NCBI RefSeq assembly: GCF_900177385.1
Contig: NZ_FXBJ01000002.1
Location: forward strand, 2,236,001 to 2,300,000
Reading direction: 5' to 3'
Source of the DNA: Carnobacterium iners
GTDB lineage: Bacteria > Bacillota > Bacilli > Lactobacillales > Carnobacteriaceae
Length of the DNA: 64,000 nucleotides
Part shown: positions 1 to 64,000 of the stretch, piece after piece
How positions within the stretch are numbered: the stretch's first letter is position 1
Layout of the letters: every line of letters begins with the position of its first letter
Notes under the pieces: model-generated
Seen by the model: the letters and a program-made list of their open reading frames with translations, nothing else
What the model was told of the DNA's origin: nothing
Databases searched by the model: none
Position numbers and translations under genes: made by a program

Positions 1-115
1 AAGACAACTCTCCAGAATTTAAAACACGCAATCCTTCTTTTTCGATTCCATAAATAGCTTGATGAAATGCTTGATCCATTTCAATTTCTTTAATATTGTC
101 TTTAATTGTCTTCAT
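1..115 (-). CDS. Glutamate-cysteine ligase, N-terminal fragment cut by window edge
   Basis: Only the first 38 codons lie in the window, starting at the ATG at 115-113. Residues about 23-31 read GIEKEGLRV, matching the conserved N-terminal motif of gamma-glutamate-cysteine ligases (GshA and the fused GshAB/GshF of Gram-positive bacteria), which binds substrate in the first step of glutathione synthesis. The start lies one base after the stop of the MazG-like gene upstream and has an AAAGAGG ribosome binding site inside that gene's 3' end, so the two are probably co-transcribed. Whether this is stand-alone GshA or the bifunctional fusion cannot be seen here. Confidence 0.65.
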   Translation of the reverse strand, partial: MKTIKDNIKEIEMDQAFHQAIYGIEKEGLRVLNSGELS

Positions 116-116
116 T

Positions 117-641
117 TTAAAATTTACCTCTTTTTTCTTTAATTTGTTTTTCAATTTCAGTTTCAATTCTAGTTTCTGGAGCATATTCTTGTTCCCAATT
201 TTTTGGTTTTAGTACTTTTCCGTCCCCTAGACGATAGTGAGGCTTGCCATCAGGAAATAATTTCCCCATATTAGCTTCATGTACGATGGTTGAAATGGGT
301 GTTGGGTCTACGCCCATTAAAACAAAAGAACCATAATTAAAGTAGTTGGCATCTATTAAAGCATCTACTTGGCCAACTAAAATTGATTTAACCTCTTTTT
401 TTTCTATTTTTATTTTTGCTACTGTTTTATTAATAGTGTACTCCCATTGTTGGATTATTTTTTCAAATAGAATCAAATCTCCTTGCACACTTGCATATAG
501 GAACTCTATTATTTCTTCTGTTGAAAAATTCGCCCGATTGAGTGCTTCTTTTGAAGTAAGCGCTGTTGGAGTACTATTATCTGTTGGATTAAAAACAGCA
601 TGAAATTCTTTGACTTGTTTGAATGTAGATACTTCAGTCAT
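117..641 (-). CDS. MazG-like (PRA-PH/all-alpha NTP pyrophosphohydrolase superfamily) protein
   Basis: This 174-residue protein starts with FKQVKEFHAVF, has an acidic helix STEEIIEF near residue 42, a second acidic helix around VDALIDANYF near residue 93, then HEANMGKL and a C-terminal DGKVLKP segment. That order of acidic, metal-binding helices followed by a HxxNMxKL stretch and DGKV/KP tail is the layout of MazG/PRA-PH-like proteins in Firmicutes, which hydrolyse nucleotide or related pyrophosphates. The substrate is unknown. The acidic EExxEF pair is present although the family's usual second ExxD motif looks weak. A good AGGAG site lies 7-10 bases before the ATG. The stop abuts the glutamate-cysteine ligase start, implying an operon. 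Confidence 0.7.
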   Translation of the reverse strand: MTEVSTFKQVKEFHAVFNPTDNSTPTALTSKEALNRANFSTEEIIEFLYASVQGDLILFEKIIQQWEYTINKTVAKIKIEKKEVKSILVGQVDALIDANYFNYGSFVLMGVDPTPISTIVHEANMGKLFPDGKPHYRLGDGKVLKPKNWEQEYAPETRIETEIEKQIKEKRGKF

Positions 642-675
642 CTTTACTATTACTCCTATCCCTTTTTGAAACTTA

Positions 676-988
676 TCAAAATGAGTCTTCTGTTGTATTT
701 TTCATCAGCGAATGCTTTCTCAGCGCTATATTTTCTGATTCTAAAACTGTGCGCTTTATCTCTGATTCTTTTAGATCCGGTTGCATGAGAGTTAAAAATC
801 TAAAATCACCAGCAAAAGAACGCTCTATTTTATCTGAATTTTTTTTGCTCATTAAATTTTGCATACTGTCCAATCAACATCGTTTGTAATAATTGTGTTT
901 TTTCGTTTTTTATTTTTTTCTCTTTTCTTCCTTGTACTAAATAAATATAAAATAAATACAATGCTGCACAGGCTATTAGTATAGGCAT
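676..988 (-). pseudogene. Frameshifted gene for a small protein with one membrane helix and a charged tail
   Basis: An ATG at 988-986 opens a frame with a hydrophobic segment (about residues 2-16, MPILIACAALYLFYIYL) followed by a lysine-rich stretch, which stops soon after a run of eight T (A on the coding strand) at 839-846. The adjoining frame continues smoothly from that run to 676 as a charged helical region of about 55 residues. The two halves together would make a protein of about 103 residues. No family is recognised. The break sits in a homopolymer, so it could be real decay or a sequencing error. Confidence 0.4.
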
Positions 989-1080
989 TCTTGATTCAAT
1001 TGCAAATTCTTTTTCTTAAAAAGTTAAATAACAACTGTTCGATAAAAAGAATTATGGCTATAATAAGCTTTAAACCTTTA

Positions 1081-1383
1081 TTTTTTTGACATTCGTTGGT
1101 TTAGTATACTAATCTAATTGATTAGCTAATTCTAATTCATACTGTTCTCTTTTTTCTTGCAAAATAAAAAACAATTTAACTTCTTTACTTTCTGAATTGA
1201 TATCAAGTTATTCTTGGTCTAAAGCAAGCCACTCGCTCTCTTTGCTCAAGTAGTCTAAATAACCATCCACCTCATTTTGATAATCTTGTTTTTTCTAGTT
1301 AAGTTATTTTCGAATTCAATAGTTTTATTTTTAAACCAGATATCTATTTGTACTTCTTCTTGCTCAAATTATTTTTTTAACAG
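1081..1383 (-). pseudogene. Decayed coiled-coil coding remnant
   Basis: No intact reading frame spans this stretch, but the minus strand gives protein-like text in two frames: an upstream part reading EQEEVQIDIWFKNKTIEF and a downstream part containing DGYLDYLSKESEWLALDQE, an internal stop, then ILQEKREQYELELANQLD and another stop. The composition is that of a helical coiled coil. It directly follows the intact 91-residue ORF at 1384-1659 on the same strand, so it was probably the next gene of a small operon. At least one frameshift and one internal stop are needed to connect it. Family unknown. Confidence 0.4.
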
Positions 1384-1659
1384 TTACTTTTTAACAGCAT
1401 AATTAACTTCTAAAAGTGCCGTTTTTTTCTCGGTATCTTGGATATTTTCTTGTTTTTCTTTTTCTATTTCTTTTTTAGACTGTTTGATACTCTGTTTAAA
1501 TTCAACTAGTTGCTCTTGAACCTGCCGATAGATACTATCCGTTTGACGGTAAGCTTCATTTAATATATTTTCAGCTTCCAACTTTGCCTTTATTTCGATG
1601 TTAGATAATTCTGGTACAATGAAAGATGAATCTTCTTTTAACTCTAACTTTCCCCCCAT
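1384..1659 (-). CDS. Small coiled-coil protein, function unknown
   Basis: The likely start is the ATG at 1659, eight bases after an AAAGGAG site; a GTG nine bases further upstream overlaps that site and is less likely. The 91-residue product has a short N-terminal part (GGKLELKEDSSF) and then an almost continuous charged helix rich in Glu, Lys and Gln. There is no signal peptide or membrane segment. I recognise no family. It is followed by decayed sequence that also looks coiled-coil, so this may be the surviving first gene of a lost cassette. It could be non-functional. The leader 1660-1880 is AT-rich with nothing else identified apart from the rarA promoter. Confidence 0.4.
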   Translation of the reverse strand: MGGKLELKEDSSFIVPELSNIEIKAKLEAENILNEAYRQTDSIYRQVQEQLVEFKQSIKQSKKEIEKEKQENIQDTEKKTALLEVNYAVKK

Positions 1660-1852
1660 GGTTCCCACTCCTTTATAAACCGAAAATTCTAAGAAAATCT
1701 TATTTTTCTATTAAACGACTTCACTTTTTCTTTTAATTAATGATAGCATAATTCCTTAATAATAGGGAATATTACTTACTTTTTATCATTTTAAATTAAT
1801 AATTTATACAAACAAACGTTCCTTCTAACTAGATGCTAAACTTTTAAAGTGA

Positions 1853-1858
1853 TATACT
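1853..1858 (+). promoter_or_regulatory. Extended -10 promoter of rarA
   Basis: TATACT preceded by TGA (an extended -10) lies about 30 bases before the rarA start codon. No good -35 hexamer is visible at 17-18 bases upstream, consistent with an extended -10 promoter. Confidence 0.5.
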
Positions 1859-1888
1859 AATAAGGTAACTATTATGGAGGTGTAAAAC

Positions 1889-3157
1889 ATGAATAAACCT
1901 TTGGCATTCCTTATGCGGCCTACTCGAATTGATCAAATTATTGGACAAACACACTTGGTAGGACCAGGTAAAATTATTCAACGTATGGTCGATGCAAAAA
2001 TGCTTTCTTCTATGATTTTATACGGACCTCCAGGTACTGGAAAAACAAGTATTGCAAGTGCTATTGCGGGTTCTACTCAATATGCTTTTCGTATGTTGAA
2101 TGCTGCTACTGACAACAAAAAAGATTTACAAATCGTTGCTGAAGAAGCAAAAATGAGTGGTTCTGTCATTCTTTTGCTTGACGAAGTCCACCGTTTAGAT
2201 AAACCCAAGCAAGATTTTTTATTGCCACATTTAGAAAGTGGTCGGATTATTTTAATTGGAGCAACGACCGAGAATCCTTATATTTCAATTAGTCCTGCTA
2301 TTAGAAGTCGAGCCCAAATTTTTGAATTAAAGCCGCTTTCTATTGAAGATATACAACTAGCTCTAAATTCTGCTCTTGAAGATAGGGAGCGAGGTTTAGG
2401 TAAATACCACGTTCGCATCACAGATGATGCTTTATTGCACCTCTCAAGAGCAACTAACGGAGACCTGAGAAGCTCTCTCAATGGATTAGAGTTAGCCGTT
2501 AAGTCTACTAATCCAGATGATAATGGAATCATTCAAATTACTCTAGATATTGTAGAAGAATGCATTCAGCGAAAAGCCTTGACCCATGACAAAGATGGCG
2601 ATGCTCATTATGATGTTATTTCAGCACTTCAGAAATCTATTAGAGGCAGTGATGTTAATGCATCTTTGCATTACTTAGGCCGATTGATTGAAGCAGGTGA
2701 CTTATCCATTATTGCAAGAAGGTTAATGGTCATTGCTTATGAAGATATTGGACTAGCTAACCCTTCTGCTGCTCAAAGGACAGTTACAGCAATCCAAGCA
2801 TCCGAAAGACTGGGCTTTCCGGAGGCTAGAATCCCGTTAGCTACTGTAGTGATTGATTTGTGTCTTTCACCAAAATCAAATTCTTCTATTATTGCAATTG
2901 ATGCAGCTTTGCAAGATATTCGTTCTGGAAAAAGTAGTGACGTACCGGATCATTTAAGAGATTCTCATTATAAAGGTGCAAAAAAGTTAGATCGTGGGGT
3001 AAGCTACAAGTATCCTCACAGTTATCCAGAAGCATGGGTTAAACAACAGTATTTACCTAATAAATTACAAAAAGCTATTTACTATTATCCAAATCATACT
3101 GGAAAATATGAAGATGCTTTAGCAAGACAATACAGTAAAATCAATCAAAGGAAATAA
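1889..3157 (+). CDS. rarA: Replication-associated recombination protein A (RarA/MgsA), AAA+ ATPase
   Basis: RarA is an AAA+ ATPase of the clamp-loader group that acts at stalled replication forks and gaps with SSB and RecA. The 422-residue product has the expected N-terminal LAFLMRPTRIDQIIGQ region, a Walker A motif GPPGTGKTS at about residues 46-54, Walker B LLLDEVHR near 95-102, the sensor-1 stretch IGATTENPY near 123, and the sensor-2/tetramerisation C-terminal half. Length is typical for the family. It starts at an ATG seven bases after GGAGGTG. 6S RNA follows directly, the same neighbourhood as in Bacillus, where the rarA homologue and a 6S gene are close. Confidence 0.95.
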   Translation: MNKPLAFLMRPTRIDQIIGQTHLVGPGKIIQRMVDAKMLSSMILYGPPGTGKTSIASAIAGSTQYAFRMLNAATDNKKDLQIVAEEAKMSGSVILLLDEVHRLDKPKQDFLLPHLESGRIILIGATTENPYISISPAIRSRAQIFELKPLSIEDIQLALNSALEDRERGLGKYHVRITDDALLHLSRATNGDLRSSLNGLELAVKSTNPDDNGIIQITLDIVEECIQRKALTHDKDGDAHYDVISALQKSIRGSDVNASLHYLGRLIEAGDLSIIARRLMVIAYEDIGLANPSAAQRTVTAIQASERLGFPEARIPLATVVIDLCLSPKSNSSIIAIDAALQDIRSGKSSDVPDHLRDSHYKGAKKLDRGVSYKYPHSYPEAWVKQQYLPNKLQKAIYYYPNHTGKYEDALARQYSKINQRK

Positions 3158-3220
3158 TGAGATAGCGCTATCTTTGCTGTAATATAGGTATATTCCATAT
3201 TCTTAAGGACTCTTAAATTA

Positions 3221-3249
3221 TTGACATTATCTTATGTGCATGCTAGTAT
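3221..3249 (+). promoter_or_regulatory. Promoter of 6S RNA
   Basis: A consensus -35 TTGACA (3221-3226), a 17-base spacer and -10 TAGTAT (3244-3249) with an extended TGC immediately before it. Predicted start near 3256. Its strength fits a highly transcribed stable RNA. Confidence 0.8.
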
Positions 3250-3256
3250 AAAGATA

Positions 3257-3450
3257 AGAATTCTGAGATGTTCGTCACGTCCAACATGTGTTGACCGAAC
3301 AATTAATAATACCTTGGGATCCAAACTGACTCAAGCAAATAACAAGCCTTTTCACTTGGTAGTTAGACGTTTGACAGTGGAGCCCACCTGCTAAATGCGG
3401 GTTCAATACAACCTGGACGTATAAACGGCATCACCGGATTTCTTATTAAA
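3257..3450 (+). ncRNA. ssrS: 6S RNA
   Basis: 6S RNA mimics an open promoter and binds the housekeeping RNA polymerase holoenzyme in stationary phase. There is no ORF here. The 5' segment AATTCTGAGATG (about 3259) can pair with the 3' segment CATCACCGGATTTC (about 3429-3442), giving the family's closing stem, and internal complementary blocks such as ACGTCC (about 3277) and GGACGT (about 3415) extend the rod-like fold around a central bubble. A consensus promoter precedes it and an intrinsic terminator follows. The position next to rarA matches the Bacillus arrangement. The exact ends are estimates; identification rests on structure and context, not a covariance search. Confidence 0.75.
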
Positions 3451-3464
3451 GTTGAAAAACTTTG

Positions 3465-3493
3465 AAAGCCATTCTTTATTGAGTGGCTTTTTT
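3465..3493 (+). terminator. Intrinsic terminator of 6S RNA
   Basis: A 10-bp stem (3465-3474 with 3481-3490, one G-U pair) with a six-base loop, running into a T tract. A smaller hairpin precedes it at 3448-3463. Confidence 0.8.
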
Positions 3494-3560
3494 CTATTTT
3501 ATCACCTCTAAACTACTAAAAAAAACTAATCCTAGCTATTGACAGAAGGGATAAACTGGT

Positions 3561-3841
3561 ATGTTACTACAAATTCTATTTGGCGTTTTCGCATTTCTTT
3601 TATTCTCATTACCCTTTTTCTTAATAAGTGGTAATGCAATCGTTTTCATTCCGATAACTAACGTTGAAAGAAAAAAATTTACTCATAACTTTTTTTTAGT
3701 TTTGGTATATTTTTTACTTTTTTAGCCTTTGCTAGTGTTATCCCAATTTTCTATCCCTCTATTTGGTTTTCATTTAGTGTTTTAAGTTTAGCTAGTTTTT
3801 TTATACTTATTTTTATTTTCAGCTTATATTATTTTATGTAA
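3561..3841 (+). pseudogene. Frameshifted small membrane protein gene
   Basis: From an ATG at 3561 the frame encodes 54 residues with two hydrophobic stretches split by GNAIVFIPITNVERKKF, ending at TAG 3723-3725. In the +2 frame the protein text continues as FLAFASVIPIFYPSIWF and a last membrane segment to TAA 3839-3841. Joined, this would be about 93 residues with three or four membrane helices. The switch must occur in or near a run of eight T (3690-3697) or the T-rich stretch 3711-3722. No family recognised. There is no strong Shine-Dalgarno (GAAGGG lies 13 bases upstream), so it may be inactive anyway. Confidence 0.4.
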
Positions 3842-3871
3842 TTTTATTCGATTCTCTTATCTTAACTATCT

Positions 3872-3879
3872 ATTGAATG
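3872..3879. repeat. Target site duplication, left copy (ATTGAATG)
   Basis: The eight bases ATTGAATG flank the insertion sequence on the left and recur exactly at 5561-5568 on the right, as expected from a staggered cut during insertion. Confidence 0.8.
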
Positions 3880-3994
3880 GTATGTGTAAAATAGTTCTCG
3901 AGATACTATTATTTTTTACTAGCAAAAAGAAAGAAGACGTTCTATCATAAATGTATGCTTGAGCGGCAAATACATAAATGAAAGAGGCCTTCTT

Positions 3995-5404
3995 ATGAAT
4001 AAGATTATATCAAAGGTTTACCAAATAATAAAGGATTCAAGCAATTTAATAGAGACAGAAGAAGCTATTCAAGTCTGTATGTATGAAGTATTCGCTGAAT
4101 TAGTAGGAGATGTCTTCACTCATCTCAATCAGGTAATCAAAGAGCAGAAACAAGAGGAAGGTTGGAAAGTGAAACGAGAAGATTGGAAAACCGTTCAGTT
4201 TATTTTTGGGTCTGTTCGTTATTGTCGTACCTTGATGATAGATCAAGAGAGTCAAAATCATTATCCGCTAGATGACTGGCTAGGTATTCGGAAATATCAA
4301 CGCCATAGTCCATTAGTAGAAGTAAAAGTGGCAGAGTTGGCGAGTAAAGTTACTTATAGAGATACTGCAAATATGTTAAATGAATGGACAGCTGTTACGA
4401 TTAGTCATCAAACAGTCGGTAGTCTTCTCAAACGCGTTGGATCCGCACAAGCACGTGAAGATGAAGAGAGCGTATTGGAACTAGAAGAATCAGCTGAGTT
4501 GCCGGAAGGAAAAAAGGTAGACTATCTTTATGCCGAGGCTGATGGAGTTTTTGTCCGTGGGACAAAAAAGAAAAAGAGCTTAGAAGTTCGTCATGCCATC
4601 CTTTATGAAGGCTGGAATAAAAATGGAAAACGCGTCTCTTTAAAGGAACCCAAAGCCATTATGACGACTAAAAAAACCGCTGGTTTTTGGGCAGAGATTC
4701 AAGCCTTTACAGCGAATCATTATGCCTTACAACAAGCTCAAATCATTACAAATAGTGACGGCGGACAAGGGTATACCGCAGACAAATTCCAAGAAGCTTT
4801 TTCTCAATCGAACTACCCTGTTTTAAATCAGCTAGACTCTTATCATGTTTTTCAAGGGTTAAACCGTGCATTTGGCGTGAAAACTACCATTTTTAAACAG
4901 CAGGTCAAACAAGCATTAAAGACGCATGATTTAGATCAGTTAACTATTTGGTTGGATACGTATGAAAGTACGCTAGATGAAACTTCTGCAGTGGAAAAAC
5001 TGACTACATTTCGAACCTATGTAGTACGAAATTGGGATCGAATTTTCGATTGGCGCGAAAAAGTAGAACAAGCGCCGAAGGACGCAAGAGGTTTAGGCGC
5101 AATGGAGTCCAATCAACGACGTATCTCTTTTCGCATGAAAAAGCGAGGAATGCATTGGAGCGCAGAAGGTTGCGAAGCTATGGTAAAGGTAAAACAAGGG
5201 ATGTTTAATCACACCTTGCGTGAAGCCTATCTTCACCAACAAAATAGAAGTGCGAGAAATCAACGTAAGTTAAACCAAACGGTTCGTTTATCGTCGTTAT
5301 TGCATGAGAAAACACGGCAGTCAGTCGGGGCAAAAAATGGGACTATTCCGTTATATGCCTCCCGTTCATCAGCAATAGGACAATTAATTAAAAGTTTTCG
5401 TTAA
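3995..5404 (+). CDS. ISLre2-family transposase (UPF0236)
   Basis: The chosen start is the ATG at 3995 (MNKIISKV), behind AGAGG; an upstream TTG at 3959 only extends the frame. The 469-residue product matches the UPF0236/ISLre2 transposases in layout: an N-terminal helical region, the strand YAEADGVFV around residue 180, TNSDGGQGY near 253, LDSYHVFQG near 280 and MESNQRRISFRMKKRG in the last quarter. The aspartates and the late glutamate in these blocks are candidates for the DDE-type catalytic triad, though the catalytic residues are an inference. The frame is intact and codon use resembles the host, although the gene is somewhat more GC-rich than the flanks. Confidence 0.9.
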   Translation: MNKIISKVYQIIKDSSNLIETEEAIQVCMYEVFAELVGDVFTHLNQVIKEQKQEEGWKVKREDWKTVQFIFGSVRYCRTLMIDQESQNHYPLDDWLGIRKYQRHSPLVEVKVAELASKVTYRDTANMLNEWTAVTISHQTVGSLLKRVGSAQAREDEESVLELEESAELPEGKKVDYLYAEADGVFVRGTKKKKSLEVRHAILYEGWNKNGKRVSLKEPKAIMTTKKTAGFWAEIQAFTANHYALQQAQIITNSDGGQGYTADKFQEAFSQSNYPVLNQLDSYHVFQGLNRAFGVKTTIFKQQVKQALKTHDLDQLTIWLDTYESTLDETSAVEKLTTFRTYVVRNWDRIFDWREKVEQAPKDARGLGAMESNQRRISFRMKKRGMHWSAEGCEAMVKVKQGMFNHTLREAYLHQQNRSARNQRKLNQTVRLSSLLHEKTRQSVGAKNGTIPLYASRSSAIGQLIKSFR

Positions 5405-5411
5405 TTCCTGT

Positions 5412-5455
5412 CTTTTGGGAGAAGGTTCCTGGTTTTAGGAACCTTCTCCCAAAAG
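5412..5455. other. Strong hairpin at the 3' end of the transposase gene
   Basis: A perfect 19-bp stem (5412-5430 with 5437-5455) with a six-base loop begins eight bases after the transposase stop. It lacks a following T tract, so it is not a classical terminator. It may block read-through, protect the mRNA 3' end, or act as a DNA structure. A GC-rich stretch with a second small hairpin (CGGCGTAGCCG at about 5468-5478) follows before the right inverted repeat. Confidence 0.6.
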
Positions 5456-5560
5456 ATGGGCCAGCAAGCGGCGTAGCCGTGCGGTAGCTGATGAGTGTAC
5501 AAGAATAAAACGTCTAAACTAGCATGGTAATAGGACGCTCGAGAAAAACTTGACACAAAC

Positions 5561-5568
5561 ATTGAATG
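5561..5568. repeat. Target site duplication, right copy (ATTGAATG)
   Basis: Exact copy of 3872-3879, directly abutting the right inverted repeat. Confidence 0.8.
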
Positions 5569-5665
5569 TAAATTCTATGAAAACGGATTTATTTAAGGTA
5601 CAATAGAAGTAGTTAAAAGTACCTATCAACTTGTTTAATAAACTTATTAGAATGGAGTGATTTAT

Positions 5666-6127
5666 ATGTTACAACAATATAATCGAATTTTAGTCGCTAT
5701 TGACGGTTCCAAAGAGGCCGAACTTGCATTTAAAAAAGGTGTCCAAGTTGCTGTACGAAATAATTCTTCGCTAATTTTAGCTCATATAATTGATACAAGA
5801 GCTTTTCAAAGTATTTCTACGTTTGATGGTTCAATGGCTGAAAAAGCTAATGAACAAGCTACTACTACTTTAGAAGAGTATGTACGTTATGCTAAAAATC
5901 ATCGAGTTACAGATATTAGTTACTCTATCGAATATGGCTCACCAAAAGTTTTAATTGCAAAACAAATACCGGAAGATAAAGAAATTGATTTGATTTTATT
6001 AGGAGCAACTGGTTTAAATGCTGTTGAACGTATTTTTATAGGCTCTGTTTCTGAATACGTTATTAGACATGCTGCATGTGATGTTTTAATTGTTAGAACT
6101 GACTTAGATAACGTTGCAAAATCATAA
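5666..6127 (+). CDS. Universal stress protein, UspA family
   Basis: A 153-residue single-domain Usp protein, cytoplasmic, of the ATP-binding type. The N-terminus NRILVAIDGSKEAELAF carries the conserved aspartate of the nucleotide pocket, and GATGLNAVERIFIGSVS near residue 115 matches the G-2x-G-9x-G-S/T phosphate-binding motif. The start is ATG 5666, since GGAG at 5654-5657 would overlap the GTG at 5657. Usp proteins help cells survive starvation and stress; the target here is unknown. The insertion sequence ends about 105 bases upstream, so the native promoter may have been disturbed. TACAAT at 5599-5604 is a possible -10 left downstream of the insertion. Confidence 0.9.
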   Translation: MLQQYNRILVAIDGSKEAELAFKKGVQVAVRNNSSLILAHIIDTRAFQSISTFDGSMAEKANEQATTTLEEYVRYAKNHRVTDISYSIEYGSPKVLIAKQIPEDKEIDLILLGATGLNAVERIFIGSVSEYVIRHAACDVLIVRTDLDNVAKS

Positions 6128-6138
6128 TTTGTTCAAAT

Positions 6139-6181
6139 AAAGAGAGTCTTAAAAAGCATTTCACTTTTTAGGACTCTCTTT
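6139..6181. terminator. Bidirectional terminator between uspA and ackA
   Basis: An 18-bp stem (6139-6156 with 6164-6181, one G-U pair) followed by T-rich sequence on the plus strand and preceded by A-rich sequence, so it can serve both convergent genes. Confidence 0.8.
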
Positions 6182-6199
6182 ATTTTTATTAAATAGAGA

Positions 6200-7393
6200 T
6201 TACTTACGCAATCTTTCTACATCACGTGCGATAACAATTTCTTCATCAGTTGGAATTAACAATACTTTTACTTTTGAATCAGAAGTAGAAATAATACGTT
6301 CTTTGCCTCTTACTTTATTCGCTTCTTCATCAATTTCTGCTCCAAACCAATTGATACCATCAATGATAATTTGACGTGTTTCAGGAGAATTTTCTCCGAT
6401 TCCTGCTGTAAAGACAATAGCATCTGCACCATTTAACAAAGCAAAATACTGACCAATGTATTTTTGTACACGGTTATAGAAAATATCTAAAGCCGTTTGT
6501 GCTTGTTCATTTCCAGCTTCTTCTGCTGCTTCTTCTACGTCACGCATATCACTAGAAATATCAGAAAGACCAAGTAACCCTGATTTATTATTCAAAATAT
6601 AGATCATTTCATTAACATCAGTAAGACCTAATTTATTCATTAAAAATGGTAAGATAGATGCATCAATATCACCAGAACGAGTTCCCATAGTAATTCCTGC
6701 TAAAGGAGTAAAGCCCATCGATGTATCAACTGATTTACCACCTTTAACAGCTGTAATAGAGCCTCCATTACCTAAATGACAAGTGATTAATTTAAGATCT
6801 TCAAGTGGCTTACCTAACATCTCAGCTGCACGTTCTGAAACATATTTATGAGACGTACCATGCGCTCCATATTTACGAGCAGAAAAATCTTCATAATAAC
6901 TCATTGGAATACTATACAAATAATTTTCCTTTGGCATAGATGCATGAAATGAGGTATCGAATACTGCTACACTAGTAATATTTGGTAATAATTTTTTAAA
7001 TGCTTTGATCCCCGTAGCATTTGCAGGATTGTGTAGTGGTGCAAATTCTGCTAAGCCTTCAATTTGAGCAATCACTTCATCAGTAATTAGAGCTGAATCT
7101 TTAAAAATTTCTCCACCAGCAACAACACGATGCCCTACTCCTGTAATCTCTTCATAGTTTTCTATTACTTTTAATTCAATTAATTTATCTAAAACCATTT
7201 GTATTGCAATTTCATGATTTTTAATGTCTTCAATTACTTTATATTTTTCACCCTTGTATTTAGTTGTAAATACAGAGTCTTTTAAGCCTACTCTTTCAAT
7301 AATTCCAGATACAATTTCTTCTTCTGCTGGCATCTCGTAGAGAGTAAATTTTAAACTAGAACTACCTGCGTTGATTGCAATTGTTTTTGACAT
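6200..7393 (-). CDS. ackA: Acetate kinase
   Basis: Converts acetyl phosphate and ADP to acetate and ATP, the energy-yielding end of heterofermentative and pyruvate metabolism. The 397-residue protein has the family's phosphate-binding start NAGSSSLKF at residues 8-16, GHRVVAGG near 107, the catalytic [12 protein letters not shown] block near 121, HLGNGGS near 205 and [13 protein letters not shown] near 325. Length is typical. RBS AAAGGGG precedes the ATG. It follows the YtxK-like methyltransferase by 18 bases and is probably transcribed with it, an arrangement conserved in many Firmicutes. Confidence 0.98.
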
Positions 7394-7411
7394 AATGAGA
7401 ACCCCTTTATT

Positions 7412-8425
7412 TTATATTTTTATATTTTCTTGTTTCCAATTTTCAACTTCTTGCATGAAATGTTGCATAGAAGTTTGGTTTTTAAAATCAGGTATCTGAG
7501 CTAACAAAACTTGTTTTGCTTGTTTTGCTTTACCACCTTTTTTCTGAACTAAAAGAATAGATTTTCTTGACTGTTCTGATTTAAATAATTCTTTCGGTAA
7601 ATGAAGCATACCTTGAAGAAACGCTTCGGATTGAATCATTTTAGTTAATGCGGCGGATTCTTTTGATTCAAATAATTGTGTAGGAACTAAGAAAACGCCA
7701 TAGCCACTATCCTTTAAATAATAGATACTTTGTTCAATAAATAAATGATGAGCATAAGAATGGCCTTCATTTGAACTCGTTTTAAATCGTTTAGCATTTT
7801 CGTCTATTGGATAAAAACCAACTGGTAAATCACTTACAACGACGTCTACTGGATCAAGTAACAAATCAGTTAATGCATCTTGATGGGTTAATTTAAGTTT
7901 TTGTCCTTGAAGTTCAAAATTAATTAAAGCCAATGATAACAATAAATCATCATTGTCTATCCCTTCAACCTCAACTTCAATTTTTTTCAAAGTTAAACTA
8001 TTATAAACGGTCGATAATAAATTTCCTGTTCCAATTGCTGGATCAAGTAGGCGAATTTTTTTTATATCCGCATCAATAACTTTTTCAATTAAGTAAGCTA
8101 ATATAAAACCAATAGCATCTGGTGTCATCTGATGATTCGCTTGTACTTGGTCGCTTTTTGCACCTTTTAAAAGAGCTAACTGAAAACTTTTTCTTATTTC
8201 TTCTGAATCCATCTTATTTAGAGGCAATTTTTGATAAAGACTCGTTAATACTTTCACTGCTTGATCAGAAAGCCGATCACTATCTTGTGCTACTTTTCTT
8301 CCATCCACAATATTTTCTCCAGTTTCAGAAAGTCCTTCTAAATATGAAACACCTAATTCTTTCTGTAATAGTTGAACTGAAGTATCTAACTCTGAAAATA
8401 AACGTTCAATCTCTTTTTGAGACAC
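7412..8425 (-). CDS. Class I SAM-dependent methyltransferase, YtxK family
   Basis: The likely start is GTG 8425 (MSQKEIERLF), eight bases after AAGAGG; the upstream ATG at 8464 has no such site. The 337-residue product resembles N6-adenine DNA methylases: a helical N-terminus, the SAM-binding motif LDPAIGTGNLL near residue 140, the acidic IDNDD near 169 and VVSDLPVGFYP near 207, which sits where NPPY is found in adenine methylases but is altered. A restriction partner is absent, so it may be a housekeeping enzyme of unknown substrate. In many Firmicutes this gene lies between the comG operon and ackA; no comG genes are visible upstream here. Confidence 0.85.
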   Translation of the reverse strand: MSQKEIERLFSELDTSVQLLQKELGVSYLEGLSETGENIVDGRKVAQDSDRLSDQAVKVLTSLYQKLPLNKMDSEEIRKSFQLALLKGAKSDQVQANHQMTPDAIGFILAYLIEKVIDADIKKIRLLDPAIGTGNLLSTVYNSLTLKKIEVEVEGIDNDDLLLSLALINFELQGQKLKLTHQDALTDLLLDPVDVVVSDLPVGFYPIDENAKRFKTSSNEGHSYAHHLFIEQSIYYLKDSGYGVFLVPTQLFESKESAALTKMIQSEAFLQGMLHLPKELFKSEQSRKSILLVQKKGGKAKQAKQVLLAQIPDFKNQTSMQHFMQEVENWKQENIKI

Positions 8426-8523
8426 TTTATCAACCTCTTTTCTTAATTTATAGCTACTTAGCAACTTAGTTTATTCTCTAAGCAGACTTATTTATCTGTT
8501 TAAATTTATTTACTACCTGTATT

Positions 8524-8552
8524 ATTCTACCGAATAAAGCTTTAATTTTCAA
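8524..8552 (-). promoter_or_regulatory. Promoter for the ytxK-ackA pair
   Basis: Read on the minus strand: -35 TTGAAA (8552-8547), 17-base spacer, -10 TAGAAT (8529-8524). The start would be near 8517, giving a leader of about 90 bases. Confidence 0.65.
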
Positions 8553-8612
8553 GACTCATTTCAAATTTTATTTCTCTATTTTTTAAATATTTATCTCGGG
8601 TTAATCATACCA

Positions 8613-8804
8613 TTAACCATAGCAAAATAGCAGATTGAGACTTTTAAGCAGTAAATAGACTATTAAAATAAAAAAAGCCCAGATACTTCTTTGTATCTTA
8701 TTTACACCTTTATATTCATCTATAACTTTTAAAAAAACGAGAAGTACTGTGATGATTGTCTTACTCTTTATGAACTTTAAAATAATAGTCATTAAATCAG
8801 TCAT
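8613..8804 (-). CDS. Possible small hydrophobic ORF, unidentified
   Basis: A 63-codon frame starting MTDLMTIILKF with two hydrophobic stretches (about residues 17-26 and 42-58). Only a weak AGGA lies well upstream, and the surrounding sequence is very AT-rich, so chance is possible. It occupies the place where the comG operon ends in related genomes, but I see no recognisable pilin-like or ComG sequence. Nothing else is evident in 8470-8840 except the ytxK promoter. Confidence 0.2.
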   Translation of the reverse strand: MTDLMTIILKFIKSKTIITVLLVFLKVIDEYKGVNKIQRSIWAFFILIVYLLLKSLNLLFCYG

Positions 8805-8844
8805 TTTCTTTTAAAGTATTCCTATTTCTTTTAAAATAAATAAT

Positions 8845-8881
8845 AAAAAAAAGCTCTTCTACAAAATAGAAGAGCTTTTTT
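8845..8881 (-). terminator. Terminator of the rplU-prp-rpmA operon
   Basis: Stem GCTCTTCTA/TAGAAGAGC with flanking A and T runs (8845-8861 with 8867-8881), five-base loop, T tract on the minus strand. It lies seven bases past the rpmA stop. Confidence 0.85.
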
Positions 8882-8887
8882 GTTAAA

Positions 8888-9172
8888 TTATTGAGCAGCT
8901 GGATAAACAGATACTTGCTTTTTGTCGCGGCCTTTACGTTCGAAACGAACAACGCCATCAACTTTAGCAAATAAAGTGTCATCTCCGCCGATTCCTACGT
9001 TATTACCCGGGTAGATTTTAGTACCGCGTTGACGGTATAAAATTGATCCGCCGGTAACAGTTTGACCATCTGCACGTTTAGAACCTAAACGTTTAGATTG
9101 AGAATCACGACCGTTAGTTGTAGATCCGCCACCTTTTTTATGGGCAAATAATTGTAAATTCATTTTCAACAT
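8888..9172 (-). CDS. rpmA: 50S ribosomal protein L27, with cleavable N-terminal extension
   Basis: L27 reaches the peptidyl transferase centre of the 50S subunit. The 94-residue precursor begins [17 protein letters not shown]; the LQLF/AHKKG junction is the site cut by the Prp protease in Firmicutes, leaving a mature protein starting AHKKGGGST. The body contains [12 protein letters not shown] and [13 protein letters not shown] as expected. The start is supported by GGAGGTG eight bases upstream. The prp gene lies just upstream in the same operon. Confidence 0.98.
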
Positions 9173-9198
9173 TTTAATTGCACCTCCTGTTTTTAATC

Positions 9199-9537
9199 TT
9201 AATTTCGAGTTAATTTAACATATTCGGGATACTCTTCTGCTATACTTTTTAAAGATAAAAGAAGGCTTTCCAAAAGAATCTGCGCAGTAATAAATTGTTT
9301 TTCATTGATTTCCAATGGTAATTCAACAAACAGGTATCCACCTTCAACTTCATCATTTGTTTCAACTAAAGGAGTAAATTCTCCCAAAACAGATAAACTG
9401 TTTGTTGCTCCAATTGTTAAAGCTGATACACCTGCACAAACAATATCAGTTCCGTAAGCTCCTGACCCTGCATGCCCCGTAACTTCAAAAGAAACAATCT
9501 TATCTTCTTCATTCCGTTTAAAAAATGCATGAATCAT
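9199..9537 (-). CDS. prp: Ribosomal-processing cysteine protease Prp
   Basis: Prp removes the N-terminal extension of L27, a step needed for ribosome assembly in Firmicutes. The 112-residue protein carries the catalytic pair in [20 protein letters not shown]: the histidine at about residue 22 and the cysteine at about 34. Length and the position between rplU and rpmA match the family. The ribosome binding site (GGGAAG) is modest, so translation may be coupled to rplU. The substrate motif is visible in the rpmA product. Confidence 0.93.
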
Positions 9538-9555
9538 TCACAAACACCACTTCCC

Positions 9556-9864
9556 TTATAGGTTGATTGCATTAATCATAACTTTTGTATAAGGTTGACG
9601 ATGTCCTTGTTTACGATGTGAGTCTTTTCTGCGTTTGTAAACGAAAGTTGTCACTTTCTTTTGACGACCATGTTTTTCAACTGTACCTTCAACGACAGCT
9701 CCATCAATAGTTGGAACACCAACTTTTGTTTCTTCGCCACCTACTAAGATAACTTCATCAAATATAACTGTTTCACCAGCTTCAACATTCAATTTTTCAA
9801 TATAGATTGTTTGGCCTACTTCAACTTTAATTTGTTTTCCACCTGTTTTTATAATTGCGTACAT
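9556..9864 (-). CDS. rplU: 50S ribosomal protein L21
   Basis: A 102-residue early-assembly 50S protein. [15 protein letters not shown] at the start, VGVPTIDGA in the middle and the basic tail [20 protein letters not shown] are the standard L21 blocks. It starts behind AAGGAGGTG and is the first gene of rplU-prp-rpmA. The 5' leader is a candidate autoregulatory L21 leader. Confidence 0.98.
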
Positions 9865-9867
9865 TTA

Positions 9868-9971
9868 TTCGCACCTCCTTATTAGACTTAGACTCGCCGT
9901 CGTGAGTGCCATTACTGGACTTCTAAACTCATTCCCGCGCGGTTGTAGTTGTGGTGCTACACATTAACAAC
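9868..9971 (-). ncRNA. L21 leader (ribosomal protein leader)
   Basis: A non-coding leader of about 105 bases between the promoter and rplU. It contains the GGGAATGAG block (minus strand, about 9926-9934) and paired GC-rich segments typical of the Firmicutes L21 leader thought to let L21 repress its own operon. Called by sequence resemblance and position; fold not computed. Confidence 0.75.
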
Positions 9972-9977
9972 AGTAGT

Positions 9978-10006
9978 AGCATACCAAAAAGAGACTTGTA
10001 CGTCAA
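9978..10006 (-). promoter_or_regulatory. Promoter of rplU-prp-rpmA
   Basis: -35 TTGACG (10006-10001), 17-base spacer, extended -10 TGG-TATGCT (9983-9978). The -35 overlaps the stop codon of the upstream ABC ATPase gene. Confidence 0.75.
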
Positions 10007-10698
10007 TCAATAGTTTTCTCTTTTTTCAAAAAAGTTTCAGAAGAGAGGCTTCTTGTACTAAATTTATCTGCAAATTCAATATCATGGGTAACAATTAATA
10101 TACCTGTTCCAGTAGCAGCTATCGTTTGTATCATTTCACCAATTCCATTTGAAGACTGTCGATCTAGAGCAGATGTCGGTTCATCGAAACACAGAATTTC
10201 TGGACTTAACATCATTGCACGTGCAATTGCAGCTCTTTGTTGTTGTCCACCTGACAGGGTCTTAGGGTATGCATCCTTTTTATCTAATATATTCATCTGT
10301 TTTAGTAAGTTTTCAGCTTTTTTTGTTGCTTCTTTTATCGTCATTAGTTTTTTCTGAACAGGTGCTTCAAGACAATTTTGGAGAATCGTTAAGTTAGGAA
10401 ATAGCTGATAATCTTGAAATACCATTCCAATCTTATTACCATAACGATTCCGTTCCTTTTTCGAAGTATATTCAGCCCGATCTTCAGTTGTTTTCTTATA
10501 AAGAAAATCATTAGTTATTGAAATAACGCCTTTATCTAACTCTTCAAGATTATTTAATAATCTCATAAAAGTCGTTTTACCTGTTCCAGACTCACCTACT
10601 AATGATATAATTTCGCCATAATCTATATTAAAATCAAAGTTATCGATTATTTTTATCTTATTAAATGTTTTAGTGATTCCTTGTGCATTCAACACCAT
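10003..10698 (-). CDS. Polar amino-acid ABC transporter, ATP-binding protein
   Basis: The nucleotide-binding subunit that drives uptake for the adjacent permease and lipoprotein. The 231-residue protein has Walker A GESGTGKTT near residue 35, Q-loop in MVFQDYQLFP near 93, the ABC signature LSGGQQQR near 149, Walker B ILCFDEPTSALD near 168 and the H-loop THD near 204, as in GlnQ/HisP-type ATPases. The C-terminus after the H-loop is shorter and more divergent (ending FLKKEKTID) than the usual family tail. It ends inside the rplU promoter. Last gene of a T-box controlled operon. Substrate cannot be told from this subunit. Confidence 0.92.
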   Translation of the reverse strand: MVLNAQGITKTFNKIKIIDNFDFNIDYGEIISLVGESGTGKTTFMRLLNNLEELDKGVISITNDFLYKKTTEDRAEYTSKKERNRYGNKIGMVFQDYQLFPNLTILQNCLEAPVQKKLMTIKEATKKAENLLKQMNILDKKDAYPKTLSGGQQQRAAIARAMMLSPEILCFDEPTSALDRQSSNGIGEMIQTIAATGTGILIVTHDIEFADKFSTRSLSSETFLKKEKTID

Positions 10699-10710
10699 TT
10701 CATCCGCTCC

Positions 10711-11346
10711 TTAAAAATCAATTTTCTTTTCAATAATAGCTAGAATAACCGTTATTATCCCTGTAATAAAAAGATAAATCACTCCAACTGCTACAAAAGG
10801 AAGCAATGAGGCGTACGTATTAGCTGCAATTTGTCCCGCTCTCAAAAGTTCCCCAAGGCCTAATATGTAAACTAAAGAAGTATCTTTTACTAGTGATATA
10901 ACTTCATTTCCGACAGAAGGAAGAACGGTACGTAGAACTTGCGGAATAATAATTCTTCTAAAACCTTGTACTCTTCCAATTCCTAAAACTTTAATGGCTT
11001 CAAACTGCCCCTGTGGGATGGATAGGATACCACCTCTAAATATTTCAGCATAGTAGGCTGTATAATTTAAAGCAAATGCAATAATAGCTGCTACAAACCG
11101 GTCAAATGTAATCCCGACTAATGGAAGGCCAAAAAATACAATCATTAATTGAAGCAATAAAGGCGTACCACGCATAATATAAATATAAAGTTGAATAATC
11201 CAGGATATAAATTTCGGAGAATAAATTCTGATGCAAGCAACTAGAAATCCTAAGGGAATAGTTAAGAAAAAGATAATAAAAAATAATTGCATTGTTGTAC
11301 CTAAACCACTCAGTAAAGCTGGCATAATATCATTAATTAGTTCCAT
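10711..11346 (-). CDS. Polar amino-acid ABC transporter, permease
   Basis: A 211-residue inner-membrane protein of the His/Glu/Gln/Arg/opine permease family. It has four to five hydrophobic segments, the family motif around RGTPLLLQLMIVFFGLP near residue 60, and the EAA-type cytoplasmic loop EAIKVLGIGRVQGFRRIIIPQ near 136 that contacts the ATPase. It starts 12 bases upstream of the ATPase gene's reading start, so the two are tightly linked. A long palindrome separates it from the substrate-binding gene upstream. Confidence 0.92.
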   Translation of the reverse strand: MELINDIMPALLSGLGTTMQLFFIIFFLTIPLGFLVACIRIYSPKFISWIIQLYIYIMRGTPLLLQLMIVFFGLPLVGITFDRFVAAIIAFALNYTAYYAEIFRGGILSIPQGQFEAIKVLGIGRVQGFRRIIIPQVLRTVLPSVGNEVISLVKDTSLVYILGLGELLRAGQIAANTYASLLPFVAVGVIYLFITGIITVILAIIEKKIDF

Positions 11347-11412
11347 ACTCTTCCTCTTTTCTTATAAAATAGTCAAATAATATGTATTTTCATTAGCTTA
11401 GCCTTCTATAAT

Positions 11413-11462
11413 AACATTATTTAAATGAAGCATACCGAGGTATGCTTCATTTAAATAATGTT
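11413..11462. repeat. Perfect 24-bp palindrome inside the ABC transporter operon
   Basis: Arms 11413-11436 and 11439-11462 are exactly complementary, with only GA between them. It lies between the stop of the substrate-binding gene and the permease. The T run needed for termination (11461-11466) is on the plus strand, opposite to the genes, so on the minus strand it would be a very strong hairpin without a T tract. It could stabilise or process the mRNA so the binding protein is made in excess, or reduce read-through. Confidence 0.75.
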
Positions 11463-11464
11463 TT

Positions 11465-12265
11465 TTATTCTTCAAACCATTTATCATATATTTTATCATA
11501 GGTTCCATCTTCTTTAATATCTGCTAAATTTTCATCTATAGCTTGTTTTAACTTATCGTCTGATTTGCGTAGTCCAACTGCATATTCTTCTTGACCAAAA
11601 TTTTCATCTAAAACTCTATATTCAATTTCTTTATTTTGTTTCATATAATATCGCCCTAACGTCTCATCCACTACAATTGCTTCACTACGACCAGATGCTA
11701 AATCATTAAAAACATCATTATTAGACGGATACTGAACTATTTCTCCATTATTAAATGATTCTATAACATTTTCTTCATCAGCCATGACAGCATCGACAGC
11801 ACTTGATGATTGTTGTGCAGCTATCGTTTTATCTTTTAAATCAGCTTTATTTTTTATTGGACTATCTTTTAGAACAATAATAATTTGGCTATTATCTAAA
11901 TAAGGACTACTAAATGAAACTTTTTCTTTTCTTTCTTCAGTTATTGTATAGCCATTCCAGATAACATCAATGTTTCCACCATTTAATTCTGTCTCTTTTA
12001 AGGCCCAGTCAATTGACTGAAATTTAAAATTAACTTCCATACGCTTTCCAATTTCGTTAGCTAAATCAATATCAAACCCAACAATTTCACCACTCGAATC
12101 TCTATAGCCCATAGGAGCAAAGGTATCATCTAATCCCATTATAATTTCACCTTTTCCCATTATTGCCTCATAACTATCTTTTTCCCGCGAATCTTCGCCA
12201 CAACCTGACAAAGCTAATCCTAGTAAACCTAAACCTGTAATAACCTTCAATAATTTATTTTTCAT
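11465..12265 (-). CDS. Amino-acid ABC transporter substrate-binding lipoprotein
   Basis: A 266-residue extracellular binding protein of the SBP_bac_3 family. The signal peptide ends in a lipobox (LALSGC, with the lipid-modified cysteine at about residue 22). GKGEIIMGLDDTFAPMGYRD begins the mature ligand domain, and FDIDLANEIGKRM near 64 is the family signature. The C-terminal DGTYDKIYDKWF is also typical. It is the first gene behind a T-box, so uptake should rise when a particular tRNA is uncharged. The ligand is one polar amino acid, unidentified; see the T-box entry for candidates. Confidence 0.93.
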   Translation of the reverse strand: MKNKLLKVITGLGLLGLALSGCGEDSREKDSYEAIMGKGEIIMGLDDTFAPMGYRDSSGEIVGFDIDLANEIGKRMEVNFKFQSIDWALKETELNGGNIDVIWNGYTITEERKEKVSFSSPYLDNSQIIIVLKDSPIKNKADLKDKTIAAQQSSSAVDAVMADEENVIESFNNGEIVQYPSNNDVFNDLASGRSEAIVVDETLGRYYMKQNKEIEYRVLDENFGQEEYAVGLRKSDDKLKQAIDENLADIKEDGTYDKIYDKWFEE

Positions 12266-12309
12266 TTTATTCTCCCCAATCTTGTTTTAAAAAAACGTAT
12301 AACTTAACT

Positions 12310-12598
12310 AAATAAAAAAAGTCCTTTGATTTCCCGAATAACTGGAAATCAAAGGACGATAATTTTTATATCGTGGTACCACCTTTTTTTGTAGCCTCTT
12401 CACAGAAGACTACCTTATTACGTTCAAGACTACTAAACGCTAGTAATATAACGGTTACAACCGGATCAGCTTACTGAAATTTTTCAACTGTCAGCTTGGA
12501 GATGTGTGTTCAGATTAGAATTTTAATTGCTCACACCACCCGCAATCTCTCTTGTAAACTTCTAAACTTACTTTTTCTCGTCTTTGCTTTTACTTATT
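12310..12598 (-). promoter_or_regulatory. T-box riboswitch of the amino-acid ABC transporter operon
   Basis: On the minus strand a leader of about 290 bases contains the 14-base T-box AAGGTGGTACCACG (12385-12372) and a terminator whose 14-bp stem (12321-12334 with 12344-12357) is followed by seven T. Stem I is recognisable from the AGTA element near 12570 and the GGTGGTGTGAG stretch near 12536. The specifier side reads TGAACACACATCTCC (about 12512-12498). By comparison with the valS (TGAAA-GTA) and ileS (GTAAG-ATC) leaders here the codon would be ACA (Thr); by the rule that a purine follows the codon it would be CAC (His). I cannot decide between them. Confidence 0.9.
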
Positions 12599-12604
12599 CT
12601 TTAC

Positions 12605-12633
12605 ACTATAACATACTTAATCTTTTTTACCAA
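12605..12633 (-). promoter_or_regulatory. Promoter of the T-box/ABC operon
   Basis: -35 TTGGTA (12633-12628), 17-base spacer, extended -10 TGT-TATAGT (12610-12605). It overlaps the last codons and stop region of minD, so the transporter has its own start although it directly follows the min genes. Confidence 0.7.
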
Positions 12634-13411
12634 ATATTTTTTTCCAAAATTTTTCTTTTTCTTTTTTTATCGACATCAACGGTACTGTTTCCCCCAATAT
12701 TCGGCGAGCAACATTTCGATAACCTTGTGAAGCTGGATTTTTCGGATTTAAAACAATTGGGTCTCCTTTATTAGAAGATCGAACAACATCATCATCATCA
12801 AATATAATACCAAGTAATTCAACAGAAAGATGCCTTGTAATTTCATCCACATCTAAAAGTTCTCCATCTTGCATCATTCTTTTGCGAATTCTATTTATAA
12901 TCAGTTTTGGTGGCTCTAATTGTGTTTGTTCTAATAAGCCAATTATCCGATCAGCATCACGAATAGCAGATACTTCAGGAGTTGTCACCAAAATCGCTTC
13001 ATCTGCAGCAACAATTGAATTTTGAAAACCTTGCTCTATTCCTGCAGGACAGTCAATTAAAATATAGTCATATTCTTTTTTTAATTCTGCAATAATTTCT
13101 ACCATTTGTTCACCGTTAATATCATTTTTATCCGCATTTTGTGCTGCTGGTAGTAAATATAAATTATCATTAAATCGTTTATCTTTTATAATAGCCTGAT
13201 GTAATTTTGCTCGTCCTTCAATAACATCGATAATATCATAGATAATCCGATTTTCTAGTCCTAAAATAACGTCTAAATTTCTTAGCCCTATATCCATATC
13301 GATTAAACATACCCGTTTACCTTGTAAAGCAAGGGCTGTTCCAATATTTGCTGTTGACGTTGTTTTACCAACGCCACCTTTTCCAGAAGTAATGACTATT
13401 GCTGTTCCCAT
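12617..13411 (-). CDS. minD: Septum site-determining protein MinD
   Basis: A 264-residue ParA/MinD ATPase that recruits MinC to the membrane and prevents polar division. The deviant Walker A motif SGKGGVGKTTSTANIG lies at about residues 9-24, DMDIGLRNLD near 39 and DCPAGIEQGF near 119. The C-terminal KEKEKFWKKIFGKK is a basic amphipathic helix suited to membrane targeting. It follows minC with no gap. Together with DivIVA elsewhere in the window this gives a Bacillus-type Min system; no MinE is seen. Confidence 0.97.
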   Translation of the reverse strand: MGTAIVITSGKGGVGKTTSTANIGTALALQGKRVCLIDMDIGLRNLDVILGLENRIIYDIIDVIEGRAKLHQAIIKDKRFNDNLYLLPAAQNADKNDINGEQMVEIIAELKKEYDYILIDCPAGIEQGFQNSIVAADEAILVTTPEVSAIRDADRIIGLLEQTQLEPPKLIINRIRKRMMQDGELLDVDEITRHLSVELLGIIFDDDDVVRSSNKGDPIVLNPKNPASQGYRNVARRILGETVPLMSIKKEKEKFWKKIFGKKD

Positions 13412-14110
13412 TTAAATTAGTCCTCCTAACATTTTACCTAACGTCGGTCGTATTTTCCTCAAATGATTTAGATTTTCAAAAGCTAATACATGTAAATCAT
13501 TTATAAATGCGAATTCATTATTTTTCATAGCTAAATTTTCAGTTATTTTATTCTCTATAATTTGAATGCTATCTGCTATTCGTATTTGTGCGTTTGTTTG
13601 GAAGTCGGCAACAATAACTGCCGTTGCGTCGCCTTCAGAACCTGCATGAGCGACACCGTGTAATTCACCGATAATAAAAATACTGCCGTTTGCTCTAATT
13701 ATACCGCCAGGATGAACCTTGCCCACAAACAAAATATCTCCAGAAGCTTGAAGCACTTGTCCACTTCGAATCGTGTGCATTTCCATTTGTAAGCTATTAG
13801 CTTCTTGCCAAGCTATCGCCGCTTTATAAGTTAAAACAGATGAACTTATTTTTTTTATTTCAAATTGACTATTTTCTTTTATTATTTTTGTTATTTTTTT
13901 TTTTTCTTTATCTGTTAGCAGACGGTTTCCAGTTGCTACCTCTAGTAGAATTTCTTTATTAGTTTCATTTGAGTCACCTTTTTTTGATTCCGTCCTAAGA
14001 TGGTCTAATAATTGCTCTATCTCTCCAACAATTGTAGCAAAAGAAGCTGATTCGTTTAAAGTTAATACGAAACCATCCTTACTCCCTTTTAACGTTACAC
14101 TCTGTTTCAC
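13412..14110 (-). CDS. minC: Septum site-determining protein MinC
   Basis: A 232-residue FtsZ inhibitor. The N-terminal domain starts MKQSVTLKGSKDGFVLTL; the C-terminal beta-solenoid domain runs from about residue 115, with HTIRSGQVLQASGDILFVG and VHPGGIIRANGSIFIIGELHGVAHAG, the MinD-binding and dimer region. The stop overlaps directly into minD. It is preceded by 47 bases after mreD. Part of the mreBCD-minCD block conserved in Firmicutes. Confidence 0.95.
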   Translation of the reverse strand: MKQSVTLKGSKDGFVLTLNESASFATIVGEIEQLLDHLRTESKKGDSNETNKEILLEVATGNRLLTDKEKKKITKIIKENSQFEIKKISSSVLTYKAAIAWQEANSLQMEMHTIRSGQVLQASGDILFVGKVHPGGIIRANGSIFIIGELHGVAHAGSEGDATAVIVADFQTNAQIRIADSIQIIENKITENLAMKNNEFAFINDLHVLAFENLNHLRKIRPTLGKMLGGLI

Positions 14111-14157
14111 TCAAACAACTCCTATCATCTAAATAACAAACAAGGATTTCATCATTT

Positions 14158-14682
14158 TTAATTCCCAGTCATTTTAATCATTGCTTTTTTTAATGGATAA
14201 AATGTAAATATAAAAAACACTAAATTTAATAATAAAGTAGGGCCTAAGCGTCCAGCCATAAAAGTATTCATATCAATCGCTGTAAAACCTAAAACTCTAT
14301 AAATCCAATACAACATTGTTTCTAAGATACTTAAGTTAATAAAAACTATCATTCCAATAGTAATTAAATTTGGATTTAAAACTTGTTTCAACTTAGTTGT
14401 AACATAAACAATTAAAGGGAAAATAGCTATATATATACCTAAGATTCCTACGTAATAACTATCATAAAGAAATCCAAAAACAATTCCATATAAAATCATT
14501 TTATTTCTAGGAAAATAAAATGAAATCAATATAAGGATAAGAATGATCAGTCTTGGTACCATAATATTCCCATTTTCTGCATATAACTGTTTAAAAAAAA
14601 TTTTCGAAATAAGACCATCCGCTAGTAGGCCAAAAAAAATCAGCATTGGAATAAAAAAATTTATTTTCAATTTCTTACTCAT
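14158..14682 (-). CDS. mreD: Rod shape-determining protein MreD
   Basis: A 174-residue integral membrane protein with about five hydrophobic helices, starting MSKKLKINFFIPMLIFFG and containing YGIVFGFLYDSYYVGILGIY, the characteristic MreD segment with an acidic residue inside a helix. It belongs to the elongasome with MreC and MreB. The start lies one base after the mreC stop. Sequence conservation in MreD is low, so position strengthens the call. Confidence 0.9.
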   Translation of the reverse strand: MSKKLKINFFIPMLIFFGLLADGLISKIFFKQLYAENGNIMVPRLIILILILISFYFPRNKMILYGIVFGFLYDSYYVGILGIYIAIFPLIVYVTTKLKQVLNPNLITIGMIVFINLSILETMLYWIYRVLGFTAIDMNTFMAGRLGPTLLLNLVFFIFTFYPLKKAMIKMTGN

Positions 14683-14683
14683 T

Positions 14684-15535
14684 TTATTCCCCGCCTTCAG
14701 CTGTTCGTTGAATAAAAGTCACATAACGAATATCATCAAAATCTGATGCAGGTACAACGTAAGCCTCTTGAGACAACCCGTGTGAGTCTAGTTTAACTTC
14801 ATCTATTGTACCAATTAATAGTGAACTTGGTGATATTCCACCTAATCCAGAAGTCATGACTTGATCGCCTTTTTTCAACGTTACCTTAGTTGTTATTTGT
14901 TTCATAATTAACCGATTGCTTTCTATATCGTAACCATTAATAATTCCATGAACAAATCCTTCTTTTGAAGATACTGAAGCGGCAACTCTACTATTATTTT
15001 GATCTGAAGTTGTAATTAATTGAACTTTTGAACTAGCTGGATTCACTTCTATCACACGACCAATTAAGCCATTATCTGCCATAACTGATAGTCCAACAGT
15101 TATCCCGCTCTGACTTCCTCGATCGACAACAATTTGATTTATCCAATTATCAGGATTTCTACTTATCACTGTCCCGTTAATTTCTTCGTAATCAGAAAGT
15201 GTGTCTTGTAATTCTAGCTGTTCCTTCATTTTTTTATTATCTTGTTTTAAATTACCTAGTTCTACTTCTATTTCATAAATTCCATCAATTTTTGATTTTA
15301 ATAGCTGATTTTCTTTATAGGTATTTTTTAAATTTTCTACTGAATCAATAAAATTGATAACCACGTTAGTCGGTCTTGATAATAATCGACCAGTTACAGC
15401 CGTAATGTCATTTCCAATTCGTTGCACTAATGTTGGCTTACCATTTCCTGAAATAGAATAGGCTATTAAACCTAAGCAAACAATGACACTCACCAACAAT
15501 ATAATTAATTTTTTATTTGAAAGAAATTGACGCAA
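14684..15535 (-). CDS. mreC: Rod shape-determining protein MreC
   Basis: A 283-residue bitopic protein: a basic N-terminus, a membrane helix at about residues 10-28, a coiled coil (residues 65-112, e.g. EVELGNLKQDNKKMKEQL) and a C-terminal beta-barrel domain with VDRGSQSGITVGLSVM and GLGGISPSSLLIGTI. It scaffolds wall synthesis enzymes along MreB. It lies 150 bases downstream of mreB, separated by a terminator-like hairpin; an extended -10 (TGG-TAAAAT, minus strand near 15580) may give it a separate promoter. Confidence 0.95.
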   Translation of the reverse strand: MRQFLSNKKLIILLVSVIVCLGLIAYSISGNGKPTLVQRIGNDITAVTGRLLSRPTNVVINFIDSVENLKNTYKENQLLKSKIDGIYEIEVELGNLKQDNKKMKEQLELQDTLSDYEEINGTVISRNPDNWINQIVVDRGSQSGITVGLSVMADNGLIGRVIEVNPASSKVQLITTSDQNNSRVAASVSSKEGFVHGIINGYDIESNRLIMKQITTKVTLKKGDQVMTSGLGGISPSSLLIGTIDEVKLDSHGLSQEAYVVPASDFDDIRYVTFIQRTAEGGE

Positions 15536-15625
15536 TTTATCACCTCATTAATTCTTCAGGCTTTGTTTATTTTACCATAACTTTAACTAAATAGCTTAGT
15601 AATCTACTAAATTTTTATTTCAAAT

Positions 15626-15664
15626 AAAAAGATGCAAGAAGTAAAATAGCTTCTGCATCTTTTT
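15626..15664. terminator. Terminator-like hairpin between mreB and mreC
   Basis: A 15-bp stem with one bulged A (15626-15641 with 15650-15664), followed on the minus strand by TTTTTATTTG. It would stop a fraction of mreB transcripts before mreC. Confidence 0.7.
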
Positions 15665-15685
15665 GATTACACCATACTTCCTTAC

Positions 15686-16708
15686 TTATTTCAGTCTTTT
15701 CTTTTTATATAAATCTATATGCTTGAGCGACTCTCCAGTACCTAGGGCAACACAATCTAATGGATCATTTGCCACGAAAACGGGTACGTCTGTTTCATCA
15801 GCTATTGCATCGCTGATATTTTTAAGCAATGCCCCACCACCTGTCAAAATAATACCATGGTCAATGACATCTGAGGAAATTTCTGGTGGTGTTTCTTCTA
15901 ATGTTTCTCTTACTGCGCTAACAATACCGTCTACAACTTCTTTGATTGCTTCAGCTACATCTATTGCTGAAACTTGAATGGTTTGTGGTAAACCAGTCAA
16001 TAAATCTCTCCCACGGACATCCATGGACCCATACTCAACTGCTTTATCAACTGAAGCACAGCCGATTTCTATTTTAATTTGTTCAGCTGTTCGTTCTCCA
16101 ATCAGCAGGTTATATTTTTTACGTATATAATGAATAATCCCTTCATCCATACTATCTCCAGCTAAACGAATTGAACGACTACTTACGATACCTCCTAGAG
16201 CTATCGTTGCTACATCTGTTGTTCCACCACCTATATCTACAACCATGCTACCTGTTGGTTCCATCACTGGTAAACCAGCACCTACAGCTGCAGCAAATGG
16301 CTCTTCTAGAATAAAAGCATCTTTAGCACCGGCTAGTCTCGTTGCATCAATGACTGCACGTTTTTCTACTTCTGTTACTCCGCTTGGAACACAAACAATT
16401 ACATACGGTTTAGATATCGTTTTCCCGATTGCTTTTTCTATATAGTACTTCATCATAGCAGCAGTTGTATCGTAATCAGCAATAACACCATTTTTCATAG
16501 GTCTGATGGCTACAATCGAACCTGGCGTTCTACCAATCATATTTCTTGCATCCTCACCTACTGCTACTATCTCACCAGTTGATAAGTCCTTAGCGACTAC
16601 TGAAGGATCTCTTAAAACGATTCCTTTACCATCCACAAATACATTTGTATTAGCTGTTCCTAAATCTATTCCAATATCTTTACTTCCAAATCTAAACACA
16701 TAATTCAT
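15686..16708 (-). CDS. mreB: Rod shape-determining protein MreB, actin homologue
   Basis: A 340-residue actin-like ATPase that organises lateral wall synthesis. Phosphate 1 motif [15 protein letters not shown] at about residues 11-25, [14 protein letters not shown] near 105, phosphate 2 [12 protein letters not shown] near 158 and the adenosine motif [14 protein letters not shown] near 287. Length is typical. An extended -10 (TGT-TATACT) lies about 80 bases upstream. The csp array sits immediately upstream in place of the usual direct radC-mreB junction. Confidence 0.97.
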
Positions 16709-16787
16709 CCTCTCAAGTCAATCAAATCTAATTGTTTTTATAGAATGTTATTTATTTTTTAGTTAACACTCAATAGATTCTAAAGAT

Positions 16788-16793
16788 AGTATA
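16788..16793 (-). promoter_or_regulatory. Extended -10 of the mreB promoter
   Basis: Minus-strand TGT-TATACT, about 80 bases before mreB. No strong -35 at 17 bases. The rest of 16800-16957 is AT-rich with no gene. Confidence 0.45.
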
Positions 16794-16957
16794 ACAAAAA
16801 AAACTGAACTTACCTTATTATATTTTTATCATACTTTATTTTCCCACTCAAAACATTATTTATTGAACACTTTTATAAATTATTTAGATGTTATTTTTTT
16901 AATAAGCTAGCTAAGAAAGACATTTTCCATCAAATCGTAATTTTATAATACACAAAA

Positions 16958-16988
16958 AAAAGACCTAATGAAAATCACTAGGTCTTTT
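16958..16988. terminator. Terminator of csp copy 1 (type A)
   Basis: Stem AAAAGACCTA/TAGGTCTTTT with an eleven-base loop. The same GACCT-type stem follows copy 3. Confidence 0.8.
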
Positions 16989-17004
16989 GAAATTCAATTT
17001 TTAA

Positions 17005-17241
<237 letters not shown>

Positions 17242-17267
17242 TTAAGCCTTGCTAACGGTACGAATTG

Positions 17268-17288
17268 GAATGTTTTGAAACAATTCTT
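17268..17288 (-). promoter_or_regulatory. Conserved leader element of csp copy 1
   Basis: A 21-base block beginning AAGAATTGTTTCAAAACA on the minus strand, ending 30 bases from the -10 hexamer and present at the same distance in all four copies. Candidate cold-box or structural element of the 5' untranslated region. Confidence 0.55.
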
Positions 17289-17317
17289 TTCTTTTACCTC
17301 ACAAAAACCTTAAATTT

Positions 17318-17346
17318 AGTATAGCATGCGGTTTAATAGATAGCAA
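17318..17346 (-). promoter_or_regulatory. Promoter of csp copy 1
   Basis: -35 TTGCTA (17346-17341), 17-base spacer, extended -10 TGC-TATACT (17323-17318). Predicted leader about 105 bases long. Confidence 0.75.
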
Positions 17347-17436
17347 GAATTTTCCAGCTACTTTCAAACAATTATAGAAAAATGTTTTCACTCGCTTGTT
17401 TACTTAGTGAGAAATATCTTAATTAAAATTAAAGAA

Positions 17437-17468
17437 AAAAGAACTTAGTCCATGGGCTAAGTTCTTTT
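17437..17468. terminator. Terminator of csp copy 2 (type B)
   Basis: Stem AAAAGAACTTAG/CTAAGTTCTTTT with an eight-base loop. The same AGAACT-type stem follows copy 4. Confidence 0.8.
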
Positions 17469-17489
17469 AAGTTTTAATTTTGATTTAAA

Positions 17490-17729
<240 letters not shown>

Positions 17730-17755
17730 TTACGTTCTTATTTAAATATGATCTA

Positions 17756-17776
17756 GAATGTTTTGCAACGATTCTT
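17756..17776 (-). promoter_or_regulatory. Conserved leader element of csp copy 2
   Basis: AAGAATCGTTGCAAAACA plus three more bases on the minus strand. It matches the other copies at all but two of 21 positions although the surrounding leader differs, and it lies 30 bases from the -10. Confidence 0.6.
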
Positions 17777-17805
17777 GCACATATAGCAAATTGAACGATG
17801 GGTTT

Positions 17806-17834
17806 ATTTTATCACAATACTATAATCTAAGCAA
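17806..17834 (-). promoter_or_regulatory. Promoter of csp copy 2
   Basis: -35 TTGCTT (17834-17829), 17-base spacer, extended -10 TGA-TAAAAT (17811-17806). Confidence 0.65.
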
Positions 17835-17859
17835 GTAAAACGCTTTATTTTTATATATA

Positions 17860-17892
17860 AAAAAGACCTGATAAAAATTATCAGGTCTTTTT
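17860..17892. terminator. Terminator of csp copy 3 (type A)
   Basis: Perfect 15-bp stem (17860-17874 with 17878-17892) with T run; same GACCT core as the copy 1 terminator. Confidence 0.85.
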
Positions 17893-17908
17893 GAAGTTTA
17901 AGTTTTAA

Positions 17909-18145
<237 letters not shown>

Positions 18146-18171
18146 TTAAGCCTTGCTAACGGTACGAATTG

Positions 18172-18192
18172 GAATGTTTTGAAACAATTCTT
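18172..18192 (-). promoter_or_regulatory. Conserved leader element of csp copy 3
   Basis: Identical to the element of copy 1, again ending 30 bases from the -10. Confidence 0.55.
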
Positions 18193-18221
18193 TTCTTTTA
18201 CCTCACAAAAACCTTAAATTA

Positions 18222-18250
18222 AGTGTAACATGCGGTTTTTTAGATAGCAA
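18222..18250 (-). promoter_or_regulatory. Promoter of csp copy 3
   Basis: -35 TTGCTA (18250-18245), 17-base spacer, extended -10 TGT-TACACT (18227-18222). One base different from the copy 1 -10. Confidence 0.7.
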
Positions 18251-18330
18251 GAAAAATTTAGTTGTTTCTCAACTATTGCAGAATAAAGTTTTTCATTTAG
18301 TGAAAAACATCTTAATTAAGATCAAAGAAA

Positions 18331-18361
18331 AAAGAACTCAGTCCAAGGGCTGAGTTCTTAT
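18331..18361. terminator. Terminator of csp copy 4 (type B)
   Basis: Stem AAGAACTCAG/CTGAGTTCTT, loop TCCAAGGG, closely resembling the copy 2 terminator. Confidence 0.75.
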
Positions 18362-18382
18362 AAGTTTTAATTTAAGTTTAAA

Positions 18383-18619
<237 letters not shown>

Positions 18620-18645
18620 TTAAGCCTTGCTAACGGTACGAATCG

Positions 18646-18666
18646 GAATGTTTTGAAACAATTCTT
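18646..18666 (-). promoter_or_regulatory. Conserved leader element of csp copy 4
   Basis: Same sequence as copies 1 and 3, ending 30 bases from the -10. Confidence 0.55.
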
Positions 18667-18695
18667 TTCTTATACCTAAACAAAAACTTATATTA

Positions 18696-18724
18696 AGTAT
18701 AACACGAACAATAAAATGGTTCAA
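18696..18724 (-). promoter_or_regulatory. Promoter of csp copy 4
   Basis: -35 TTGAAC (18724-18719), 17-base spacer, extended -10 TGT-TATACT (18701-18696). Confidence 0.7.
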
Positions 18725-18746
18725 CTATTTAATAGGTTTTCTTATA

Positions 18747-19439
18747 TTAAAATATCCCAAGTTCTTTTAAACTTATATAATGAGTTTGTCCGATAATAAT
18801 ATGATCTAACATTTCAATTCCCATCATCTCTCCACAAGTGGCCATTCTCTTAGTAAACATTAAATCCGCTTCTGAAGGTTCAGGGTTTCCAGATGGATGA
18901 TTATGCCCAATAATAATACGAGCTGCTGAAAATCGAACAGCTCCTCTGAATATCTCTCTAGGGTGAGCTACTGAAGAGTTTAGTCCTCCTACAAAGACTG
19001 TTTCTTTTTTAATAATCTCATTTTTTGTATTTAAGTACAAGACAATGACGTGTTCTTGTTGAAAATCACGCATTTCACTTAATAACATCTCACCAGCATT
19101 ACGACTAGATGTTATTTGTCCAATCTTAATTTGAGAAGCTTGAGAAATACGAATGCCTAATTCAATCGCAGCTCTTATTTCTATCGCTTTAATTTTGCCA
19201 ATACCCGCTATACTCATTAATTCTTCAATTGAAGCTGTTTTTAAGAAATATAAATTTTCAAACTTATTTAAAACTTTCATCGCAAGTGCCATCACGTTCG
19301 AATCTTTTGTGCCCGTACGAAGTAATATAGCTAATAATTCGTGATTAGCTAATGCCTTTTCGCCATAATTTTCAAGACGTTCTCTCGGTCTTGAAAAAGT
19401 CGGTACCTCATTAACTAAACTTGTCATTTTCCCTACCAT
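18747..19439 (-). CDS. radC: RadC family protein (JAB/MPN metalloprotease-like domain)
   Basis: A 230-residue protein with an N-terminal helix-hairpin-helix region (LLRTGTKDSNV near residue 40; SIAGIGKIKAIEIRAAIELG near 75) and a C-terminal JAB domain whose zinc motif reads IIIGHNHPSGNPEPSEAD near 175. Historically called a DNA repair protein, its role is unclear. ATG 19439 follows AAAGGAG. In many Firmicutes radC is directly followed by mreB; here the four csp genes intervene. Confidence 0.95.
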   Translation of the reverse strand: MVGKMTSLVNEVPTFSRPRERLENYGEKALANHELLAILLRTGTKDSNVMALAMKVLNKFENLYFLKTASIEELMSIAGIGKIKAIEIRAAIELGIRISQASQIKIGQITSSRNAGEMLLSEMRDFQQEHVIVLYLNTKNEIIKKETVFVGGLNSSVAHPREIFRGAVRFSAARIIIGHNHPSGNPEPSEADLMFTKRMATCGEMMGIEMLDHIIIGQTHYISLKELGIF

Positions 19440-19518
19440 AAAAACACTCCTTTTTTGTATCCCTTTTAAATATACGCAGGAAAAGGAGCTATTTTTATTT
19501 TTAACTCATCCATTTACC

Positions 19519-20814
19519 TTATTTTATTAATAGCGTGCGAACTTCTGAAATAAAATAAAGTGATCCCGTTATGAGAATGATGTCATTTTCATCCATCTCC
19601 TGAATAATATCCGCTAAAGCTTCTTGCCAATATTCTTTTATTGTTATACCTGAAAGTCGGTAGCTCTCGAGTTCTTCTATCTTAGCTGCCCTAGGATTAT
19701 CGAAGCTCGTTAATGTGATATGACAATTGGGTAACTCTTCTAGCAAGCTAATCATCTTATTAACTGCCTTATCTTGTAAAACAGCAAAAATAAGATGAAT
19801 TTCCTGCTGTTTAAAATCAGCATTTATCGTTTCTATTAACCGACCTATAGCTGGCTCGTTATGGGCTCCATCTAGAATAATTATAGGACTACTACTAATT
19901 TTTTCCATTCTTCCTGGCCAAAAAGCCGTTTTTAATCCTCTTCTTATCGCTTCATGATTTAATTCTAACCCTGTTTCTTGGCAATAGATTTGTATTGTTT
20001 CAAGAGCTACCATTGCATTCTCAATTTGATGTTGTCCCAACATTTTTATTTGCACCTGATTCAAATAAATATATTCGTCTTCAAACGTAAATTGTTCTCC
20101 CCACGTAGGTAAAGTCTGACATTTAGAAGACCAATAATCTTCTCCAAATAATTTTATAGTAGAGTTATTCTTTTTGGCAACTTGTTGAATAACTTGTAAA
20201 GCTTCTTCTGGAACCTTTCCTACTACAATAGGAACAAACGGCTTAATGATTCCCGCTTTTTGAAAGGCTATTTCAGCTAGCGATTCTCCTAATACTTGCA
20301 TATGATCTAAACCAATCGTTGTGATAGCTGAAACTACTGGTATTATAACGTTTGTTGAATCCAATAGGCCTCCCAGTCCTACTTCAATAACTACTATATC
20401 GGCATGACCTTCTCCAAAATAAATAAACATCATTGTCGTAATAACTTCAAACTCTGTCGGCCCATCTAACTCCGTTTCTTCTAATTCAAGAGCTAAAGGG
20501 TAAACAATATTAGCTAATCGAGTTATTTCTTCATCAGAAATAGGCTCTCCATTTACACTGATACGTTCATTGAACGTTTCAATATAAGGAGACGTAAACG
20601 TTCCAACTATCTTACCATTCGCTTCTAATATACTTCTTAAAAAAGTAACCGTCGAACCTTTTCCATTTGTTCCAGCAACATGAATAGCTTTTATCTTTTC
20701 TTGTGGAGATTCTAATTTTTTAAGCATCCATTCCATGCGTTTAAGTCCAGGTTTCATTCCAAATATTTTTCTACCATGAATCCAATTTAATGCTTCTTCG
20801 TAAGTTTTAAACAT
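19519..20814 (-). CDS. folC: Folylpolyglutamate synthase / dihydrofolate synthase
   Basis: Adds glutamates to folates (and may make dihydrofolate from dihydropteroate) in the cytoplasm. The 431-residue Mur-ligase-like enzyme has the ATP loop VAGTNGKGSTV near residues 47-57, GTFTSPYIETFNERI near 76, EVGLGGLLDSTN near 145 and ILDGAHNEPA near 318. It follows valS, as in Bacillus and lactobacilli. A terminator hairpin separates the two, so folC may have its own promoter. Confidence 0.96.
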   Translation of the reverse strand: MFKTYEEALNWIHGRKIFGMKPGLKRMEWMLKKLESPQEKIKAIHVAGTNGKGSTVTFLRSILEANGKIVGTFTSPYIETFNERISVNGEPISDEEITRLANIVYPLALELEETELDGPTEFEVITTMMFIYFGEGHADIVVIEVGLGGLLDSTNVIIPVVSAITTIGLDHMQVLGESLAEIAFQKAGIIKPFVPIVVGKVPEEALQVIQQVAKKNNSTIKLFGEDYWSSKCQTLPTWGEQFTFEDEYIYLNQVQIKMLGQHQIENAMVALETIQIYCQETGLELNHEAIRRGLKTAFWPGRMEKISSSPIIILDGAHNEPAIGRLIETINADFKQQEIHLIFAVLQDKAVNKMISLLEELPNCHITLTSFDNPRAAKIEELESYRLSGITIKEYWQEALADIIQEMDENDIILITGSLYFISEVRTLLIK

Positions 20815-20874
20815 TAGCTACACCCCGTCTTTTGTAGTCATCGTTTTTTACAGAGTATTGTATAATAAAAAGTA

Positions 20875-20920
20875 AAAAATCTTTGCCTTCTCTCATAGTA
20901 GTGAAGGCAAAGATTTTTTT
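20875..20920. terminator. Terminator between valS and folC
   Basis: Stem of about 17 bp (20875-20890 with 20902-20920) containing CTTTGCCTTC/GAAGGCAAAG, with A and T runs on both sides. Confidence 0.8.
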
Positions 20921-20933
20921 CAAGTTTATTTAA

Positions 20934-23579
20934 TTATGATTGAGTTTTTAATATTTCAATTCTTTCTAAAACAAGCATTTGTTTCTCAAGATACTCTTTT
21001 TCTTTTGCTTTTTCTGCTTCAACAACAGCAATTGGTGCATTGTCAACAAACTTAGCATTAGATAGCTTACCTTTAACGCGTTTAACTTCACCTGACCACT
21101 TAGCTAATTCTTTTTCTAAACGAATAATCTCTTCGTCAATATTAATTAATCCCGCCAAAGGAAGATAAATTTCAGCGCCTGTAATGACAGCACTCATAGC
21201 TGTTTCAGGAGCTTTAATGGTACTTGAAATAGTTAGATTTTCAGGGTTACAGAAACGTTCAATATAAGAAGTATTGTTTTTCAAAAATGATTCAACTTTA
21301 ATATCATTTGTTTTAATTAACAATTCAACAGGTTTAGATAGAGGCGTATTTACTTCTGAACGAATATTACGAACTGAACGAATCAATTCCATTAATACGT
21401 CCATCCCCTCAGTCGCTTCTTCATCTGACAACTCTGGACGAACAACTGGATATTCGGCAACAACCAATGATTCTCCAATATGTGGAATATTCTCCCATAT
21501 TTCTTCTGTTACAAAAGGCATCACTGGATGCAATAAGCGAAGTGTTTGATCTAAGACATGAGCTAAAACACTTCTTGTCGTTTGTTTAGCCTCTTCATCT
21601 TCATTAAATAAAATTTCTTTACTCATCTCAATATACCAGTCACAAAAATCATCCCAGATAAAGTGGTAAAGATGTCGGTTAGCTTCTCCAAATTCAAAAC
21701 GCTCAAATAAATCAGCTACTTTTTCGATTGTTTTATTTAGTTTAGTTAAAATCCAACGATCAGCTATTGTTTTCTTACTAGTTAAATCGATTTGTTCAAC
21801 TGTAAAATCTTCCATATTCATCAATGCAAAGCGACTTGCATTCCATATTTTGTTGATGAAATTCCAGGAAGCATCCATCTTATCGTAACTAAATCGTACA
21901 TCTTGGCCAGGCGCTGAACCATTAGACAAGAACCAGCGCAATGCATCTGCACCGTACTTATCTACTACTTCCATCGGATCAATTCCATTGCCTAAGGATT
22001 TACTCATTTTACGACCTTCTTCATCTCGAATTAATCCATGAATAAGTACATCATTAAATGGTTTTTTGCCAGTAAATTCCAGACTTTGGAAAATCATTCG
22101 ACTTACCCAGAAGAAAATAATGTCGTAACCTGTTACTAATGTGTTATTAGGAAAGTATCGTTTAAAATCTTCTGAATCTTCATCTGGCCAACCCATCGTT
22201 GAAAAAGGCCAAAGAGCTGAACTAAACCAAGTATCTAAGACATCTGGATCTTGCTCCCAGTTTTCACTATCTTCAGGTGCTTGCATCCCTACGTAAAGTT
22301 CACCCGTTTGTTTATGAAACCAAGCTGGTATCCTATGACCCCACCATAATTGGCGTGAGATAACCCAATCATGGACATTTTCCATCCAGCTTAAATAGGT
22401 GTTTTCAAATCGTTCTGGCACAAAATTAACTTTATCTTCCGTTTTTTGTAGATCGATTGCTTCTTTTGCAAGAGGCTTCATTTTAACAAACCACTGAGTA
22501 GATAAACGAGGTTCAACAATAACTCCCGTTCTTTCCGAGTGCCCTACACTATGGACCATTTTTTCAATTTTTACCAGTCGTCCTTGAGCTTCTAAATCTT
22601 TGATAACCGCTTTTCTAGCGTCAAAACGATCCATCCCCGCGTATTTACCAGTTATTTCATTCATCGTTCCGTCTGGATTCATAACATTTGTGCGCGGCAA
22701 ATCATGGCGATTTCCAACTGCAAAGTCATTAGGGTCATGTGCTGGAGTTATCTTAACAACTCCTGTTCCAAAATCCATCTCAACGTACTCATCCGCAATT
22801 ATTGGTATTTCAAGATTCATCAATGGTAAAATAATTTTTTTACCAATGAGATGCTGGTAACGTTCATCATCAGGATGAACAGCGACTGCTGTATCGCCTA
22901 ACATCGTTTCTGGACGCGTTGTAGCAATTTCTACAGAACCACTGCCATCTGCTAATGGATAGGTCATGTGATAGAAAGCTCCATCAACATCTTTATGAAT
23001 AACTTCAATATCTGATAAAGCCGTCTTCGCTTTTGGGTCCCAGTTAATAATATATTCCCCACGATAAATTAAGTCTTTATTAAACATCGTAACGAAAACT
23101 TTTCTAACTGCTTCTGATAATCCATCGTCTAACGTAAATCTTTCACGACCGTAATCAACAGATATCCCAACTTTTGCCCACTGTTCACGAATAACTAAAG
23201 CGTACTCTTCTTTCCATTCCCAAACGGTCTCGTTAAATTTTTCTCGTCCTAAGTCATAACGTGAAATACCTTCTTCAGCTAATTTAGCCTCTACCTTGGC
23301 CTGTGTTGCAATCCCTGCATGATCCATACCTGGCAACCACAAAGTATCAAAGCCTTGCATTCTTTTTTGGCGAATAATAATATCTTGCAAAGTTGTGTCC
23401 CAAGCATGCCCTAGATGCAACTTACCTGTAACGTTTGGAGGAGGGATAACAACAGAATAAGCTTCTTTTGTTTTATCTCCGCTTGGTTTGAACAAATCTT
23501 TTTCAAGCCATTTTTCATAGCGACCGGCTTCAACTTCTTGCGGTTGATATTTCGTCGGCATTTTCAATTCTTTAGACAT
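20934..23579 (-). CDS. valS: Valyl-tRNA synthetase
   Basis: An 881-residue class Ia synthetase that charges tRNA-Val in the cytoplasm. HIGH-type motif [16 protein letters not shown] near residue 47, the editing domain with [13 protein letters not shown] near 220, the KMSKS loop RKMSKSLGN near 530, and the C-terminal coiled coil ([20 protein letters not shown]) found only in ValRS. Length is normal. It is expressed behind a T-box with a GTA specifier. Confidence 0.98.
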
Positions 23580-23609
23580 TTTTTAGCCTCTTTTCTTTTT
23601 ATTGTTTAT

Positions 23610-23886
23610 AACTAACAAAAAAAAGCATTCGTCCTAATACAACTAGTTGTATTAGGACGAATGCTTTTTAATTCGCGGTACCACCTATTTTGTATATCTC
23701 CACAAGAAATATACCTCTCTTCACGTTTTTAACGAAACGTCATTCCGAACAAAGTTACTGTACATTCACCTTGTTAGCTCCCAAGCTACTTTCATTTTAT
23801 TTTGGTCAAGAACTCTCAGCATCTGCTCTTTTCTCTGGATAACCATGTAACAAAACTACTTCTCTTGTTCATTGCTTTTTTTCTAT
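23610..23886 (-). promoter_or_regulatory. T-box riboswitch of valS
   Basis: The minus strand carries the T-box AGGTGGTACCGCG (about 23686-23674), an AGTA element near 23857, and a specifier region TGAAAGTAGCTTGGGAGC with codon GTA (Val), matching the gene. The terminator is a perfect 24-bp palindrome (23621-23668) followed by eight T. Uncharged tRNA-Val should favour antitermination. Confidence 0.93.
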
Positions 23887-23891
23887 AATTT

Positions 23892-23920
23892 AGTTTAGCA
23901 CTGAAAAGATGTTAATTCAA
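23892..23920 (-). promoter_or_regulatory. Promoter of the valS T-box transcript
   Basis: -35 TTGAAT (23920-23915), 17-base spacer, extended -10 TGC-TAAACT (23897-23892). Confidence 0.7.
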
Positions 23921-23945
23921 TCTTAATTTTAATATTCTGTCTAAA

Positions 23946-24437
23946 TTAACGTACTGCTTTTGCACTTTCGATTGCTTTATCGTAGTTCGGCTCATCAGAC
24001 ATTTCTGATACCACCTCTTTGTAGATTAACTTGCCCGTTGCATCAATAATAAATACTGAGCGAGCTAGTACATTTAATTCAGGAATAGCTATTCCATACA
24101 TTTTGCCAAAAGATAAATCTACATCACGAAACATTTCCATATCTATGCCTTCTCCTGCACACCAATTTTCCTGCTCATCTTTTGTATTTGTAGAAATAGT
24201 TATTAAGTTGATTCCTTCGAGTTCACTTACATTTTTATTGAAAGCTTTTGTTTGAACCGCACAGACTCGTGTATCAATATCAGGAACAACACTTATCAAA
24301 GTAATTTCCCCTTGACAATTTTCTAAAGATATCGTTTCATCATTTTTATTTCTAACAAAAAAATTTGGGACCATTTCCCCTATGTTGGGCTGAGTACCTT
24401 CTATTTTTAATAACTTGCCTTTTTTTGTGAATTCCAT
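23946..24437 (-). CDS. tpx: Thiol peroxidase (Tpx-type peroxiredoxin)
   Basis: A 163-residue atypical two-cysteine peroxiredoxin reducing hydrogen peroxide and organic peroxides with thioredoxin. The peroxidatic cysteine is in PDIDTRVCAVQTKAFN (about residue 58) and the resolving cysteine in ENWCAGEGIDMEMF (about residue 93). The C-terminal half continues the thioredoxin fold. The family's usual DLPF segment reads TNTKDEQ here. RBS AGGAGCGAG precedes the ATG. Monocistronic, with its own promoter. Confidence 0.93.
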   Translation of the reverse strand: MEFTKKGKLLKIEGTQPNIGEMVPNFFVRNKNDETISLENCQGEITLISVVPDIDTRVCAVQTKAFNKNVSELEGINLITISTNTKDEQENWCAGEGIDMEMFRDVDLSFGKMYGIAIPELNVLARSVFIIDATGKLIYKEVVSEMSDEPNYDKAIESAKAVR

Positions 24438-24475
24438 ATTTACTCGCTCCTATCTCTAAACATATTTACCCATTA

Positions 24476-24505
24476 AGTATACGCTGTCTGAAAAGAGAAA
24501 TGCAA
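24476..24505 (-). promoter_or_regulatory. Promoter of tpx
   Basis: -35 TTGCAT (24505-24500), 18-base spacer, -10 TATACT (24481-24476). Confidence 0.65.
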
Positions 24506-24531
24506 ATTTTAGATTTCATTTACCTTTCATT

Positions 24532-24599
24532 AAAAAAAGGTAAGAGTAGAGTATTATTACACTTTAGGTACTTTTATAATACTTAATGTTTACCTTTTT
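24532..24599 (-). terminator. Terminator of rex
   Basis: Outer stem AAAAGGTAA/TTACCTTTT plus inner AGTATTAT/ATAATACT, ending in TTTTTTT on the minus strand. The 5' arm includes the rex stop codon. Confidence 0.65.
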
Positions 24600-25249
24600 A
24601 TAGTCGGTGGAAGCAATTTCCCATCATAATAAACCAATGTTAATATTTCACCAGTCAGGTCAATATAACGAACATCAACTCTTGAAGGAACAACTACTCT
24701 ACCTGGGGCAAAATTTAAAATAGAGGTAATTCCTGAGTCCACTAGCATATTTATCGACTCTTGAGAGTATTCACTCGGAACGGTAGAAATAGCTACATGA
24801 ATATTTTCACGAGATAAAACACTTCTCATTTGATCGATAGAATAAATCGGAACGCCGGATAAAATTTTTCCAGATTCTTCTTCATTTTTTTCGAAAGCAC
24901 ATGTTATTTTCATATTATCGTCTCTACGAAAATTATTAGCGATTAACGCTTTACCTATATTTCCTACACCCACTAAAGCTATATTTACGATTTTATTCAC
25001 ATTTAAAATTTCATGGAAGACTTCTAATACGTAATCAACTTCATAACCGTATCCACTTCTACCTAATTCTCCGAAATGAGAAAAATCACGGCGGATTGTT
25101 GCTGAGGGTATCTGTGTTAATTCACTAATTTCTTGTGATTTAATCCTCTTTACTCCTTTATCTGCAAGCTTTTTTAAACATCGGTAATAAACTGGTAATC
25201 TTTTAGCAGTTGCCCTAGGTACATAGTGTTCTTCCTGCTCACTTTTCAT
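24590..25249 (-). CDS. rex: Redox-sensing transcriptional repressor Rex
   Basis: A 219-residue NADH-responsive repressor of fermentation and respiration genes. The N-terminal winged helix contains SQEISELTQIPSATIRRDFS (about residues 39-58, recognition helix) followed by FGELGRSGYGYEV; the Rossmann domain starts IALVGVGNIGKAL near 94 and ends with a swapped C-terminal helix. A good Rex operator lies upstream of the promoter, implying autoregulation. Confidence 0.96.
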   Translation of the reverse strand: MKSEQEEHYVPRATAKRLPVYYRCLKKLADKGVKRIKSQEISELTQIPSATIRRDFSHFGELGRSGYGYEVDYVLEVFHEILNVNKIVNIALVGVGNIGKALIANNFRRDDNMKITCAFEKNEEESGKILSGVPIYSIDQMRSVLSRENIHVAISTVPSEYSQESINMLVDSGITSILNFAPGRVVVPSRVDVRYIDLTGEILTLVYYDGKLLPPTIKR

Positions 25250-25283
25250 TAAAAATCCTCCAATTGCCTATCTCTTTCTTTAA

Positions 25284-25312
25284 ATCATATCATCAATAAA
25301 AACAAAACTCAA
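25284..25312 (-). promoter_or_regulatory. Promoter of rex
   Basis: -35 TTGAGT (25312-25307), 17-base spacer, extended -10 TGA-TATGAT (25289-25284). Confidence 0.7.
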
Positions 25313-25317
25313 TCTTT

Positions 25318-25335
25318 TTGTGATAAAAATCACAT
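25318..25335. promoter_or_regulatory. Rex operator
   Basis: TTGTGATAAAAATCACAT matches the Rex consensus TTGTGA-N6-TCACAA at 11 of 12 fixed positions. It lies six bases upstream of the rex -35. Confidence 0.7.
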
Positions 25336-25368
25336 TAAAATCATAAAAACGCTTTCTATGATTTATTG

Positions 25369-25432
25369 AAAAAAGATTAGAAATAGTATTTTCTCTAATC
25401 CGTCTGAGATAAGTCTATTTCTGATCTTTTTT
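25369..25432. terminator. Terminator of thiI
   Basis: An 18-bp stem with one mismatch (25369-25386 with 25415-25432), long internal loop, T tract on the minus strand side. Confidence 0.7.
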
Positions 25433-25435
25433 AAT

Positions 25436-26653
25436 TTATAATAGTGAAGAATATTTATCAGTTTGCTGGTTTTCTAGAGTATCTCCCACTTTTATTTCAG
25501 AGTAAACTAAATTATCCATTGTATGTTGGATTAATTCTTCTATATTAAGTCTTGCTTCATAGCGCCTACTTTTTTCTAAATCGGGCCTTGTTTTTGGAGT
25601 AGTAGGAGCAAATATAGTACAACAATCTTCAAAAGGTTGGATAGACAGTTCAAATGTCTCAATCTTTTGAGCTAAATCAATTATTTCATTTTTATCCATT
25701 GATACAACTGGTCTAATAATCGGTGTGACTGTTACATCATTAATGGCAATCATACTATGCAAAGTCTGCGAAGCTACTTGTCCAAGAGATTCGCCATTAA
25801 TGATTGCCAATCCATTTTGCTTTTCACGAATTTTTTCTGTGATTCGTAACATCATCCGTCGTGTTACGGTCATTGAATATCCCTCAGGCACACATTTTTT
25901 TATCTCTTCTTGAATCTCAGTAAATGGGACTTCAATAAAGACAATATTCCCTACAAATGCAGCCATTTTAGAGGTTAAATCCTTAGCTTTTTGTAGAGAC
26001 CTAGTGCTTGTATAGGGGGGGCTGTGAAAATGGACCGCTTCAATTTCTACACCACGCTTCATCGTCAAATAGCCTGCTACTGGGGAGTCAATCCCACCGG
26101 ATAACATCAATATTCCTTTTCCGCTCGAACCAACTGGTAATCCACCCGCTCCTAAGATTGTTTCGCTAGATAGAAAAATACCTTCATTTCTGATTTCAAC
26201 GCGAATATTAATATCAGGATTTTTCATTTTCACCTTAATATCTTCTATATTTTTTAAAACTTCAGATCCTAGTAAATGATTAATCTGATCCGTATCCAGA
26301 CTAAACTCGTGATCTGAACGCCGTGCTGTAATTTTAAAGGACTTACCTTCTGTATATAACTCTTGGACCATCTCCACGGTTATTTTTTTCATTTTTTCAA
26401 TATCTCTTTCCAATCTCATTACTGGAGAGAAATTTTGGATGCCAAAGATAGACTCTAATCTTTCTAAAACAATAGCACTATCTGCACCATTTAATTTCAG
26501 ATGCATCCGATCTCGATCGCCTGTTACCTCAAGTTGTTCAAAATCGTACAAAGCAAATTTTACATTTTGGATTAATTTATTAATGAATTTCTTTTTATTT
26601 TTTCCTTTAGTAGATAATTCTCCATATCGGACCATTACTTCATTATATTGCAT
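25436..26653 (-). CDS. thiI: tRNA 4-thiouridine synthetase ThiI
   Basis: A 405-residue enzyme that makes 4-thiouridine at tRNA position 8 using persulfide sulfur. It has an N-terminal ferredoxin-like and THUMP region (to about residue 165) and a PP-loop ATPase motif [14 protein letters not shown] near 183. It lacks the C-terminal rhodanese domain of the E. coli enzyme, like the Bacillus form, which works with a dedicated cysteine desulfurase. That partner is the gene immediately upstream. Confidence 0.96.
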
Positions 26654-26673
26654 TACTTATTCACTTCTCTTTC

Positions 26674-27816
26674 TTAAGCATGGATGGATTGAAATTTTTT
26701 ATATAAAACTTTAAAGACACTTAAAAATTGCTTTGCTTCTTCTAGCGTATTTGTATCTGACAAGCTGACACGGACAGCATCCACGGCAAGTGTATTTGGT
26801 ATATGCATAGCTGAGAGAGTACCAGAGCTCTTTTTATTCTTACTAGAGCAAGCGCTAGTAGTGGATATATAGATTAACTCATTTTCGAAAGCATGAAGCA
26901 AAACTTCTCCTCTAATTCCCTTTAAAGCAAAACAAAGGATATGTGGCGCTCCTGCTTTCGTCGAAAACAACATTACTTTTTTGTAACTAGCCAATTCATT
27001 CATTAAATAATCTCGTATTTTTCTTTGCTTTTCTTGTTTGTTAACAGAATCAGTTAATATTAAGCGAAGAGCTTTTCCAGTTGCTGCTATGCCGGCAACA
27101 TTTTCTGTTCCGCTCCGCATACGATTTTCTTGTCCACCTCCGTTAAATAAAGGAGCTATCTTTCTTCCTTTTTTCAAGTAAATAAATCCTGCTCCTTTTG
27201 GCCCATGAAACTTGTGACTTGAAAAAACAGCAATATCAATACGAGATTGTGGACCTAGAAGTAAAGGAATCTTTCCTATAGCTTGAACGGCATCCACATG
27301 AAAATGAATGGTTGGATAATTTTTTAATACTTCGCCAATTTCCTCAATGGGTTGCAAGCTACCTACTTCATTATTTACGGCCATAACAGATACTAAAATA
27401 GTGTCTTTTCGTATAGCTTTTTCTAGGTCTTTAACGGAAATAATACCATCTTTATCAACTGATAGATAGGTAACTTCAAAACCAAATTGTTCTAGTTGAT
27501 AGATAGATTCACTAACAGCTGGGTGTTCTATAGTTGTTGTAATAATATGATTCCCATAATTTTTTTTCTCAATAGCTGTTCCTTTAACAGCCCAATTATC
27601 TCCTTCTGTTCCACCGCTAGTAAAAAAAATCTCTTCTGGGCTAACTGCAAGTAAAGAAGCTATTTGCGTACGTGATTGATGTATTAACGCGGCAGATTTA
27701 TTTCCAATTTCATGCATACTAGAAGGATTTCCATTAATATTTTTAGTCACCTCTATAATTGTTTGTAATACTTCTTCGTTAACACTAGTTGTTGCACTAT
27801 TATCAAAATAAATCAT
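26674..27816 (-). CDS. Cysteine desulfurase (NifS/IscS type), partner of ThiI
   Basis: A PLP enzyme that takes sulfur from cysteine and passes it to ThiI. The PLP lysine is in FSSHKFHGPKGAGFI near residue 200, and the catalytic cysteine in ISTTSACSSKNKK near 322. SGGTEGDNWAVKG near 70 and MAVNNEVGSLQPI near 145 are family blocks. ATG 27816 (MIYFDNSATT) is preferred over the GTG nine bases upstream. The gene is 20 bases upstream of thiI and almost certainly in the same operon, the NifZ-ThiI arrangement of Bacillus. Confidence 0.93.
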   Translation of the reverse strand: MIYFDNSATTSVNEEVLQTIIEVTKNINGNPSSMHEIGNKSAALIHQSRTQIASLLAVSPEEIFFTSGGTEGDNWAVKGTAIEKKNYGNHIITTTIEHPAVSESIYQLEQFGFEVTYLSVDKDGIISVKDLEKAIRKDTILVSVMAVNNEVGSLQPIEEIGEVLKNYPTIHFHVDAVQAIGKIPLLLGPQSRIDIAVFSSHKFHGPKGAGFIYLKKGRKIAPLFNGGGQENRMRSGTENVAGIAATGKALRLILTDSVNKQEKQRKIRDYLMNELASYKKVMLFSTKAGAPHILCFALKGIRGEVLLHAFENELIYISTTSACSSKNKKSSGTLSAMHIPNTLAVDAVRVSLSDTNTLEEAKQFLSVFKVLYKKFQSIHA

Positions 27817-27891
27817 TTTTTCCACACTTTCTATTAGCTATTTCATTAGTCTTGTTATCTTTTTTTATCATTTAATTTAACACAAAACAAA

Positions 27892-27921
27892 ACAGAGTTT
27901 CCAATTAAATGAAAGACTCTG
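27892..27921 (-). terminator. Hairpin after ezrA
   Basis: Imperfect stem CAGAGTCTTTC/GGAAACTCTG on the minus strand followed by TTTTGTTTTG. Probable terminator. Confidence 0.55.
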
Positions 27922-27933
27922 CCACTTTTCTCA

Positions 27934-29646
27934 TTAATTTTTTTTTTTATCTTCTAGATAATTTGCTTCTATTTTTTTAAATGATCCGGGTTCAACTTTT
28001 TCTAAAGTCGTTGAAATCTGTTCTAATGCTTTATTGTAATCAAATTGAGTATTAAAAGTTGCCATACTTTCTGCTATAGCATTCGCTATCTCTGGATGTG
28101 TATGTCGATAACGATTAGCGTATTGCATCATATATTCGCACAATAGGGCATTATCTACTAAATCTTCCGTTTTTCCAACTAATAATTCAACATCATCATC
28201 ACATAAATTACATAATCGTTTGATGTCCTTCATATCTATTCTTAATTTATTCAACTCCTTAGATAGCTCTTCTACTCGTTCGGTCGTTAAAAAGAAAAAA
28301 TCTAAGTATTGTGTAGGTAGTCCAGGTAAGTGCTGTTTCTCAATATATCGTTTTACTCCGCGTAGATTAAATTCAAAATCATCAATTTTATCTTTTACTT
28401 TTTTCTCTTCTTCTCTTAACTCTATTAAGGATTGGTTAATAATTTTTTGTTCTCCCTCTATTTCTTCAAGTTCTTTTGCATGTTCTATATAGCTTTCTTT
28501 CACCGCACTAAAGACGGCTTGACGACTATTCAAACCATCTGTAAAGGTGTCAAAATTTTCTTGTATTTCTGTTAACTGTTCTTGCATTTTTTGAGTTTGA
28601 TTTAGCTCATCATGATTTAATGCATAACTTTGAGCTACACGGTCAATTTCAATCAGCAACTTACGATTTTTTTCAATCATAAACTCTATATAATCATCTA
28701 AAATAGGCTGATATTTAACAATATAATTTTTTGCTTCAATTTCAATTTCCATACTACTATATAAACGATTGATTTCTTCTTCTATTTCTTTATTTAATGA
28801 TTTAGATTTTTCCATATCACAGTCCGCAATCGCCTCTTTGGAAATTTCATACTTTACTTCAACAGAATCAATATCTGCTAGGATGGTATCATTTAAAAAT
28901 ATAAACTGTTGTTCGACAAGCTCTTTGTACCCCTGTTTTAATTCTTGTATTTGCTCCGAGAACTCATTAGTCAGTTGTTTTAAAATACCAGGGATTTGTT
29001 TGGTACTGTCATTCAATTCTTTTGTATCTGCATCAATTTTATTTAAAATGCTTTTTGCTTCAACAGGGTCTCCAGAAACTGTTAAGTCTGAAACTTTAGC
29101 AAAATCAACCTCTAAAAGAGTCAGTTTTTTTTCCAGCTTCTCTAATGCAGGACCAAATGAAAAGCTCTGTGTCAGTAGTTTTTTCCTGATTTCTTGGTAG
29201 GTTTCTTGTATTCTTTTAACTTCTAATAAATTTTGTTCTTCGCTTTGTAACAATTCACGCAAGGCTGTTTGGATTTCATTGCTATCTATTTTAATATTTT
29301 TTATTAGCATTACTACCTTTTGTTCTATTGTTTTTGCTCTAATTAATTGCAGACGATTTGTCGCTTTTTTTGCATCAAACAAGTAGTTTTCTAAATCCGG
29401 AAAAGTACTTATCTCAATCCGTTGCCATTCCAAGCGTAATTGATCAAACTTTTTTTCCGTCTGTCCTGTTAATTCTAATTCTTTTGCTCTGAGCAGATCA
29501 TCTGATATAGTTAAATCCACTAATTCAAATTTCTGTTTCTCTAGCCCATCAATTAATGAATAATGTCTTTTTTTCATTATAGAACTTATCAAATAAGCAG
29601 TAAGAGCCAAAAAGATTATAATCATCAAAATATATTCAAACTTCAT
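27934..29646 (-). CDS. ezrA: Septation ring formation regulator EzrA
   Basis: A 570-residue membrane-anchored protein that regulates FtsZ ring assembly. One N-terminal membrane helix (about residues 5-23) is followed by long spectrin-like coiled-coil repeats through the rest of the protein, with the anchor at the outside-in end as in Bacillus EzrA. The length matches the family. The tail reads KIEANYLEDKKKN. It is divergent from the fRMsr gene, as in Bacillus. Confidence 0.95.
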   Translation of the reverse strand: MKFEYILMIIIFLALTAYLISSIMKKRHYSLIDGLEKQKFELVDLTISDDLLRAKELELTGQTEKKFDQLRLEWQRIEISTFPDLENYLFDAKKATNRLQLIRAKTIEQKVVMLIKNIKIDSNEIQTALRELLQSEEQNLLEVKRIQETYQEIRKKLLTQSFSFGPALEKLEKKLTLLEVDFAKVSDLTVSGDPVEAKSILNKIDADTKELNDSTKQIPGILKQLTNEFSEQIQELKQGYKELVEQQFIFLNDTILADIDSVEVKYEISKEAIADCDMEKSKSLNKEIEEEINRLYSSMEIEIEAKNYIVKYQPILDDYIEFMIEKNRKLLIEIDRVAQSYALNHDELNQTQKMQEQLTEIQENFDTFTDGLNSRQAVFSAVKESYIEHAKELEEIEGEQKIINQSLIELREEEKKVKDKIDDFEFNLRGVKRYIEKQHLPGLPTQYLDFFFLTTERVEELSKELNKLRIDMKDIKRLCNLCDDDVELLVGKTEDLVDNALLCEYMMQYANRYRHTHPEIANAIAESMATFNTQFDYNKALEQISTTLEKVEPGSFKKIEANYLEDKKKN

Positions 29647-29855
29647 TTTTATTGATACCTCCAGCTAATTTTATAATAAAATAGTTGTTATTAATTAGTT
29701 CATTTATATATTATCTAAAAAAAGTTAACATTGTTTGCATTTTCTTATAAAAATACCTATTATGTATATTAACATATATAATGAAATCTGACACTACTTA
29801 AAGGTTTTTATATTTATCCTATCTAGTAAGTGTGCTTATTACAGGAGGAATTTTC

Positions 29856-30317
29856 GTGCCTAAAGAATCATATTATCGTTTAATAAACAAACAGCTCTCT
29901 GCAGTCTTAGGTGATGAAACAAATTTGATTGCTAATTTGAGTAACAGTGCGGCTTTATTATTTGAAAGCTTACCAGATATCAATTGGGCGGGATTTTATT
30001 TGTACGAAAAAACATCAGACGAATTAGTCTTAGGTCCTTTTCAAGGTAAAGTAGCTTGTATAAGAATAAAAATAGGTGCAGGAGTTTGCGGAACGGCTTT
30101 CAAAAATAATACAACTCTAATTGTCAAAGATGTTTCTAAATTTAAAGGTCACATTGCTTGCGATGCTGCAAGTAAATCAGAAATCGTTATTCCCATTGTA
30201 ATAAATGGTGAAAAAATAGGTGTTTTAGATATTGACGCTCCTATAACAAATCGATTCGATAAAACGGATCAACATTATTTAGAATTATTTGCTAAGATTT
30301 TACAAAAAAATAGCTAA
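29856..30317 (+). CDS. Free methionine-R-sulfoxide reductase (GAF domain)
   Basis: A 153-residue single-GAF enzyme that reduces free methionine-R-sulfoxide. The three family cysteines are present: VACIRIKIGAGVCGTAF (two, about residues 70 and 80) and HIACDAASKSE (about 104). The NWAGFYLY segment near 38 also fits. The start is GTG 29856, seven bases after GGAGGA; the GTG at 29832 lies before the ribosome binding site. The position between ezrA and rpsD matches the Bacillus arrangement. Confidence 0.93.
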   Translation: MPKESYYRLINKQLSAVLGDETNLIANLSNSAALLFESLPDINWAGFYLYEKTSDELVLGPFQGKVACIRIKIGAGVCGTAFKNNTTLIVKDVSKFKGHIACDAASKSEIVIPIVINGEKIGVLDIDAPITNRFDKTDQHYLELFAKILQKNS

Positions 30318-30343
30318 TCTGTACTTCACTGAAAATACAAAGC

Positions 30344-30372
30344 TTGCTCTTTAGAGTTACCCATTGTATAAT
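30344..30372 (+). promoter_or_regulatory. Promoter of rpsD
   Basis: -35 TTGCTC (30344-30349), 17-base spacer, consensus -10 TATAAT (30367-30372). Confidence 0.8.
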
Positions 30373-30378
30373 TAATTT

Positions 30379-30550
30379 TGTGTAAAATAATGCAGCGTGA
30401 AAGTGGTATTCGCGTCAACAGTTTATTGCCAATATTGGTGCATTTGTGTAACCTGCGGCTGCAAAGGCGAAGAATGAAAAATAAACTGCACGGAGTATTG
30501 AACTATCAACTTATTATTTTACTCCAAAAAAAATATTATTGGAGGAATTT
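30379..30550 (+). ncRNA. S4 (rpsD) leader
   Basis: About 175 non-coding bases between the promoter and rpsD, with several complementary blocks (for example GCAGCGTG with the GC-rich region around 30455-30475) and a start-site proximal ATTATTGGAGGAA. The position fits the Firmicutes S4 leader through which S4 represses its own translation. An open frame runs through it but has no start signal. The fold was not computed. Confidence 0.6.
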
Positions 30551-30554
30551 TATT

Positions 30555-31160
30555 ATGTCACGTTATACAGGTCCAAGTTGGAAAATTTCACGTCGTCTAG
30601 GTATTTCACTTTCAGGTACAGGTAAAGAAATTGAACGCCGCCCTTACGCTCCCGGTCCTCATGGTCCAAACAGCCGTAAAAAATTAACTGAATACGGTTT
30701 ACAATTACAAGAAAAACAAAAATTACGTAATATGTACGGTATGAACGAACGTCAATTTAAAAATCTATTTGTTAAAGCTGGAAAGATTAAAGAAGGTAAA
30801 GTTGGTGACAACTTTATGATCTTACTAGAACAACGTTTAGATAATGTTGTTTACCGTTTAGGTTTCGCAACTACTCGTCGTCAAGCTCGTCAAATAGTCA
30901 ACCACGGTCATATCCTTGTTGATGGCAAACGTGTTGATATCCCATCTTACAGCGTTGCTGTTGGACAAGTTATCTCTGTTCGTGAAAAATCTAAAAACAT
31001 GGAAATTATCACTTCTGCTGTTGAATCATTATTTGGACGTCCAGAATTTGTTAGTTTTGATGGAGAAAAATTAGAAGGATCATTGAACCGTTTACCTTTA
31101 CGTGAAGAATTATATGCTGAAATCGATGAAGCATTTATCGTTGAGTTCTATAACCGCTAA
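30555..31160 (+). CDS. rpsD: 30S ribosomal protein S4
   Basis: A 201-residue primary 16S rRNA-binding protein. [19 protein letters not shown] begins the protein, and the S4 RNA-binding domain starts at about residue 91 ([20 protein letters not shown]). The ATG at 30555 has GGAGGA nine bases upstream. It lacks the zinc cysteines of the C+ type, so it is the C-minus form. Highly biased codon use, as expected. Monocistronic with a strong terminator. Confidence 0.98.
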
Positions 31161-31180
31161 TTCAACTTTAATAAAAATAA

Positions 31181-31222
31181 CAAACAAAAAACACAACTAT
31201 AAAAAGTTGTGTTTTTTGTTTG
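31181..31222 (+). terminator. Terminator of rpsD
   Basis: Perfect 18-bp stem (31181-31198 with 31205-31222), six-base loop, T-rich 3' arm and tail. Confidence 0.85.
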
Positions 31223-31437
31223 TTTTTCTGTCGATTATAATAAGTCTGATTTCATTTCTAATTTTTTTTCGAGAAATTAAATTTGAACCAGATCAGCTAA
31301 CTGCCAGTATCCTTCTACTCTTTATTTCACAATTCTGACATAATCTTTTTAAGTTTTTCATGATATATAAACACTTGATTCCTTAATAATTATAGATGCT
31401 TTATAATGACAGTAATAATTAATTTGAGGTGATGACT

Positions 31438-31794
31438 ATGTTGATTGAAGTAAGTGATAGTTTTGGAAATGATATTAAGCGCTTAGCTGAAGCTGCTAAT
31501 ATAACTCCAGGTGAAGTAATTGAATCAAGCTTTAAAAATTCTTATTTTTTAAAAGAAGATTTACTGCATGGAAAAAATCACTTTTCAGATTTTATTGAGG
31601 AGTATCTCTCAGCTTTAAGCAGTTTAGACAATTTAAAAAGTGAGATGTTACTTGTTATCAAGAAAAGAGACGAATCAGATGCTATTCAACATGTTTTTAA
31701 AGAACTATTTAGACTTGCTAGCGAAGATATTACGTTATTGAATAAATTATTTCAAGTCTATAAACAATCCGATGATATTTCTAGTTTACTCTGA
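31438..31794 (+). CDS. Hypothetical protein, 118 residues, helical and acidic
   Basis: The start is ATG 31438, six bases after GAGGTG. The product (MLIEVSDSFGNDIKRLAEAA at the N-terminus) is soluble and mostly helical. Residues 8-40 (DIKRLAEAANITPGEVIESSF) resemble a small helix-turn-helix or ribbon-type segment, but no family can be named. It has a single-gene context between rpsD and a 47-codon ORF. The region 31230-31430 before it contains no recognisable gene. Real because of the good start signal and coding length; function unknown. Confidence 0.6.
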   Translation: MLIEVSDSFGNDIKRLAEAANITPGEVIESSFKNSYFLKEDLLHGKNHFSDFIEEYLSALSSLDNLKSEMLLVIKKRDESDAIQHVFKELFRLASEDITLLNKLFQVYKQSDDISSLL

Positions 31795-31938
31795 TTTTCA
31801 ACTCTTAAATAAAGTTCCTACACTTAAAATAAGTATTTCTTGCTTATTTTAGTTTGTCCTGGTAGATTATTTTTTATAGAGTGAAAACAGTTCTTTTATT
31901 TATTCAACTAATATAATTTATTTAAAGGAGTAATTATT

Positions 31939-32082
31939 GTGTATAACCAAACGATACTTGAAGTATCCGGTAAATCTATCACGTTAACACGCAATCGTTC
32001 GACATTTATTTTTTATCTATTATCTGATAGCGACGCATTAATTTTGTATGATTATATGGCTCGTTGTATCCATAAAAAATAA
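31939..32082 (+). CDS. Small protein of 47 residues, unknown
   Basis: GTG 31939 follows AAAGGAG by eight bases. The translation reads MYNQTILEVSGKSITLTRNR then a hydrophobic-aromatic stretch (FIFYLL) and ends DYMARCIHKK. The frame is closed by TAA and directly followed by a terminator-like hairpin, so it has the layout of a stand-alone expressed small gene. No family recognised. The gap 31795-31938 upstream contains no other gene. Confidence 0.45.
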   Translation: MYNQTILEVSGKSITLTRNRSTFIFYLLSDSDALILYDYMARCIHKK

Positions 32083-32120
32083 CCAACAGATTCTGCATTA
32101 GAATTAGTCGGTTATTTTTT
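32077..32120 (+). terminator. Terminator after the 47-codon ORF
   Basis: Imperfect stem with outer AAATAACC/GGTTATTT pairing and inner AGATTCT/AGAAT, ending in seven T. It begins over the ORF stop codon. Confidence 0.6.
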
Positions 32121-32136
32121 TGCTATTGTGTAAAGG

Positions 32137-32769
32137 TCAATTTGGATAAGCTTGAAAGGCTTGTTTATAGATAGGGACTAAAGATTTATAAGTTTCTAAT
32201 ACAAAAGTATAAAAAGCTTCAGAATCTTTAAAAATTGGATTAGCGGCACTTAATCGCCTACCAACTAAAAACTCGCCTTTTTTACTATCTCTCCATCTGA
32301 TAAGATTTTTCCTTAATTCACTTTCATCAATAGATTGTACGTTTTCTTTTGTATGATCGTATGAAACAACAAAATCAGAAGGTAATGATTGAATAACAGT
32401 CTTATTATCAATAAAACTTTGTGCCATTTCTTTTTCAAATTGTGGATTATCAATAAATGCTAACCAGATAAATAAATGAGAATGATAGAGGCCCAATTGA
32501 AAGTGTGGATATTTTTTATATCCTCTCTTATCTCCTCCAATTGCACACCAAGTATCTTGAGGTGGATTTTTAGTTCTTCTAAGGTGTTGTGCAATATGCA
32601 CTGGTAAAGTTTCATCACCTAGCAATAAGCTCAAGTCTTTCGAAATATCTGTTCCAATTTTTTTAAATTTAGGTTGAATTTTTTTACGAATTTCATTCAT
32701 TCTAGAATCTAATCCTTCAATAGCGAAAATATCAAAATCTTCTTGAGTAAAAACCACTACATTTTTCAT
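32137..32769 (-). CDS. DUF1054 (UPF0637, YktB-like) protein
   Basis: A 210-residue protein of the uncharacterised YktB family. FTQEDFDIFAIEGLDSRM at the N-terminus, LPVHIAQHLRRTKNPP near residue 54, DTWCAIGGDKRGYKKYPHFQ near 71 and the C-terminal SLVPIYKQAF are characteristic. It is soluble, with no signal. It is convergent with the small ORF on the plus strand. Function unknown in the family. Confidence 0.9.
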   Translation of the reverse strand: MKNVVVFTQEDFDIFAIEGLDSRMNEIRKKIQPKFKKIGTDISKDLSLLLGDETLPVHIAQHLRRTKNPPQDTWCAIGGDKRGYKKYPHFQLGLYHSHLFIWLAFIDNPQFEKEMAQSFIDNKTVIQSLPSDFVVSYDHTKENVQSIDESELRKNLIRWRDSKKGEFLVGRRLSAANPIFKDSEAFYTFVLETYKSLVPIYKQAFQAYPN

Positions 32770-32912
32770 TGCTTGATTCCTTTCTGTGCTTTTAACGTAG
32801 TACTTATATTCTTATATACCATGGTCTATAAATGTAAAAATCCTAATATATGTTATAATAAAAGAGAAAACCAATTCATTAAGTAAAAGAAATTAAAAGG
32901 AGGGGAAGCTTT

Positions 32913-33359
32913 ATGGGTTCAGATAACATGCAAAACTATTTAAGCAAAGGTATGTATGGAGCTCATCAGACTAAACCCGATGAGCGTCAAAAATATCTTG
33001 GAAGCTTAAGAGAACGCATTTATTTATCCATAACTATCGAGCAATTGTCTTCGACAGATTATTCAAAAGAAGTAAAGAAAGAAATAACTCAACATCCAAA
33101 GAATACATTATTATTTAATGGCTCTGTTGACATAAAAGATTTAGATTCCTACATTAAATTAAGTAACCAGTTAGACTGTTCTTTTAGAATTGTAACAGAC
33201 GAAAACGCTGAGAAAAGTAATATTGGACTAGTTTACGTTGCTCCACAAGCAGTTAATATTGAAATTATTAATGTTGTGGAAAAATATCCAAATTCTGATA
33301 AAAAACTAGAAAAGGAAGTTACTAAAAAGAAATCCTTTTTTAAAAAGTTCTTTTCGTAG
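32913..33359 (+). CDS. DUF1694 (YueI-like) protein
   Basis: A 148-residue protein of the YueI family. LSKGMYGAHQTKPDERQKYLG at the N-terminus followed by RERIYLSITIEQL and a C-terminal LVYVAPQAVNIE are family features; the fold is thought to be related to RNA-binding L30e-type domains. A lysine-rich tail (TKKKSFFKKFF) follows. GGAGGGG lies eight bases before the ATG. Function unknown. Confidence 0.88.
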   Translation: MGSDNMQNYLSKGMYGAHQTKPDERQKYLGSLRERIYLSITIEQLSSTDYSKEVKKEITQHPKNTLLFNGSVDIKDLDSYIKLSNQLDCSFRIVTDENAEKSNIGLVYVAPQAVNIEIINVVEKYPNSDKKLEKEVTKKKSFFKKFFS

Positions 33360-33384
33360 ATTTTAAGATAGTATTGATACTAAA

Positions 33385-33422
33385 GCTCAAAAGAAGAGTT
33401 CTTTCTGGCTGTTCTTTTGAGC
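33385..33422. other. Hairpin between DUF1694 gene and GNAT gene
   Basis: Perfect 11-bp stem GCTCAAAAGAA/TTCTTTTGAGC with a 16-base loop between two convergent genes. No clear T tract, so termination is only probable. Confidence 0.5.
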
Positions 33423-33431
33423 CTGTGTAAC

Positions 33432-33956
33432 TTACTTATACTTATTTTTCCACTCAAACTCAATGACCTTTTCATCTCTTCCAATTATACCTTCTCCAGT
33501 TTTAATAAATCCATTATTTTCCAATATATGTTGTGACTTTTTATTTCTAGAAAAAGTTTTAGCTTTAATAAATGAAATATTTTCCATTTCTACTGACCAC
33601 TTTAGAAATAGTTTTATTGCTTCGGATACAAAACCTTGATTTGAATAAGAATCAACAATTCCATATCCCAGTTCTGGAATCCATCTCGCACCAGCGTTGC
33701 CTTGCATGCTTATTTCTCCAATAATTTTATTTTCTTTTTTTAAAATAATTAACCTTGTCCATTTTTCCATTTCAGGCCTTTTTTTTAACTCCTCTAGCGC
33801 GAAGGGTAAATAAAAAGAAAACTCGATACCTGGCCATTCACTGCTTACATCATATCCTGATACATGACTTAAATTTTCTTTTCCTAATAAAGTCGCTTCA
33901 ATATAGTTGATTTTATAAGCAACTAATAATAACCTTTCCGTTTCTATACTTTCCAT
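33432..33956 (-). CDS. GNAT family N-acetyltransferase
   Basis: A 174-residue acetyltransferase of the RimJ/RimL-like group. ESIETERLLLVAY begins the domain; IIGEISMQGNAG near residue 78 and LGYGIVDSYSNQGFVSEAIKLFL near 96 form the acetyl-CoA site (the usual R/Q-x-x-G/A reads SNQGFVSEA); SRNKKSQHILENNGFIKTGE closes it. The substrate (peptide N-terminus or small molecule) is unknown. It is a single gene, convergent with the DUF1694 gene. Confidence 0.88.
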   Translation of the reverse strand: MESIETERLLLVAYKINYIEATLLGKENLSHVSGYDVSSEWPGIEFSFYLPFALEELKKRPEMEKWTRLIILKKENKIIGEISMQGNAGARWIPELGYGIVDSYSNQGFVSEAIKLFLKWSVEMENISFIKAKTFSRNKKSQHILENNGFIKTGEGIIGRDEKVIEFEWKNKYK

Positions 33957-34017
33957 TATTTCTCCTCGCTTTTCAAATAAAGATACTTTTATTAGTGGGT
34001 AACTGATTAATTGTCTT

Positions 34018-34710
34018 TTACATACTGATTTTTAATAATTCTAAAACCATATTTGCTGATTTTTTTCCAGCTTCAATAATAAATTCATCAAAACTAATAC
34101 TAGCTTCTTCATTTGCAACATCAGACATTGCTCTTACGATAACAAAAGATTTTTTGAATTGGTAACAAACTTGAGCGATTGCTGCTCCTTCCATTTCTGC
34201 TGCTAATGCATCTGGAAAATCTTCCATTATTTTTTCTTTTTGAATTTTCCCAGCAATAAATGAATCACTTGTTACAATTAATCCTTCAATTGGGTGCAAT
34301 CCAACATTCTTAGCTGCGGCAATTGTCATTTTAACAAGTCGTTTATCAGCCGTATAACGAGCTGGCATCTGCGGTACTTGTCCTATTTCATAATTAAAAA
34401 TAGTCGCATCCACATCATGATAAGCCACTTCAGTCGAGACAACAATATCTCCAACTGCCAACCCTTTACCTATTCCACCAGCAGAACCAGTATTAATTAA
34501 CGTTTCCACTTCGCATTGAGAAATTAATAACGTAGCTGCAATTGCTGCATTCACTTTTCCAATACCTGATTGCACAAGGACAACTTGGTGTCCTTCTATT
34601 TCTCCAGATATAAATAAAGCATTAGCTTGAAGCCATTCTTTTGGAGATTCCATTTTTGATTTCAGTAAAATAATTTCTTCTTCCATAGCGCCGATAATTC
34701 CAATTCTCAT
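34018..34710 (-). CDS. mtnN: 5'-methylthioadenosine/S-adenosylhomocysteine nucleosidase
   Basis: Cleaves methylthioadenosine and S-adenosylhomocysteine to adenine plus the thioribose sugar, feeding methionine salvage and AI-2 formation. The 230-residue protein has MRIGIIGAMEEEI at the N-terminus (catalytic glutamate near 12), NTGSAGGIGKGLAVGDIVV near 76, VSDSFIA near 149, the AAEMEGAAIAQVC block near 170 and AMSDVANEEASISFDEF near 194 with the catalytic aspartate. Length normal. It is downstream of the NUDIX and small cationic genes, apparently in one operon. Confidence 0.96.
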   Translation of the reverse strand: MRIGIIGAMEEEIILLKSKMESPKEWLQANALFISGEIEGHQVVLVQSGIGKVNAAIAATLLISQCEVETLINTGSAGGIGKGLAVGDIVVSTEVAYHDVDATIFNYEIGQVPQMPARYTADKRLVKMTIAAAKNVGLHPIEGLIVTSDSFIAGKIQKEKIMEDFPDALAAEMEGAAIAQVCYQFKKSFVIVRAMSDVANEEASISFDEFIIEAGKKSANMVLELLKISM

Positions 34711-34729
34711 ATTTCCTTCTCCTTTAAAA

Positions 34730-34993
34730 TTAGATTAAAAAAACGATTATTAATAAAATAATAAGCAATATAGAGACAAAAATAATCGCTTTTGTTAAAA
34801 GTTTATCAATACTTCGGTATTTTTCATTTTCTGTTTTTCTACTCTTTAAAGATTTATCTTTTTTTTCTAATTTTTTTTGATAATCTTTTTCAACTTTATC
34901 TCGTTTTTTGCTTCTTTTTTTTCTTTCTTTTTTTTCTTTTTCCTTAATTTCTCGCAATTCAGCTCTTGTTTTTTGATCCATTTTTTTGTTCAC
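34730..34993 (-). CDS. Small lysine-rich coiled-coil protein with C-terminal membrane anchor
   Basis: An 87-residue protein: residues 1-60 are almost all Lys, Glu and Arg (KEKKERKKRSKKRDKVEKDY), and residues 68-87 form one hydrophobic helix (AIIFVSILLIILLIIVFLI). It would be a tail-anchored protein with a cationic cytoplasmic domain. It sits five bases after the NUDIX gene and 19 bases before mtnN, an order known in other Lactobacillales, which supports it being real. Function unknown. Low-complexity composition prevents family assignment. Confidence 0.7.
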   Translation of the reverse strand: MNKKMDQKTRAELREIKEKEKKERKKRSKKRDKVEKDYQKKLEKKDKSLKSRKTENEKYRSIDKLLTKAIIFVSILLIILLIIVFLI

Positions 34994-34997
34994 AACC

Positions 34998-35558
34998 TCA
35001 TCTATTCATTTGTTCCAATTGTCGTTTCATCTTCCAATAAAAAAGAGCAAATACTGTTTTAGCATCAATTATTAATTTTTCCTCATAAGCAGTCCATGCT
35101 TCTTCAAAAGATAAGGTTGTAAGTTCAATAAACTCATCTTCATCTTGTGCAAGAGGACATTCTATTTTTGTCAATTCTTCAGCTCGATAAATGTATAAGA
35201 GTTCATTTGAAAACCCAGGTGATGAATAAAATGATGTTTCTAGTTCAAAAACTTTGGCCTGGTAACCTGTTTCTTCTTCCAGCTCTCTTTTCCCAGTTTC
35301 TATTGGATTTATATCCGTTTTATCAATTATTCCTGCTGGTATCTCTAGTATCGTTTTTTCAATTGCTTTACGAAATTGCTTAACAAAAATCATTTTTCCA
35401 TCTATTGTAAAAGGCATTATTGCAACTGCGCCAGCATGCTTTACTAGTTCACGAGTTGATTTTTTTCCGTTTGGTAGAAGTACTTCATCTACCCAATATT
35501 CTGTAATTTTTCCTTTGTAAATACAGTCGCTTTTAATCGTTTCTTCTTTAAATTTCAT
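34998..35558 (-). CDS. NUDIX hydrolase, ADP-ribose pyrophosphatase type
   Basis: A 186-residue enzyme that probably hydrolyses ADP-ribose to AMP and ribose 5-phosphate. The NUDIX box is IETGKRELEEETGYQAK near residue 87 following the glycine in EIPAGIIDK; the acidic cluster RELEEETGY provides the metal ligands. MPFTIDGKMIFVKQFRKAIE before it is typical of the ADP-ribose branch. GAGGAAAT precedes the ATG. It heads the three-gene operon ending in mtnN. Confidence 0.92.
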   Translation of the reverse strand: MKFKEETIKSDCIYKGKITEYWVDEVLLPNGKKSTRELVKHAGAVAIMPFTIDGKMIFVKQFRKAIEKTILEIPAGIIDKTDINPIETGKRELEEETGYQAKVFELETSFYSSPGFSNELLYIYRAEELTKIECPLAQDEDEFIELTTLSFEEAWTAYEEKLIIDAKTVFALFYWKMKRQLEQMNR

Positions 35559-35797
35559 TATATTTCCTCCTAATTATTATAGATATCGTCTTTCTTATCA
35601 TACCGTGCTAGAATTACTTTATCAATATTGAAATTATAGTCTTATTTGCAACTTTTAAGTAAATAATTTGATTACTGACAGCTAGAAAGAGAAATCAACC
35701 TTAAGTCTGATGGGCCTTTTGTATGCTTATATGATAAAATAAAGATATACAATAAACTGAACGATGAAATCAAAATAAAATTATGGAGTGATTTAAG

Positions 35798-36502
35798 ATG
35801 AATGATTTTTCTAAAAATATTATCGCCGTACTACGTTATACTTTTACTAGTGTCTCTACAATTCTATTTTTTTTACTTTTAGTCTTTATTTTTAATTTAG
35901 ATTTTTGGTGGTCCCTGATCATTAGTATTGCACTCGGCAGTGTCTTTTTCTACATGCAAAATGATAATGAAACCAAGAAGCCATCCACTAAGCTAAAAAA
36001 AGTATCTGCTGAAAAAGAAAATTTTTATAAATCTAATGGTTTAAATAAAGAAGAAATGAATTTCTTTAGAGAAACAATGTATCTTGCGAAAACTCAAATT
36101 TTAATTTTGGAAAGAAACATGTACTCTATTTCAAAGTTAACGGCTATCGAAAAGCGCAACAATACTTTACACCTAGTTAAATCTTTATTCAAAGAGATTA
36201 CAGAAAATCCGCGTCGTTTAAATGAAGCTAACAAATTTCTTTATGTTCATTTATCCTCTTTAGTTGATTTGACAAATAAATATATTGAAATTGATCAACA
36301 TGAAGTTAAAAGTAAAGCAACATATGATGTACTCAATGAGAGCGCACTAACTATAGACGAAATGTGCCACTTAATTGCAGTAGACTATGTCGCTTTTAAG
36401 TCAGAGGATTTCGATGATATGAGTATTGAGGTAGAACTTGCAAAAAAAACAATTGAGCGAGATAGTACAGATTTTGAAATAATAGAAAACCAAGAATTAT
36501 AA
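35798..36502 (+). CDS. XpaC-like protein (5-bromo-4-chloroindolyl phosphate hydrolysis family)
   Basis: A 234-residue protein with two N-terminal hydrophobic segments (about residues 10-32 and 35-50) and a long helical cytoplasmic part. The helix [20 protein letters not shown] near residue 90 resembles the XpaC family, which is regularly encoded next to telA. The family name comes from a colony phenotype in Bacillus; the biochemical role is unclear. It is 22 bases upstream of the telA homologue, so they form a pair. Confidence 0.82.
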
Positions 36503-36524
36503 GATTGCCCAAGGAGATGAAAAA

Positions 36525-37733
36525 ATGGTAGATGACATGTCAAGAAATAATCTTTCAATTAAAGAAGTAAACTCTGAGTTAAATGAATTGTTATCAAATC
36601 CTTTTGGAGATGCTAGTTTAAATAAACTTTCTGTAAAAGATTCAGTTGAAAATGATATGGTTGAAACCGAAAAAGTTGATCGTTTAATTAACCGATTACC
36701 AGAAGAACGTCAGAAACAAGCTAGAGATTTAGCTGAACAAATTGATGTTACAAATATTCAATCTGTTATGAGCTATGGAGCTGCTGCACAACAAAAATTA
36801 GGTGAATTTTCCCACGCTATGCTAAATCAAGTTCAAAATTCGGATACAGGTGAAATAGGTGATTCCTTAAACGATTTGATGTTTCGCCTGAACGAAGCTA
36901 ATCCTGAAGACTTAAGAGCGGAAGACAATAATGTTTTCAAAAAAATATTTGGACGAGTCAGAAAATCAATCTATGAAATGACAGCAAAATACCAAAAAAT
37001 TGGTGCACAAATTGATAAAATTAGTGTCAAGTTAGATAAAGAAAAAAACGCTTTAATTAGTGATAATCTTATGTTAGAACAACTTTATCAAAAAAATAAA
37101 GACTATTTTGATGCTTTGAATATTTATATCGCAGCTGGCGAGCTTAAAATTGACGAGCTAACTACTGCGTTTATTCCTGAAGCTATCAAGAGCGCTGAAA
37201 ATAGTTCAAATCAGATGGATGTTCAAATTGTTAATGACTTAAATCAATTTTTAGATCGCTTAGAAAAAAGAACCTATGATTTGAAACTAGCTCGTCAGAT
37301 GACCATTCAGCAAGCTCCTCAAATACGTTTAATCCAAAATACGAATCAAGCTTTAGCAGAAAAAATTCAATCTTCTATCAACACAGCTATTCCCCTTTGG
37401 AAAAATCAAATTGCAATCGCGTTAACCTTATTGCGTCAAAAAGATGCTGTTACCGCTCAACGACAAGTATCAGAAACAACAAATGACTTATTAAAAAAAA
37501 ATTCAGAAATGTTAAAAATATCTACTATTGAAACAGCAAAAGAAAATGAACGTGGCATCATTGATATTGAAACGTTACAACAAACTCAAAATGATTTAGT
37601 AGAAACTTTACAAGAAACATTGCAAATTCAGAAAACAGGTCGTTTAAAGCGAAAAGAAGCTGAAATTGAATTATCTGTTATGGAAGATTCTTTAAAAAAT
37701 AAGCTTCTCGAGTTGACTAGCGATCAATCTTAA
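36525..37733 (+). CDS. Toxic anion resistance protein, TelA/KlaA family
   Basis: A 402-residue soluble, mainly helical protein of the TelA family, named for tellurite resistance but widespread in Firmicutes and linked to envelope stress and antimicrobial tolerance. [20 protein letters not shown]-like helices are followed by the conserved [20 protein letters not shown] stretch near residue 184, and [17 protein letters not shown] near 258. The ATG at 36525 follows AAGGAG. Paired with xpaC and followed by a terminator. Confidence 0.9.
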
Positions 37734-37750
37734 ATAAAAGGAGAATAAAT

Positions 37751-37800
37751 CTCTTCCTTATTTGCGATGATATAGCGAATAGGAAAGAGCTTTATTTTTT
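37751..37800 (+). terminator. Terminator of xpaC-telA
   Basis: A 15-bp stem (37751-37765 with 37775-37789) with one mismatch and three G-U pairs, followed by CTTTATTTTTTT. Confidence 0.75.
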
Positions 37801-37999
37801 TATATCATATCTATCAAGTTTCTTTCTTATATTTTTGAATAGCGGTACAATAAATAGTGTATATTTAAACCTGTATATGATGATTATTTCATTTTCTTAA
37901 AACAACTGTTGATACAGGCGAGAAATAATATAATAAATATTAAGATAAAAAATTATGATATATCTAAACATGTTACCCCGTATACTGTTATAGTTATTA

Positions 38000-39225
38000 A
38001 GTGTGACGGACAAGGAACGTTATTTCAATAAGAAAAAATCTACCACTCGCTTATAAAAACAGATGAAACCCAACTAACTACTTCCAAGAATAACTTTAAT
38101 CAAGAATTACTTAAAAAAGTTAATAAAATTACGATAAAACTGATTCATTTTTACGTCATTTTAATAATAAAAAGATAAGTGTTTATAAAATAAGAGAAAC
38201 TATTTTTCAAGTACTAATGAATTAAAATACTTTAAATTTAGCCAATGCCTATATGGATTTCAAAATTCAAAAATCAATTAATCGTAAAAATGAGGCAGAT
38301 ATCAATTGAGCTTTTAATACTAATAAAGATACTGCAGTTTTTGATCCTCAGAGAAATTTGACTATTAGAGTTGTAGGAAAATCTATTGATCTACACCTGT
38401 TACCTGAACATGCCCATAATGCTTATCGAAAAGGGGCATGATAACCACTGCCATAATTTAGATTACCACCCCTACTTTACTATGATTAATTACTGCCTGA
38501 TTGATTTTGAACATATACTATCTGAAGGATTCAAAATTAGAAATGTAGAAGTAAAAAGTCCGAAACTTATCCAAACAGCTGCTATTCAAATGGCTAAATT
38601 ATTGCAAACATTGCTTCTAGTTACTACGATGAATATAGTGTTGGTAGAATAGCTCTTTATGCAAAACTGAATTTTAAAAAGTACCTTGCAGAAGCCGTTA
38701 AATGGACAGATGATTCTGACCAAAGAGAACTATGGGTTCTTCAAGCAGCTAAAAAGGATATCTACGAAGATATGAAGAGCTTAGAATATGAAATTAACAC
38801 CTTTTCTCTTCTAATGGTCAAACACGCTTTACCACTCCAGAATACTGTACAAATAGTTTCCATTATAAAGTCACAAAAAATGCTACAGATCTTATATTTT
38901 TTTGTCCTGTAAAGTATTATTTATCTACTTTCTTGGGCACAGTTTTCGTCAATCCTTTATCAAAATGAGTAAAAGAAATCTTTGGCTAAACTAAAGATTT
39001 CTGGGCTTGGACTCGTTATATATAGAAAGAAGTGATACTAGAATAATAGGATAAACTTGAATCACTTTCTTATATCGATGAACGATACGAAATTGACAAA
39101 CAAGACTTAATTCTTAAGTTTAGGGGTAGTTCAAATCAACAAATTAGTGATGTCCAAGAACCTTTGTAGTCTCAAGTAATCATCTTATGGACTAGCCCAC
39201 TAATTGCTAAAGATTAATTTTTCTA
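38000..39225 (+). pseudogene. Heavily decayed gene for a larger unidentified protein
   Basis: No long frame survives, yet protein-like segments line up in order on the plus strand: about 38239-38442 (NLANAYMDFKIQKSINRK, one internal stop, then NLTIRVVGKSIDLHLLPEHA), 38440-38600 in another frame (IDFEHILSEGFKIRNVEV), 38600-38830 (SSYYDEYSVGRIALYAKLNF and LQAAKKDIYEDMKSLEYEI), 38815-38900 (SNGQTRFTTPEYCTNSFHYK) and 39045-39168 (YIDERYEIDKQDLILKFRGS, ending in TAG). At least five frameshifts or stops separate them. The predicted ancestor was over 350 residues, apparently soluble. No family recognised. The stretch 37800-38000 holds nothing clear. Confidence 0.55.
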
Positions 39226-39255
39226 TAATAAATTTCACTATCCAATGCATATTGC

Positions 39256-39284
39256 TTGAAATGTGAACGAATTATGTCTATAAT
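39256..39284 (+). promoter_or_regulatory. Promoter of the GlsB-like gene
   Basis: -35 TTGAAA (39256-39261), 17-base spacer, consensus -10 TATAAT (39279-39284). Confidence 0.75.
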
Positions 39285-39346
39285 AGGAACAGTGATAGAG
39301 TAATAGCTATATTACTTACTTATATATATAGAAGGAGGAAATCATA

Positions 39347-39595
39347 ATGGGATTTATTTGGTCATTAATTGTAGGTGGCGTTTTAGGCGCTGTAGCAGGA
39401 ATGATTTTAGGCAAGGACGTACCGGGAGGAATCATCGGTAATATTATCGTAGGATTCATCGGTTCATGGATTGGCTCTTCATTATTTGGTAGCTGGGGTC
39501 CAGTTATCGGTGGTTTTGCTATCTTACCTGCATTAATTGGTGCTGTAGCACTAATCTTTATCTTTTCACTTATTATGGGAAGACGTAAAGGCTAA
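39347..39595 (+). CDS. GlsB/YeaQ/YmgE family stress-response membrane protein
   Basis: An 82-residue, very hydrophobic, glycine-rich protein with three membrane segments. GFIWSLIVGGVLGAVAGMI at the start, then GKDVPGGIIGNIIVGFIGSWIG, is the transglycosylase-associated (YeaQ/GlsB) family pattern. Members are induced by general and envelope stress. GGAGGA lies eight bases before the ATG. It has its own strong promoter and terminator. Confidence 0.93.
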   Translation: MGFIWSLIVGGVLGAVAGMILGKDVPGGIIGNIIVGFIGSWIGSSLFGSWGPVIGGFAILPALIGAVALIFIFSLIMGRRKG

Positions 39596-39615
39596 TTGTA
39601 GTTTATTATTTGACT

Positions 39616-39650
39616 AAAACTCTTTGAGAGAAATCTCAAAGAGTTTTTTT
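39616..39650 (+). terminator. Terminator of the GlsB-like gene
   Basis: Perfect 14-bp stem (39616-39629 with 39634-39647), GAAA loop, seven T. Confidence 0.85.
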
Positions 39651-39677
39651 AACTAATCTAAATAAAGGAGAGTTAAT

Positions 39678-40121
39678 ATGTCATTAAATCATTATTCGAT
39701 TACTATAAATGCTCCATTCAATAACTCCTGTGAGAGGATAAAAGAGCCTTCCTTTTGGTTAACTTTTTTACCAGGATTTGATCAACTCACTAGTATTTCA
39801 GAATCTATCTATTTAATAGATTTATATTTATCTTTGGGGCCTGTTTCACGTAAAGCGTTGTTAACATTTAAATTTAAACCAGAAACAAAAATGACTGATG
39901 TCCTCTTTACTTTTTCTTCATCAAATAAAAGCGTATCAGGTCTTGGCCAACTAACCATTTCGCAATACTCTGAGAATGCTATTCAGCTAAAAGTCTCTTT
40001 AGATCTACAATTAAAAGGAAAGAAAAGTTTGCTCCTTACTCCTCTCTTGCCTTCTGTTAAAGAATCATGGGCTAAAAATATTTTAAATCAAGTAAAATTT
40101 TCTTTAGAGAACGAGCAATAA
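39678..40121 (+). CDS. Possible SRPBCC/CoxG-like ligand-binding fold protein
   Basis: A 147-residue protein beginning MSLNHYSITINAPFNNSCERI, with a C-terminal helix LPSVKESWAKNILNQVKFSL. A strand-first start with INAP, an alternating beta middle and a long C-terminal helix resemble the SRPBCC/CoxG (START-like) fold, but specific motifs are weak and this is an inference. AAAGGAG lies eight bases before the ATG. It may share the upstream promoter by read-through past the GlsB-like gene's terminator. Function unknown. Confidence 0.6.
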   Translation: MSLNHYSITINAPFNNSCERIKEPSFWLTFLPGFDQLTSISESIYLIDLYLSLGPVSRKALLTFKFKPETKMTDVLFTFSSSNKSVSGLGQLTISQYSENAIQLKVSLDLQLKGKKSLLLTPLLPSVKESWAKNILNQVKFSLENEQ

Positions 40122-40180
40122 AAAAACTTCTTACACTATCATTTAGAAAATATTTTCTAAATGATTTATAAGAAGTTTTT
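40122..40180. terminator. Bidirectional terminator facing ileS
   Basis: Long hairpin: outer AAAAACTTCTTA/TAAGAAGTTTTT, inner ATTTAGAAAA/TTTTCTAAAT. T and A runs at both ends serve the convergent ileS. Confidence 0.8.
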
Positions 40181-40204
40181 ATTATTTAAGATAATTAATT
40201 TATT

Positions 40205-42985
40205 TTATTGTTCTGGCACAAGAGCTTCTGGGAAATTCTTTGAAACAATGTCTGCACAACGTACGCAAAGAGTTGGGGCTATTTCATTTGTTCCTACGTC
40301 TTCTTTGATTGCACGACATCTTTCACAAGTCTCCCCATGAGCATGTTCAACTACAATAGCCAATGAATCAAATTGTAAAGCCGTTTCTGGTGCATCTTTT
40401 TTGTCTTCTGCAATTATTAAGTCCGATACAATTAATAATTGTTCTATATTACTATTTAATGCTGTGAATAAATCTCTTGTTGGTATAGTAGGATAAATAG
40501 TTAACTTAGCTTCAAAAGACTTACCAATTTCCTTATCATTACGTGCCTCTTCTAATGCCTTTTGAACATCTTGACGAATAGTCATAAATGCATTCCACAT
40601 GTCCATTAACTCTGTTTCATTTTCATAAAATTCAACTTGTGGCATTTCAGCTAATTGAACAAATTTCTCTTTTTCACCTAATAGACTCCAAATTTCTTCT
40701 GCTGTATGAGGCAAAATAGGTGTTAATAATTTAGTTAATTTAACAAGCACTGTATGGAAGACCGTTTGCATTGCTCTACGTTCATAAGAATCCTCTGCTT
40801 CAATGTAAACAACGTCTTTTGCAAAGTCTAAATAGAACTGAGATAAATCGACGGTACAAAAATTATTGATTAATTGATAGATTGCTGGAAATTCATATTT
40901 TTCGTAATTCATTTCTACTTTTTCAACAAGTTTATTTAATCGAACCATCATATATTTATCTACTGAACGTAAATCATCAAACTCTATAGCATGATTTTGT
41001 GATTTAAAATCAGATGTATTCGCTAATAAAAAGCGCATAGTATTACGAATCTTACGATATACTTCTGAAACTTGTTTCAAAATCTCATCACTTACACGGA
41101 CATCTGCTTGAGAATCAACACTTGAAACCCATAAACGAATGATATCGGCACCCATTTGTTTCGTTACTTTATCAGGAGACATTGTATTACCAAGCGATTT
41201 ACTCATCTTGCGCCCATCACCATCTAACACCATTCCTTGAGATAAAACAGTTTTATAAGGTGCTTCACCATTGATAGCAATACTAGTTGTGATACTAGAG
41301 TTGAACCAACCACGATATTGATCTGAACCTTCTAAATACATGTCTGCAGGAAACGATAAGTTGTTTCTTCCTTTTAAAACTGCTTCATGTGATGAACCGG
41401 AATCAAACCAGACATCCATTATATCTTTTTCTTTAGTAAAGACATTGTTTGGACTAGAAGGATGTGTAAATCCTATAGGCAATAAATCGACAGCTTCACG
41501 TTCAAACCAAACATTTGAACCAAACTCACCAAATAGTTTTGCAATATGATTTGTTGTTTCTGGCGTAATAATAGGCTCATTATTTTCACCATAAAAAATG
41601 GGTAGTGGCACACCCCACGCACGCTGGCGAGAAATAACCCAATCGCCACGATCGCGAACCATATTATAAAGACGTTGCATGCCCCATTGCTGAGTCCAAT
41701 TCACTTTTTTAATCGCTTCTAGAATTTCTTCTCTGAAAAGATCAATGGAAGCAAACCATTGTGGTGTTGCACGGAAAATAACCGGTTTTTTTGTACGCCA
41801 GTCATGAGGGTAACTATGCATAAAGAAATCTAATTTTAACAAAGCGTCTTTTTCTTTCAAAATATCTGTAATAATTTTATTCCCTTTATCATAAAATACG
41901 CCTTCTAAACCAGGAGCTTCATCTGTAAAACACCCTTTATCGTCAACTGGTGATAGAACACCTAATTTATATTTTTGTCCAACGATGTAGTCATCATCAC
42001 CATGTCCAGGAGCTGTATGAACTAATCCAGTACCTGCTTCTAATGTAACATGATCTCCTAAAATAACTAATGATGCTCGATCATACATAGGGTGCTGAGC
42101 TGTCATTAATTCCATATCTTTCCCTTTAAGTTCACTAACGATTTCTACGCTTTCCCAACCGATTTCTTGAGTTACTGCATCAACTAAATCTTTCGCTAAA
42201 ACGTATTTTTTTCCGTCAGCTAAGATAACCACATAGTCATATTCTGGATGAACCGCGATACCTAGATTTGATGGAATAGTCCAAGGAGTTGTTGTCCAAA
42301 TAATTAGTGAGGTAAACTCATCAATCAACCCTTTTCCATCAATAATCTTAAAAGCAACATAAATACTTGCAGATTTGACGTCTTTGTACTCAATCTCTGC
42401 TTCAGCTAAAGCGGACTCGCTTGAAGGAGACCAGTAGATTGGTTTTAACCCTTTGTATATATAACCTTTTTCAGCCATTTTACCGAAAACACGAATTTGC
42501 GCTTCTTCATATTCAGGTGTCAACGTAACGTAAGGATTATCCCATTCACCTGCAACACCTAAACGCTTAAAATCATCTCGTTGTTTATTGATTTGTTCCC
42601 ATGCATAATCTTCACATAATTCGCGAAATTTAGCCACAGACATTTCTTTACGTTTAACACCCTTATTTGTTAAGGCTTGCTCTATTGGTAAGCCATGTGT
42701 ATCCCATCCTGGTACATAAGGAGAACGAAAACCTGTCATTGATTTGTAGCGAACAATAACATCTTTACTAATTTTATTTAAGGCATGACCAATATGAATA
42801 TTCCCATTAGCATATGGAGGTCCATCGTGTAAAATAAAAGTGGGTTTATCTTTATTTAGCTCTTGTCGTTGGCCGTAGATATCTTTTTCTTCCCAATCTT
42901 TTTGCCATTCTAGTTCGCGTACAGGTAAATTACCACGCATTGGAAAAGCTGTTTTTCCTAATTGCAACGTTTCTTTCATTTTCAT
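40205..42985 (-). CDS. ileS: Isoleucyl-tRNA synthetase
   Basis: A 926-residue class Ia synthetase. HIGH motif [17 protein letters not shown] near residue 54, the editing domain with [15 protein letters not shown] near 230, the KMSKS loop RKMSKSLGN near 594, and a C-terminal zinc ribbon with [12 protein letters not shown] and LCVRCADIV. That zinc-bearing, bacterial-type enzyme is the mupirocin-sensitive class by family knowledge. It closes the division cluster, after divIVA, and is controlled by a T-box with an ATC specifier. Confidence 0.98.
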
Positions 42986-43069
42986 TTTTTATTCCTCCAT
43001 TTTTTCTGTATATTATTTTAACTATATGCTACTTTTAATCTACGCTTTTAATTTAAACGATAAATTTAG

Positions 43070-43310
43070 AATAAAAAAAACACTTCGCCCTAAAAAGGGA
43101 CGAAATGAATTCGTGATACCACCCAAGTTCAGGAAATGAACATTGCTCTTATTCCTCTCAAGTAATTATTAACGGTAATTAGCCGGCTAATTTTAATAGA
43201 TTATTCAAATTAGCACTCTTGGAGGATCTTACAATAAAATAGACTGTTAGACTTTCACCATTTCTAACTCGCTAAAAGTATATTATTGCTTTCTGTTCCA
43301 ATCATCGTCT
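43070..43310 (-). promoter_or_regulatory. T-box riboswitch of ileS
   Basis: The minus strand shows TTGGGTGGTATCACG (about 43125-43112, a T-box variant with A for C in the core), a specifier region TATTGTAAGATCCTCCAAG with codon ATC (Ile), and a terminator stem CATTTCGTCCC/GGGCGAAGTG (about 43107-43081) followed by eight T. The leader starts right behind divIVA with no clear promoter of its own. Confidence 0.88.
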
Positions 43311-43316
43311 TAAGTT

Positions 43317-43943
43317 CTATGGTAACTCAATTGCCGGTGTCATACCTTCAATATTTTGATTTTCATTATCTTCTAACTCTTCATCATTTACTATTTCTGT
43401 CATCTCTTCTTGATCTTCACCATGTTCAATTTCAAAAAATAGTGCTCTTAAAGTTGGGATTTTTAATATATCATCTTGTAAAGGTTTTAAAATATCTTCC
43501 CATTCTTCATTTTTCACCATTTCTAACTGAGATTCAAGCATCAATTGTAATCGTTGTTTAAAAATTTTACTTTGTTTTCTTAGTTCATCTGTCTCAGTTG
43601 CAATTTTTTTAGCTTTATCAACTGCTTCATCGAGTAAACGATTTGCATTTGTTTCAGCCTCTAAACCAATTAACTCTGCTTCTTTTATAGAATTCTCTTT
43701 TAAACGATCTGCAGCATCTTGGGCCACAATAATAGATTTATTCAAAGCATCTTGTAGATTATTATAATGTGTTACTTTTTCTTCAGAAAATTTTAAATTT
43801 TTCTCTAATTCTCGATTTTCTTTCAAAACCATTTCATAGTCTTTAATAATCTGATCCAAATAATCGTTCACTTCGTCTTGGTCATATCCACGCATCTTGA
43901 CACGGAACTCTTTGTTATGTATATCCAAAGGAGTTAACACCAT
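43317..43943 (-). CDS. divIVA: Cell division initiation protein DivIVA
   Basis: A 208-residue coiled-coil protein that marks curved membrane at poles and septa and positions Min and wall enzymes. The N-terminal lipid-binding domain reads TPLDIHNKEFRVKMRGYDQDEVNDYLDQI (here given over positions 4-32 only in outline); the rest is coiled coil with an acidic C-terminal tail. Length and its place between ylmH and ileS are typical of Firmicutes. RBS GGAGGTG. Confidence 0.96.
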   Translation of the reverse strand: MVLTPLDIHNKEFRVKMRGYDQDEVNDYLDQIIKDYEMVLKENRELEKNLKFSEEKVTHYNNLQDALNKSIIVAQDAADRLKENSIKEAELIGLEAETNANRLLDEAVDKAKKIATETDELRKQSKIFKQRLQLMLESQLEMVKNEEWEDILKPLQDDILKIPTLRALFFEIEHGEDQEEMTEIVNDEELEDNENQNIEGMTPAIELP

Positions 43944-44019
43944 TTAAGACACCTCCATTATCTGATTTTTTATCTTTAATTTGACACTAATGATTTACTA
44001 CTATAATACCTAAAGTAGC

Positions 44020-44802
44020 TTACTTATGCAAGACTCCAAATTTTATACGCCATTTATCTTTTTTTGTCTTTCCTTCTATTTCTTGAACTTGTAAGCGACC
44101 AAATCCACGTACAGAAACAATATCTAAAATACCTAATTCAAAATCTGGTTGGGTTATTTCTGACCAATTTAATTTAATTTTCCCGGATTCAATCATTTGT
44201 TTTGAGCGTTGTCTAGAAATATTAAACAGGTTAGCAACAATCGTATCCAAACGCATGGAAGAAACGGTCTCTTGAACGATTGTCCAACTATCAATTGGTT
44301 TCAAAATATCTAAATACGTTTTTTCTACAAATCTAATAGTGACGTTACCTATTTTTTCGATTTGAATTTGAACAAATGATTTCATACTATCACTAATGAA
44401 AAATTGCCAACGTTCGCCATCAGAAATAATATCTCCAAAATAATCTCTTTTCAAACCTGTTGAAAGTAATGTTCCAAGGATTTTACCATGAGATAATTTT
44501 GTAAATTTAATAGGATAGCGTATTTCGAAAAGAGATACTTCAAAATCTTCTTGTTTAGGAATAAAGTATTCGGGACATATATATAATCTATTTCTTTCAG
44601 CCATTTGATAACCACCAAAAGAATAGATTTTTATTCCACTTCTTTTACCAACAATTGTTTCCACTATATAGACTTGTCTGGGATCTAAAAAATTTGTTAA
44701 ATACGGCGTATATTGATCTTCGCATTCTCTAACCCAACCGGTAACTTGATCAATAAAAGGACGCTCTTCTTTTCTAAAATGTTGATAAACATTTTCTATC
44801 AT
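44020..44802 (-). CDS. ylmH: YlmH, S4-domain RNA-binding protein
   Basis: A 260-residue protein with a C-terminal S4 domain starting SMRLDTIVANLFNISRQRSK near residue 184 and ending in a basic stretch; homologues bind ribosomal RNA or stalled 50S complexes in ribosome rescue. The N-terminal part is the YlmH domain (QVTGWVRECEDQYTPYLTNF). It lies 18 bases after yggT and belongs to the conserved ylm group downstream of ftsZ. Confidence 0.93.
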   Translation of the reverse strand: MIENVYQHFRKEERPFIDQVTGWVRECEDQYTPYLTNFLDPRQVYIVETIVGKRSGIKIYSFGGYQMAERNRLYICPEYFIPKQEDFEVSLFEIRYPIKFTKLSHGKILGTLLSTGLKRDYFGDIISDGERWQFFISDSMKSFVQIQIEKIGNVTIRFVEKTYLDILKPIDSWTIVQETVSSMRLDTIVANLFNISRQRSKQMIESGKIKLNWSEITQPDFELGILDIVSVRGFGRLQVQEIEGKTKKDKWRIKFGVLHK

Positions 44803-44820
44803 CAGAACACCTCCCTCCGG

Positions 44821-45111
44821 TTAGAAGCCTAAAATTACTCTTGCTATTATTTGATAAAGTGAGAATAATCCTCTTTGGGCTAAATTTAATACGACTATAG
44901 CTACAATTCCAGAAAAACTAATCATACCAATTGGAGGGATAAAACGTCTAAAAAATCCTAAATACGGTTCACAAAGTCGAACAATAATTTGTCCGATTTT
45001 TGATTGATAAGCTCCCGGAAACCAAGACATCAAAATGTAGATAATAATAAGAGTCGAATAAGCTTGAATCAATCTCGATAAAATAAGGTAAATAAAATAT
45101 AATATATCCAT
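44821..45111 (-). CDS. YggT family membrane protein (YlmG)
   Basis: A 96-residue protein with two hydrophobic helices (residues 4-28 and 64-90) around the family signature CEPYLGFFRRFIPPIGMISFS near residue 46. YggT proteins are linked to septal or thylakoid membrane organisation; the exact role is unknown. It lies between sepF and ylmH as in most Firmicutes. Confidence 0.93.
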   Translation of the reverse strand: MDILYFIYLILSRLIQAYSTLIIIYILMSWFPGAYQSKIGQIIVRLCEPYLGFFRRFIPPIGMISFSGIVAIVVLNLAQRGLFSLYQIIARVILGF

Positions 45112-45134
45112 AGCGTTTAAAGTATCCCTCTTTT

Positions 45135-45614
45135 CTAATATAAATCTTTTTCACGCATAATATCTGTTAGTGCACCATCAATGTCTACACTTTCAGGAGT
45201 ACATAAAAATATTTCATTGCCAATCCGCTGAATGTCTCCACCTAAAGCATAAACGGTGCCTGTTAAAAAATCTACAATTCTTTTTGCTTGTTCTTCATCC
45301 ATCCGAAAAAAGTTCAATACAACGGACTCTTCTCTCAACAAAATATCTGCTATTTCTTGTACTTCCGAGTATATTCGAGGTTCAATAATTGTAATTTTAG
45401 CTTGTTTTGTTGAAGTTTGCTGATTAAACGAAACAACTTTATTATTCGCTTTCTCTCGCTTAGTATTAATAATAGGAATACTTTTATCATTATCCTGTGA
45501 CGTTCTGGATTCTCCACTTCTAGAAGAAGAGGGAATTCCTTGATCATAAATTGAGTCCAACTCGTCTTCCTCGTCTAATTCAAAAAAACGACTAAATTTA
45601 TTTTTTATTCCCAT
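45135..45614 (-). CDS. sepF: Cell division protein SepF
   Basis: A 159-residue FtsZ-bundling membrane anchor. The N-terminal amphipathic helix (KNKFSRFFELDEEDE) is followed by a variable linker and the C-terminal ring-forming domain: ITIIEPRIYSEVQEIADILL near residue 72, VVLNFFRMDEEQAKRIVDFL and GTVYALGGDIQRIGNEIFLC. The residues around GG in that last block mediate polymerisation. It follows yggS by 40 bases. Confidence 0.95.
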   Translation of the reverse strand: MGIKNKFSRFFELDEEDELDSIYDQGIPSSSRSGESRTSQDNDKSIPIINTKREKANNKVVSFNQQTSTKQAKITIIEPRIYSEVQEIADILLREESVVLNFFRMDEEQAKRIVDFLTGTVYALGGDIQRIGNEIFLCTPESVDIDGALTDIMREKDLY

Positions 45615-45654
45615 TTTAATCCTCCTTAATGAAAAATGGTGCTAACAGAGCCAG

Positions 45655-46332
45655 TTACTCTTGAAAAAACAAACTACCTATCCTGATATAAGTTGCCCCT
45701 TCTTCAATAGCGATTTGGTAATCTCCACTCATCCCCATACTAAGTTCTGCACAAGGAGCGTAAGACAATTTTTTCTGTGCTATTTTTCTCTGACAGATTT
45801 TTAATGTTGAAAAAACATTTCTTATTGCATTTTCATCATCAGTCAGTGGAGCCATCGTCATCAAACCAATAATATGGATCTTAGGATACTCACTTAACTG
45901 TAAAATAAACTTTTCTAACTGTTCTGGATGGACTCCACTTTTAGAACCTTCCCCACTGACGTTGACCTGTACAAAACAAGACACTCTATCCTCTGCTCGA
46001 TTGTTAATTTCTTTTGCCAAAGATAAACGGTCAAGAGAATGCAGAAAATCAATATGATTAATAATTTTTTTTACTTTTCTTGTTTGTAAATTTCCAATAA
46101 AATGCCAAATAATATTTTGGTTGTTTAATTCATTCTGTTTTTCAAGTAATCCTTCAGGACGGTTTTCTGCTAAATGATAAAAACCTTCTTGAACTAACTC
46201 TTTTGTTAATTGAACAGATCTATTTTTTGTTACTGCAACAACTTGGACACTAGTTTTTTTTAGTTTCTCTTTATTCAAAGAATAGTTAAATTTCTCTTCA
46301 AACTGCAGGACGTTCTCTTTTATATTTATCAT
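45655..46332 (-). CDS. YggS family PLP-binding protein (YlmE)
   Basis: A 225-residue PLP homeostasis protein (PLPBP). VVAVTKNRSVQLTKELVQEG near residue 31 carries the PLP lysine, ENRPEGLLEKQ follows, then WHFIGNLQTRKVKKI near 76, VNVSGEGSKSGV near 125 and ELSMGMSGDYQIAIEEGATYIRIGS near 196. The usual KY/NY around the lysine reads TKNRS. It is not an enzyme of known reaction; it keeps PLP levels balanced. It starts five bases after ftsZ. Confidence 0.94.
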   Translation of the reverse strand: MINIKENVLQFEEKFNYSLNKEKLKKTSVQVVAVTKNRSVQLTKELVQEGFYHLAENRPEGLLEKQNELNNQNIIWHFIGNLQTRKVKKIINHIDFLHSLDRLSLAKEINNRAEDRVSCFVQVNVSGEGSKSGVHPEQLEKFILQLSEYPKIHIIGLMTMAPLTDDENAIRNVFSTLKICQRKIAQKKLSYAPCAELSMGMSGDYQIAIEEGATYIRIGSLFFQE

Positions 46333-46337
46333 TTTAT

Positions 46338-47600
46338 TTATTTACGACGTCTTCTAAAAAATGGTGGAGTATCAATATTGTCATCTTCTGATTTATGTGC
46401 ACGTTCGTTTTTTTCTTCACGTTTGAAGAAGTCGAACTCAGACCTTTCTTTTTTAGAATCAGCATCTGTTGGTAAATGAGGACTATTTTGATCACGAACA
46501 TTGGGATCTTTACGAATATCCCAATCACCAAACGGATCTTTAGAAGCTCTTGATTGCGCTCCCTCTCCGCGTTTTGATGAATCGTTTGAGTCTGTATTAC
46601 GATTTCTTCCTGAAGATTTTGGATGCACATCAGCTTTTTTAGTTGTATCAATCCCTGTAGCAATAACCGTTACAATGACTTCATCACCTAAATTCTCATT
46701 AATAGAGGTTCCAAAAATAATATTTACTTCTGTTGTAGAAGCTGAAGAAACAATATCAGAAGCATCTTGTGCTTCAAATAAAGTTAAATCGGAACCTCCG
46801 GTAATATTCAATAAAACTGACTCAGCCCCATCAATCGAAACCTCCAATAATGGTGAAGAGATAGCTTTTTTTGTAGCTTCAGCAGTTCTATTTTCTCCAC
46901 TAGCCATACCAATTCCCATTAATGCTGATCCTTTATTTTCCATTACTGTTTTAACATCTGCAAAATCTAGGTTTACATATCCAGGTGCCGTAATTAAATC
47001 CGATATTCCCTGTACTCCTTGACGCAATACGTTATCAGCTTCATGAAAGGCTTCAAGCATGGGTGTCTTCTTATCGACAATCTCTAATAAGCGATTATTA
47101 GAGATAATAACTAATGTATCTACGTGCTCTTTCATTTGAGCAACACCCTCAGCAGCAAAACGACTACGTTTAGGTCCTTCAAATGTAAATGGTCGAGTAA
47201 TGACTCCTACCGTTAAGGCTCCTTGTTCTTTTGCGATACGAGCAACGATAGCTGCTGCCCCAGTACCTGTTCCTCCGCCCATTCCAGCTGTAACAAAAAC
47301 CATGTCCGCTCCTTTTAAAGCATCAGAAATTTGCTCTTCACTTTCTTCAGCTGCTTTGCGCCCAATTTCAGGGTTAGCACCCGCTCCAAGTCCACGAGTC
47401 AACTTAGGTCCTAACTGTATTTTCACCTCTGCGTTTGATCCTGCTAACGCTTGAACATCTGTATTTGCTACGATAAATTCTACACCTTTAACGTCTTCAT
47501 CTATCATACGATTAACAGCGTTGTTTCCTGCTCCACCAACACCGATTACTTTTATAATTGCTCCATTATTCATCAAGTTTGCATCAAATTCTAAATCCAT
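46338..47600 (-). CDS. ftsZ: Cell division protein FtsZ
   Basis: A 420-residue tubulin-like GTPase that forms the division ring. [18 protein letters not shown] near residue 16, the tubulin signature [18 protein letters not shown] at about 108-125, and the T7 loop [11 protein letters not shown] near 207 are present. A variable linker of about 75 residues rich in Ser, Asp and Arg ends in the conserved C-terminal peptide [11 protein letters not shown], the docking site for FtsA, SepF, EzrA and MinC, whose genes are all in this window. Confidence 0.98.
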
Positions 47601-47633
47601 CCTATTTCCTCCTACTCACACAGTTCTGTGTAT

Positions 47634-48965
47634 TTAATCAAAAAAATTCGTGAAAAAACTTTTAGCTTTAAAAACTAAAGTGTCTTCTTTACGCTTTTCT
47701 TGTTTTTTCGGCTTTTCGTTATAGTGATGTTCTTGTTCTTCATAATCTAATATTTGAGATTGCTTTTGTCTTATTGTGTTATCATCTTCGGTAGGCATAT
47801 CTTGATTTAAAGAATAATCTTTTATAATTTGATGAATATCGTCTAATTTTGCTTCATAATTAACTAAGCCGATACTAGTCGTAAATGTTGGATAACGCAT
47901 TCCCATTTGATCAGGAATATACAGCTTTACATTAGCTTCAAAAATATCTTCTGCTAATCCAATAACTCCCGGAATTGCTGCCGCTCCACCAGTTAATATA
48001 ATACCACCTGGTAAATCACGTGCCTCTATAAAATCTAATTTGTTTTTTATTTTCCCGAAAATTTGAACCAATCGTGCTTCAATAATTTCTGATAAATATT
48101 GTTCGTCGACATTTATAGGTTTACTTTGTCCGATAATTTCAACCGGAAATTCTTCATCAGGCGAAGCATCTTCTGGAAGTGCATAACCGTAATCTCGTTT
48201 GATTCTTTCAGCATTTTCGAAAGAAGTATTTAAGACAACTGAAATATCTTTTGTCACATATTCTCCGCCTTCTTGATTAACAAAAGCGAATTTCAGTTGG
48301 TTATCATGCATAACAGAGGCTGTTGTTTGTCCACCACCCATATCAATTAAAATAGTGCCAAAATCACTTTCTCCTTTGGACATCGCTATACTACTCGCAG
48401 CTAATGGTTGCAATACAATATTTTCAATCTGCAGTCCAGCTTTTTCAACGCATTTTTTCGTATTATGAATAATTGTCTTTGGTCCAGTAATCATGGTCGC
48501 GTGCATTTCTAATCTAACACCGATCATCCCACGCGGATCTTTAATTCCATCAAAGCCGTCAACAATAAACTCTTCTGGCAATATTGCTAAAATTTCTTTT
48601 TCTGGTGGGACCGATTTGACCATAGCAGCAGATAGTACATTGCACACGTCTTCTTTTACTATTTCTTTATTTTCACCTGAAATAGCAATCATACCTTGAC
48701 AGGGTTCAATTTCAATATTATTTGCAGGAATACCAACAATTACTTTATTAATGTCAACGTTTGCTTTTTGTTCCGCTTGCTTAATGGCTTTATTAATTGA
48801 ATCAACTGTTTTATCAATATCAACAATAATTCCTCGACTTAGACCTTCTGATTTTTCATTTCCTACTCCAATAATATTCATTTCACCGTTAATAAACTCA
48901 GCAACAACAACTTTTATTGAAGTGGTTCCAATATCTAGACTTACATACATTCCAGTATTTTTCAT
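47634..48965 (-). CDS. ftsA: Cell division protein FtsA
   Basis: A 443-residue actin-like membrane anchor for FtsZ. YVSLDIGTTSIKVVVAEF at the N-terminus, the 1C domain, ILIDMGGGQTTASV near 202 and ILTGGAAAIPGVIGLAEDIF near 330 are the actin-fold motifs. The C-terminus ends in an amphipathic helix (VFKAKSFFTNFF) for membrane binding. It lies 33 bases before ftsZ. A long non-coding gap separates it from divIB, with a good candidate promoter. Confidence 0.96.
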   Translation of the reverse strand: MKNTGMYVSLDIGTTSIKVVVAEFINGEMNIIGVGNEKSEGLSRGIIVDIDKTVDSINKAIKQAEQKANVDINKVIVGIPANNIEIEPCQGMIAISGENKEIVKEDVCNVLSAAMVKSVPPEKEILAILPEEFIVDGFDGIKDPRGMIGVRLEMHATMITGPKTIIHNTKKCVEKAGLQIENIVLQPLAASSIAMSKGESDFGTILIDMGGGQTTASVMHDNQLKFAFVNQEGGEYVTKDISVVLNTSFENAERIKRDYGYALPEDASPDEEFPVEIIGQSKPINVDEQYLSEIIEARLVQIFGKIKNKLDFIEARDLPGGIILTGGAAAIPGVIGLAEDIFEANVKLYIPDQMGMRYPTFTTSIGLVNYEAKLDDIHQIIKDYSLNQDMPTEDDNTIRQKQSQILDYEEQEHHYNEKPKKQEKRKEDTLVFKAKSFFTNFFD

Positions 48966-49166
48966 TCATTGAAACCTCCTTATACTTCATTTCTAGTTTT
49001 AATTTTAATTTTATAGTACTTACCTCTGATTTTACCATAGTGACGCTTGATTTACGAAATTTTTAATAAAATACTTAAATTTTATCCGCTTTATTTAATT
49101 ATCTATTCATCTTATTTATTGTGAGTCATTTATCTACTAAATAGTTCTGTAAAAAAAGGTATTGTT

Positions 49167-49195
49167 TTTATAATATTTTGTGACCTCAGTTACAA
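49167..49195 (-). promoter_or_regulatory. Candidate promoter of ftsA-ftsZ
   Basis: -35 TTGTAA (49195-49190), 17-base spacer, -10 TATAAA (49172-49167), about 200 bases before ftsA. The gap 48966-49459 holds no ORF or obvious RNA; otherwise AT-rich. Confidence 0.5.
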
Positions 49196-49459
49196 TGAAT
49201 ATTCAAAACTCATATTATTTAAGGGTTTATCTAGTGTATTAATAATATTTACGGTAATTTTTCATCTTCTAATAAGCATCTTTTCCATATAAGGTTACTG
49301 CTATTTTTATGACACTAGTCTTATTGTTATAACACTATCATTTTCTGAGTACGTCACCGATTTTAACAAATACATTTTATACTGCTTAATTTTTCACCAA
49401 TTTAATAAAGCAACATTCAAAACAATTAGTGTAATTTTTTTAAAGTTATTGAGTTTATC

Positions 49460-50314
49460 TTATTTATCTTCATTTATTTCCGGTATAACGGACTCAAAAG
49501 GAAAGAAATAGATTCCTACTTCGATATTGATGATCCCATTTTCTTCCCCAATTTTTTGAACAATATCTGGATAATAAACCATTTTTTCAGCAAATGAAGT
49601 AATAGATGCGATAACTTGATTCCCATCGTTCATATATATTTTTATTAAATAAGGATCTGTTTTACTTGGCTCATATTCAATTTCTGAGATACTATTATGA
49701 ATAGTTTCTTTTAATTTATCATATTGTTCAATCATATCATTTAATACTTTACCTTCTTTAAAATTCACAAAGATAGGTTGATTGCCTATAGAAACTTTTC
49801 TGCTTTCATTTACAATTTTTCCATTCTCTAAGATATTATAATAAGTATCTTTCTTCTCTAGATAAGCTACAGTTTTGTACTCCGCTATAGCTAATTCATA
49901 TGAGTTAATACTATCAAATTTTAAATCCATTGATTTCACTTGGGATAATTGCTTTTTTATTAACTGTTCCTTTTCTTTTTTTGAAAAGAAAGTCTCCCAT
50001 AGAGATTCTCCAGATTTAATTTGACTAGCATTAATAATAGATTGTTCGGTGACTTCATTAGCTCCACTAACGCTAATTTTCTCAATTTTACTTAGCGGAG
50101 AAATAAAATAAACAACCGTTAAAATTGCAAATGAAAATAACAAAAGTAATAAAGTTAATCGCTGCTGCATTTTCTTGCGGCGCATCTTTTTTAATTCAGG
50201 TAATTTATTTTCTATAGACTGATTTCTTTTTTTCTTAACTGATTTCTTTTTAAAAGAAGAGAAGAGCGCAGATATTTCTTTGCTTTTTTTAACCAAATCT
50301 CTTTTTTTTGTCAT
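49460..50314 (-). CDS. divIB: Cell division protein DivIB/FtsQ
   Basis: A 284-residue bitopic division protein. A basic N-terminal cytoplasmic region (about 55 residues) precedes one membrane helix (about residues 55-74), then the POTRA domain IEKISVSGANEVTEQSIINA and the beta domain. It scaffolds the FtsL/DivIC complex that activates septal wall synthesis. It is 16 bases after murG. Confidence 0.93.
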   Translation of the reverse strand: MTKKRDLVKKSKEISALFSSFKKKSVKKKRNQSIENKLPELKKMRRKKMQQRLTLLLLLFSFAILTVVYFISPLSKIEKISVSGANEVTEQSIINASQIKSGESLWETFFSKKEKEQLIKKQLSQVKSMDLKFDSINSYELAIAEYKTVAYLEKKDTYYNILENGKIVNESRKVSIGNQPIFVNFKEGKVLNDMIEQYDKLKETIHNSISEIEYEPSKTDPYLIKIYMNDGNQVIASITSFAEKMVYYPDIVQKIGEENGIINIEVGIYFFPFESVIPEINEDK

Positions 50315-50330
50315 ACGCTATCCTCCTCTT

Positions 50331-51440
50331 TTATTTTTTTTTATCCGTAATCTCTTTTATCATTTGAATTAAATGATCTGCAGCTTTAGGCAAGCCTAAT
50401 TTTTTAGCTGCATTTGCCATATTTTTCCTTAACTCTTTATTCAACATTAGTTCATCAATTGCTTCTATCAAGCTTTCTCCACTCAATCGATTTTCAGCTA
50501 TCATCTTAGCTGCACTCCGTTTAGTTAAACTCTCAGCATTTCTAGTTTGGTGGTCATTAGTAACATAAGGACTAGGAACTAAAATACTTGGTAGACCTAA
50601 GGCTGTTAATTCTGCTAATGTCGTTGCTCCACTTCTAGAGACTACTAGTTCAACATTCGCAAAGACTTCAGGCATATTTTCGATGTAGGGAACGACTGAA
50701 ATTGACGAACTGTTTTCTAGATAAGGTTCAATATGTTTTTTTATTGACTCATAATGTATTTCACCTGTTGCGAATAGCACTTGATAATCTTTATTTTTCA
50801 ATAGTGGTACAGCCTCAAGAAAAGCTTCATTTAAAATTCTAGCACCACGACTTCCACCAAAAATTAAAACAGTTGGCTGATTGGCAACCAAATAATAGTC
50901 TTCTAGAATAGCTGATGGTTTTGCATCTACTGCTTCTTGTGCTCTTGGATTACCTGTATAATCGACTTTTTCTGAGTAATTACTAAATTCATTTCGAGCT
51001 TCTTCAAAGCACACGGCTATTTTTGTTACATAGCGTGCTAAAAATTTATTTGTGACGCCAGCTACGCTATTTTGTTCATGGATAATTGTTGGTATTTTTA
51101 ACTTTGATGCTGCGTAAATAACCGGTGCGCAAACATAACCTCCTGTTCCAATAACGACATCTGGATGGAAGTCTTTAATTATTTTTTTCGATTTTTGAAT
51201 ACTCGTAATAAATAAATAAATTGTCTTAAAATTGCTTATTGAAAAAGAACGTTTAAATCCTTGAACTTCTATAGATTTAAATGGTATCGCCGCGTTTCTA
51301 ATAATTTTGCTTTCTAATCCCTTTTCTGTACCAACGTATAAAATTTCAGTAGTAGGGTCTAACTGTTTAATCCTTTTAATTAAAGCTAAGGCAGGATAAA
51401 TATGCCCGCCTGTACCGCCACCAGATAATATAATTTTCAT
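50331..51440 (-). CDS. murG: MurG, lipid II-forming N-acetylglucosaminyltransferase
   Basis: Transfers GlcNAc to lipid I at the cytoplasmic face of the membrane. The 369-residue GT28 enzyme starts IILSGGGTGGHIYPALALI (UDP/lipid site), has VVIGTGGYVCAPV near 95, IHEQNSVAGVTNK near 119, LIFGGSRGARILNEA near 193 and SRSGATTLAELTALGLPSIL near 263. Start ATG 51440. It follows murD by 20 bases. Confidence 0.97.
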   Translation of the reverse strand: MKIILSGGGTGGHIYPALALIKRIKQLDPTTEILYVGTEKGLESKIIRNAAIPFKSIEVQGFKRSFSISNFKTIYLFITSIQKSKKIIKDFHPDVVIGTGGYVCAPVIYAASKLKIPTIIHEQNSVAGVTNKFLARYVTKIAVCFEEARNEFSNYSEKVDYTGNPRAQEAVDAKPSAILEDYYLVANQPTVLIFGGSRGARILNEAFLEAVPLLKNKDYQVLFATGEIHYESIKKHIEPYLENSSSISVVPYIENMPEVFANVELVVSRSGATTLAELTALGLPSILVPSPYVTNDHQTRNAESLTKRSAAKMIAENRLSGESLIEAIDELMLNKELRKNMANAAKKLGLPKAADHLIQMIKEITDKKK

Positions 51441-51460
51441 TTTATGTCAGACCAATTAGC

Positions 51461-52843
51461 CTACTCCTCCTCTTTATTTGTTTCATTGATTAATTGTTCG
51501 ATAGAGTTAATAAATGCGTCTCCACGAACTTCAAAACTTCTGTATTGGTCCCAACTTGCACAAGCTGGTGACAACAAGATAACTTCTCCTGGTTCACTTA
51601 ATTCAAAGGCAACGGTTACTGCAGCTTCTACGTTCTGAACAAATTTAATTTGTTTAATTCCCGCTTTTTCACCCGTTTCAGCTAATTTAACAGCCGTTTC
51701 TCCAAAAACAATCAAAGCTTTTACATTTTTTAGTTCTGGTACTAACTCATCAAAATTATTTCCTCTATCCAATCCTCCAGCAAGTAAAATAATTGGAACT
51801 TTAAAACCTCTTAAAGCATTTTTTGTGGCTAAACTATTAGTAGCTTTTGAATCATTATAGAAACGTCTTCCCTTAAACTCTCTTACAAACTGAGTTCGAT
51901 GTTTTACTCCTGTAAATTGTTCAAGACATTCTCTGATTTCGCCATTTTTTTGTCCCAGTATTTTTGTAGCTGCAATAGCTGCCATAGCATTTTCTACGTT
52001 GTGCTCACCTGGCACCAATATAGATGCTTTATTCATGATTGGCTCATTCTGATAATAAATAACGTCATCTTTTAAATAAACACCATTTTCTAATTGCTCC
52101 AATCGCGAGAAAGGTATGATTTTAGCTTTACTTGTTTTTGTTAGTTCTCTCAACTCTGGTTGATCCCAATTAACGATTAAATAGTCAGATTCAGTTTGGT
52201 TTTCGGTAATTCTCATTTTAGCTTGAACATACTTATCTCTTGATCCATGATAATCAAGATGTGCTGAATAAATATTTATAATAATTGCGATATGTGGCTT
52301 TAACTCTGTTATACCCATTAATTGAAAACTAGATAGTTCCATAATAATTTCGTCATTTTCTGTAGACGTTTGGGCCACCAAACTAGCTGGGGTTCCAATA
52401 TTTCCAGCAACATAAGCTTGTCCTTTTTCACGCTTTTTATTTAATATATCTGCAATCATCGTTGTCGTAGTTGTCTTTCCGTTTGTCCCTGTAATACCAA
52501 CTAATGTACTTTCAGAAACTTCATAGGCAAGTTCAACCTCCGTAATAACTGGGATACCTTTTTCAATAGCCCGTACAATAATCGGATTAGTATACATAAT
52601 TCCAGGATTCTTTACAATCCATTCAAAGTCTTCATCTAGTAACTCAACAGGGTGGCCTCCTGTTACTACTTTGATTCCAGATTCTAATAATTCCTGTGCT
52701 TCAGGATTTTCGTCAAATTTTTTATAATCGTTAACCGTTACCAACGCTCCTAGTGAATGGAGCAACTTTGCTGCGTTTACACCACTTAAAGCTAGTCCTA
52801 AAACCAACACTTTAGTATTTTGATATCGTTTAATATTTTTCAT
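51461..52843 (-). CDS. murD: UDP-N-acetylmuramoyl-L-alanine:D-glutamate ligase
   Basis: Adds D-glutamate to the wall precursor. The 460-residue Mur ligase has an N-terminal UDP-binding fold (VLGLALSGVNAAKLLHSLGA), the ATP loop GITGTNGKTTTTTMI near residue 116, the DYHGSRDKYVQAK lysine block near 199 and FYNDSKATNSLATKNAL near 326. ATG 52843 sits seven bases after AGAGG; a TTG two codons earlier is less likely. Confidence 0.97.
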   Translation of the reverse strand: MKNIKRYQNTKVLVLGLALSGVNAAKLLHSLGALVTVNDYKKFDENPEAQELLESGIKVVTGGHPVELLDEDFEWIVKNPGIMYTNPIIVRAIEKGIPVITEVELAYEVSESTLVGITGTNGKTTTTTMIADILNKKREKGQAYVAGNIGTPASLVAQTSTENDEIIMELSSFQLMGITELKPHIAIIINIYSAHLDYHGSRDKYVQAKMRITENQTESDYLIVNWDQPELRELTKTSKAKIIPFSRLEQLENGVYLKDDVIYYQNEPIMNKASILVPGEHNVENAMAAIAATKILGQKNGEIRECLEQFTGVKHRTQFVREFKGRRFYNDSKATNSLATKNALRGFKVPIILLAGGLDRGNNFDELVPELKNVKALIVFGETAVKLAETGEKAGIKQIKFVQNVEAAVTVAFELSEPGEVILLSPACASWDQYRSFEVRGDAFINSIEQLINETNKEEE

Positions 52844-52910
52844 ATTCAAACCTCTTTTCAGCGGAATAATTTAAACTACTAAATTTATTAACCTGTTTAT
52901 TTTGTCTATT

Positions 52911-53876
52911 CTAAAAAACTAGCCATAGGCTTAGTACTGCTGTAATAAGACTGATAAACCAGAATGCTAATACAATACGCCATTCACTCCAACCGCTAAT
53001 TTCAAAATGATGATGGATAGGACTCATTTTAAAGACCCTTTTTCCTGTTAATTTGAACGAGGTTACTTGAATCATGACACTAGCTGTTTCGATTACAAAA
53101 ATTAATCCGATTAAAAGTAAAGACCACTCTTGCTTTAATAAAATAGATACTGCTGCTAATCCTCCGCCTAGTGCAAGCGAACCAACATCTCCCATAAATA
53201 TTTTTGCTGGCTTTTTATTGAAGAAGAAAAAGCCGACTAAACCTCCCATAATCGTTAAACAAAAAATTAAAATATCTGTTTGTTGCTGATTCCAAGCAAT
53301 GAATGCGTAAGCTGTATAAGCTATCCCCGCTGTACCTGCAACTAATCCATCTAGTCCATCTGTTAGATTAACGGCATTAGAAAATCCAACTAACCAAAAT
53401 AAAGCAAAAATACCATAGAACCATCCGAAATCAATTGAACCTATCAAGGGAATAGTTAAATTGGTTGGGAGGTTGTTCAATTGGTAAACAATAAAAAATA
53501 GCAGTCCACCAACTAATTGACCAATCAATTTTTGCTTAGAAGTTAATCCTAAGTTGCGTTTTCTAAAAACTTTAATAAAATCATCTAAAAAACCTAATAA
53601 ACCATAAAGTAAAGTAATAAATAATAACAATCCTAAACTTATTGATAAACTCTTCTGCCAAACACCAACCCACACCGTTGAAATAACGGATGCTATCAAA
53701 AAAACAACACCCCCCATTGTCGGCGTTCCTGTTTTAACTTCATGCCATTTAGGACCATCATCTCTTGTTGTTTGTCCTAATTGTTTTGTTCTAAAATAGC
53801 CAATAATAATTGGCATTGCCATAATAGTCAACGCAAAACTACTAACCGATGACAATAACATTTCTGTCCAGTGCAT
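52911..53876 (-). CDS. mraY: Phospho-N-acetylmuramoyl-pentapeptide transferase MraY
   Basis: The integral membrane enzyme that makes lipid I from UDP-MurNAc-pentapeptide and undecaprenyl phosphate. The 321-residue protein has about ten membrane helices, KTGTPTMGGVVFLI near residue 48, the DDxxK pair LDDFIKVFRKRNLGL near 97, SNAVNLTDGLDGLVAGT near 168, and the HHH motif MSPIHHHFEISGW near 285. Length is typical of Gram-positive MraY. Twelve bases separate it from murE. Confidence 0.97.
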   Translation of the reverse strand: MHWTEMLLSSVSSFALTIMAMPIIIGYFRTKQLGQTTRDDGPKWHEVKTGTPTMGGVVFLIASVISTVWVGVWQKSLSISLGLLLFITLLYGLLGFLDDFIKVFRKRNLGLTSKQKLIGQLVGGLLFFIVYQLNNLPTNLTIPLIGSIDFGWFYGIFALFWLVGFSNAVNLTDGLDGLVAGTAGIAYTAYAFIAWNQQQTDILIFCLTIMGGLVGFFFFNKKPAKIFMGDVGSLALGGGLAAVSILLKQEWSLLLIGLIFVIETASVMIQVTSFKLTGKRVFKMSPIHHHFEISGWSEWRIVLAFWFISLITAVLSLWLVF

Positions 53877-53888
53877 GCTTAATCGCTC

Positions 53889-55367
53889 CTACATTTTTAA
53901 ATTTTTTAGCTTGATAGCTTTTTCTACTTCTTCAACGTCATCAAAATGGTGCTTTGTTGTTCCAATAATTTGATAATCCTCATGCCCTTTTCCTGCAATT
54001 AAAATAATATCATTTGTTGTCGCTTGGTTGACGGCTGCTTGAATAGCTTTTTTACGATCTAAAATCATTTGGTAAGTACCCGCTTTTAAGTTTACAACCA
54101 TTTCGTCAAGAATATCTTGTGGCTCTTCTGTTCTTGGATTATCAGATGTGAAAATGACATAATCTGAGTTAGCGATAGCAACTTCTGCCATAATAGGTCG
54201 CTTTGTCCGATCTCGGTCTCCGCCACATCCAACTATACAATATACTTTACCCGTTTTAATCTCATTTACTGCATCTAATACATTTAACAACCCATCAGGT
54301 GTGTGAGCATAGTCGACAATTACTGTGAAGTTTTGTACGCCTTGTACGACTTCAAAACGACCTCTTACTCCTTTAATTTTTTCCATTGAATCAATTACAC
54401 TAGCTAAATTTATTCCAGAAGCATAAGCAGCTGCAATAGAAGCCAAAGCATTAGACACATTAAATTTACCTATCATCTGCATATGGACAGGGTGTTTTTT
54501 TCCTTGAAACAGCAAAATAAAACTAGTCCCTTTATTCGTTGTTTTTAACTCTAATGCTCTGAAATCTGCTGGTTCCTCAATACCGTATGAATAAATTTGT
54601 GCAGCTGTTTTATTTTGGTAGCTTCGACCAACTGAATCATCGACATTCAAAACAGCGTATTTAGGTTGTGTATTTTGGTAACTATTTCCTAATTGAGAAA
54701 ACAGCAATTCCTTTGCATGCGCATATCCCTCCATTGTGCGATGGTATTCTAAATGATCTTGGCTCAAGTTTGTGAATATTGCCACATCAAAATCTGTTCC
54801 CCAGACTCTTCCTTGTACTAATGCATGAGAAGAGACCTCCATAGAACAAGTCGTTACACCTGCGTCGTTCATTTCACTTAATGTTTTTTGCAAAGTAATA
54901 CTATCTGGAGTCGTGTTTTTGGTTGTGAACAGTTTATCTCCAATACGCCGATACATTGTTCCAATGACACCTGTAGTTTCTCCGTGATTTCTAAAAATTT
55001 GATCTAATAGATGAGTTACAGTTGTTTTACCGTTTGTACCTGTTACCCCAATCACTCTTAAACGTTGACTAGGATGTTCGTAAAAACTATCTGCTAAAAC
55101 GGCCATCGCTTTTGTTGTATCTGCAACGTAAACTACTGGTACAGAAACTGTTATTTTTTTACTAGCTATAATTAAAGTGGCACCTCTACTAACTGCTTCT
55201 TCGACCAATTTATGACCATCTTGTATAGCTCCTTCGATACAGATAAACAAAGAATTTTTTTCTATTTCCCGTGTATCTTGGGTGATCTTAGAAATGGATA
55301 ATGCTTGAGGAATATCACTAGTTATCCCTTTAATAACAAGGGGTGCGATTAAATCAATTGCTTTCAT
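53889..55367 (-). CDS. murE: UDP-MurNAc-L-Ala-D-Glu ligase MurE, meso-diaminopimelate type
   Basis: Adds the third residue of the stem peptide. The 492-residue Mur ligase has the ATP loop IGVTGTNGKTTVTHLLDQ near residue 108, MEVSSHALVQGRV near 177, EYHRTMEGYAHAK near 211 with the modified lysine, and the C-terminal specificity motif FTSDNPRTEEP near 403. DNPR is the motif of mDAP-adding enzymes, while lysine-adding ones differ. ATG 55367 follows AAGGTGG; the upstream GTG overlaps it. Its presence inside dcw is the Bacillus pattern rather than that of enterococci. Confidence 0.95.
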   Translation of the reverse strand: MKAIDLIAPLVIKGITSDIPQALSISKITQDTREIEKNSLFICIEGAIQDGHKLVEEAVSRGATLIIASKKITVSVPVVYVADTTKAMAVLADSFYEHPSQRLRVIGVTGTNGKTTVTHLLDQIFRNHGETTGVIGTMYRRIGDKLFTTKNTTPDSITLQKTLSEMNDAGVTTCSMEVSSHALVQGRVWGTDFDVAIFTNLSQDHLEYHRTMEGYAHAKELLFSQLGNSYQNTQPKYAVLNVDDSVGRSYQNKTAAQIYSYGIEEPADFRALELKTTNKGTSFILLFQGKKHPVHMQMIGKFNVSNALASIAAAYASGINLASVIDSMEKIKGVRGRFEVVQGVQNFTVIVDYAHTPDGLLNVLDAVNEIKTGKVYCIVGCGGDRDRTKRPIMAEVAIANSDYVIFTSDNPRTEEPQDILDEMVVNLKAGTYQMILDRKKAIQAAVNQATTNDIILIAGKGHEDYQIIGTTKHHFDDVEEVEKAIKLKNLKM

Positions 55368-55392
55368 AATTTCCACCTTTTCTATTCTATTA

Positions 55393-57564
55393 TTAAGGAG
55401 AAGCTAGGGTGATTGTAATGGTTTCCTCATTTTGCATATTAGCTTGCGGCATGAGGCCCTGTTCGACTACGTAACCCTCTCCTTCAAATATAAATTTAAT
55501 TCCAGTGATTTCAGATACTTTTAAAACATCATTCTTAGACCAACCAGTCATATCAGGCATTGTCATAGCACCATTAGTCATTAATATAATTCGTTGATTT
55601 TTTATAATTATCTTCTGAGGCAGCGGCAATTGTTGAACTACGGCATCTCCATTTCCAATGATTGTTACATCTAACTTTGCTTCATTTAATTTTTCTAATG
55701 CATCTACTTTAGAAATACCAGTTACTTTTGGCATCTCGACTTGATTCAAATTTTGACTTTGAGACTCATCTGTTAATTGTTGGTACTCAAGAGTTCTTTT
55801 CATTACAGGATTAAAAATTGCTTTTACTACGTCTCCCCCGATTATAGATGAATTATTGATTATTGGCTGTTGTACCGTAATATACAATATAACCTTAGGA
55901 TCATCAGCAGGTGCCATTCCGACAACGGAATAAATATAATTGTTCCCACCGCTATAATACATCTTTGTGTCAGGATTTACAATTTGTGCCGTTCCAGTTT
56001 TAGCTGCAATTTCATAGCCTTCGATTTTATATGCCTGTCCAGTACCGTTTTCGCTGTAGACAACTTCTTTTAAATAATTTAAAGCTTGATTTGCCGACTC
56101 TTTAGAAACGGGTTCACTCACTACTTCAGGTTCAATAATTTTTTCATTCCCTGTTATAGGATCCACAAGTTTGCTTATAAATTGTGGTTTCATCATTTTA
56201 CCTTCATTTGCTACAGCTGAATAAGCTTGCATCATTTGCATAACCGTTATCGTCAATCCTTGACCAAATGATGTATTAGCTTTCTCAAGAGGCCACATGT
56301 AAGGATTGAATCCTTCTTGTTCATTTGGTAAACCGGTAGATGTCGTTTTTCCTATACCAAATTTATCCATATATTCTTTCCAGGTTTCAGTCCCCATTTT
56401 TTCCATTAGATTTACAAAGGCTACATTACTCGATCTTTCTAATCCTTCTAGATAACTGATTTGACCCCACCCATTTACATTATGATCGTTTACTTTGCCG
56501 CCTTCAATTGTTTTTGAACCTGACATATAGGTTTCACTAGGATTAAATACTCCTTCATTAATAGCCGAAGCAAGCGTTAAAACTTTCATTGTTGAACCAG
56601 GTTCAAACGTATTTTCGACCAATAAATTCTGCCACAAATCTCCAATACCTTCTTTAGTCGTTCCATTAAATGAAGGCCTTTGGGAAGCAGCTATAATTGC
56701 TCCTGTTTCTGGATTCATTAGCGTAGCTGTCATACCAACTGGTTGATATTTATCATTAACTTCAGTCATAATACTCTCTAAGTAAACTTGCATTCTTTTA
56801 TCTAAAGTTAAATAGATATCTTTACCGTCTATTGGATCTGTAGATTTCACAGAAGAGTTAGGTAAAACATAGCCGAAGCTATCTTTCTGGTACTCAATTG
56901 ATCCGTCTTTGCCAGTCAATTCAGCGTTATAAGATTGCTCTATACCCATTAAGCCAACCAAGTCGTCATTCGATGGATTTACACTTGGTTCACCATTTTT
57001 ATCTGTAGGTAGTTCAGCATAGCCGACAATATGCGAAGCAAAAGTACCATTTGGATATAATCTAGTTGGTGTTTCATCAAAAATAATTCCAGGTAACTTT
57101 TCTTTTTCAATCGATGACTTCATATCATATGTTAATTTTTTACCAGCAGAACCAAACTCAACTTGACTCAAGTTCTCTTGGTTTAATTTTTTCAAAATTT
57201 CAGCCTCACTCATAGAAATATGCTTAGCTAAAGCTGCTGCTGTTTTTTGCTTGTTTACTACATGCAGAGGTTTTTCAGGGGTATTAGACCACTCATCTGT
57301 TAAAACAGCGATTAACGAATAAGAAGTAGCGTCTACAGCAATAGTATTACCACCGACATCATAAATGGCTCCTCTGTTTGCTTCGAGTACACTACTTCTT
57401 GTATAAAGATTGTTAACATTTTGAGATAAATCTTCTCCGTTAATTTCTCCTTTTACCATAATATAAGCAAAACGTCCTACAAATACCATAAAGGTTAATC
57501 CAGCAAGAAAAAAAAGCAAGATTGTCATATTTTTTCTATTTTTAAAAGGGCTTCTATTTTTCAT
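55393..57564 (-). CDS. Class B penicillin-binding protein with PASTA domains (PBP2x/PbpB type)
   Basis: The septal transpeptidase of the division complex. The 723-residue protein has a cytoplasmic tail, one membrane helix (about residues 13-33), a dimerisation domain, then the penicillin-binding domain: SxxK in FEPGSTMKVLTLASAIN near residue 318, SxN in ERSSNVAFVNLM near 376 and KTG in AAKTGTAQIVN near 529. Two PASTA domains follow (QVEMPKVTGISKVDALEKL near 611 and TMPDMTGWSKNDVLKVSE near 672). The start overlaps the ftsL stop by four bases. Confidence 0.95.
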   Translation of the reverse strand: MKNRSPFKNRKNMTILLFFLAGLTFMVFVGRFAYIMVKGEINGEDLSQNVNNLYTRSSVLEANRGAIYDVGGNTIAVDATSYSLIAVLTDEWSNTPEKPLHVVNKQKTAAALAKHISMSEAEILKKLNQENLSQVEFGSAGKKLTYDMKSSIEKEKLPGIIFDETPTRLYPNGTFASHIVGYAELPTDKNGEPSVNPSNDDLVGLMGIEQSYNAELTGKDGSIEYQKDSFGYVLPNSSVKSTDPIDGKDIYLTLDKRMQVYLESIMTEVNDKYQPVGMTATLMNPETGAIIAASQRPSFNGTTKEGIGDLWQNLLVENTFEPGSTMKVLTLASAINEGVFNPSETYMSGSKTIEGGKVNDHNVNGWGQISYLEGLERSSNVAFVNLMEKMGTETWKEYMDKFGIGKTTSTGLPNEQEGFNPYMWPLEKANTSFGQGLTITVMQMMQAYSAVANEGKMMKPQFISKLVDPITGNEKIIEPEVVSEPVSKESANQALNYLKEVVYSENGTGQAYKIEGYEIAAKTGTAQIVNPDTKMYYSGGNNYIYSVVGMAPADDPKVILYITVQQPIINNSSIIGGDVVKAIFNPVMKRTLEYQQLTDESQSQNLNQVEMPKVTGISKVDALEKLNEAKLDVTIIGNGDAVVQQLPLPQKIIIKNQRIILMTNGAMTMPDMTGWSKNDVLKVSEITGIKFIFEGEGYVVEQGLMPQANMQNEETITITLASP

Positions 57565-57947
57565 TTAATAACATTCCTTACATTTGCTTCATTCATTTTT
57601 AATCCTTGTTCATTAGCAATTCTATAGATTCGATCATATCTAGATAGTTCTTGTACTTCTTGTTGTAAATTGCTGTTTACCGTGGTTGTACTTAGAATCG
57701 ATGCCTTTGTGTCTTGTAACGCCCGATTCGTGCTTGCTATATTAATTTCCAAAGAAATACTAATTGTCATTAAGGTAAAAGCTATAGCCATAATCATACC
57801 CATTAGCATTTTTTCTAATCCAGTTACAATTGATTTTTTGGGAATCGATTTATGTACCATCCTAGTTGACTGTTCAGGCGTATTAAGCGGCGACTGCAGA
57901 GGTATTTCTACTTCAACTTTTCTAGCTGAATTACTATTTAATGGCAT
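57561..57947 (-). CDS. ftsL: Cell division protein FtsL
   Basis: A 128-residue bitopic protein: about 45 cytoplasmic residues, one membrane helix (about 48-68, MLMGMIMAIAFTLMTISISL) and a leucine-zipper-like coiled coil (NSNLQQEVQELSRYDRIYRI) outside. It couples with DivIB and DivIC to activate septal synthases. Its stop overlaps the PBP start (ATGA), suggesting translational coupling. Confidence 0.88.
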   Translation of the reverse strand: MPLNSNSARKVEVEIPLQSPLNTPEQSTRMVHKSIPKKSIVTGLEKMLMGMIMAIAFTLMTISISLEINIASTNRALQDTKASILSTTTVNSNLQQEVQELSRYDRIYRIANEQGLKMNEANVRNVIK

Positions 57948-57983
57948 TTACATAACTTCCTTTCCAACTTCTTTTTGAAGTTT

Positions 57984-58934
57984 CTATTTTCTTTGTCTTT
58001 CTGCTACTCTCAATTTTGCACTTCTAGCCCGATTATTTATTTCCAATTCATCTTCACTCGGTAAAATTGGTTTTCGAGTGATTAATTTTAATTCCGGTAA
58101 GTATTCTTCCGGAATAATTGGTAATCCTCTTGGTGTTTCTCGACCTTTAGCGTATTCTTTAAAAATTGATTTTACAATTCGGTCTTCTAATGAATGAAAT
58201 GTAATGGCGCTAATTCTGCCTCCTACTTTTAATAAGCCAATCGCTTCTTCAAGTGAGTCTTCTACTGAAGATAACTCATCATTCACAGCAATTCTTATTG
58301 CTTGAAAGACTCGTTTTGCAGGATGACCCCCTTTTCTTCTAGCTGGTGCCGGAATACCACTTTTTATAATTTCAACTAGTTCACTAGTCGTTTCAATTGT
58401 TTTTTCTTCACGCGCTGCTTCTATTTTTCGTGCAACACTTTTAGAAAATTTCTCTTCACCGTAGCGATAAAAAATCCTTACTAAATCTTGATATGCCCAA
58501 GAATTAACAACTTCTTTAGCTGTTAATGGAGCATCCGTATCCATTCGCATATCTAAAGGAGCGTCTTGATGGTAGCTAAAACCTCTTTGGGCTTCATCTA
58601 GTTGCGGAGATGAAACACCTAGATCATAAAAAATCCCATCTACTTCTATTACTCCTAAAGCGTTTAGCTCTTCTTTTATAAAGCGAAAATTCGACTTAAT
58701 AAATGTAACCATATCTTTTTCTACATAGTCTGCTAATCGAATTTCAGCATTTTCAATAGCTCTTATATCTTGATCAAAAGCGTATAAATGCCCATTCTCA
58801 CTTAATTGAGAAAGCAAATATTCGCTGTGACCCGCTCCTCCTAATGTACAATCAACATATATTCCATCTGGAACAATAGATAAATTATCTACTGTTTCGT
58901 GGAGTAAGACTGTTTCGTGATTAAATTCTGTCAT
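57984..58934 (-). CDS. rsmH: 16S rRNA C1402 N4-methyltransferase RsmH (MraW)
   Basis: Methylates N4 of C1402 in the ribosomal P site. The 316-residue enzyme shows [13 protein letters not shown] at the N-terminus, the SAM motif [18 protein letters not shown] near residue 23, [20 protein letters not shown] near 106, [19 protein letters not shown] near 220 and the C-terminal [16 protein letters not shown] block near 250. Second gene of dcw, after mraZ. Confidence 0.97.
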
Positions 58935-58978
58935 TTTTTACCCACCTAGCTTTTTTATACTAATTTTATAGTCTTTTT

Positions 58979-59410
58979 TTAGAATCCAAAACCACTCATA
59001 TTTTCAGCAATCTCATCAAATGATTCTTCGGCCTCAGCGGAAAAATTAATCCATTTTTTCTCACTCCATATTTCAATACGATCAGATACGCCTATAATAT
59101 GACATGCTTTATCTAAATCTGCATATTCTCTTAGCGTTTGAGGAATATTAATTCTTCCCTGTTTATCTAATTCACACTCTGTTGCTGCGGAATAAAAGAA
59201 TCTCGTGAAGGCGCGTGCTTCTTTTTTTGCTAGTGGGAGCTGTTTGAGCTTTTCTTCAAGTACAGACCATTCATTTTTGGGGTACCCAAACAGACAACCA
59301 TCTAACCCTCTGGTTAAAATGAAAGTCGTCCCTAAGTCATTACGAAACTTAGCAGGCATAATCAATCGACCTTTTGCATCAATATTATGTTTATATTCAC
59401 CCATTAACAT
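58979..59410 (-). CDS. mraZ: Transcriptional regulator MraZ
   Basis: A 143-residue ring-forming DNA-binding protein that controls the dcw operon. It has two swapped-hairpin AbrB-like domains, each with the family signature: [13 protein letters not shown] near residue 12 and [16 protein letters not shown] near 85. ATG 59410 lies seven bases after GGTGAG; an in-frame ATG at 59476 has no such support. Three GTGG repeats at 10-bp spacing lie 40-65 bases upstream and are probably its operator. Confidence 0.95.
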
Positions 59411-59450
59411 GTCTAAACTCACCCCACTATCAGTAGATATTTTCAGTCTA

Positions 59451-59474
59451 CCACATTGCCCCACTTTCCACCAC
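59451..59474 (-). promoter_or_regulatory. MraZ operator: three GTGG repeats with 10-bp period
   Basis: On the minus strand GTGG occurs at 59474-59471, 59464-59461 and 59454-59451, exactly one helical turn apart, matching the 10-bp period of known MraZ boxes. An extended -10-like TGG-TAGACT begins in the third repeat, so binding would cover the promoter. Confidence 0.65.
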
Positions 59475-59591
59475 AATTAACAGAAACATTTCAAAAAAAA
59501 GCTATTGAAATATTTATTGATTGTTTGTCTTACAAAAAAGGAATAACGAATAAATACCTAAATGGTTACTTTTCCCAAATAAAATGCAAAA

Positions 59592-59629
59592 AAGTAGTAA
59601 AATAGATTAAAAAATCTATCTTACTACTT
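59592..59629 (-). terminator. Terminator of the DUF3397 gene
   Basis: A 17-bp stem with one mismatch (59592-59608 with 59613-59629), then TTTTTTGC on the minus strand. The 5' arm overlaps the stop codon. Confidence 0.75.
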
Positions 59630-60011
59630 AAAAAATCATTAGATTATTTAAAATACTAGCTCCCACTAAAAAATAATACGTGAACAAAGAAAAAATAAAT
59701 ACAAAGCGCCAATAAGTTCGAAAAAAACGGTTGTAAATAATCTCCCCTTTTTTATAGGCTAAAAAAATTGCAATAATCATACCTAAACTAAATAGAATAA
59801 TTAGATAGTAAGGAAAAATAGATATTTCGAAAACTTGTATACTTAAAATCTGAATGCCCATCATCAAGTACGGGACCATTAAATCTGCAAGCTTAATTCT
59901 AATTTCTTGATTTTGAAAATGACGATTAATGCTTTTACCAAAAATATATAATAGTAAAATTGGTATAATATAAAGAACGATATCTGCTAGCTTAAACATA
60001 GATCCATTCAT
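59628..60011 (-). CDS. DUF3397 family membrane protein
   Basis: A 127-residue integral membrane protein with four hydrophobic helices (about residues 8-22, 40-60, 64-86 and 101-125) separated by short charged loops such as KSINRHFQNQEIRIKLADL. The topology, length and position immediately upstream of mraZ match DUF3397 proteins of lactic acid bacteria. ATG 60011 follows AAAGGAG. Function unknown. The gap 60012-60180 upstream contains no other gene. Confidence 0.82.
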   Translation of the reverse strand: MNGSMFKLADIVLYIIPILLLYIFGKSINRHFQNQEIRIKLADLMVPYLMMGIQILSIQVFEISIFPYYLIILFSLGMIIAIFLAYKKGEIIYNRFFRTYWRFVFIFSLFTYYFLVGASILNNLMIF

Positions 60012-60180
60012 GGCAATTCTCCTTTCAATTAAAATAATAATTTAGGTTTTTAAGCAAATTCGTTATTCGAGTTGTTTTCTCAGTTGATCTCTTATTCAAT
60101 TTACACTAACTTTATATTCTTGTATACCTATAATATATTTACCATCATTAAATTAATCCTGTGTATTATTTTTTTAAAGC

Positions 60181-60215
60181 AAAACACCCTTGAGCCATGG
60201 TCTCAAGGGTGTTTT
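60181..60215 (-). terminator. Terminator of yceD-rpmF
   Basis: Perfect 14-bp stem AAAACACCCTTGAG/CTCAAGGGTGTTTT (60181-60194 with 60202-60215); followed on the minus strand by GCTTTAAAAAAA. Confidence 0.8.
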
Positions 60216-60241
60216 AATGTTATCTCAACATAATGTTAGTC

Positions 60242-60421
60242 TTATGCTTCTTTGCTTACTACTTCTTTTCCATCATAATGGCCACATGCTGCACAAACGT
60301 GGTGACTTTTTTTCAATTCACTACAGTTAGGACATGCATTCATGCCAGGCACTTCTAATTTAAAATGCGTACGGCGTCTGTTTTTCTTAGCTTTTGATGT
60401 TCTTCTTTTTGGTACTGCCAT
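60242..60421 (-). CDS. rpmF: 50S ribosomal protein L32
   Basis: A 59-residue protein starting [20 protein letters not shown] and ending [10 protein letters not shown]. Two CxxC pairs ([10 protein letters not shown] and [10 protein letters not shown]) form the zinc-binding type of L32, the zinc-replete form. The start follows GGAGGTG. It lies downstream of the YceD gene, a pairing conserved across bacteria, and is followed by a terminator. Confidence 0.97.
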
Positions 60422-60493
60422 TCTCTACACCTCCTTAAATTTTCTTCTGTTCTTGATTTGCTTGTTCGAAAAGAGGAGATTTAAACTCTATTC

Positions 60494-61054
60494 TCACTTC
60501 TTATCATCAGATTCATCTTTAAATAAATCTTTTAAACCGGCAAAACGAGGGTCCAATGTTTTAGCTTTTTGTTCTGCTTTTTCTGATGTAAAATCATCTT
60601 CAGACATCACAACCCAATCGTTTCCACTTGGCATTTTATTTTCCTTTACTTCTTCTTCAGTAAAAACTTGAATCGGAATATTTAACAAAACCGCGTCTTC
60701 AATTGCTTCAGATAAATCGACCCAATCATTCTCTAGTTGAATAACCGTTCCTTCATCCTCGTCAGTTTCGCGACTTGCTACATTTTCTGGAATATAAATC
60801 TCGTCTACCTCTAATGATAGAGGTATCAATACTGGTTCTAATGACCTTGCGGAAGGCAGTGTCACATCTAATGAAACAACCATATGAAGCAAGATCTCGT
60901 TTTCTTGAACAATTAGATTTCCTTCCAAAAGAATAGGCGATACATCTAAAATTTCTTTTTCTCTCTTCAACAACGATTTTTTCAAATCAACTGTTTCGGA
61001 AAAAATAAGCGGTTCAAAGCGGTATTTTTGCAATTCGTTTAATGACCATTTCAT
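60494..61054 (-). CDS. YceD family protein (DUF177)
   Basis: A 186-residue acidic protein starting MKWSLNELQKYRFEPLIFSE. The family pattern of a beta-rich middle (LHMVVSLDVTLPSARSLEPV near residue 75) and an acidic C-terminal half with DWVDLSEAIEDAVLLNIPI near 110 is present; the usual C of the family is not evident, giving the cysteine-free Firmicutes type. YceD proteins influence 23S rRNA or ribosome biogenesis. The gene is directly upstream of rpmF, as in most bacteria. Confidence 0.9.
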   Translation of the reverse strand: MKWSLNELQKYRFEPLIFSETVDLKKSLLKREKEILDVSPILLEGNLIVQENEILLHMVVSLDVTLPSARSLEPVLIPLSLEVDEIYIPENVASRETDEDEGTVIQLENDWVDLSEAIEDAVLLNIPIQVFTEEEVKENKMPSGNDWVVMSEDDFTSEKAEQKAKTLDPRFAGLKDLFKDESDDKK

Positions 61055-61181
61055 TTTCCATCACTCCTAAAGCAACAAAGATAATTATACTAGTCTAACA
61101 TACCTTTGTCAACGTATTTTACCTTACACTGAAAAGCTTGTGATACATGCTTTCATGTATCTTTTCATAAGAAATTAAAAA

Positions 61182-62378
61182 TTAAGTTATTATTATTGGT
61201 TGTCTTCGATAATCTTGTTGTCGCATGTTATTAGTATAACCTAAATTATAAATATCACCTGCTTTAATATCTAGTTCCCATAAAGAAGCGTTCTTTTTAT
61301 TAATATGATTGAGTATTGGTAAATCCACTATTTTTTTCACTCCGTTTAAATAAGTCTGACCGATTTTATTAAAACCTAATAGATGAATAGCTTTCGGTGA
61401 GTCTAATTGTGGATTTATTTCACTTTTTTTCATATTTAATAAAATATAGACACATAATCGTTGCAACCTAACCCAAGTATAACGTTTATTTTTTACTAAT
61501 GAAATAAAGTCTTTGAAATTTTCGGCTTCTTTCACTTTTTCTTTTAACCGATATTCAATGCCTTCTTTCATTTCATAAATTAATTGTAATTCTTTTATCG
61601 ATTGATTTATTAATTGGTATTTGAGAAACGGCCAATAATTTTCCCAAGTTACCCACTCTGCTACTGATAATAAATTCTGACTAGATTCTGGCATCACTTC
61701 TTTTAAGATTTCTAAAGAATTTTTTTGGTCCAAACTGTTTGTTAATTCTACGCGGATAGCAGTAGCACTAGCTCTCTTTTGGTTTTCCACGATGTCTTTG
61801 TCATGATATTCAGCTTCTATTCGTTTTATAGGAACTAATGCCATTGGATTAGAATAGTTAGCATTCTCTTTTGCATAGGCTAAACCTAGAATTGTATTAG
61901 GAGAGGATAAATTTAATTGTGTTTCTGGAAGTAATTTTTTCATAATTTGGTCCATTTGAAAAGCGTAACTCGATCCATCATTTTTCAACTCATTGAAGCG
62001 TTCTTCTATTTCTGATTTTTTGTGCTTAAGCTTATCCGTTAACTCATAATAATCAGCAGTTTTACCAGTCTCAGCTCCAAAGCAAAAATTTTGACAGCCT
62101 AATGAATGAAGCAAGGCTATTCCTCCTTTAGCGAAGAAATCAGCAGGTTGCACACTAAAAGAAACTGGCAACTCAATCACTAAATCCGCTCCATTAAATA
62201 ATGCCATCTGTGTTCTAGTCCACTTATCTACAATCGCAGGCTCTCCCCGTTGCAAAAAATTACCACTCATTATGGCAATAATAACATCAGCATTTGTTTT
62301 TTTTCTTGCTTGTTGGATATGATAAAGATGGCCGTTATGAAATGGATTGTATTCTACAATAACACCGCAACTTTTCAT
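61182..62378 (-). CDS. tRNA(Met) cytidine acetate ligase TmcAL (YlbM family)
   Basis: Makes N4-acetylcytidine at the wobble base of elongator tRNA-Met using acetate and ATP. The 398-residue protein starts CGVIVEYNPFHNGHLYHIQQ with the HxGH-type nucleotidyltransferase motif (about residues 11-17), has IAIMSGNFLQRGEPAIVDKW near 35, and CFGAETG near 99. The C-terminal half is the family's tRNA-binding region. It lies 14 bases after recQ and may share its transcript. A small hairpin follows near 61139-61160 without a clear T tract. Confidence 0.93.
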   Translation of the reverse strand: MKSCGVIVEYNPFHNGHLYHIQQARKKTNADVIIAIMSGNFLQRGEPAIVDKWTRTQMALFNGADLVIELPVSFSVQPADFFAKGGIALLHSLGCQNFCFGAETGKTADYYELTDKLKHKKSEIEERFNELKNDGSSYAFQMDQIMKKLLPETQLNLSSPNTILGLAYAKENANYSNPMALVPIKRIEAEYHDKDIVENQKRASATAIRVELTNSLDQKNSLEILKEVMPESSQNLLSVAEWVTWENYWPFLKYQLINQSIKELQLIYEMKEGIEYRLKEKVKEAENFKDFISLVKNKRYTWVRLQRLCVYILLNMKKSEINPQLDSPKAIHLLGFNKIGQTYLNGVKKIVDLPILNHINKKNASLWELDIKAGDIYNLGYTNNMRQQDYRRQPIIIT

Positions 62379-62392
62379 TTTTCATCCTCACT

Positions 62393-64000
62393 TCAAATTG
62401 TACTATTTTCTTCTTTCAGAGCTTCTAGAAAAACTGAACCATATTTTTCTAGTTTATTTTCACCAACACCTTTAACTGATAGGAGTTGATTTTCAGTTTG
62501 AGGCATCAATTGACACATTTGACGCAGAGTCTCATCTGAAAAGATAACATAAGGTGGCACTTTCTGCAATGTTGCTAGCCCTTTTCTTATTTCTCGTAAA
62601 CGGTCAAATAAACGGTCATCAATAGCTACTTTGTGAGCTTTTTGAGCTTGCTTACGTGTGACGCTGCTTTTGCCTTTCAATACTAATGCACCTTTTTCAG
62701 TAATTTTTAATAAAGGGTATTGCCCATCTGTTGGAGTTAAATATTTTTCTGCTGTTAAATAGTCAATGAGCTGCGTGACTTCTTTTTGTGGCATTGCATT
62801 CATTAGACCATAGGTTGATAGTTCTTCAAATTTCCAATGTTTGACCTTTTGATCTTTTGAACCAGTTAAAACTTTCATAACCATAGACTTCCCAAAAGTT
62901 TCTCCCATCCGCTTAACACAAGACAACACTTTTTGCGTATCTTTTGTAATGTCCATTGCTTCTCGTTCATCTAAGCAATTGCTACATTGGCCACATTCCT
63001 TACATTCATCACCGAAATAGTGAACAATATAGCATTGCAAACACACTTGTGTTGAAGCATATTGAGCCATTTCTCTTACTTTTGTATATTCTAACTTTTT
63101 ATGCTCGTCATCCATATCTGATTGTTCAACAAAATAATATTGAATCTGTACATCTTGTGGTGAAAACAATAAAATCGCATCACTTGGTAACCCATCACGA
63201 CCTGCACGGCCTGCTTCTTGATAGTATGCTTCAATATTTTTTGGTATTTGATAATGGATAACAAAACGAACATTACTTTTATCTATTCCCATTCCAAAAG
63301 CATTTGTTGCTACCATCACCGTTATTTCATCATAAAGAAATTTCTCTTGCCACTCATTTCGCTCAGTTTCCTTCATCCCACCATGATATTTACCAGCTGG
63401 TATTTTTTTTGATTGTAGCAATTCGAAAATTCGCTCGACCTCTTTGCGGGTACTTGCATATATAATGCCGGATTGGCCCTCATTTATTTTTAAATAATCT
63501 AATAAATAACGGTTACGCTCTTGTCCTTTGACAACTTGAAAGGCTAAGTTATCACGAACGAATCCAGTATTAACGTAGTTTTCTTCCTCTATATTTAATA
63601 AATGAAGGATATCGCTAGATACTACTGGTGTTGCAGTTGCTGTTAAGGCTAAAATAGTTGGTCGATATGAAAAATGTTGAATCGTCTCGCATAAAGACAA
63701 ATAACTTGGTCTAAAATCATGTCCCCACTGTGAAATACAGTGTGCCTCATCGATTGCAATAACTGAAACTTTAATAGCTTGCATCAAATAAAAAATTTCT
63801 TCTGTTTGAAATCGTTCTGGAGCCACATAAACTAATTTATACTCGCCATTACTAGCACTTCTTAACCGTTCATTCATTTCTTGAAGAGATAGAGTACTAT
63901 TTAAAAAGGTTGCAGGTATACCTAGTTCTGTTAGAGCATCTACTTGATCTTTCATTAAAGAAATCAAAGGAGAAATAACAATGGTAATTCCTTCAAATAT
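62393..64000 (-). CDS. recQ: ATP-dependent DNA helicase RecQ, 5' end beyond the window
   Basis: A 3'-5' superfamily 2 helicase in recombination repair. The reading frame enters from beyond 64000 with IFEGITIVISPLISLMKDQ, so the Walker A region is outside. Visible: motif II AIDEAHCISQWGHDFRP, motif III ILALTATATP, motif V-VI GMGIDKSNVRFVIH and QEAGRAGRDGLPS; the RQC zinc cysteines in QVCLQCYIVHYFGDECKECG and CSNC; and an HRDC domain at the C-terminus (YVIFSDETLRQM). The visible part is at least 535 residues. tmcAL follows 14 bases downstream. Confidence 0.95.
   Translation of the reverse strand: MFEGITIVISPLISLMKDQVDALTELGIPATFLNSTLSLQEMNERLRSASNGEYKLVYVAPERFQTEEIFYLMQAIKVSVIAIDEAHCISQWGHDFRPSYLSLCETIQHFSYRPTILALTATATPVVSSDILHLLNIEEENYVNTGFVRDNLAFQVVKGQERNRYLLDYLKINEGQSGIIYASTRKEVERIFELLQSKKIPAGKYHGGMKETERNEWQEKFLYDEITVMVATNAFGMGIDKSNVRFVIHYQIPKNIEAYYQEAGRAGRDGLPSDAILLFSPQDVQIQYYFVEQSDMDDEHKKLEYTKVREMAQYASTQVCLQCYIVHYFGDECKECGQCSNCLDEREAMDITKDTQKVLSCVKRMGETFGKSMVMKVLTGSKDQKVKHWKFEELSTYGLMNAMPQKEVTQLIDYLTAEKYLTPTDGQYPLLKITEKGALVLKGKSSVTRKQAQKAHKVAIDDRLFDRLREIRKGLATLQKVPPYVIFSDETLRQMCQLMPQTENQLLSVKGVGENKLEKYGSVFLEALKEENSTI

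Follow-up and report, generated by a model that had tools for sequence, protein, structure and literature searches.

ABC transporters governed by histidine-responsive T-box leaders are known from Lactobacillales, Listeria, and Clostridioides (Ashniev 2022, PMC9413887; Wels 2008, PMC2494555). In a table passage of Wels 2008 (PMC2494555), ABC transporters appear under histidine, and only APC and LIVCS transporters appear under threonine. The regulon data of Ashniev 2022 (PMC9413887) place HisXYZ* of Clostridia and Negativicutes under HisR, with the consensus cacTTTAnnnnnnTAAAgtg, and give hisYZ*X operons of Streptococcus as being without known regulation. The name hisXYZ*, as used in the table of that study, suggests the gene order binding protein, permease, and ATPase, which is also the order at the locus described here. 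The same T-box table has no entry for Carnobacterium, Desemzia, or Trichococcus under the hisXYZ* transporter, and a literature search combining T-box, Carnobacterium, and histidine, in which papers were judged by their titles and the beginnings of their abstracts, gave nothing on this topic beyond PMC9413887.

The locus lies in the window, by which we mean the whole 64,000-nucleotide stretch of Carnobacterium iners DNA that was analyzed. It has in common with the T-box(His) hisXYZ* and hisYZ*X systems listed in those two compilations (PMC9413887, PMC2494555) a His T-box, an amino acid ABC importer, and a host within the Firmicutes, and its leader is a known type of switch found in Carnobacteriaceae as a new host. 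In agreement with this placement, the Stem I stretch of a leader from Desemzia (L142), a member of Carnobacteriaceae, is identical to that of a leader from a family-mate of the window genome (L069). Our principal reading, to which we assign a probability of roughly 0.93, is that a transcriptional T-box with the specifier CAC senses histidine in front of a HisXYZ-like importer.

The T-box leader and its operon

A covariance-model search identifies a T-box leader RNA, extending from Stem I to the antiterminator, at positions 12349..12593 of the minus strand (RF00230, 121.9 bits, E 1.7e-26), above the gathering score of 93; it is one of 16 T-box matches genome-wide, 12 of which exceed the cut-off. 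Eighty-four nucleotides separate the end of the match from the start of an amino acid ABC operon, all on the minus strand, which encodes a substrate-binding lipoprotein of 266 aa (HisX-like, 11465..12265), a permease of 211 aa (HisY-like, 10711..11346), and an ATPase of 231 aa (HisZ*-like, 10003..10698). The binding protein matches amino acid binding-protein families, the permease scores above the cut-off of TIGR01726, and the ATPase matches amino acid ABC ATPase families; none of the three reaches an equivalog cut-off, which for the ATPase is a statement about the best 25 of 189 models. Two further Rfam matches in the window are to 6S RNA (3257-3444, plus strand) and to a ribosomal protein L21 leader (9954-9880, minus strand).

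The leader contains both a UGGN bulge in a predicted antiterminator and a competing predicted terminator with a U run. The bulge reads UGGUACC (12375..12381, minus), with U as the variable base at 12378, and the antiterminator that carries it is predicted at -7.3 kcal/mol (z -1.60), whereas the alternative intrinsic terminator hairpin is predicted at 12321..12357 (minus; -21.7 kcal/mol, z -6.12) and is followed by the U run at 12320..12314. Minimum-energy folding of Stem I alone did not recover the T-box fold (z -0.26). We infer a switch in which uncharged tRNA-His(GUG) would pair with CAC and its CCA end would enter the UGGU bulge, such that the antiterminator forms and transcription proceeds into the HisXYZ-like histidine importer; when histidine is sufficient, the terminator (12357..12321) would form and the operon would be off.

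Overlapping codons in the specifier loop

The minus strand from 12512 to 12498 reads TGAACACACATCTCC, a segment that the first-pass annotation had correctly located inside the T-box. This segment contains the GAA of the specifier loop (12509..12511, minus), read directly and aligned with GA or GAA columns in 42 related leaders described below, followed by two overlapping triplets, ACA at 12507..12505 and CAC at 12506..12504; in isolation, GAACACACAUCUCC permits either threonine or histidine. The CAC triplet (His) is the complement of the tRNA-His anticodon GUG, and the genome has two gene copies of the matching tRNA-His(GUG). An A follows at 12503 (minus), and UCUC at 12499..12502 (minus) forms the 3' strand of the helix closing the specifier loop, its partner being a GAGA 5' in Stem I.

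The first-pass annotation had left open the choice between threonine and histidine, deriving threonine from the valS and ileS leaders, in which a single base does separate AA from the codon. We compared the spacing in the other 15 T-boxes genome-wide, naming their genes from the ORF starts and taking the codons from those names (the family search checked the his genes only). The GAA-to-codon spacing is 0 in three (leuS, the his genes, and serS), 1 in seven, and 2 in two (pheS and alaS), and in the remaining three GAA is absent and a 5' spacing cannot be defined. A ruler of one base after AA is unreliable when spacings of 0, 1, and 2 occur in the same genome, and the threonine assignment drawn from it is weakened, the spacer being unconserved in orthologs as well. 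The distance between codon and helix is steadier and gives CAC: of the 14 other leaders in which the helix was found, 11 have a single intervening base in their best-ranked solution. By itself this 3' ruler is not absolute. For pheS the gap is two bases, argS is equivocal (a gap of zero ranks first and a gap of one second), as is cysES (two and one tied), and no helix was found for the trp leader in this comparison. Alignment to the Rfam model, which had been proposed as a means of placing the specifier, assigns CAC to its codon columns at the cost of a one-base insertion; by our reading, the same model is off by one base at pheS, and its placement is therefore not relied on by itself. Given these exceptions to the 3' ruler and the Rfam error at pheS, we sought further evidence in orthologs.

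Sixteen of the 18 family genomes, the window's own included, encode a binding protein with 60% identity or more to that of the window, and the other two (G007 and G017) lack one; weaker relatives, at E 1e-40 or better, occur in 214 of 295 genomes of the order. In eight of the 18 family genomes a second binding-protein gene, 51-58% identical to the window protein, stands in tandem (L076-L083, adjoining L070, L068, L069, L060, L067, L064, L063, and L062), and the window has a single copy. From named genomes we retained the best 80 relatives, which range from Desemzia, Trichococcus, Alkalibacterium, and Jeotgalibaca to Clostridioides difficile. The patterns used to extract T-box stretches targeted the antiterminator and the apex of Stem I and left the specifier out. 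Forty-three of the 80 named loci were inspected and 27 had a T-box core, with L167 excluded for its masked specifier region. In total, 66 loci yielded 70 T-box stretches, of which 55 remained after removal of those more than 93% identical and 42 entered alignment A2. The 13 left out are nine of a divergent class, both L109 stretches, the second of L111, and a false match (L165:3469); 12 of these contain CAC in the inspected part, and the false match does not. Leaders in L112-L141 and further ones from the HisR scan described below were inspected and are neither in A2 nor in its counts; among them the L116 leader reads CAU, also a histidine codon, at the specifier place.

CAC is invariant in all 42 distinct leaders of orthologous transporters in A2. 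The base preceding it may be A, U, or C, and the base following it A (40 leaders), G (1), or C (1). Read one base earlier, the triplet is ACA in 37 leaders, UCA in four, and CCA in one; read one base later, it is ACA in 40, ACG in one, and ACC in one. The later triplet always encodes threonine because CAC followed by any base gives ACN, and the two readings are told apart by the C before the later triplet, which never changes in the 42 leaders. Six of the eight printed leaders from Trichococcus and Trichococcus-like genomes (L093, L094, L098, and L145-L147) read GAAAUCACGUCUC, with no ACA, and the other two (L097 and L144) read CACA. The C two places before CAC (column 107) is replaced by a gap in 16 leaders and by A in 10. 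The nine divergent-class leaders (L104-L108, L110 twice, L196, and L214) read GAAGACACA[GC]CC or similar, and all contain CAC; by the 3' ruler they would place ACA at a gap of one or CAC at a gap of two from the Watson-Crick helix, gaps that a mismatched pair closing the loop would alter, and this class does not settle the register.

Because the helix below the loop was derived from the 42 sequences on which it is tested, and these are related, the shuffled controls are not to be read as probabilities. Across the alignment 98.2-98.4% of its cells are paired, compared with 34-53% when the partner is slid by one to three columns. Three of the four helix pairs change on both sides, with 22 such cells versus a shuffled mean of 5.2 and 0-6 in the slid versions; a slide by +2 columns also yields four pairs changed on both sides, but with six cells and 47% paired. 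The top pair (columns 30/113) is AU in 33 leaders, GC in four, CG in one, GU in one, other combinations in two, and a gap in one, and these variants indicate that the helix starts one base after CAC. The histidine reading of the first-pass annotation is thus upheld by the 42 leaders, the position of the covarying helix, and the regulation of the orthologs; the rule from which it had started, a purine after the codon, does find A at 12503 and arrives at the right codon, but its appeal to pairing with U33 is outdated. That annotation had also allowed for a third codon in the specifier. CAU (12504..12502) and AUC (12503..12501) both run into the covarying helix, CAU being lost in addition in orthologs such as L071 and L093, and AAC (12510..12508) is lost wherever column 107 is A or a gap.

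Were ACA (12507..12505) the specifier, the leader would sense tRNA-Thr(UGU) and the operon would import threonine, which we regard as extremely improbable. Its position one base after GAA is the commonest 5' spacing (seven of the 12 leaders with GAA), pheS provides a precedent for a two-base 3' gap, and the U of the window's UGGU is complementary to A73 of tRNA-Thr(UGU) but not to C73 of tRNA-His. The register nevertheless drifts to UCA and CCA among the orthologs, HisR-type sites precede other orthologs, and the thrS leader of the same genome uses ACC with UGGA, matching tRNA-Thr(GGU) with U73. According to TBDB, ACA makes up 0.13 of threonine specifiers, whereas CAC makes up 0.95 of histidine specifiers. 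The argument from the variable base does not survive comparison either: this base is A in 30 leaders, G in 10, U in two, and C in none, with U confined to the window leader and one sister species. We had considered UGGU with A73 as support for threonine and dropped it once 40 of the 42 leaders showed A or G and the histidine exception in TBDB was taken into account. In tRNA-His(GUG), by our reading of an acceptor stem of eight pairs, C73 is paired with G-1, and the U of the window leader would not pair with it; the TBDB account omits the UGGN base as a criterion for His leaders, on the ground that the base may already be engaged in pairing inside the tRNA, and the mismatch is therefore not taken to exclude membership of the T-box class. 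The variable U does not speak for threonine. It is an observation in its own right that these His T-boxes carry mostly A at this position despite C73 in the tRNA-His of this genome, with G, a base that would pair, in 10.

A T-box with two codons, in which the overlapping ACACACA answers to both tRNA-His(GUG) and tRNA-Thr(UGU), is likewise very improbable. Both codons are present, the U of UGGU suits tRNA-Thr(UGU), and specificity for several tRNAs is possible according to TBDB; yet 26 of the 42 leaders have a gap or another base where the window has its C two positions ahead of CAC, and the bulge U is found in just two.

Histidine-linked regulation and the substrate of the importer

The reading of CAC as the specifier agrees with a leader of known context in the same genome. 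The T-box of a set of his genes (L008) shares with the window leader the succession of GAA, CAC, A, and helix; it differs in having no spacer between GAA and CAC, in carrying UGGA and not UGGU, and in preceding biosynthetic genes. At C. difficile loci whose binding protein is 46-47% identical, the leader also carries CAC, and for Clostridioides a T-box(His) hisXYZ* system is given in the T-box table of Ashniev 2022 (PMC9413887).

Orthologs without a T-box provide a second link to histidine. Palindromes resembling the HisR operator (score of at least 18 of 22) are found upstream of 28 of the 41 orthologs that lack a T-box and of two of the 38 that have one, the two classes having been set by sequence pattern, such that a few loci may be misfiled; the scan covered 79 of the 80 loci, since one was not long enough to score. 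Sixty permuted palindromes gave a mean of 1.3 of 41, the best of them, a nearly identical motif, reaching 14 of 41 and the next five. In a block-shuffle control, p<=0.01 was obtained for 22 of the 41 loci without a T-box and one of the 38 with one. Together, the CAC T-boxes and the HisR-type sites tie this transporter to histidine by two unrelated regulators.

The protein evidence for histidine is moderate. Among solved structures, the closest relatives of the binding protein by sequence are 3hv1 from S. thermophilus (183.1 bits) and 4ohn from S. pneumoniae (161.9 bits), whose title includes 'with Bound Histidine'; within the collection searched, no paper on 4ohn and histidine was found. These two proteins have the same fold as the window protein, come from different organisms, are 36-37% identical to it, and share with it a stretch, IDW..KE.EL..G.ID.IWNGY, that is missing from the remaining three among the five alignments shown. 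In a structure search with the AlphaFold2 model (mean pLDDT 89.1), 3hv1 is the top match (Z 30.3), 4ohn shares third place with glutamine-type domains (Z 26.6), and the scores of binding proteins for glutamine, glutamate, and arginine differ from that of 4ohn by no more than about 2 Z units. Judged from this predicted model, the fold by itself does not name the ligand. Matches to the HisJ, HisM, HisQ, and HisP models all fall below the NCBIfam cut-offs; we take these to be enterobacterial models, for which a miss would not decide membership of the Gram-positive group.

A T-box that senses histidine could also control an importer with broader substrates, for instance histidine together with arginine or lysine. 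This is compatible with our principal reading, whose first concern is the codon, and we hold it to be unlikely, if far from negligible. The top NCBIfam binding-protein model is for lysine/arginine/ornithine, with a score below its cut-off, the ancestral arginine-binding protein AncQR scores 160.8 bits, close to 4ohn, and ArtJ, a structural relative of the binding protein, is titled as arginine-, lysine-, and histidine-binding. Set against this are the histidine-specific control found in the T-box and HisR lineages alike and the crystallization of 4ohn, which has the IWNGY stretch, with histidine. To let the specifier assign the substrate is a reasonable step, and as far as sequence can tell, the importer would most likely take up histidine.

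Histidine genes elsewhere in the genome

The genome encodes a hisZ-G-D-C-B-A-F-IE operon that includes a histidinol-phosphatase gene, all with open reading frames, hisZ scoring below its cut-off; hisH is absent from this operon. The sole hisH above its cut-off in the genome is found in a his remnant led by a T-box with CAC (L222, G000:C2:2142500-2151800), in which hisB is truncated and hisA is split into two ORFs, and hisH, hisF, and hisIE are open. A match to the Na+ riboswitch (RF03071, 45.5 bits) lies near this remnant (L222:3282-3328, minus). Another leader, L012 (G000:C2:1951272-1951478), reads GAAUGACAUUC, in which an Asp codon, GAC, overlaps ACA and a His codon, CAU; it precedes a gene that we take to be hisS, as recognized from the ORF start.

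Upstream of hisZ, a short leader ORF, MKINQAKNLKIEKNVIKNHHNHHR (L226:2841-2915, plus strand, in G000:C2), ends in NHHNHHR and is followed by strong structure (z -4.33) and then a terminator; no Rfam family matches the leader at E 0.01. The same layout, with the histidine run kept, recurs in another species of the genus (L232), making two of the five family genomes with hisG, and in the other three (HisG 41-42% identical) neither the peptide nor a T-box core was found by the patterns used. Based on this layout, the leader is likely a ribosome-mediated his attenuator in Lactobacillales. In the coverage of Ashniev (PMC9413887), his attenuators are given for the B. cereus group, Eubacteriales, and Erysipelotrichales only, and a literature search for his leader-peptide attenuation in Lactobacillales returned only that paper, whose account reports none.

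We put at about even odds the proposal that three RNA devices sense histidine in this organism: the CAC T-box of the uptake operon, the CAC T-box of the decayed his cluster, and the NHHNHHR leader peptide before the operon that lacks hisH. If true, hisH would respond to tRNA charging and the remaining pathway genes to ribosome stalling, two different readouts, and ribosome-mediated his attenuation would reach the Lactobacillales. For the locus in the window, an importer without an assigned substrate becomes a likely histidine importer, and comparison of orthologs, in which the codon is invariant and its flanks drift, can decide between overlapping Thr and His readings of a T-box.
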